A stretch of DNA of 32,580 nt, taken from contig JAGVWM010000014.1 of assembly GCA_018304325.1 (NCBI GenBank), positions 1-32,580 on the forward strand. Direction: 5' to 3'. The stretch comes from Candidatus Pacearchaeota archaeon. GTDB lineage: Archaea > Nanobdellota > Nanobdellia > Pacearchaeales > GW2011-AR1. Of the stretch, positions 1 through 32,580 are shown one piece after another. Numbering within the stretch: the stretch's first letter is position 1; every line of letters starts with the position of its first letter. The notes beneath the pieces were generated by a model, which saw only the letters and a program-made list of their open reading frames with translations, made no database searches and was not told the DNA's origin. The translations under genes and the position numbers were made by a program.

Positions 1-12
1 CTGCTTGGTATA
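1..12 (+). repeat. possible 3' end of a DGR variable repeat (VR)
   Basis: ctgcttggtata versus ctgcttggaata at 510-521: 11/12 identical. The only difference is A (TR-like) to T here, in the same reading frame. Confidence 0.4.
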
Positions 13-171
13 GCGCCAGAGGCGCTTAGTGCGCCTGGCAAAGGTGCTTCAAACATAAAAGCATACACTATGGCAGACTTACAGGCTTTTGATGGTGCAG
101 TAAAAGGATTAGAAGGTACACTACAACCTAACTTATTAAAGCCATTTGTTGATTTAAGAAAGAAACTTTAA
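1..171 (+). CDS. 3' end of a gene cut by the window edge; candidate DGR target protein C-terminus
   Basis: Open frame from base 1 to TAA at 169-171: LLGIAPEALSAPGKGASNIKAYTMADLQAFDGAVKGLEGTLQPNLLKPFVDLRKKL*. The first 4 residues (LLGI) match the TR-like segment in the same frame. Confidence 0.5.
   Translation: MLGIAPEALSAPGKGASNIKAYTMADLQAFDGAVKGLEGTLQPNLLKPFVDLRKKL
12..39. other. GC-rich hairpin/cruciform-capable element just after the putative VR end
   Basis: AGCGCC-AGA-GGCGCT (12-26) and the alternative GCCA(GA)GGCGC-TTAGT-GCGCC-TGGC (15-39), in an otherwise AT-rich region. Confidence 0.5.
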
Positions 172-266
172 TCATATTCTACAATTTCTTATAAATAAAA
201 TTATTACAACAATCTTTTTATACTTTAGTTATTAGAATTTTAAGTCCTGGCAACCGTGGGCAACTA

Positions 267-398
267 CAAAGAATTTCAACAAATTCTTTGACAGGAAGTT
301 TTAACAAACTTCCCTATGAGAAGCTGGGTTATACGCTCATTTACTATGGCAATTTATTGTCATAAAATACAACCACGACACCTAATGTGTGAAGTGGT
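267..398 (+). ncRNA. array of four consecutive hairpins upstream of the TR-like segment; candidate structured part of a DGR RNA
   Basis: CAAAGAATTT-CAAC-AAATTCTTTG (267-290); GGAAGTTT-TAAC-AAACTTCC (294-313); TATGGCAA-TTTA-TTGTCATA (345-364, one GU); ACCAC-g-ACAC-ctaat-GTGT-gaa-GTGGT (372-398). Confidence 0.45.
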
Positions 399-419
399 GG
401 TGATAATTAATAAGTGAAT

Positions 420-525
420 GGGCTATGCTCTGGGGCGTGGTATGTCAACAGGCTCGAGAACAGGTCTAACGCTAATGGCAGGAATGACCTTGACAATGAC
501 AATGGTCGTCTGCTTGGAATAACTC
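420..525 (+). repeat. candidate DGR template repeat (TR)
   Basis: Reads GAWYVNRLENRSNANGRNDLDNDNGRLLGI, with seven AAC/AAT codons plus GAC codons, as in DGR templates. Lies next to a DGR-type RT and is not obviously part of a real protein. Boundaries approximate. Confidence 0.6.
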
Positions 526-580
526 ACTTTGTTGCAGGACTTTTTTTATTTAATTTTGAATTTAAAATCTTTTTCAAAAT

Positions 581-2026
581 TCAATTAAAGATTTCCTTTT
601 TGAAAATCTTTTTATTTTTTTTAAATTTATTTTTTGATTTGATACTTGCTATTACACAAGCAATCTCATCATATGTTATAGAAGAGTCATTTATTCTTTT
701 CTTAACATCCCGTAGTTGCTCTTTTCTACTATATATGTTTCTTATAATCTTATGAATTTTTTCGTGTGGAAGAATTTTCCATACTGAAAGTTGTTTATGT
801 TCTATTAAATTTGCTAAGTGTCCCCAAACGGTTGCCTCTTTGATTCCTTCTTTTATTGCAATGTCTTTTATACTAAGTCCTCGCTTATAATGGAACAAAG
901 TTTTTTGAGCTGAAAATTGCAATTCACTTTCTTTAACCTGCTTAATATAATTAATATAGTTCTTCTTATTGTGAACTAGCAATTTATTGCCATGGGAGAA
1001 AGATGTATTAAAGTTTTTAATGAGATACTTTCTATATTTGTAAGTATTTGCATGTGAGCAATATGCTAACCAACCTTGTAATGATTCTAATGCTTTTTCT
1101 CTGCCTATAAACCCCTCATCAAATAATATCTTTAGATTGTTAAATTTTCTTTCGAAGTTTTTCAAATTGCTTTTTCTTATAAGTTTATGATAAAAGAAAA
1201 CTCTGAAGCCTAAAAAGTTTATTCCACTATTTAATCGTAAAACATTTGACTTGCTTGGGTGTAGTTCTATTTTTAAACTTTCCTTCAGAAAATTATTAAT
1301 TTGATTTTTCCATATTTCTAATTGATTTTTTGATTCATGCAGAATAACAAAGTCATCAACATATCTTATATAATATTTCGATCTTAGTTTGTGTTTTATA
1401 AAAATATCCAGTTCATTGAGGTATAAATTTGCAAAGAACTGGCTTGTTAAATTTCCTAATGGCATTCCCTTAGTTTTATTGTTTATTGCCAGTATCTGTT
1501 CAATAAGCCAGATAACTTTATCATCTTTAATCTTCTTCTTTATAATAGCTATAAGAGTTTGATGATCTATTTCCTCAAAATAATGTTTTATATCTGCCTT
1601 CAAAACATAAGCTTCTCTTATATTATTTTTTGATACTTTTCTTTTAAAGACGTCAAATCTTTCAAATCTTTCTAGTGCTTTTAACCCTCCCTTTCCTATT
1701 TGATTGGCATAAGAATCGTAAATAAAACCCTTTTCAAACATATGCACAATAATATTACACAGAGCATGATGAATAACCCTATCTCTAAAAGCTGATTTAG
1801 ATATTTTTCTTGTTTTTGGATCTCTAAGAACAAACGTTTTTGGCGAGCAAGGTTCATATGTTTGATTAATAAGCTCCTCTTGTAATCTTTGCAAGTTTGT
1901 TTTAAGATTTCGTTGGAATCTTTTAACATATCTTCTTTTAGTCTTTCCTTTCTTTGCATTTTGCCAAGCTATCAATAAATTATTAAAACTACAAATTTCT
2001 CGGTAAATATTATAAAAATTCTTCAT
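581..2026 (-). CDS. DGR-type reverse transcriptase with C-terminal HTH_40-like domain
   Basis: RT motifs VLKADIKHYFEEID, GMPLGNLTSQFFANLYLNELD, YIRYVDDFVIL, NFLGFRVF; C-terminal GWLAYCSHANTYKYRK; then SAQKTLFHYKRGLSIKDIAIKEGIKEATVWGHLANLI, which resembles HTH_40. Confidence 0.85.
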   Translation of the reverse strand: MKNFYNIYREICSFNNLLIAWQNAKKGKTKRRYVKRFQRNLKTNLQRLQEELINQTYEPCSPKTFVLRDPKTRKISKSAFRDRVIHHALCNIIVHMFEKGFIYDSYANQIGKGGLKALERFERFDVFKRKVSKNNIREAYVLKADIKHYFEEIDHQTLIAIIKKKIKDDKVIWLIEQILAINNKTKGMPLGNLTSQFFANLYLNELDIFIKHKLRSKYYIRYVDDFVILHESKNQLEIWKNQINNFLKESLKIELHPSKSNVLRLNSGINFLGFRVFFYHKLIRKSNLKNFERKFNNLKILFDEGFIGREKALESLQGWLAYCSHANTYKYRKYLIKNFNTSFSHGNKLLVHNKKNYINYIKQVKESELQFSAQKTLFHYKRGLSIKDIAIKEGIKEATVWGHLANLIEHKQLSVWKILPHEKIHKIIRNIYSRKEQLRDVKKRINDSSITYDEIACVIASIKSKNKFKKNKKIFKKEIFN

Positions 2027-2222
2027 ACTTTTATTTAATCTTTAACTTGATTAACTTTACTTATCCTCTCGTCGCTAGGAATTTCAATTTTATCGTCGAT
2101 AAATTGGTATTTTTGTATAGAAAGCTTTTTAAAGCCAGATGGCTTTTTATAGGGGTAAATTTAAGAAAATTTTTCAAATTTTCTAGGTGATATTAACAAT
2201 GGCAGAACAATATGATGCAAAT

Positions 2223-2297
2223 AAACCTTTTAACGAAAAGGTTTCCAAAAGAAACTTTTGTAAAAGTTTCGCAAAACAACCTTTTAACGAAAAGGTT
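2223..2297. repeat. tandem hairpin repeats upstream of gyrB
   Basis: AAACCTTTT-AACG-AAAAGGTTT (2223-2244), GAAACTTTT-GT-AAAAGTTTC (2251-2270), AACCTTTT-AACG-AAAAGGTT (2278-2297). First and third share CCTTTTAACGAAAAGGTTTCCAAAA. Confidence 0.75.
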
Positions 2298-2319
2298 TCC
2301 AAAATTGGAGAATTATATT

Positions 2320-4650
2320 ATGGCAGAAGAATATTCAGCAAAAAGTATTAAAGTTTTAGAAGGTTTAGAAGCAGTAAGGTTAAGGCCTGCAATGTATATA
2401 GGTTCGACCTCTAAAGAAGGACTTCATCATTGTTTTTATGAAGTAATTGATAATTCTATTGATGAAGTGCAGGGTGGTTTTGCTACTTTAATCGAAGTTA
2501 TAATAAATAAAGATGGAAGTTTGACTGTTACAGATAATGGAAGAGGTATTCCTGTTGATAAACACGAATCTGGAAAGTCTGCTTTAGAAATTGTTATGAC
2601 TAAACTTCATGCAGGAGGTAAGTTTGAGAATAAGGCCTATCAAATTTCAGGAGGTTTACATGGAGTCGGGGTTTCATGTGTAAACGCTTTATCTTCTAAA
2701 TTAATAGTTCAGGTTAAAAGAGATGGTAAAATTCATGAACAGACTTATAAAATTGGGGTTCCTCAAGGTCCTGTTAAGGTTGTTGGAACAGTTAAGAATG
2801 GAGAAACAGGAACTTCTGTTACATTTTATCCAGATTCTGATATATTTTCAAGTGTAAATTTTGATTTTTCTATTATAGCTTCAAGAATTAGAGAGTTGGC
2901 TTTTTTAAATCCCTCTGGGAAAATAATTATTAAAGATGAAAGAGATGGTAAAAAAGAAGAATTTCATTATGAAGGTGGTTTAGTTGAATTTGTTAAATGG
3001 ATAAATCGTTCAAAATCACCAATTCATAAGGCTATTTATTTTAAGAAACAGGCTGATTCTACAATTATAGAGGTTGGAGTGCAGTATGTTGATGGTTATC
3101 AAGAAAATATTTTTGGTTTTGTAAATACAATTAATACAGTTGAGGGTGGAACCCATATTTCTGGTTTCAAAACTGCATTAACAAGAGCTATAAATGATTA
3201 TGCTACTAAAAAAGGTCTATTAAAAAATAGTGATAAGTTAACAGGAGATGATGTTCGTGAAGGACTTACTGCTATTGTGAGCATAAGAATTAAAGACCCC
3301 CAATTTGAAGGACAGACTAAAACTAAATTAGGAAATTCAGAAATAAAAGGTTATGTTGATTCTGTTTCTTCAATTGCACTAACAGAATTTTTTGAAGAAA
3401 ATCCAGATATAGCAAACAAAATTGCAAACAAATGTTTATCAGCAGCTAAAGCAAGAGAAGCTGCAAGAAAGGCAAGAGATTTAGTTAGAAGAAAAACAGT
3501 TGTAGGATTTTCAGGATTGCCAGGAAAGCTAGCTGATTGTTCATCTAAAAAATTTGAGCAGACTGAACTTTATATCGTGGAAGGCGATTCGGCTGGAGGA
3601 TGTTTTTCTGGAGATACAAAAATTGCATTAGCTGATGGAAGAAATATTTCATTTAAACAATTAGTTGAAGAAAATAAAATTGGTAAAAAGAATTTTTGTT
3701 ATACTATTAATAATAGTGGAAATATTGGAATTAAAGAAATTAAGCATCCTAGAATTACTAAAAAAGATGCAGAAGTTATCAAAGTAATTTTGGATAATAA
3801 TCAGGAAGTTGTTTGTACTCCTAATCATAAGTTTATGTTAAAAGATGGAAATTATAAAGAAGCAAAAGATTTGACTAAGGAAGATTCATTGATGCCATTG
3901 TATGAAAAAGAAATTAATATAATTCCTAAAAATAATCATAAAATAAAATTAATAGAAAGATTAAATCAAAGAATTGATGTTTATGATATTGAGGTTTCTA
4001 ATACACATAATTTTGCTTTAGCTTCTGGAGTATTTGTTCATAATAGTGCAAAAATGGCTAGAGATAAAGAATTCCAGGCTATTTTACCTTTGAAGGGTAA
4101 ACCATTAAATGTTGAAAAAGCAATGCCTGTTAAAGTTCTTGGAAATGATGAAATTGTTAATTTAATAACAGCTGTTGGTACAGGAATTAAAGAAAATTTT
4201 GATCTTAAAAAATTAAGATACGCTAAGGTTATAATAATGACTGATGCAGATGTTGATGGACAGCATATTAGGACTTTATTGTTAACATTTTTTTATAGAT
4301 ATGTTCCAGAGTTAATTGAAAATGGAAATATCTATGTTGCTATGTCCCCACTTTATAGAATTAGAAATAAGGGAAAGGCCCAGTATGTTTATTCTGATGA
4401 AGAGCTAGAAAAAGAGTCTAAAAAGTTAGGAGGAAATCCAGATGTTCAGAGATTTAAAGGATTAGGAGAGATGAATCCGGATCAGTTATGGGAAACAACT
4501 ATGGATCCTAAAAAAAGAATTCTTAAGAAAATAACTGTTGATGATGCTGTTAGGGCTGATGAAGTATTTGCAATGTTGATGGGAGATGCTGTTGGTCCTA
4601 GGAGAAAATTCATTGAATTAAATGCAAATATTGCTGAGCTGGATATATAG
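2320..4650 (+). CDS. gyrB: DNA gyrase subunit B containing an intein
   Basis: MAEEYSAKSIKVLEGLEAVRLRPAMYIGST...; EGDSAGG; IMTDADVDGQHIRTLLLTFFYR; QRFKGLGEMNPDQLWETTMDP. The ORF-track start at 2212 runs through hairpin repeats; ATG at 2320 is the likely start. Confidence 0.95.
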   Translation: MAEEYSAKSIKVLEGLEAVRLRPAMYIGSTSKEGLHHCFYEVIDNSIDEVQGGFATLIEVIINKDGSLTVTDNGRGIPVDKHESGKSALEIVMTKLHAGGKFENKAYQISGGLHGVGVSCVNALSSKLIVQVKRDGKIHEQTYKIGVPQGPVKVVGTVKNGETGTSVTFYPDSDIFSSVNFDFSIIASRIRELAFLNPSGKIIIKDERDGKKEEFHYEGGLVEFVKWINRSKSPIHKAIYFKKQADSTIIEVGVQYVDGYQENIFGFVNTINTVEGGTHISGFKTALTRAINDYATKKGLLKNSDKLTGDDVREGLTAIVSIRIKDPQFEGQTKTKLGNSEIKGYVDSVSSIALTEFFEENPDIANKIANKCLSAAKAREAARKARDLVRRKTVVGFSGLPGKLADCSSKKFEQTELYIVEGDSAGGCFSGDTKIALADGRNISFKQLVEENKIGKKNFCYTINNSGNIGIKEIKHPRITKKDAEVIKVILDNNQEVVCTPNHKFMLKDGNYKEAKDLTKEDSLMPLYEKEINIIPKNNHKIKLIERLNQRIDVYDIEVSNTHNFALASGVFVHNSAKMARDKEFQAILPLKGKPLNVEKAMPVKVLGNDEIVNLITAVGTGIKENFDLKKLRYAKVIIMTDADVDGQHIRTLLLTFFYRYVPELIENGNIYVAMSPLYRIRNKGKAQYVYSDEELEKESKKLGGNPDVQRFKGLGEMNPDQLWETTMDPKKRILKKITVDDAVRADEVFAMLMGDAVGPRRKFIELNANIAELDI
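3601..4044 (+). mobile_element. GyrB mini-intein (148 aa, no homing endonuclease)
   Basis: EGDSAGG|CFSGDTKIALADGR...CTPNHKFMLKDG...[29 protein letters not shown]: Cys1, TxxH block, terminal HN, Ser+1. Confidence 0.95.
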
Positions 4651-4659
4651 GAGATTTTT

Positions 4660-5154
4660 ATGAGAAAAACTATTATTGGAGTTATGGGTCCTGGAAAGGG
4701 AGCAACTGAAGAAGATATTAGAAATGCAATGGAAATTGGTATGCTAATTGCAGAAAATGAATGGATATTATTAAGTGGAGGTAGAAAAAGAGGAGTTATG
4801 GGGGCTGTTAATGAAGGAGCAAAAAGTAAAAATGGATTAACTCTTGGAATTTTGCCTGATGATGATGAATCTCAAATTTCTGATAATGTGGATATAGCTA
4901 TCTTTTCAAATATGCATAGTGGTAGAAATTATATTAATGTTTTATCTAGTGATGTTGTAATTGCTTGCGGTATTAATTCAGGTACTTCATCTGAAATTTC
5001 TCTTGCATTAAGTGCTGATAAAAATGTCATTTTATTAAATAATAATGAGTCAAGTAAAGAATTTTTTAAGAGTATTGGTGAAGGTTTAATTCATATTGTA
5101 CATACTCCTAAAGAAGCTATAGAAAAAACTAAAGAAATATTAAATTCAAAATGA
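4660..5154 (+). CDS. SLOG/LOG-like Rossmann-fold protein (TIGR00725-like)
   Basis: [50 protein letters not shown]; GGxxxGxM-type motif. Overlaps the gyrA start by 4 nt. Confidence 0.75.
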
Positions 5155-8100
5155 AGAAAAAAACAGATGAAAATGAAGAAGATGAACTAGATGAATCTTC
5201 TGAAGAAGATGATAATGATGAGTCTAATGGTAATTCTGAATCTGAAAATGAAAAAGACTTTGATGAAGATATAGAGACTCTTTCTAGAGAAGAAATTAAT
5301 CTTAAGGATTTAGGAGAAGATAGAACTGTTAATACTGAGATATCTGGTGAAATGCAGAAAGCATATATTGATTATGCTATGTCAGTTATTGTATCTAGAG
5401 CTTTACCTGCTGTTGAAGATGGTTTAAAGCCTGTTCATAGAAGAATTCTTTATGCAATGGACCAAATGGGCTTGGATAAAGGTCCAACAAAAAAATCAGC
5501 AAGTATTGTCGGAGATGTTATGGGAAAATATCACCCTCATGGAGATGTTGCTATTTATGATTCTTTAGTTAGAATGGCTCAAGACTTTTCTTTAAGATAT
5601 CCTTTAATTCATGGTCAGGGAAATTTTGGTTGTTTTACTGCTGATACTAAAGTTAAATTAGTAGATGGAAGGGATTTATCATTTGCTGATTTGATTGAAG
5701 AACACCAAAAAGGAAAACGTAATTTTACCCTTTCAGTGAATGAAGATGGAAATGTAATAATTACAGAGATAAAGAACCCAAGATTAACACAAAAAAATGT
5801 AGAAATAATGAAAGTCACTTTGGATAATGGGGAAGAGATAAAATGTACTTTGAATCATAAATTTATGTTAAGAGATGGAAGTTATAAAGAAGCACAATAT
5901 TTACAATCTGGTAATTCTTTGATGCCTGTTTACTTTAAATTATCTACTAAAGATGATGGCCAGAAAGTTATTGGTTATAGTATGGTTTTCCAGCCTAAAT
6001 CAAACGAATGGAGTTTCTTCCATTACCTTTCTGATAAATGGAATTTAGAAAATGGAATATATTCTGTTTCTGCTGGGAGAGTAAGACATCATATAGACTT
6101 TAATAAATTAAATAATAATCCAGATAATATAAGAAGAATGCATTGGAAAGATCATTGGTTATTACATTCTTCTTTAACTTCATTTAAACATAAAAATGAC
6201 CAAGAATATGTAAAAAAATTAGAAGAAGGAAGAAAAGTATTTTGGGAGAATAATCAAAATAGAATTAATTATTCAACTAGAATGCGTAGTAGAAATATTG
6301 AAAATTGGAAAGATCAAACTTATAGGGCTGAAATGAGTTTAACTTTAAGTGAAGTTAATAAAAAATATTTGGCTGAACATCCTGAAAGAATCGAAGAAAT
6401 CCGTAGAACTGCATCATTGACTATGAAAAAAATGTGGCTTAGTCCAGATTATAAAAACTTATTTAATGAGAAAATTACTGCATCTAACAAGAGAAGAGAA
6501 ACTAATTTAACAGGAAAAAAGAATTTTTTAAATATATGTGATTATCTGAAAAAAAATAATTTATTTATAAACAAGGAAAATTTTGAAAAAGCAAGAATTG
6601 AAGTATTTGGTGGAAAAAACTTTACAAGCTGGGAACATGGTTTAACTAAATATTATAATAAAAATAATAATTTACTTCTGGCTGAGCTGAATGGTAATCA
6701 TAAAGTTGTTAAGACTGAATTTTTAAGAGAATTTCAGGATGTTTATGATTTAACTATAGATAAAACACATAATTTTTCTTTATCTTCTGGAGTATTTGTT
6801 CATAATTCAATGGATGGTGATAGGGCTGCTGCTCAGAGATATACAGAAGCTAAATTAGATAAAATATCTTTGGAATTGTTGCAAGATTTAGATAAAGAAA
6901 CAGTTCCATTTGTAAATACTTATGATAATTCTAGAAAAGAACCAATAGTTCTTCCTGGAAAAGTTCCTAACTTGCTTATTAATGGTTCTTCAGGAATTGC
7001 GGTTGGAATGGCAACAAATATTCCCCCCCATAACCTAGTAGAAGTTTGTGATGCTATAACTGTTTTGATTGATAAACCAAACACTGAAATTAAAGATTTG
7101 CTTGAGATAATTAAAGGTCCTGATTTTCCAACTGGAGGAGTAATGGTTGCTGAAAATTTATTGGAAATGTATTCTACTGGAAAAGGGGCAGTGACATTAA
7201 GGGGAAATGTTAAAACAGAGTCTGCAAAAAATAAAGAAGTAGTTGTTATTAATGAAATTCCTTATCAGGTTAATAAATCTGAATTAGTAAAACAAATTGC
7301 AGAGCTTGCAAGAGATAAAAAATTAACAGATGTAAGTGATATTAGAGATGAGTCTGCTAAAGGTAAAGTAAGAATTGTGATAGAACTAAGAAAAGGTGTT
7401 GATTCTAAATTTACTATAAACAGACTTTACAAAAGTACTAATTTGCAGACTAGATTTAATTCTACTTTTGTTGCTTTAGATAATGGTATTCCAAAAACAA
7501 TGAATTTAAAACATATTTTAGAAGCTTACATTTTACATAGAAGAAAGATGGTCAGAAAAAGATCAGAATTTGATTTTAGGAAGGCTGAAGCAAGATTACA
7601 CATTGTTGAAGGATTATTAATTGCCCAAAAACAGATTGATAAAATTATTGAATCAATTAAAAAAAGTAAAGGTACTCAAGAAGCTTCTGAGAATTTACAG
7701 CATAAATTTTCTTTGTCTAAGAAACAGGCTGAAGCAATTCTTGAAATAACTCTGAAACAATTAACAGCTTTGGAAAGAGAAAAACTTGAGAATGAGGAAA
7801 AGTTTTTGAAACAACTAATAAAAGAATTAAAGTTAATTCTTGATGATGAAAAAGAAATACTTAAGATAATTAAAAAAGAATTAAATGAGTTAAAGAAAAA
7901 TTATGGGGATGAGAGAAGAACTAGAGTTATTAAGGTTATTAAAGAAATTGAAGAAAAAGATCTAGTTTTAAAACAAGATGTTGTAATTACAATAACTGAA
8001 AAAGGATACATAAAAAGAATGCCTTTCAAATCTTATAATGAACAAAAACGTGGTGGTAAAGGTGTTATTGGAACTGATCTTTCAACAGATGATTTTGTTA

Positions 8101-8921
8101 AACAGTTGTTAACTTGTTCAACTCACGACTATTTGTTATTGTTTACAAGGCGTGGAAGATTAATGTGGTTGAAGGCGCATAAAGTTCCTGAAACTCAGAG
8201 GTATGGTAAAGGTCAGGCAATTGTTAATTTACTTAATATTAAGGACGATGAAATATCAAGTGTTATGCCTGTAAAAGATTTCAAGGATTATTTGTTTATG
8301 GTTACTAAAAAAGGAATGGTTAAGAAAATAAACTTAAGCATGTTTGCAAAGCCTAGAAATGTTGGAGTGAGAATAATTAATTTACCTGCTGATAATTCTG
8401 ATTCTGTTGTAGATGTTAAAAGGATTATGGACAAACAACAGGTTATGTTAATGAGTGCAGATGGACAGGCAATTAGATTTAACTCTGATGAAGTTAGAAA
8501 TATGGGTAGAGCAAGTTATGGGGTTGCTGGAATAAAATTAGATAAAGGAGATGAGGTTGTTTCAATGGAAATAGTTCCTATGGAAAAAACTAAGAGTAAT
8601 ATTTTAACAATTACTGAAAAAGGTTATGGTAAAAGATCTGAGATTGATGATTATAGACTTACAGGAAGAGCTGGAAAAGGAGTTATTAATCTTAAAGTTT
8701 CTGAAAAAACTGGAAAGGTTATAAGAACTATTGAACTTGATGAGAAAGATACTATTGTTGTTACAACAAAAAAAGGAATGGCAATAAGGACTAAAGCTAA
8801 AGCTATTAGGGTTATGGGAAGAGCTGCTCAGGGTGTTAGAATTATTAACCTGAAACAAGGGGATAGAGTTGGTGATGTTGCTAAGCTAGTTGAAGCTCCT
8901 GAAGAGATTTTCACCGAGTGA
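5151..8921 (+). CDS. gyrA: DNA gyrase subunit A containing an intein, with an acidic N-terminal extension
   Basis: [42 protein letters not shown]...[18 protein letters not shown]-terminal GyrA beta-propeller repeats. Confidence 0.95.
5631..6806 (+). mobile_element. GyrA intein (392 aa) with HNH-type endonuclease region
   Basis: [20 protein letters not shown]...[12 protein letters not shown]...[28 protein letters not shown]...[27 protein letters not shown]. Confidence 0.93.
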
Positions 8922-8937
8922 TAAATTGAGGGCTGTA

Positions 8938-9054
8938 TTAGTCTGAAGTTGGACTATACGTATCTCTTATCCATGTTTCTCTTTCTTTTTCATGTTCAAG
9001 ACTAACTGGATCATAGTTAGTTTGCACTTTTGTTTGATATATTGATTCCATCAT
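8938..9054 (-). CDS. small ORF (38 aa), hypothetical
   Basis: MMESIYQTKVQTNYDPVSLEHEKERETWIRDTYSPTSD*, in the gap between gyrA and serS. Below the ORF-track size cutoff. Confidence 0.3.
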   Translation of the reverse strand: MMESIYQTKVQTNYDPVSLEHEKERETWIRDTYSPTSD

Positions 9055-9192
9055 AAAACTTTAGAAATAATTTATATGGAGATTATTAAATCACTAAGTG
9101 TTTAATAATCCCAGCTAGAATAGTTGATAGATAATCAATATTTATTCTAGTGTTATTCATTTTGTTTTGATGTATAAGAAGTTTATATACTT

Positions 9193-10473
9193 TTAGTTTT
9201 TAAGAGATATTTTCTTAAAACCAGTATATTTGTGTAAAACTGTTGGAATGTTTATTGAACCGTCTTTATTCTGGTTATTTTCTAAAATACATACAAGGAT
9301 TCTTGATGTTGCTAAAGCAGTATTGTTTAATGTGTGAATAACTATTCTTTTATTTTCTTCATTTAGAAATCTTATATTATGATCTCTTGCTTGGTAATCA
9401 GTAATATTTGAAAGAGACATTACTTCTCCATAAGATTTTGTTGTTGGTCTCCAGACTTCAAAATCTGCACTTCTATATTTCCATTTTGCTAAGTCTCCTG
9501 TGCATAATTCAATTATTCTGAATGGTAGTTTTAATGCTTTTAATATTTCTACAGAATTTTTCATTAATTCTGAATAGTATTTTTCAGATTCTTCCGGCTT
9601 GCAAAAAATAAATTGTTCTATTTTATTGAATTGATGTGTACGCCATAAACCTTTTTCATTAATACCATGAGAACCTATTTCTTTTCTAAAACACATTGAA
9701 TAAGAGAAATATTTTTTAGGGAGCTCTTCTTTTTTGAATAAAGAATCTTTATGCATTGCCATAAGTGCATGCTCTGCTGTGCCTATTAAAGCTAAATCTG
9801 TATCTTTTATTTCATAAATAGAATTTGCTAAGCTTTCCATGCCTTCAGAAGTTGTAAGAATATCTTTTTTTATCATTAATGGAGGTTCTATGTATTCGTA
9901 TTTCTTTTTTCTCATGAAATCTATTGTAAATCTTATTAAGGCTTGATTTAAAATAGCTAGTTCGTTTTTTAAATAGTAAAACCCATTTCCAGAAACTTTT
10001 GCAGATTCTTCAAAACCTATAATATTAAGTTTTTCTGATAATTCAACATGGTTTTTTATAGAAAAACTGAATTTTCTTGGTTTTCCCCATTTTTTTATTT
10101 CTACGTTTTCGGTTGAATCTTTTCCAATTGGAGTTTGTTTTGATATGATATTTGGTAAACTTTTTAAAATTGTATCCCTTTTATTTTGTAAGTTATCTGA
10201 TTCTAATTCTGTTTTTTTTATCAAGTTTGGAAGGTTTTTTGCTTCTAAAATTAAGATCTTTGCTTTTTTATCATCGCCTGATTTCTTTAGTTTATTTATT
10301 TCTTCAGAAATTTGATTTCTTTTAGATCTTAACTTATCTGTTTCTAATTTTTTCTCACGCCATTTTTTATCTAGTTTTAGTATTTCATCAACTTCAATTG
10401 TTTTCCTATCTGCCTTTAATTGGTTTTTCTTTACTAATTCGGGATTTTCACGCACGAGATTTATGTCCAACAT
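9193..10473 (-). CDS. serS: seryl-tRNA synthetase (bacterial-type)
   Basis: MLDINLVRENPELVKKNQ...; LIGTAEHALMAMHKD; CFRKEIGSHG...GLWRTHQFNKIEQFIF; SLSNITDYQARDHNIRF; LNNTALATSRILVCILENNQ. Confidence 0.95.
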   Translation of the reverse strand: MLDINLVRENPELVKKNQLKADRKTIEVDEILKLDKKWREKKLETDKLRSKRNQISEEINKLKKSGDDKKAKILILEAKNLPNLIKKTELESDNLQNKRDTILKSLPNIISKQTPIGKDSTENVEIKKWGKPRKFSFSIKNHVELSEKLNIIGFEESAKVSGNGFYYLKNELAILNQALIRFTIDFMRKKKYEYIEPPLMIKKDILTTSEGMESLANSIYEIKDTDLALIGTAEHALMAMHKDSLFKKEELPKKYFSYSMCFRKEIGSHGINEKGLWRTHQFNKIEQFIFCKPEESEKYYSELMKNSVEILKALKLPFRIIELCTGDLAKWKYRSADFEVWRPTTKSYGEVMSLSNITDYQARDHNIRFLNEENKRIVIHTLNNTALATSRILVCILENNQNKDGSINIPTVLHKYTGFKKISLKN

Positions 10474-10533
10474 ATAAGAGAATTGCTTATATTATATATA
10501 AATCTTTTTAAAGAATTTTATAAATTATTATTA

Positions 10534-11397
10534 ATGGTTGATAAAGATTTGTTAAATAAATTAGATTCAGAAGGAATTATAGATAAAAGGCATGTTTTAT
10601 GGTGGCAGCTTGGTTTTGAAGGCAGAAGAGTTTTAACAGAAGAAGAATTTAATTCTGGTTTGCAGGAAGTTGATCATGAATGTTATCTTAAAGATAATCC
10701 TGAATCTAAAGGTGTTGAAAAAGTGAATATTTGGAAAGAGAAATATGCCCCTATTTTTATTAAAAATACTAATTTGGATGGAATACAAATACCTTCTTTT
10801 GTTTCTGTCAGACCGCTTTTAGATTACCGTGGTTTGGAAAGTCCACTAGTTTCAAGTTTTCCTTTGCAATTATATTATTCTCCACATATTAGGGGAGTTG
10901 TTGTTGAGAAGACAAATGATTTTCTTTTTTGGAATCCTTTTATTGTTTATGAAAATTTAAATTGTTGGAGAACTTATGCTATTAAACCAGAAGGAGAAAG
11001 TTTGCCTATTATGCTCCAACCTATTGCTCCACATAGATTTTATAAAAATTTATCCCGATGTTTAAGAACTGGTAAAAGAGCACAGAAAAAATACAAAAAG
11101 ATTAATTGTAAAAGTAAAGATTCTGAAAGAGTTGTACCTTATTATGAATTTGATGCTTTATCTAGAAATTTCACAGTTTATCCAGCTAATGTATTTCAAG
11201 ATAGACTTGATTTGCCAGTTATCTTACAGGGTAATCCAGATACAGGTATCCCTAAAATAATTGGGTCTGGAACTATTTATTTTGATGATGAAATGGAATC
11301 TGAGCAAATCTGTTATTTGGAATTAAATGATAGAGAGTTAAAATCAGCTAAATTATCACTTATAAGAAGGCTTGGAAGTATAAGAAAGAAGATATAA
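10534..11397 (+). CDS. hypothetical protein
   Basis: Long ORF; MVDKDLLNKLDSEGIIDKRHVLWWQ... is the likely start, within the track ORF beginning at 10483. Confidence 0.7.
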   Translation: MVDKDLLNKLDSEGIIDKRHVLWWQLGFEGRRVLTEEEFNSGLQEVDHECYLKDNPESKGVEKVNIWKEKYAPIFIKNTNLDGIQIPSFVSVRPLLDYRGLESPLVSSFPLQLYYSPHIRGVVVEKTNDFLFWNPFIVYENLNCWRTYAIKPEGESLPIMLQPIAPHRFYKNLSRCLRTGKRAQKKYKKINCKSKDSERVVPYYEFDALSRNFTVYPANVFQDRLDLPVILQGNPDTGIPKIIGSGTIYFDDEMESEQICYLELNDRELKSAKLSLIRRLGSIRKKI

Positions 11398-11429
11398 ATT
11401 TTTTTAAGTATTGGTTTTCTCTGTTTTTT

Positions 11430-11804
11430 ATGAACAAAGAGGAAAGTTATGCCTTAATTATTGCATTTATTATTGCTATAACTATTTTTATAGGTTCTTC
11501 AATAGTTTTTCCAAGTTTACAAGGAATTGGAGGTCTTAATCTTAAATCTACAACATATCATTTTTCTATATATTTCTTTTTATGTGCTTTCTTTCTTTTA
11601 GCACTTTCTCCTAAAGGTAATCTTAGTAATAATGTTCTTGTTGTTGTATTATCTTTTTTATATGCAGCTTCTGATGAGATTCATCAGTTATTTACACCTG
11701 GAAGAAGTTTTTCTTATTGGGATATTTTTGTTGATTTATTTGGTATTTTGCTTGCTGCTTTATTATATTCAATATTTAGATTATGGCAAAAACAAAAGGC
11801 TTAA
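11430..11804 (+). CDS. VanZ-like family membrane protein
   Basis: YAASDEIHQLFTPGRSFSYWDIFVDLFGILLAALLY is VanZ-like. Confidence 0.8.
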   Translation: MNKEESYALIIAFIIAITIFIGSSIVFPSLQGIGGLNLKSTTYHFSIYFFLCAFFLLALSPKGNLSNNVLVVVLSFLYAASDEIHQLFTPGRSFSYWDIFVDLFGILLAALLYSIFRLWQKQKA

Positions 11805-11855
11805 AACGAGCTTTTTTCTTGTATTTTTACCATTACACTAAAGGCTGTAGTGGAG

Positions 11856-11882
11856 GGTATCTCGCTCGCGGCGCGAGATACC
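11856..11882. terminator. GC-rich hairpin followed by T-run; terminator or structured element between vanZ-like and rps10
   Basis: GGTATCTCGC-TCGCGGC-GCGAGATACC, perfect 10-bp stem, followed by TACTTTTTT. Confidence 0.6.
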
Positions 11883-11944
11883 TACTTTTTTATGTTTTTT
11901 TAGTATGGTAAGATTTTTAAACCAATTTTAACCATATAAACTAT

Positions 11945-11965
11945 GAACCTTTTAGAAAAAGGTTC
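11945..11965. repeat. hairpin repeat copy upstream of rps10
   Basis: GAACCTTTT-AGA-AAAAGGTTC followed by CCAAAA, same family as at gyrB and tRNA-His. Confidence 0.65.
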
Positions 11966-11987
11966 CCAAAAACTAAAATAAATCAAA

Positions 11988-12296
11988 ATGGCCACTGTAA
12001 GAATTAAGCTAAGTAGTATTGATGTAACTCAACTTAATGAGATTACTGATACAATAAAAGATATAGCAAAGAAAGCTGGAGTTGCAGCTAAAGGCCCAAT
12101 TCCTTTACCTACAAGAAGGTTAAAGGTAACTACAAGAAAATCTCCTTGTGGTGATGGTACTGCTACTTTTGATAGATTTGAAATGAGAATACATAAGAAA
12201 ATAATTGATCTTCCAAGTAATGATAAAGTTCTTCATTCTGTTATGAGACTTCCAATTCCAAGAAGTGTTAATATTAAGATAGAAATGAAGGAATAA
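11988..12296 (+). CDS. rps10: 30S ribosomal protein uS10
   Basis: MATVRIKLSSIDVTQLNEI...GPIPLPTRRLKVTTRKSPCGDGTATFDRFEMRIHKKIIDL. Confidence 0.95.
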   Translation: MATVRIKLSSIDVTQLNEITDTIKDIAKKAGVAAKGPIPLPTRRLKVTTRKSPCGDGTATFDRFEMRIHKKIIDLPSNDKVLHSVMRLPIPRSVNIKIEMKE

Positions 12297-12355
12297 TTTT
12301 AAATTATATCTTTTTTCATATAATTATTTTTAAACCTAGTATTTTTATTGTTTTT

Positions 12356-13033
12356 ATGAAAAGAGGTAAGCTTATTGTTATTGAAGGAACTGATGCTTCT
12401 GGTAAAGCGACTCAAACAAAATTATTATTAGGTAGACTTAATCAAGAAGGTTATGCTACTGAGTCTATGAGTTTCCCAAGATATGAAACTCCTACTGGAC
12501 AGGTAGTAAAAATGTATTTAGGTAAACCACCTTATTTACAGGAATTTGGACCTTCTAATTCTGTTGACCCTAAAATTGCTTCAACATGGTATGCTTTAGA
12601 CAGGCTTGCTGCAAAACCTGAAATTGAAGATATTTTAATGTCTGGAATGAATTTAGCTGTTGATAGATATGTGGAGTCTAATCTAGCTCATCAAGGCGGA
12701 AAAATGGTACCTAAACAAAGAGAGAGTTTTTTTGAATGGGGGCATACTTTTGAGTATGGAATTTTAGGTTTGCCAATTCCCAGCATTGTTGTTTTTTTAC
12801 ATATGCCATATAAAATTGGGATGGAATTAAAAAAAGGTATGAAAGAAGCTCCTGATGGACATGAATCAAATGAAGAACATCTCAGAAGTGCAGAAGAAAC
12901 ATATTTAGAACTTACTAGAAAATATGGATGGGAAAAAGTTATATGCACTAAAGCTGGTAGTATTGATAATTTAAGAACACCAGAAGATATTGGAAAAGAG
13001 GTTTTTAATAAGGTCGTAAGAATTTTTAAGTAA
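12356..13033 (+). CDS. tmk: thymidylate kinase
   Basis: KLIVIEGTDASGKATQTKLL; FPRYETPTGQVVKMYL; DRLAAK; VDRYVESNLAHQGGK. Confidence 0.9.
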   Translation: MKRGKLIVIEGTDASGKATQTKLLLGRLNQEGYATESMSFPRYETPTGQVVKMYLGKPPYLQEFGPSNSVDPKIASTWYALDRLAAKPEIEDILMSGMNLAVDRYVESNLAHQGGKMVPKQRESFFEWGHTFEYGILGLPIPSIVVFLHMPYKIGMELKKGMKEAPDGHESNEEHLRSAEETYLELTRKYGWEKVICTKAGSIDNLRTPEDIGKEVFNKVVRIFK

Positions 13034-13195
13034 TTATAATCTTAAATTATGATCTGGAAGGTCTTTTGAATGATTATCTAAACGTCCAGAAGCTAAACAA
13101 TCCCAGCATGTATGAACTTGTCCATTTGGCTCTTTTACTATCCCAGTGTTTTTGCATTTTTGGCAAAATTTATCTTTTTGATTATAATCTTCCAT
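13034..13195 (-). CDS. small two-CxxC protein (53 aa)
   Basis: MEDYNQKDKFCQKCKNTGIVKEPNGQVHTCWDCLASGRLDNHSKDLPDHNLRL*; begins immediately after the tmk stop. Below the ORF-track cutoff. Confidence 0.6.
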   Translation of the reverse strand: MEDYNQKDKFCQKCKNTGIVKEPNGQVHTCWDCLASGRLDNHSKDLPDHNLRL

Positions 13196-13289
13196 ATAAA
13201 ATATAACTGAAGAGGGTTTTTAATTATTGTTATAGTTTAATTTATCTTAGTTTGATTTTTGGTGTGAGTGATTGTTCTAATGGTAACAA

Positions 13290-13601
13290 TTACCTAAGGT
13301 TTTTACTTAAAATCTTTCTTGTTACTAATCTAAGTACAATTGCTATTGCAGAGATAAGAGGAAGAATTAAAACAAACAAGAAAATAAAAGCAGGAATAGT
13401 TTCAAAAGGATCATTTAATAAATCTTGAAAAAAAGAGGATTCTGAACGAAATGATATTGCACCCCAACCCTCATAAACTCCTATTGTCGTAATTAAGGAA
13501 ATAATAATGATTAAAGTTACTATTATGTATTTAATATTTGATTTCATATTTCTATTAATAAAAGAATGTATATAAACTTTCTCAATTTCTATTTTTATCA
13601 A
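13290..13601 (-). CDS. hypothetical membrane protein
   Basis: Two hydrophobic segments (IKYIIVTLIIIISLITTIG; IPAFIFLFVLILPLISAIAIVL). Confidence 0.6.
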   Translation of the reverse strand: MIKIEIEKVYIHSFINRNMKSNIKYIIVTLIIIISLITTIGVYEGWGAISFRSESSFFQDLLNDPFETIPAFIFLFVLILPLISAIAIVLRLVTRKILSKNLR

Positions 13602-13624
13602 CTAAATTTCAAGTCCAGCTGACT

Positions 13625-14254
13625 TTACTTCTTTATGAAAGTGTGAAATAAAACTGTCAGCTCTTTTTTCATTTCTTTAGGCATTTCTGACTTAAGTTCA
13701 TGAGATAAAGATATTGCATAGGCTTGCATTTCATCATTTAGCACTTTTTTGTTATACCCTCCAAGAGAAAGCAGTTCTTTTCTTATATGATTTAAAGAGT
13801 ATTTTTTCATTATGTTAATCGCCTCTTTTTTGTATGCTGGATGTGTATAAAACAATCCATGTGCTAATTCGTGTTTTAATATCTCTACATGTGCTTTTCC
13901 ATGAACAGCAATTATGTAAAAATCATGTTTTTCATTTCTAAATAACTTAAGTATCATCTTTTCGTTTTTAGATAAAGGATCAAAATGCCCCTGATAAAAT
14001 CTTTTGAGTACTCTTGAAGGAATATTAAATCCATCCCATTCTTGATAGTAGGTAAATTTTCCTTTTAACTTTGTGTACCATTGTTTAAATTCTTTATGAG
14101 TAAATACTTTATCCATAAATTTTGGAGATTCATAATGCTCCTGAAATCTTAAAAATGTGCGAGCCATATCATTTTGTTTTCTAAAATGAACAAGATATAT
14201 ATATTTAGTCAGTCTCTTTTTTTTCATTAAAACCTTTGAGTATTCTTTCCCCAT
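13625..14254 (-). CDS. hypothetical protein with HExxH-type (HELAH) motif
   Basis: HVEILKHELAHGLFYTHPAYKKEA; ORF of 209 aa. Confidence 0.65.
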   Translation of the reverse strand: MGKEYSKVLMKKKRLTKYIYLVHFRKQNDMARTFLRFQEHYESPKFMDKVFTHKEFKQWYTKLKGKFTYYQEWDGFNIPSRVLKRFYQGHFDPLSKNEKMILKLFRNEKHDFYIIAVHGKAHVEILKHELAHGLFYTHPAYKKEAINIMKKYSLNHIRKELLSLGGYNKKVLNDEMQAYAISLSHELKSEMPKEMKKELTVLFHTFIKK

Positions 14255-14310
14255 ATTTTAATTTTCTCTTTTTATAGAAAGTACAATTAAATTTAGTATA
14301 TAAATTAGTT

Positions 14311-15090
14311 TCAATTATTTATCTCAAAGCTTTCTTTTGGCTTTGGGAAGAAATCAAATCTTAGCATGAAATGATCAGAATCTCCTTCCTTAACTGAAGT
14401 TTCTATATCTGTATTACTTAAAGTATGAAATATATGATCATAATCTCTTTTAAACCATTTTAGTAATTTTATTGATGGGAAAGTTGGAGTTATTCTTGTT
14501 TGCATTCCTAACTCCTTGAACTTTTTATGTTTATTCAGTTTTTTTATTGGTTCATTAAAGTCTCCCATTAATACTATATTTCTACCTGAGTTTTTATGCT
14601 GAGTTATAAAGTCTGATATTTCTGTAAGTTGTTTTAAACGGATTTTTTTAGATAAAGCTAGATGAATCCCTATAACTATTAAATTTTCTTTTTCTATGTC
14701 TATGACACAAAAACTTCCTTCATTAATAATACTTTTTCCTTTTGTTATGTCTACAATAATTTCATTACCTTCATATTTTGAAGCAAGTACTGTACAAAGA
14801 TCAAGTCCATCTTCTCTGTCTGAAGATTTTCCTATTGAAAATGCTTTGTAACCTATAGATTTTAAAAAATTTGTTAATTTCTCTTTTTGTAATTCATAGA
14901 TTACTTCATTTATACATATTAAGTCCGCATTTGATTCTTTTATCATTTCATTTACTTTAGAAAGATCTTTTGTTTTTTCTTTTATTACATCCTTTGCCCT
15001 TCTTGCATATAAGTAGTAGTGATGTTTCATATTTGCCATTATAGCATTTCCTTTCATTCCTCCAAAGATGTTATATGTTACACATTTCAT
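14311..15090 (-). CDS. endonuclease/exonuclease/phosphatase family protein
   Basis: MKCVTYNIFGGMKGN; ADLICINEVIYELQ; NIVLMGDFNEP; DYDHIFHT; GDSDHFMLRFDF. Confidence 0.85.
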   Translation of the reverse strand: MKCVTYNIFGGMKGNAIMANMKHHYYLYARRAKDVIKEKTKDLSKVNEMIKESNADLICINEVIYELQKEKLTNFLKSIGYKAFSIGKSSDREDGLDLCTVLASKYEGNEIIVDITKGKSIINEGSFCVIDIEKENLIVIGIHLALSKKIRLKQLTEISDFITQHKNSGRNIVLMGDFNEPIKKLNKHKKFKELGMQTRITPTFPSIKLLKWFKRDYDHIFHTLSNTDIETSVKEGDSDHFMLRFDFFPKPKESFEINN

Positions 15091-15172
15091 TTTTTCTTTA
15101 TCCTATTTATAACTTTTATTTATAAATCTTGTTAATGTTATATTATTTAGAAGCATCACCAATATAAATTCT

Positions 15173-15385
15173 TTATGAAAGATTATCTCTTCTCAAGTAC
15201 AAACCAGCTAGACCTAATCCAAATGAAATGTATGCTATTGCTGCTGATCCTATCATTGTGTAATTATTAACTTCTTGAGAATTTGATTCATTAAGTGTAC
15301 TAATTCCAATAACACTTTCAAAACCTCCCAAAAGTGCAGCTCCTAGACATATTTTTGATAATTGTGAATGTGTTTTATTTTCCAT
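15173..15385 (-). CDS. hypothetical small membrane protein
   Basis: 70-aa ORF with two hydrophobic stretches. Confidence 0.5.
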   Translation of the reverse strand: MENKTHSQLSKICLGAALLGGFESVIGISTLNESNSQEVNNYTMIGSAAIAYISFGLGLAGLYLRRDNLS

Positions 15386-15490
15386 ATATTAGCTTGTTTC
15401 ACTTGTTTTTATTGTTTTTTATATAATGGATACATAATAAAAATATTTATAAATGATTTTTACATACTTTATATAATAAAAGAGGGTTAT

Positions 15491-16345
15491 ATGAGGAAAT
15501 TATTTATTCTCGGGATATTTTTACTATTAGTTGGGAGTGTGTATGCTGCAGAAGTTAATATTAATATTGAAACTCTTCCAGATCATACTCTTATAGTAAG
15601 TGCTTTAGATGGTGATGCTGTTTATAATCTTTTAGACAGTAAGAAAGTAAATTCTGATTCTTCTGGTAAAGCAGAAATAACTCTTACTGTTAATACTAAT
15701 GTTATAGATTTAGGTGTTACATTAAGTAAAGATGGTAGTAAAATACTTTATAATAGGTTTGAAGATTACAACATAAACAGTCCTATTTCTCTTAAAATAA
15801 TGCCTGGAGGGTATATTGGTGATGCAGCTAGTGATCCAGCTTTACTAACAAATAATGCAAATACAACTGAACCAAATAGTTCTAATGATTCTGAAGTGTT
15901 AGTGCCTTTAGAAAATGATAGCACACTGGTTAATGGGGATTCTGTAGATGCTGAAATTAGTTCTAATGATACAAATAACCGAAAATTTACAGGTTTTTCA
16001 ATAAATAAAACAGGAGAAATACTTAAGAAAAATTGGTATTATCCAGTTGGAGCTGTTCTTCTTCTTGTAGTTATACTTGTTGTTTTTTTAGGTATGAGAT
16101 CAATGCCTATGAAAAAACAAGAAGTAGTAAATAATCCCGATAAGCCTATAGTGTACAAAAAATATTATGATTTTGAAAAAGAAGAGGATCAAGAAGATCC
16201 AAGGATAAAATCAGCAGAAGATAAAATCGCTCAGGCTCAAAAAGAACTAAAAATGATTAAGAATGAAGAAGAGATAAAAAAAGCTGAACAGAAACTTAAG
16301 GATGATCAAGATAGATTAGAAAGGCTTAGAAAAGGTGGTTTTTAG
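15491..16345 (+). CDS. secreted/membrane-anchored protein with signal peptide, C-terminal TM helix and charged tail
   Basis: MRKLFILGIFLLLVGSVYAAEVNI signal peptide; WYYPVGAVLLLVVILVVFLGM TM; lysine/glutamate-rich coiled C-terminus. ATG at 15491 is preferred over the track start. Confidence 0.75.
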   Translation: MRKLFILGIFLLLVGSVYAAEVNINIETLPDHTLIVSALDGDAVYNLLDSKKVNSDSSGKAEITLTVNTNVIDLGVTLSKDGSKILYNRFEDYNINSPISLKIMPGGYIGDAASDPALLTNNANTTEPNSSNDSEVLVPLENDSTLVNGDSVDAEISSNDTNNRKFTGFSINKTGEILKKNWYYPVGAVLLLVVILVVFLGMRSMPMKKQEVVNNPDKPIVYKKYYDFEKEEDQEDPRIKSAEDKIAQAQKELKMIKNEEEIKKAEQKLKDDQDRLERLRKGGF

Positions 16346-16692
16346 GGAAATAACCACCTGACTTTATTACCATCTCCAACTTTTTTTCCAAGTAATCCTT
16401 GTGCTTCAGCTAAGCCAATTTCTTTTTCAAGACCATATTCTTTACCAAATTTCATATTATCAGTAATTTGTAAATGTTCATTCCATGTTTGAGGAAGCCT
16501 ATTAAATTCCCTTTGGCTTTCTCTTCTATATTCCTCAATGAAAAATATAGGGTATCCAAATACCTCAACCTTTCCATACCAAGCAATTGGAAGAGGATTG
16601 TTTTTAATATCATGTAAAGTGTTAACTGATTTATATGTAATTATTGGAAATAATAGTATTGCTGCAATAGATAAGTACTTTTTAAACTTCAT
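16342..16692 (-). CDS. hypothetical protein with N-terminal hydrophobic segment
   Basis: MKFKKYLSIAAILLFPIITYKSVN... Confidence 0.6.
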   Translation of the reverse strand: MKFKKYLSIAAILLFPIITYKSVNTLHDIKNNPLPIAWYGKVEVFGYPIFFIEEYRRESQREFNRLPQTWNEHLQITDNMKFGKEYGLEKEIGLAEAQGLLGKKVGDGNKVRWLFP

Positions 16693-16693
16693 T

Positions 16694-16969
16694 TTAATCT
16701 AAACCAAAAGATTCAGTAAATTCTGCTATTAAAGTATACTTTTTGAGATATTCATGACCTTTTTCAGTTATTGAGTATGTTTTTCCAGTTTTTGTTTTAG
16801 TTTCTTTTACGAATTGTTTTTCAATTAGATCTTTTAGATATTCTTCCATCATTTGATGAGAAAGATTAGATTTGTATAAAATATGTGTTGGTTTTATTTT
16901 ACCGTTACGACTATTTATAACTTGAAGTATATCTCTGATTATTTCTAATTTATTCCTTTTCTTGTTCAT
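16694..16969 (-). CDS. winged-helix transcriptional regulator (HTH_45/ArnR1-like)
   Basis: KLEIIRDILQVINSRNGKIKPTHILYKSNLSHQMMEEYLKDLIEKQFVKETKTKTGKTYSITEKGHEYLKKY. Confidence 0.8.
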   Translation of the reverse strand: MNKKRNKLEIIRDILQVINSRNGKIKPTHILYKSNLSHQMMEEYLKDLIEKQFVKETKTKTGKTYSITEKGHEYLKKYTLIAEFTESFGLD

Positions 16970-17622
16970 TTTATTATTATCGAAAGTCTTACTAAAATCA
17001 GAATATATGCAATTAATTCAAATATATGTCCAGCTACATAATACACATACTGGGTTGTTGAGAAGATGAATATTATATGGCTTACTACAAGAGCCAAGAA
17101 TGCTGCAAAAACAAGTATTGACTTTATATTTTTGTTACGCTTAACTTGGTATGCAAAGTGAATTAAAAGAAAAGCTAAAAGTATTGATGATAGTATCTGA
17201 AATGTAAATCCTTTATTGAAACTTGTTACTATTCCTACTAAAGAAGTAAGAAGTATTATTATGTATATTGATTTATTCTTTTCTTTTAGAGTGGTATAAT
17301 TTAGGGTTACTAAACCAACTATGAATAATAACATATAGAAATATATTCCTAAAGCTCCCAGGGAGACAAATTGTTGAAAAGACAGAACTTTTATACTTTC
17401 ATTTAACTGATCTAATAAAAATAAGTTAATTAGCGACCATATAATATAAGAAAGTGATATAAATGTAAAGCCTAGTCCAAATAGTCTAAATTCGTTTTGT
17501 TTTGATAAATTGTAAACTTTAAATGATAAAAAAGCTACTAAAGCTGTTACTACTGCAAATATTATTTCAAACACTATACTTGTTGTAAAGAACCAATTTG
17601 GTATGTAATATAGGCTTGTCAT
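16966..17622 (-). CDS. polytopic membrane protein
   Basis: Multiple hydrophobic helices; overlaps the downstream winged-helix gene by 4 nt. Confidence 0.75.
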   Translation of the reverse strand: MTSLYYIPNWFFTTSIVFEIIFAVVTALVAFLSFKVYNLSKQNEFRLFGLGFTFISLSYIIWSLINLFLLDQLNESIKVLSFQQFVSLGALGIYFYMLLFIVGLVTLNYTTLKEKNKSIYIIILLTSLVGIVTSFNKGFTFQILSSILLAFLLIHFAYQVKRNKNIKSILVFAAFLALVVSHIIFIFSTTQYVYYVAGHIFELIAYILILVRLSIIIK

Positions 17623-17771
17623 AATTTAATATTCAGTTTTTCCTTTTTAAGTCTTATGGATTTCTTCTCTTTATTGCCTTTCCCTAAGACTTCTCTTTAT
17701 CTTTCTTTAACAAGTCCTTTATAAACCCTAATCTTAAGTTAAATATCCTTAAGTGGAGGTGTAAATTTAAA

Positions 17772-17876
17772 ATGAAACAAAATATCAACTCAAGAAGTAA
17801 AGAAAAAACAAATAAATATGAGAAAAACTCAGTGAGTTTTAATTCAGTGACTCCTCCCCCTCCCCATGCCTCTTAA
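17772..17876 (+). CDS. possible small ORF (34 aa) with upstream GGAGGTG
   Basis: gtggaggtg then ATG; MKQNINSRSKEKTNKYEKNSVSFNSVTPPPPPHAS*. Confidence 0.25.
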   Translation: MKQNINSRSKEKTNKYEKNSVSFNSVTPPPPHAS

Positions 17877-17922
17877 CAACCTTATATTATATTTTTCCCT
17901 TTTTTCACATAACAAATTTAGA

Positions 17923-17958
17923 GGGCGTGTATGACTTGTACTTATGTTGTGCACGCCC
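17923..17958. other. GC-rich inverted repeat next to the metallophosphoesterase 3' end
   Basis: GGGCGTG ... CACGCCC (7 bp, 22-nt spacer) in an AT-rich intergenic region. Confidence 0.45.
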
Positions 17959-18684
17959 CTACTCTTTTATCAGTTTTTTTAACGACCCAAATTTATACAT
18001 TTTATTATTTCCTATAATGTGAACATAAAAATTCTTAAGAATTTTTTTAGGTATTATACAATTATTATCACTTAAATGCTCATTTAAGCTTGTTCCTTCA
18101 ACTAGAGGCAAAAAACTTGGTAAAATTATCACTTCTTTAGTTTTATATTTTCCAATTAGGAAGCACTTATACTTTTCAGCCTTTATGTTTTGAGAATCTC
18201 TTAGTATTATAGCTGGATGTAAATGACCCATGACAATATATTTTATTTTTTTATCAAAGGCTTCTTTTATTTCTATATCTCCGTGAATGAAAGCTGTATC
18301 TTCTTCTATGTAGTAATTAACTAATTTTTTATCTGCTATTTCTGCTATTTTTTCATGGTTTCCTTTAAGAGCAATTATATTTTTTTCACTTACATATTTA
18401 CCAATTAATGCATTTAGCTCAACAAATAAATTTTTTTCACTTTTATTATATCCAAAGAAATGTTTTATATCTCCTAGAAAAATTACTTTTTTTACTTTAT
18501 ATCCTTTTTTTCTTATCAGCTCAAATATATTACTCAAGTCGTCTTTTGTCTGCTTAAACTGGGTAGCGGGGATTAAACTTCCGGTTTCTCTTAACATGTA
18601 TTCATATCCTAAGTGTAAATCTCCAATTACTAAAATACCTTTTTGTGGGAAAAATAAACATTTACCTATAAATCCATATTTCAT
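17959..18684 (-). CDS. metallophosphoesterase (calcineurin-like)
   Basis: GILVIGDLHLGYE; VIFLGDIKHFFG; ALKGNHEKI; IVMGHLHPAI. Confidence 0.9.
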   Translation of the reverse strand: MKYGFIGKCLFFPQKGILVIGDLHLGYEYMLRETGSLIPATQFKQTKDDLSNIFELIRKKGYKVKKVIFLGDIKHFFGYNKSEKNLFVELNALIGKYVSEKNIIALKGNHEKIAEIADKKLVNYYIEEDTAFIHGDIEIKEAFDKKIKYIVMGHLHPAIILRDSQNIKAEKYKCFLIGKYKTKEVIILPSFLPLVEGTSLNEHLSDNNCIIPKKILKNFYVHIIGNNKMYKFGSLKKLIKE

Positions 18685-18714
18685 TTAATATTAAACAAGA
18701 ATTGGTTTAAAAGC

Positions 18715-18855
18715 TTAATTTTTTACAGCCTTTTTTACTTCTTTCCTATGCTTTTCAGTTTTAGAGTTAAATTTCTGAGATAAAATAATTAACTCAGCAA
18801 CTAGAATAATTAGTAACATTATTGTACTAAAATATATAGTTGTTATGTTTTCCAT
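18715..18855 (-). CDS. small single-TM protein (46 aa)
   Basis: MENITTIYFSTIMLLIILVAELIILSQKFNSKTEKHRKEVKKAVKN*, between the Lhr helicase and the phosphoesterase on the same strand. Confidence 0.45.
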   Translation of the reverse strand: MENITTIYFSTIMLLIILVAELIILSQKFNSKTEKHRKEVKKAVKN

Positions 18856-18888
18856 GTTATTATTTATTTTTTTAAGTTATAAAGGTTA

Positions 18889-21477
18889 TTATTCTTCACC
18901 TATAACCTTCATGTGAAGCTCGTGCATTCTTTTTAGGAATTTTTGTTTGTCTTCTATTTTTATTAAATCTGAGTGGCCTTGTAAAATAAGGTTTAAAGTA
19001 AAAGGACTTGGTAGCTTAACTTGTTTTATTTCTATTTCTATTTCATTTGACTTAATTAAATCAAGGACCTTTTTTGTATTTTCTATATCTAAAACATCTT
19101 CTAAAACCTCTCTTCTGGCTTCATTAAGTATAGGGAAATTTTTTGAAACTTTTTTTACAGCAGCCATTAAGAAATGGGATTTCATTTGTTGTTTTCCCAC
19201 TGTTTTACTATATCCCTTGTAAGTACGAATAATCATTAAAGACCTTGTGGCGCAATGTCTGAATCTTCTTGCTAAAAGGTCTGTTTTTTCTATTGCTTCA
19301 ACTAAAACTTCTCTTAAATTTTTTGAATTCAGAAATTTAATTGCTTTTTCTATTTTTAGTGATTCTCCGGCAATATAAAACCCAGAATCTGTCACTCCTA
19401 ATTCTATATCTCTTCCTCCTGCCTGTCCCATTAAATATCCTAAAGCTCTTGATAATGCATCGTTAACTCTACGGCCGTACATACTATTAAACAAAAGATA
19501 ATTTTTTTCACCTTTATACTGCTCTATAATAATTTTTTTTGAAGTGGGTATTTCTGAAAACTTGTGTTGTTCATAATAAAAATTATAGATTGCATTTGCA
19601 GTTCCATCCTGAACATATAAATGTTCTTTAATGAACTTGATAGTTTCTTCTTTTTTATTTTTTTTATCAAATTTTTCTTTTATTAATAATCTAAATCTGT
19701 TTATCTCATTTGCAGTATCAAAACTTAATGGAAGTTGCTCTGAAAACCATGAAGGAATTGTCGGGTTTCTATGCAATGCTGATCTGACATAGAGGTTCAT
19801 ACCCCTAACATACCCATATTCATATTTACTTCCACCTAAGACAAAAACATCTCCTCTTTTCATTCTTTCTAAAAATGATTCATCTATAACCCCTATTTTT
19901 TGTTCTTCTCCACCGCCTGCTAATTTTACTGTTATAAATGATTCTTCAGGAATTGTACCAATGTTTGTTAGATATATAACCCTAGCTAACTTACCTCTTT
20001 TACCAATCATCTTTGTTTCAGGATCATACCATATTTTTCCATAAACACTTGATTTTTCTAATGCATATTCTCCTGCAAGATAGCTTATAATATCATAAAA
20101 ATCATTTTTACTTAATTCATAATAACAATAACTTTTTTTTATGAGCTCAAGAATTTCTTCTATATTCCATTGTTTGTAAATTGCCATGCCATAAATTTGC
20201 TGGGCTAAAACATCTAAGGCATTTTTTGGTATTTGTATTTTGTTAATTTTTTTTTCCATCATTTCTTTTTGTATAATGGAGCATTCAACTAAATCTTCTC
20301 TGTCATTTACTATAAATCTGCCCTTTGCAACTTCATGTAGTTTATGTCCAGCTCTTCCAAGCCTTTGTAAAGCTCTTGCAGAAGATTTTGGAGACCCAAG
20401 CATTATTACTAAGTCTATATAACCTATGTCAATTCCTAACTCTAAACTTGTAGAACATACAACTGCCTTTAATTTCCCATCTCTTAAACGTTCTTCTATG
20501 TCAAATCTATGACTTTTACTTAGTGATCCATGGTGGGCTGCAATGTTATCATCTCCATAAATTGTCGGAAATTTATCCTTTAAATGAGCAACTACTCTTT
20601 CTGTAGCAGCTCTAGTGTTTGTAAAAACAAGAGTTGTCTGATGTTCTTGTATTAAAGAGTCTATTAATCCATAAATATCATTTTGAATATTAATATCTTC
20701 TATTAAATTATCACTAGGAGATAAAACCTGGACATCTATTTTTTTTCTTAAAGGAACCTCAGCTATTTCAACTTCTCTTTCTTCTGAAATTCCAACTAAA
20801 AATTTAGCTACTTCTTCTAAAGGAGATATTGTAGCACTTAAACCTATTTTTACAGGGAAAATTTTACTTACTTCATTTAATCTTTCTAGTGTAATTGACA
20901 AATATGTCCCTCTTTTATTATCTAAAGCATGTATTTCATCAACAATACAAAATTCTACCATTTGCAAATGCTCTACAAATTTTTTACTTGTTAACATAAT
21001 TGCCAAAGATTCTGGTGTTGTAATCATTATATGTGGGGGACTTTTAGCCATTTTTGCTTTTTCAGCAACTGTAGTATCTCCTGTTCTTAAACCAACTCGA
21101 ATTTTTTGCAGGTTGATGTTTTTAGTTTTAGCTAAAGTTTCAATTTGTTCTAAAGGCTCTATGAGGTTTTTATGAATGTCATTGCTTAATGCCTTTAATG
21201 GAGAGGTGTATACACAATAAACTCTATTTTCAAGTTCATTTTTCTCAGCTAGAATAATTAAATAATTTAATATGGAAAGGAAGGCTGTTAAGGTTTTTGT
21301 TCCTCCTGTAGGTGCTGATATGAGAATGTTCTTTCTTTCCCATATTGCTGGAACCCCATATCTTTGGGTTATTGAAAATTCTTTGAATTTTGAAAAAAAC
21401 CATTCTTTTACTAAAGGATGTAAGGCTTTCACTATTTGAGCATCTGTTCTTTCAATAGCTGATGTTACCTTGGTCAT
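18889..21477 (-). CDS. lhr: Lhr-family SF2 helicase
   Basis: ISAPTGGTKTLTAF; MITTPESLAIML; VDEIHALDNKRGTYLSITLERL; GLSATISPLEEVAKFL; VFTNTRAATE; VVCSTSLELGIDIGYIDLVI; ARALQRLGRAGH. Confidence 0.9.
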   Translation of the reverse strand: MTKVTSAIERTDAQIVKALHPLVKEWFFSKFKEFSITQRYGVPAIWERKNILISAPTGGTKTLTAFLSILNYLIILAEKNELENRVYCVYTSPLKALSNDIHKNLIEPLEQIETLAKTKNINLQKIRVGLRTGDTTVAEKAKMAKSPPHIMITTPESLAIMLTSKKFVEHLQMVEFCIVDEIHALDNKRGTYLSITLERLNEVSKIFPVKIGLSATISPLEEVAKFLVGISEEREVEIAEVPLRKKIDVQVLSPSDNLIEDINIQNDIYGLIDSLIQEHQTTLVFTNTRAATERVVAHLKDKFPTIYGDDNIAAHHGSLSKSHRFDIEERLRDGKLKAVVCSTSLELGIDIGYIDLVIMLGSPKSSARALQRLGRAGHKLHEVAKGRFIVNDREDLVECSIIQKEMMEKKINKIQIPKNALDVLAQQIYGMAIYKQWNIEEILELIKKSYCYYELSKNDFYDIISYLAGEYALEKSSVYGKIWYDPETKMIGKRGKLARVIYLTNIGTIPEESFITVKLAGGGEEQKIGVIDESFLERMKRGDVFVLGGSKYEYGYVRGMNLYVRSALHRNPTIPSWFSEQLPLSFDTANEINRFRLLIKEKFDKKNKKEETIKFIKEHLYVQDGTANAIYNFYYEQHKFSEIPTSKKIIIEQYKGEKNYLLFNSMYGRRVNDALSRALGYLMGQAGGRDIELGVTDSGFYIAGESLKIEKAIKFLNSKNLREVLVEAIEKTDLLARRFRHCATRSLMIIRTYKGYSKTVGKQQMKSHFLMAAVKKVSKNFPILNEARREVLEDVLDIENTKKVLDLIKSNEIEIEIKQVKLPSPFTLNLILQGHSDLIKIEDKQKFLKRMHELHMKVIGEE

Positions 21478-21561
21478 GGTTAGAATAAGTCATCCTTTTT
21501 GTAAGGATAATTTATGATAATCAAGTTTTAAAAATCTTATTAATAACTAAAGAATGAACAA

Positions 21562-21930
21562 TTATATCTGATAGTCTTCTTGATTATCTACTTGATCAAC
21601 TTTGTACTCTTCTTTTATTCTTTCAATATGCTCAAGATAGTTAGTCCATCTTTGCATTGGTATTGGCGGCATATTTTCTGAAGTAAAACATACTTCTCCA
21701 TTAATAATTTCCATCTCTTTGTATTGACTTAAAATAACTGGCATAACCTGATTATGATAACCCATTAATTCTTCTATTTCTCTTTGTGCAGCTTTTTTAT
21801 ATATACCATACTTTCCATCTCCATATAAAGCTAGAGTTATCAGTACTTTCTGTCTGTCTGATTTTTCTTTTCCAAGTATAATTTCAAATGCACCTGGTTT
21901 AACTTCGTTTCTTATTCTTTTTCCTTTCAT
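21562..21930 (-). CDS. hypothetical protein
   Basis: 122-aa ORF. Confidence 0.6.
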   Translation of the reverse strand: MKGKRIRNEVKPGAFEIILGKEKSDRQKVLITLALYGDGKYGIYKKAAQREIEELMGYHNQVMPVILSQYKEMEIINGEVCFTSENMPPIPMQRWTNYLEHIERIKEEYKVDQVDNQEDYQI

Positions 21931-21971
21931 CGAAGTTTAGGAATTATATGTTTTATAAAGTTTTCTGATTT

Positions 21972-22286
21972 TTACAAGAATTCTTTTTCTATTTCTTCTT
22001 CTAGTATTTCTTCTTGTTCTTCCGAAATACTTGTTGAAGCTTTTTCTGTGATTTTTTCTTCTGCTTCTTTTACTTCCTTTATTTTGTCTTTATCTTTTAT
22101 AACACTAGCAAGTATCTGTTCTTTTTCAATTAGCATTTTTTTGTGAGTTTCTAACTTTTGCTTAATCATATTATTTCCTTTAAAACCATGTTCTAAGTCA
22201 TATGCAGTGTTTTTTATTTTATTTCTAAGCTCAGCTATCTCTTCTGTTAATCTTTCATGTTGAGGTATTTCTTCTAAAGGTACCAT
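21972..22286 (-). CDS. hypothetical coiled-coil protein
   Basis: 104-aa charged helical ORF ending in a Glu-rich tail. Confidence 0.55.
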   Translation of the reverse strand: MVPLEEIPQHERLTEEIAELRNKIKNTAYDLEHGFKGNNMIKQKLETHKKMLIEKEQILASVIKDKDKIKEVKEAEEKITEKASTSISEEQEEILEEEIEKEFL

Positions 22287-22388
22287 GTTAAAAATTCTAA
22301 TAATTTACTTTTTTAGTTATTTTTCGAGGTTTTTATATATTTGGGTTAGTACAATTATCTTTAAAAATATGTTTTAATATGATAACAA

Positions 22389-22937
22389 GTGGAGATTTCA
22401 AGAAGAGGTTTTTTAAGTTTATCTGGACTAACTGGCTTTGCTTTAGTTTCAGGATGTGAAAATGATAGATTTCATATGTCAGAAAGACAAGTATATTCTG
22501 TTGATTTAGAAGAATTAAGTAAGAGAGAACAAAGACTTACTGGAGTTCTTGTAGGTGTTGAAGATGGAGATAATAGAAGGGAACAGAAAGTTGTAAGGGT
22601 TATGATTTCAGATGAATCTGAAGAGCGCGAATATTGTATATCTGTAAGACAAAATGGTCGTCATCCTGGAGCTCATTTATCCTTAGATCAGATTCGTGAA
22701 TCTTCTATTGGAGACTTTGTTAGTTTTCCAACAAAAAATGTTAATTTTGACACACAAACAGGAGAGTATGGTATATCTAGTGATGTTTTTACTGGTAAAA
22801 ATACATATGGGGTTGTTGATTTAGACAGAGTTGGAATGGAGTATAACCTTGATAAAGAAAAGTTTGTTAAAGATTATATAATAAAAAAGAATCAGAAGTT
22901 AAAGGATTTATATGAAATGCGTAAAACAAAAAGGTAA
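22389..22937 (+). CDS. putative Tat-exported lipoprotein (GTG start)
   Basis: MEISRRGFLSLSGLTGFALVSGCEND: SRRGFL twin-arginine motif plus LVSGC lipobox-like site. Confidence 0.65.
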   Translation: MEISRRGFLSLSGLTGFALVSGCENDRFHMSERQVYSVDLEELSKREQRLTGVLVGVEDGDNRREQKVVRVMISDESEEREYCISVRQNGRHPGAHLSLDQIRESSIGDFVSFPTKNVNFDTQTGEYGISSDVFTGKNTYGVVDLDRVGMEYNLDKEKFVKDYIIKKNQKLKDLYEMRKTKR

Positions 22938-22990
22938 CTTTTATTTTTTTAAATAACTATCTTTAAAAACATCTGTCTTTTTCTATAAAC

Positions 22991-24715
22991 ATGAAAATCA
23001 GACAACCAATCATAACTGTTGCAGGTCATGTTGATCATGGAAAAACAAGTATTTTAGATGCTCTTAGACGTAGTAGTATTGCAGAAAAAGAAGCAGGGAA
23101 TATTACTCAAAAAATAAGTTTTACAGATTTTCCAGCTCAAAGTCTTAAAATGAAGTGCCCATTAATTGAAAAGTATGGGATTAAATTAGAAATCCCTGGT
23201 TTTTTATTTATTGATACTCCTGGACATGCAGCATTTAATAATTTGAGAAAAAGAGGAGGTAGTTTAGCTGATTTAGCTATTCTGGTTATTGATATAAATG
23301 AAGGTATTAAACCTCAGACAGCAGAAGTTATACAGATATTAAAAGCAAATAAAACTCCATTTATAGTTGCTCTTAATAAAGTTGATAAGGTTCAGGGTTG
23401 GCATAAAGTAAAAGAAGAGTTTAAAGATAATTACCAAGCGCAGCCACCACATGTTAGACAAGTATTTGACAAAAAATATTACACATTGGTAGGGGCATTA
23501 CATGATTTTGGACTTAATGCAGAACTTTATCACAAAATAACTGACTTCTCTAAAAATTTAGTTGTTGTTCCATGTAGTGCAAAAACAGGAGAGGGAATTT
23601 CTGAAATACTAATGATGATATGTGGTTTATCCCAGAAATTTCTTAGAGAGCAATTAAAGCTTGGAGAAATTGCAAAAGGAGTTGTGCTTGAGATAAAAAA
23701 AGAAAAGACAATAAATTACATAGAAGCAATATTATATGATGGACATTTATTAACTGGACATGATATTGCAATTGCTAAATTTGATGGGTATTATACTTCT
23801 AAAATTAAATCTATCCAAGTAATTGAACCTTTATCATTTAAATTTAGAAATTGTGATAATGTAATAGCTGCAGCAGGGATAAGAATACAGCTTGCAGATA
23901 AATTAGATATTTTGCCTGGAATGCCCTTTATGTCCTACACTAATGAAAAAGAAGTTAAAGATTATTTTAAAAAAGATGTTGGAGAATCAATTAAGACTGA
24001 TAAACAGGGAATAATTATAAAAGCTGATTCTTTGGGCAGTTTAGAAGCTTTAATGGTTCTTTTAAAACAGGCAAATGTTTCTGTTGTCAGGGTAGGAATA
24101 GGAAATATAAACAAATCTGATGTTCTTGTTGCTAAAGCTAATTTAGATATTAATCCTATTGACTCAGTTATACTTGGTTTTAATGTTGAAATTGATGATG
24201 ATGTTATAGTTAAAGATAAAATCAAAGTAATTACAGATAAGGTTGTTTATAAATTAATAGAAAACTTACAGTTATTTAGAGAGGAAAAATCTAAGGAAAT
24301 AGAAAAAGAGAGGTTAATGTCTATGTTCAAAGTTTGTAAAATTGAGATTTTACACAATTATGTTTTTAGAAATACAAGTCCTGCTATTTTTGGAGTAAGA
24401 GTGGTAGCTGGTAGATTAGTTAATGGTCAGGAATTTATTGATGATAATAATGAAAAAATTGGAAGGATAAAAAATATTCAGTCTGATAATAAGAGTGTTG
24501 AAGAAGCAACAGAAGGCATGGAAGTTGCTATATCTATACCAGGTGTTAATTTTGAGAGAAGGTTAAAAGACAAAAAGTATCTTTATTCTGATATTTCCTC
24601 TAAGCAATTTAAAAGTTTTAAAGATAATAAAGATTTATTATCAAATTCTGAACTTAATGCTTTGCAAGAGATAAAAATTATTAAACAAAAAAATGATTAT
24701 GTCTGGGGAGGATAA
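22991..24715 (+). CDS. infB: translation initiation factor IF-2 (aIF5B)
   Basis: QPIITVAGHVDHGKTSILDALR; FIDTPGHAAFNNLRKRGG; ALNKVDKV; archaeal-type domain content. Confidence 0.95.
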   Translation: MKIRQPIITVAGHVDHGKTSILDALRRSSIAEKEAGNITQKISFTDFPAQSLKMKCPLIEKYGIKLEIPGFLFIDTPGHAAFNNLRKRGGSLADLAILVIDINEGIKPQTAEVIQILKANKTPFIVALNKVDKVQGWHKVKEEFKDNYQAQPPHVRQVFDKKYYTLVGALHDFGLNAELYHKITDFSKNLVVVPCSAKTGEGISEILMMICGLSQKFLREQLKLGEIAKGVVLEIKKEKTINYIEAILYDGHLLTGHDIAIAKFDGYYTSKIKSIQVIEPLSFKFRNCDNVIAAAGIRIQLADKLDILPGMPFMSYTNEKEVKDYFKKDVGESIKTDKQGIIIKADSLGSLEALMVLLKQANVSVVRVGIGNINKSDVLVAKANLDINPIDSVILGFNVEIDDDVIVKDKIKVITDKVVYKLIENLQLFREEKSKEIEKERLMSMFKVCKIEILHNYVFRNTSPAIFGVRVVAGRLVNGQEFIDDNNEKIGRIKNIQSDNKSVEEATEGMEVAISIPGVNFERRLKDKKYLYSDISSKQFKSFKDNKDLLSNSELNALQEIKIIKQKNDYVWGG

Positions 24716-24775
24716 TTGTAACTCTTTTTTAGTAGTAAAGTATTTAAAGAACAAGCTACTGGCATTTATACTAAA

Positions 24776-25597
24776 ATGAAAACTCTAAGAAGGGTAAAAA
24801 ACCCTGTTAGGGAGTCTAATGAAATAGTTCCGAGAGACTTTGATTTTTTTAGAGTGAATGATGGCAAATTAGATGGAAGATTTGTTTTCTATTCTTTAGT
24901 GATGGATGGCCAATATTCTCCTTATGCCTTTGTTTTGGGAAGTGATATTAACAAACTTAAATTTGAAGATTATGGGATTCCTAAAGTTATTTTTAATACT
25001 TTTTTAGAGCGAGCAAAAGAACAAGGTTCCTTATTTGTTTGTTTTTCAGGACTTTCAGATTCTGAATCTAAGATACTTAATTTTCCAGGAGATGTAATAA
25101 CTTCAAAAGTAACTTCAAGACTTAGTACAGTATTCCAAAAGTTTTTTAGATTATCTATTGATAATTATGTTTCTATATATGCGAAACAAGAAGGAGTTAA
25201 TAATCCCACAGCATATTTCAATGAGGGATTTTTATATGTTCTTGGAAATCCATATCCTGATATTTCTGAACATATGCACTTACCTAACTTAACATCTTTG
25301 GCTGATATTCCAAGAATTGTTTTAGATGACGAGTCTATGTTTGATATACCTGGATTTAAACCAACTGAAAATGAATTTAGAGTTACAACTGAAAATGTTG
25401 CTGAGTTTTTTAGAAGTAAAAGCCCTGGAAGATCATATAATATAATTGATATTTATAGAGCATTTAACTCTCCTAGAGAAGATAGTTTTGAATATGTTGA
25501 TTCTGCTTTGGATGATTTAGAAGCTCAAGGACTTGTTGTAAAGACTGAAAATGGTCGTTACAAGATGAATTCATCACCTCCTTTAATTAAAGTTTAG
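24776..25597 (+). CDS. hypothetical protein, possible C-terminal winged helix
   Basis: 273-aa ORF; C-terminal YNIIDIYRAFNSPREDSFEYVDSALDDLEAQGLVVKTENGRYKM looks wHTH-like. Confidence 0.65.
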   Translation: MKTLRRVKNPVRESNEIVPRDFDFFRVNDGKLDGRFVFYSLVMDGQYSPYAFVLGSDINKLKFEDYGIPKVIFNTFLERAKEQGSLFVCFSGLSDSESKILNFPGDVITSKVTSRLSTVFQKFFRLSIDNYVSIYAKQEGVNNPTAYFNEGFLYVLGNPYPDISEHMHLPNLTSLADIPRIVLDDESMFDIPGFKPTENEFRVTTENVAEFFRSKSPGRSYNIIDIYRAFNSPREDSFEYVDSALDDLEAQGLVVKTENGRYKMNSSPPLIKV

Positions 25598-26217
25598 TCT
25601 GCACCCATATACAAAGTTTCCCATCTTCTTAAGAGATGTTCTGGAACTTTTATTTTATGTGTTTTTCTTTCTTTTTTAATCCTATTTATTCTAAAAATTA
25701 TTCCAAAAATTATTCCAAATGCTATTCCTGATAAATGAGCTATATGACCTACATTACTTGGTATGAATATTCCTACAGCATCTATTATTACATATATTAC
25801 AGCAGCTATACTCATTGGTAGAATCATTCCAAACACCCAAACACCCATAAATGGTCTTAGGATTGCTAAAGCTCCTATAACTCCCATTATTGCTCCACTT
25901 GCTCCTAGAGAACTTGAATAAAAATTTATTGCAATTAAATTTGCAAGTGTTCCTGATACTAAATATACTGCTAAAAATCTTTCACTGCCAATTATCCTTT
26001 CAAGTATAAATCCAAATAACAAAAGTGCAAATAAATTAGCCAGTAAATGTGCTAAACTTCCATGTAAAAATATAGATGTAACAAATCTCCACGGTTCACT
26101 AAATGAAGAATCATTAAGTATTAATGCATCTGTAAATCCTGAAATAAAAGACTGAAGTACAAATACAATTATAAGTGCAAGTGCTATCCAAAATGTATAG
26201 TATCTTATTTTAGGCAT
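25594..26217 (-). CDS. rhomboid-family intramembrane serine protease
   Basis: FLHGSLAHLLANLFALLLFG; GASGAIMGV; VGHIAHLSGIAFG. Converges on the preceding gene with 4-nt overlap. Confidence 0.92.
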   Translation of the reverse strand: MPKIRYYTFWIALALIIVFVLQSFISGFTDALILNDSSFSEPWRFVTSIFLHGSLAHLLANLFALLLFGFILERIIGSERFLAVYLVSGTLANLIAINFYSSSLGASGAIMGVIGALAILRPFMGVWVFGMILPMSIAAVIYVIIDAVGIFIPSNVGHIAHLSGIAFGIIFGIIFRINRIKKERKTHKIKVPEHLLRRWETLYMGAD

Positions 26218-26266
26218 TTTTTATAGAAATAAAGAAGGTATAAAAATGTGGTGATTATAATAAAAT

Positions 26267-26524
26267 TCATATCTTTTCAACTACATTTTCACTAGCTACT
26301 CTTTTATTTTCTCTTTCTTTTAGACTTTTTCCTATAACACAAAAAGTATAAGGAAGAGTTACCATACTTTTAACAAAACCAAGACCTTCTATAGTACATG
26401 CTATTAAACTATCAGCAATAGTTACTCCAACAGTTCTTTCTAAATCATAAATTAGCGCTTTTGCTAGACCTTTGATTCTGTAAACTTCTCTAAATTCATC
26501 AGAGTAATTCCTTGAATTTTGCAT
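26267..26524 (-). CDS. hypothetical protein
   Basis: 85-aa ORF. Confidence 0.5.
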   Translation of the reverse strand: MQNSRNYSDEFREVYRIKGLAKALIYDLERTVGVTIADSLIACTIEGLGFVKSMVTLPYTFCVIGKSLKERENKRVASENVVEKI

Positions 26525-26575
26525 ATATATTCAGTAAATTGATGTTTTATAAAGGCTTCTCTTTGTTATAATGAG

Positions 26576-26611
26576 TGTGTTATCGAGGTAACCTTATTTC
26601 TGGATAACACA
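26576..26611. promoter_or_regulatory. inverted repeat upstream of a minus-strand gene
   Basis: TGTGTTATC-(18 nt)-GATAACACA, perfect 9-bp arms. Confidence 0.35.
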
Positions 26612-26929
26612 ATTATTCACTAAAACGTAAAGTTTAAATATCATTAATTTCTGATGAAAATATGAAACTAACAAAAAGAATTCAAAATTCTAATGGGGCG
26701 AAAGGCACATCAAGTGCTGGTTGTTTTCACTTTTGCTAGTTATAACTTTAATTCTTTTTTACCTGTAAATAATTCTTTTAACGATTTTGGAATAATTAAT
26801 AAACCTAATTTTTTTAGTAATCTAAATATTGACAATTTAAAGGAAATTTTAAAACCAAAAGAAGCAAAGCTTCTTTGGTCCAGAGAACAAGGATGTTCTC
26901 AAGGAGAAAACCTTTGGTTGTCTTTTAAT

Positions 26930-27001
26930 GGCGGTTGTAGTTTAACGGTAGAACGTGCGGTTGTGGTCCGTAAAACGAGGGTTCGACTCCCTCTTTCCGC
27001 T
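26930..27001 (+). tRNA. tRNA-His (anticodon GTG), atypical acceptor stem
   Basis: Body 26931-27000: GCGGTTG TA GTTTAACGGTAGAAC G TGCGG-TTGTGGT-CCGTA AAACG GAGGG? (T arm read as GAGGG-TTCGACT-CCCTC) TTTCCGC. Cloverleaf D, anticodon and T arms form; encoded G at -1 (26930). Confidence 0.85.
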
Positions 27002-27003
27002 TT

Positions 27004-27113
27004 AAACCTTTTGCGAAAAAGTTACCAAATGAACCTTTGGAAAAGGTTCCCAAATAAACCTTTGAGAAAGGTTTCCAAAACGAACAATAAACCTTTGGAA
27101 AAAGGTTTCCAAA
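27004..27113. repeat. cluster of hairpin repeats downstream of tRNA-His
   Basis: GAACCTTT-GGA-AAAGGTTC (27031-27049), AAACCTTT-GAG-AAAGGTTT (27056-27074), AAACCTTT-GGAA-AAAGGTTT (27089-27108), plus an imperfect copy at 27004. Each is followed by CCAAA-like sequence. Confidence 0.75.
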
Positions 27114-27216
27114 ACATCAATTTTGAGGATAAAATCACTATAAGTGATGATTTAGTTCATCTATCTTAATTCTGAAAAACTTATTTTAACATTGCCTGAA
27201 AGGAGGTTTTCTTAAA

Positions 27217-27441
27217 ATGAGTAGTATTTATGAAAATACTCCACTAGAAGAATGTAAAGATTGTTCTTATAGATTATCAAGACTGAAAAGAGATTTAGAA
27301 AAGGGATCTGGTGTAGAGATTTCCTCACTACCAAAATTTAATAGCTACTCATGTAACTGGGTATATTGTGGTCTTGATGCAAAAGATAAATTTTATGGAC
27401 CAGTATATGATCCGTATATTCCTATTTGTGATAGAAAGTAA
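27217..27441 (+). CDS. hypothetical Cys-containing small protein
   Basis: Strong AAGGAGG ribosome-binding site upstream; ECKDCSYRLSRLKRDLEKGSG...YSCNWVYCG. Confidence 0.7.
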   Translation: MSSIYENTPLEECKDCSYRLSRLKRDLEKGSGVEISSLPKFNSYSCNWVYCGLDAKDKFYGPVYDPYIPICDRK

Positions 27442-27474
27442 GATTATTAAATCTAAGATTGTTAAGATAAGAAA

Positions 27475-27915
27475 ATGAAAATTATATTAAAGAAATCAAA
27501 GAAATCAGAATTAAATAATATCTCTAAAATTTATAGGGATGAATTTTCTAAACCGCCTTATAATGAGAAATGGACTTATAAGAAAGTTAATGAAAGAATT
27601 AATTTCTATTTTAAGTATTATGATTTGTATAGTATTTTATTAGATAGAATGTTAATAGGTTTTATTGCTGTTAATCCTAAGTTTATGTGTACTGGAGATG
27701 TTGCTTATGGAGAAGAAATGGCAATTAGTAAGGAATTTCAGGGTAAAGGAATAGGAAAAGAAGTTACAAAACAAATATTTGAAATATATAAAAAGAAAGG
27801 CTTTAAGAGATTCCTATGTTTAGTAAATAAAAGAGGAAATTCAATAAAAATGCTTAGAAAACTAGGTGTTAAAGAAAGTGGCTCAGATATTTTAATGGAG
27901 AAAAGATTAAGATGA
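27475..27915 (+). CDS. GNAT-family acetyltransferase
   Basis: MAISKEFQGKGIGKEVTKQIFEIYKKKGFKRFLCLVNKRGNSIKMLRKLG. Confidence 0.85.
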   Translation: MKIILKKSKKSELNNISKIYRDEFSKPPYNEKWTYKKVNERINFYFKYYDLYSILLDRMLIGFIAVNPKFMCTGDVAYGEEMAISKEFQGKGIGKEVTKQIFEIYKKKGFKRFLCLVNKRGNSIKMLRKLGVKESGSDILMEKRLR

Positions 27916-29066
27916 AAGAAGTAGTTAAAGGATTTAGAGATATAGAAGGCAGCGAAGCTGCTAAGAGACTTGAAATTCAGAAAATCCTTATTAATGAATT
28001 TGAAAAATATGGATTTGAATTTGTAGAAACTCCTGTAATTGAGTATGAAGAGTTTGTTAAAGGTGAAAATACTAGTGATGAAGCTGTATCTGATATTTTC
28101 AAGCTTAAAGATAGAGGAGAGAGGAATCTTGCTTTAAGATATGAGTTTACTTTTCAGCTGAAAAGACTGGCTTCTGGTAAAAAATTACCATATAAGAGAT
28201 TTCAGATAGGACCTGTTTTTAGAGATGAGCCGATAAGCCCAAATAGATTCAGGCAGTTTACTCAGTGTGATGTTGATGTTATTGGATCAAGTATTAAAGA
28301 CGAAGCTGAGATAGTTGCAATTACTCAAGATATCTTTAGTAAGTTAGGAGTTAAATCAAAAATATATGTTAATAATAGAAAACTTCTAAATGAAATTTTT
28401 GATTTTCTGAAGATTAAAGGAAATAAAGAACAGGTTATGAGAGAGATAGATAAACTTGACAAGCTTCCTGAAAATGAAATAAAAAACAATCTTAAAAAGT
28501 ACAAAGCAGAAAAATTAATTTCAATTCTTAAAAATAAGAAAAATTATTTTAAGAAGTTTGCATCTTTCAAAGAAATTGAAGATTTGGAAAAATATTGTAA
28601 GTTATACGGAGTAAAGATTGAATTTTCTCCTTTTCTTGTCAGAGGATTGAGTTATTATAATGGAAGTATTTTTGAAGTTAAATCAGAAAATACAGAAGGT
28701 AGTTTAGCAGGTGGTGGAAGCTATTTAGTTAATGGAATTCAGTCTACTGGTATTTCATTTGGATTAGATAGGCTTGTTATTGTTAGCAAATTAAAAACTG
28801 AGAATAAAAAAGTTTTAATAATTTCTTTAAACCAGGATAAAAAGACAATTGAACTTGCTGAAAAATTAAGAAAAGAAAACATTAGTTGTACGATTATTTA
28901 TGGAAAGCCTTCTAAGGCACTTGAATATGCAAATGCTAAAAAGATTAATTATGTTATTTTTGTTGGAGAGAATGAGATTAAATCTGGAAAGTTTAAGCTT
29001 AAAGACATGAAATCTGGAAAGGAAAATATGATTAGTGAAAAAGATTTATTGAAAAAGATTTATTGA
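27912..29066 (+). CDS. hisS: histidyl-tRNA synthetase
   Basis: GFRDIEGSEAAKRLEIQ; LRYEFTFQLKRL; YKRFQIGPVFRDEPISPNRFRQFTQCDVDVIG; LVRGLSYYNGSIFEV; GISFGLDRL. Confidence 0.9.
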   Translation: MKEVVKGFRDIEGSEAAKRLEIQKILINEFEKYGFEFVETPVIEYEEFVKGENTSDEAVSDIFKLKDRGERNLALRYEFTFQLKRLASGKKLPYKRFQIGPVFRDEPISPNRFRQFTQCDVDVIGSSIKDEAEIVAITQDIFSKLGVKSKIYVNNRKLLNEIFDFLKIKGNKEQVMREIDKLDKLPENEIKNNLKKYKAEKLISILKNKKNYFKKFASFKEIEDLEKYCKLYGVKIEFSPFLVRGLSYYNGSIFEVKSENTEGSLAGGGSYLVNGIQSTGISFGLDRLVIVSKLKTENKKVLIISLNQDKKTIELAEKLRKENISCTIIYGKPSKALEYANAKKINYVIFVGENEIKSGKFKLKDMKSGKENMISEKDLLKKIY

Positions 29067-29103
29067 AAAAGATTTTTTAGTCTTCTTCTAATGTTTCTAA
29101 ATG

Positions 29104-29943
29104 TTATTCACCTTCTCCTATTTCATCTAATCTATCTTCAAATTGAGCTTCAAGCTTGTTTGTTATTATTTCATCTCTTTGTATAAACTGTTTTCCTGAT
29201 TTATGAATCCATATTTCTTCTAAATGTCTTTCTTGTTGCAACCAAAGTTTATTGTGATTATCTAAATGCAATAAGGGAATAAAAGTTTGTATTTTCTCTT
29301 CTCTTTTAGGCCCAGAAAATTCACTAAATGCAATTTTTTCCTGCTTTTGGAATACCTGAGAAATTCTTTCTCTAATATTTTTTATTCTATCTACTAAGCT
29401 AACAGAATTTTTTGGTACGAAAAGCATGGTTCTCTCATAACTTTCTTTTTCAACTTCTTTTTTGAATATTCTTCTATTTTCTGTTTTTACAGCTTGATCT
29501 AATGCTGATATTAATTCTTGAATACTTATTTTTTTAAATCTTGGCAAAGGAGTTTTTGGAATTAGTTCAGGTATTTCATCTTCATCATATTCATCAAATT
29601 TTAATATCTGTTGCTCTTCTTTTACTTTTTTTCCAAATAATATATCATCAAGACTTTTTATATAGTAATTCATAAGAAGCTCTGATTTAATTCTTAACAT
29701 TAAAGAGGCTACTAGAAGTACTTTGCTACTAAGGGAAAAATTAGCTTCTTCTAATTTTCTTACACGTTCGAGGTATCTCTGAGATAATAATGATAAATCT
29801 ATATCCCATGGATCTAATTGTTCAGTGTTTATCAAATCATAAATTATCTCTTGCCATGACATTTTATCACCAAACACAAAAGAATGAAATTGTTCCTGTC
29901 CTATTTTATCTATTTTTTGAATATTCTTCTCTTTTTGATCCAT
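29104..29943 (-). CDS. scpA: segregation and condensation protein A (ScpA)
   Basis: WQEIIYDLINTEQLDPWDIDLSLLSQRYLERVRKLEEANFSLSSKVLLVASLMLRIKSELLM. Confidence 0.85.
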   Translation of the reverse strand: MDQKEKNIQKIDKIGQEQFHSFVFGDKMSWQEIIYDLINTEQLDPWDIDLSLLSQRYLERVRKLEEANFSLSSKVLLVASLMLRIKSELLMNYYIKSLDDILFGKKVKEEQQILKFDEYDEDEIPELIPKTPLPRFKKISIQELISALDQAVKTENRRIFKKEVEKESYERTMLFVPKNSVSLVDRIKNIRERISQVFQKQEKIAFSEFSGPKREEKIQTFIPLLHLDNHNKLWLQQERHLEEIWIHKSGKQFIQRDEIITNKLEAQFEDRLDEIGEGE

Positions 29944-30077
29944 TATTGGATCAGTTTAATAAACTTTATAAATAGTGGCTATCTAGCTAAGTTACTCCTA
30001 TAAAGGAAAGAGGGTAGTCATTTTAAAAGAGTAACAAAATAGAAAGATTTAAATAGTATATTCATATTAGATTATTA

Positions 30078-30310
30078 TCACCTCTTTTTCCCCCTTAGAG
30101 GCGATTCAACACTCTATTTGATCGTTGGATTTCCTCTATCGGGGTTTATGTTTATTATTCAATAGATGTTATAAAAAGAGAAAATACATACATATATATA
30201 CCAGTGATGGTATTAATATATATCATACTTATTAATTTAAGATAACTCAATATGAGTTTAGCGGATTAACCCATTATTTTTTTAAATTCTGGTCCCGCTT
30301 TTTATATTCT
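30078..30310 (+). ncRNA. candidate structured non-coding RNA
   Basis: TATA-like TTTAAATAG about 25 nt upstream; long hairpin at 30090-30144; AACTCA-ATA-TGAGTT; AGCGG...CCGCT followed by TTTTT. No ORF. Confidence 0.45.
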
Positions 30311-30666
30311 TTTTAATACACTTTCTAAATCATGACATGAAGGATTTTTAGGAGCTAATGCTATTGCAATGTAATTTTTATCACTAACTTTCTCTTTAGT
30401 ATTTACAGAAAAATCATAAGCAAGAGCTTGGGAGAGACTTGGTCTACCATTTCTACTTTCTAGTGTTGTTAAACACACTCTGAAATAAGGTTTATATCCC
30501 TTTTTAACAGCTTCATCATAATGGGCTAATTCATGCTCTATAACATCAGATGGTGCTTTAAGTTTTTTAGCTATCCTAATAAGGTCTTTTTATCATATAT
30601 CTGATTTGACCTAAAATATCCAATTTTACCTAGTGTTTCACTTTCTACCCTAGAATATTTAATCAT
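30302..30666 (-). pseudogene. frameshifted HELAH-motif protein (metallopeptidase-like)
   Basis: MIKYSRVESETLGKIGYFRSNQIYDKK in one frame, continuing as DLIRIAKKLKAPSDVIEHELAHYDEAVKKGYKPYFRVCLTTLESRNGRPSLSQALAYDF...LESVLKRI* in the -1 frame. Junction at a T5 run (A5 on the coding strand), 30587-30591. Confidence 0.65.
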
Positions 30667-30667
30667 T

Positions 30668-30880
30668 TTACTTTTTAGAAATAAACTCAGTATAATGGCA
30701 CTTTCCACAGTATTGTCTGTTAGGTGTTGTCATTAAGAATGTTCCAGGCCCACATCTTGGACAGTTAGGAGCTCTTTTAACTTTTTCACTTTCAATAGAG
30801 TATTTTGTGTATTTTTTACTAGTAGGTTTATTTTTATGAGGTTTTTTTCCTTTTTTCTCTGATTTTTTCTTTTTTGCCAT
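30668..30880 (-). CDS. rps27ae: 30S ribosomal protein eS31 (S27ae)
   Basis: KRAPNCPRCGPGTFLMTTPNRQYCGKCHYTEF zinc ribbon. Confidence 0.92.
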   Translation of the reverse strand: MAKKKKSEKKGKKPHKNKPTSKKYTKYSIESEKVKRAPNCPRCGPGTFLMTTPNRQYCGKCHYTEFISKK

Positions 30881-30883
30881 TTA

Positions 30884-31231
30884 TTATTCAGTTGCCTCCG
30901 GTGTTTCTTTTTTTTCTTGAGCAGCTTGTTTTTTCTTTTCTTCTTCCATTTTTTTAGCTTCTTCCAGACGTTTCTTTTTTTCTTTTCTTGTTACAGTTTC
31001 ATATTTATCTTTGCTCTGAGAATCATTGTAGACTTTAGCATAAACTGTGAACTCTTTTTTTCCAAATTTGCTATCTATTTTTTCAATTATTATATTTTCT
31101 TCTGATGATTTGAAGTCTTTAGCTATTTCTTTAGCTACATCTATTTTTGAAGGTGTTTTCTCTCTATTTAGTTTTATTACAACTTCTTTTCTATGTAGAA
31201 GTTTATTATCAAATTCTTTTACTAAACTCAT
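30884..31231 (-). CDS. rps24e: 30S ribosomal protein eS24
   Basis: DNKLLHRKEVVIKLNREKTPSKIDVAKEIAKDFKSSEENIIIEKIDSKFGKKEFTVYAKVYND. Confidence 0.92.
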   Translation of the reverse strand: MSLVKEFDNKLLHRKEVVIKLNREKTPSKIDVAKEIAKDFKSSEENIIIEKIDSKFGKKEFTVYAKVYNDSQSKDKYETVTRKEKKKRLEEAKKMEEEKKKQAAQEKKETPEATE

Positions 31232-31383
31232 TTTTGTTTTTGGACATATTCTGCCCTTTCTTTTAATTTAAGATTTTTTGCAAATTCTGATTTTTCAGGA
31301 TCAAAAATTATAACTCTACCTCTAATATTATCTAAGTGAATTTTTTTCAATTCTTCCTTTTTGCTTATTTTATTTTCTTCCAT
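31228..31383 (-). CDS. spt4: Spt4-like protein lacking the N-terminal zinc ribbon
   Basis: MEENKISKKEELKKIHLDNIRGRVIIFDPEKSEFAKNLKLKERAEYVQKQK. RGRVIIFDPEKSEFAKNL matches the Spt4 C-terminal half; position between rpo7 and rps24e is the conserved archaeal order. Confidence 0.7.
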   Translation of the reverse strand: MEENKISKKEELKKIHLDNIRGRVIIFDPEKSEFAKNLKLKERAEYVQKQK

Positions 31384-31393
31384 TTTTATTAAA

Positions 31394-31999
31394 TTATTTC
31401 TTTTTACCACCTTTAGGTTTATTAGGTTTATCAGTTTTTTCAGTAGATCTAACAGCTTTTTTAGCTTTTTGCTTTTCTTCCTGTATCCACTCTAATTTTC
31501 CTAAACCTGGTTGCCTCATTGTAAGACCTATTTTTGGCTCTCCTAGTTTAAATGAGATTGCAACAATTCTTGCCATACATGCATCTCCTTTCTTTAGGGA
31601 TTTTTTATTATTTTTTCCAATTAGTGTATTTGTTTTTGAAAAACTTACATAATCATCCATTGTCTGGCTAATATGAATCATTCCTTGCATTATTCCTAAG
31701 TCAATAAAAGCTCCAAAATTTGTTATTTCTTTTATAGTTCCATAGACTAATTCCTGCATTTCTGGTCTCCATACAACAAGTTTGAAATTTGACTTATAAT
31801 ATGCAGCTCCATCACCTGGAATTATAATCCCCTCTTCTATAGTATCAACACCAGCGACAGCTATTACTTTACCCAGTTCTTTATCAAAGTGGTCTGTATA
31901 GCTTTCTTTTAACTGTTGTTCTACAGCTTCCTTTGTAGGAAGTCCAAAAAGTCTTGGCTCTACTCTGATGAAATCTTCGACTTCGATTAAATAGAACAT
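31394..31999 (-). CDS. rpo7: DNA-directed RNA polymerase subunit Rpo7 (RpoE')
   Basis: MFYLIEVEDFIRVEPRLFG; GTIKEITNFGAFIDLGIMQGMIHISQTMDDYVSF S1 domain. Confidence 0.93.
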   Translation of the reverse strand: MFYLIEVEDFIRVEPRLFGLPTKEAVEQQLKESYTDHFDKELGKVIAVAGVDTIEEGIIIPGDGAAYYKSNFKLVVWRPEMQELVYGTIKEITNFGAFIDLGIMQGMIHISQTMDDYVSFSKTNTLIGKNNKKSLKKGDACMARIVAISFKLGEPKIGLTMRQPGLGKLEWIQEEKQKAKKAVRSTEKTDKPNKPKGGKKK

Positions 32000-32052
32000 T
32001 TTATTGTAAATATAAATGGTAAAAGTAGGTTTATAAAGGTTACTTTCAGGTT

Positions 32053-32442
32053 TTAAATTATTTCAATCCTCTTTCCCACTTTTATCCTTAAAAAGTGAAT
32101 ATTTGAACCTATTTCTCTTGCTTTTTGTTTTAGTTCCCTATCCATTGTTCCTAATACAGATTTATCTAATTTTGATAAATATTCTAATATTCCCCTGTCA
32201 ACATCATCTGTTTTCAAATCAGGAGATAAATGTTTTTTTGTTTCTACCATCTTAAGAGATATTTCAATAGCTTGTTTGTCTTTTCTGTTCTTATTTTTTC
32301 CAAGTAATTTTCTTAACTCTGATATTACTTGTTTAGGAATTATTATCTTATCTCCTGGAAATAAGTCTTGCAACTGTGAAAACATATCTATTTTATTCTT
32401 TGAGCAAGTTATTATGAAATTTGTATCTATTAAAATTTCCAT
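32053..32442 (-). CDS. PIN-domain protein (Fcf1-like)
   Basis: MEILIDTNFIITCSKNKID; IIIPKQVISELRKL; TDDVDRGILEYL; VLGTMDRELKQKAREIG. Confidence 0.85.
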   Translation of the reverse strand: MEILIDTNFIITCSKNKIDMFSQLQDLFPGDKIIIPKQVISELRKLLGKNKNRKDKQAIEISLKMVETKKHLSPDLKTDDVDRGILEYLSKLDKSVLGTMDRELKQKAREIGSNIHFLRIKVGKRIEII

Positions 32443-32495
32443 TACTTATTATTTGAATTTAAAATATTTAAATATGACCTTATGTAAACTACTGA

Positions 32496-32509
32496 TGGGC
32501 TAAAGCCCA
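32496..32509. other. short perfect hairpin between two minus-strand genes
   Basis: TGGGCT-AA-AGCCCA. Confidence 0.4.
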
Positions 32510-32519
32510 CAGCGTTTGA

Positions 32520-32580
32520 TTAAAAATCTCCAAGTCTTTTTTGAAGAACAACCACTTTTTCTTTTTTAACAAAAGTTTTC
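32520..32580 (-). CDS. C-terminal end of a gene cut by the window edge
   Basis: Minus-strand frame ...KTFVKKEKVVVLQKRLGDF*. An aIF2-gamma identity would fit archaeal gene order but is not demonstrable from 19 residues. Confidence 0.4.
   Translation of the reverse strand, partial: KTFVKKEKVVVLQKRLGDF

Follow-up and report, generated by a model that had tools for sequence, protein, structure and literature searches.

A diversity-generating retroelement in the chromosome of a Pacearchaeota-type archaeon, with a structured template RNA, probable service in trans and a putatively phase-variable reverse transcriptase in its relatives

In the portions of the published descriptions on which we draw, the diversity-generating retroelements (DGRs) of the DUSEL4 Nanoarchaeota have the IMH* TGGAAT (PMC4372165), and these DGRs and the AvpA system (PMC5006420) show a trinucleotide-loop hairpin inside the target gene, an internal VR, an AvpA-like C-type-lectin (CLec) target and several DGRs per genome. 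The locus analysed here resembles them in all these traits; as a DGR it belongs to an established type, close to the DUSEL4 nanoarchaeal elements, and an earlier note on this DNA, made from its letters, had rightly held that the class is not new. Compared with what those portions say of DUSEL4, our locus differs in a reverse transcriptase (RT) with a C-terminal HTH_40 domain, in a template repeat (TR) on the strand opposite the RT and in that no Avd-like ORF was seen; the RT-16/P1-P3 RNA and the repeat tracts described below find no counterpart in them. DGRs whose TR, VR and target share one strand and whose RT lies on the opposite one have been described as inverted (group 4) in DiGReF (PMC3521204) and belong to Shewanella, Vibrio and Photobacterium; they have the same strand arrangement as our locus, and here this arrangement is confined to one clade of HTH-fused RTs. 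The DGR of the Bordetella phage BPP-1 shares with ours the RT clade, the adenine mutagenesis pattern and the hairpin that follows the VR, but our locus has no avd, an HTH fusion, a different RNA architecture and a cellular host. Avd is needed in BPP-1. What makes the present element a new variant is the RNA frame around its TR, the cassettes devoid of an RT and, above all, the apparent phase variability of the RT in relatives.

The window, that is the whole stretch of 32,580 nucleotides analysed, comprises contig C13 in full; the MAG to which it belongs has 663 kb in 39 contigs and is 75% complete. Gyrase subunits and tRNA synthetases are neighbours of the DGR, which therefore lies in an ordinary chromosome. 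Both gyrase subunits carry inteins, a small one in GyrB (residues 472-611, window 3625-4044); that of GyrA (residues 176-552, window 5676-6806) is larger and has an HNH-like sequence. A dispersed hairpin-rich repeat (AACCTTTTAACGAAAAGGTTTCC...), common to several contigs, lies by gene starts at about 2220-2305 and 27080-27140 of the window and at about 9170-9245 of L013. A tRNA gene (26931-27001) underlies the ORF at 26693-27169, which is probably spurious.

The Asn-codon-rich segment that the earlier note compared with DGR templates is a real TR (433-521, + strand), ending in the IMH* GGAATA (516-521, +) and pairing with a VR on contig C23. Ungapped alignment of positions 433-509 with C23:9905-9981, the best match of the TR elsewhere in its own genome, gave 12 mismatches in 77 nucleotides, 11 of which fell at TR adenines (hypergeometric P = 1e-6, with 22 A in 77 nt). 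None of the mismatches falls where the C23 copy has A, meaning that information has passed from TR to VR. No TR codon can be converted into a stop by substitution of an A. A 236-aa ORF has the C23 copy as its 3' end; next come GGTATA and the hairpin GCGCC-AGA-GGCGC. An IMH/IMH* pair is thus present (compare GGTATA in the VRs with GGAATA in the TR).

A second VR is found at the very beginning of the window. Positions 1-12 (+), CTGCTTGGTATA, correspond to the IMH-side 3' end of a cis VR and equal TR positions 510-521 except for A518T (CTGCTTGG(T/A)ATA), in agreement with the earlier observation that the gene ending at 171 shares the 3' end of the TR. Downstream of this VR, and within the target ORF, lies the DNA hairpin AGCGCC-AGA-GGCGCT (12-26, +). 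The sequence GCGCC-AGA-GGCGC occurs in the genome only at window 13-25 and, after the C23 VR, at C23 9994-10006, so that the contig starts inside a second VR. Hairpins of this type were found after 76 of 114 VRs (compare 2 of 115 random windows). The ORF at 1-171 (+) encodes the C-terminal 56 aa of an AvpA-like DGR target whose start is lost at the contig edge; its product is 75% identical to the target C-terminus of L184/L047, from the same genus, with which it has the tail GIAPEAL...LRKKL in common. The ORF thus represents the remnant of a second target, located in cis and cut within its VR by the contig edge, and an assembly break at the VR is what hypervariable repeats would cause. The VR-like repeats for which the earlier note proposed to search the genome were thus found, on C23 and in truncated form at base 1.

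The fold of the targets was approached through the predicted model of a homologous target (pLDDT 72.5), as the window copy is truncated. In a Foldseek search this model had a single significant match, 5ioo_A (E 1.4e-6), which is AvpA, a C-type-lectin DGR target of Nanoarchaeota (PMC5006420). The predicted fold thus matches AvpA and is of the diversity-tolerant CLec type. The sequence GRF(V/L)G at the IMH of the targets also resembles RFxGV of AvpA. A Pfam search of the targets gave no match, and a profile search of PDB sequences with them returned chance matches only.

The region between target and TR, which the earlier note had described as structured, contains the RNA domain RT-16 of Rfam (RF03019; 313-431, +; 75.3 bits for a gathering threshold of 50). 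RT-16 was present in 23 relatives' loci, immediately 5' of the TR wherever the TR was located, and the template RNA of the window folded better than shuffled sequences (z -5.5). Three helices, all on the + strand, frame the TR. P1 pairs AAGTCCTGGCAAC (242-254) with GTTGCAGGACTT (531-542; P = 4e-18), P2 pairs GAAGCTGGGTTAT (320-332) with ATAACTCACTTTG (519-531; P = 3e-17) and P3 pairs ACGCTCATTTAC (333-344) with AAGTGAATGGGC (412-423, just 5' of the TR; P = 8e-43). The P values compare own-partner with swapped-partner pairing energies, the TR borders being taken from BLAST: pairing with a strand's own partner is much stronger than pairing with the corresponding strand of another locus, and the closing helices are supported by covariation among about 100 relatives. 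P1 encloses the entire RNA, P2 starts at the 3' end of the TR and P3 finishes just before its 5' end, meaning that the TR would form a loop between two helices. An archaeal TATA-like box, CTTTTTATAC (214-223, +), lies about 25 nt before P1 and would place the transcription start near 242; the same element is found at the same place in several relatives. Since an oligo-T stretch (541-547, +), the probable end of the template RNA, follows P1, the RNA is probably a transcript of its own. The Rfam model is limited to the domain on the P3 side, which at our locus makes up the 5' domain of the DGR template RNA; the window RNA adds P1 and P2 around the TR. The link between RT-16 and DGRs may already stand in the RT-16 source paper (NAR 2017); our literature search on RT-16, which did not extend to the 2017 RNA survey and the 2017 and 2018 DGR surveys, found nothing.

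The RT is encoded on the opposite strand by an ORF of 481 aa (581-2026, -), identified as a DGR RT by Pfam (RVT_1, 3e-20, and C-terminal HTH_40, 2.6e-14), by phrog_1423 (1e-116) and by phylogeny. The two hallmarks read in the earlier note, GNLTSQ and RYVDDF, are both in this ORF, the former within motif 4, GMPLGNLTSQ (residues 187-196; 1439-1468, -), which is (nearly) invariant in the alignment, and the latter as the catalytic motif. The HTH_40 domain spans residues 372-459 (650-913, -). The best match of the RT in the PDB was 8ub7, which we take to be the Bordetella phage DGR RT (residues 4-329, E 1.4e-42; compare 7.8e-17 for the best group II RT). In the IQ-TREE phylogeny, DPANN RTs and eight DGR references grouped together against group II RTs (100/100), the position expected if the locus was, as the earlier note thought probable, a DGR; the HTH-fused RTs formed a single clade (99/92). 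As had been remarked before, we saw no ORF resembling Avd next to the RT in the window; HTH_40 may stand in for Avd. Where the RT has no HTH, all 112 records show the TR upstream on the RT strand. Among HTH RTs, 13 records have it downstream on the other strand, 8 upstream on the RT strand and 1 upstream on the other strand; these records include contigs under two names, and the distinct loci besides the window number 9, 7 and 1, respectively. The inverted arrangement is therefore confined to the HTH-RT clade, with the window and 9 of the 17 distinct loci in which the TR was located. The layout reported earlier, with target, RNA and TR on the + strand and RT on the - strand, is correct; a TR opposite the RT is the known inverted type (PMC3521204).

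A search of the same genome with RT-16 gave four copies, in the window (C13), on C35, at C2:19621 and at C34:18144. C35 holds a second DGR, whose RT is frameshifted and without GMPLG. The other two loci, L351 (C2:19621-19827) and L352 (C34:18144-18375), are each composed of RT-16, TR and VR with no RT nearby, and 15 of 17 and 10 of 12 TR/VR mismatches, respectively, fall at A. An RT fragment is present on C2, and the window RT was the only intact one found in this 75% complete MAG. All RT-less RT-16 loci sampled (10/10, two from this genome and eight from other genomes) had a TR/VR pair. Because there are two cassettes without an RT, one with a broken RT and one intact RT, the window RT probably serves several RT-16-tagged template RNAs in trans; another intact RT may be missing from an assembly at this level of completeness in 39 contigs.

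We then looked at the RT in relatives. An RT of the window's kind was present in 78 of 206 genomes of the order, and in 57 of 107 RT loci the loop just before GMPLGN contained a repeat tract, either G (5-13), GA (up to 26 nt) or C (11). According to the RT alignment, the same loop in the window is plain, 24 nt long and in frame (1469-1492, -). Modulo 3, the tract-bearing RTs were distributed 19/17/21, i.e. about one third in frame and two thirds out, whereas 49 of 50 RTs without a tract were in frame, as were all 54 RTs of viral contigs (a control from an IMG/VR scan, mostly of distant DGRs). Both halves were without stops in 33 of 36 out-of-frame RTs (compare 0.10 stops per codon in the other frames), and their divergence by codon position was the same as in intact RTs. 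At out-of-frame loci, 60% of A sites and 4.5% of non-A sites had changed between TR and VR (compare 53% and 4.9% at loci with tractless RTs); these loci have thus lately been active, as their VRs are rewritten at A much as elsewhere. A pseudogene reading of the out-of-frame RTs was ruled out by the intact halves and the fresh VRs, and the fact that certain tract loops (L149) scarcely exceed plain ones in length argues against an archaeal intron.

Long tracts (at least 8 G/C or at least 12 GA) were found 43 times in the loop, 4 times elsewhere in or by RTs and 3 times in the remainder of the 618 kb. Both kinds of tract, G and GA, are dispersed on the tree (for GA, 18 rows and 18 changes), which points to repeated gain at one site. 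The window RT is nested among tract bearers, L047 (G9, in frame) and L084 (G10, out of frame), and since it has no tract, phase variation would apply to the relatives only. Their RTs show what characterizes repeat-based phase-variable genes, a tract within the ORF, all three frames and an otherwise intact sequence, so that phase variation of the RT gene via poly-G or (GA)n is strongly supported by comparison. Like the contingency loci of Neisseria and Campylobacter, they have a poly-G or dinucleotide tract in the ORF and out-of-frame alleles that are otherwise intact; unlike in those loci, the host is archaeal and the gene that would be switched is a targeted mutator. Near-identical strain pairs with differing tract lengths were sought among the relatives and none was found, and a literature search, with several key DGR/RNA papers outside its scope, returned no report of phase variation in a DGR RT. 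A tract-bearing RT modelled with AlphaFold had pLDDT <50 at residues 174-197 and was poor around the active site, for which reason it gives only weak support to a flexible loop.

Other tracts were noted in passing. L109, L126, L274 and L275 have a second poly-G site in the RT, at about residue 240, after YVDDF, and a (CT)19 tract adjoins the DGR RT of a viral contig (L337 2412). In relatives such as L067, L069, L068 and L070, short motifs recur after the loop tract (GCGAACG, GCGAAGC; GACGCGAG), a pattern that might arise if the tracts were seeded by some small mobile or templated sequence. Across the family's genomes there were 30 loci with G tracts of at least 10, of which 11 were in DGR RTs and the remainder without evident family. 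L266, L267, L276, L291 and L292 carry other long G tracts, some of them beside or inside long open frames, and could possibly be further phase-variable genes.

The window RT also scored with other RT families, with 143.5 bits for the NCBIfam model group_II_RT_mat (cut-off 300), and weaker retron/DRT scores, among them 63.5 bits for a retron RT family (cut-off 235). That the enzyme belongs to a group II intron, a retron or an Abi/DRT system and lies beside the repeat by coincidence is nevertheless scarcely credible: all these scores are under the curated cut-offs, tree and PDB place the enzyme with DGR RTs, and about 130 loci have an A-biased TR/VR pair beside the same kind of RT. It could also be a relic, with a TR/VR pair left by earlier activity and an RT that has ceased to diversify genes, and the broken RT on C35 and the RT fragment on C2 would fit such decay. 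We consider this improbable because the window RT retains its full length and every catalytic motif and is 76-77% identical to two relatives, and because a single TR/VR mismatch in 77 nt is not at A.

For the tracts, poly-G can make RNA polymerase slip and both RT halves are kept intact, as would be expected of a split, two-subunit RT or of programmed or transcriptional slippage rather than of a switch. The frames stand against a two-gene RT or programmed frameshift, being uniform with no fixed shift and one third in frame, and the tree shows frequent changes of tract type; we hold this explanation to be unlikely. Assembly or sequencing artefacts have to be considered too, as the contigs come from MAGs and two-colour Illumina chemistry produces poly-G. 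Artefacts would hardly single out the same loop of the same gene family in many genomes, and as (GA)n too, within contigs with coherent flanks from several independent public projects, when only three such tracts lie outside RTs in 618 kb, and we regard them as very improbable.

Taken together, these data fit an account that we consider very probable as a whole, including service in trans and phase variation in relatives. In this DGR, carried on the chromosome of a DPANN archaeon of Pacearchaeota type, a separate RNA (about 242-547, +) would hold the TR looped out between P3 and P2, with P1 closing the structure, and cDNA synthesis may be primed near the IMH* in P2. The HTH-fused RT, made from the opposite strand, would recognise the RT-16/P1-P3 tag and, judging by the TR/VR differences, copy the TR with errors at adenines; the cDNA would then replace VRs upstream of a GC-rich hairpin with an RGA loop in AvpA-like C-type-lectin genes. 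Two VR-bearing targets were seen, the truncated cis copy at base 1 and that of contig C23, and the single RT probably extends its service to the other template RNAs. In relatives, slippage of the tract would switch the RT on and off; the window copy, as it has no tract, would be read constitutively. It is likely that Pacearchaeota possess a distributed network of RNA-tagged DGRs operating in trans, with the RT as a stochastic contingency locus in most lineages.

The RNA architecture offers an idea of how DGR template RNAs may be marked and how cassettes without an RT can be served in trans, and these cassettes bear on the detection of DGRs that have no adjacent RT. To our knowledge, repeat-based phase variation is rare in archaea, and the RT tracts of the relatives would add a case. 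The cellular control of DGR mutagenesis is, as far as we know, poorly understood; a slippage tract in the RT gene, regained often at one loop, would be a direct answer on how DGRs are regulated, namely, if true, by bet-hedging at the level of the mutator itself.
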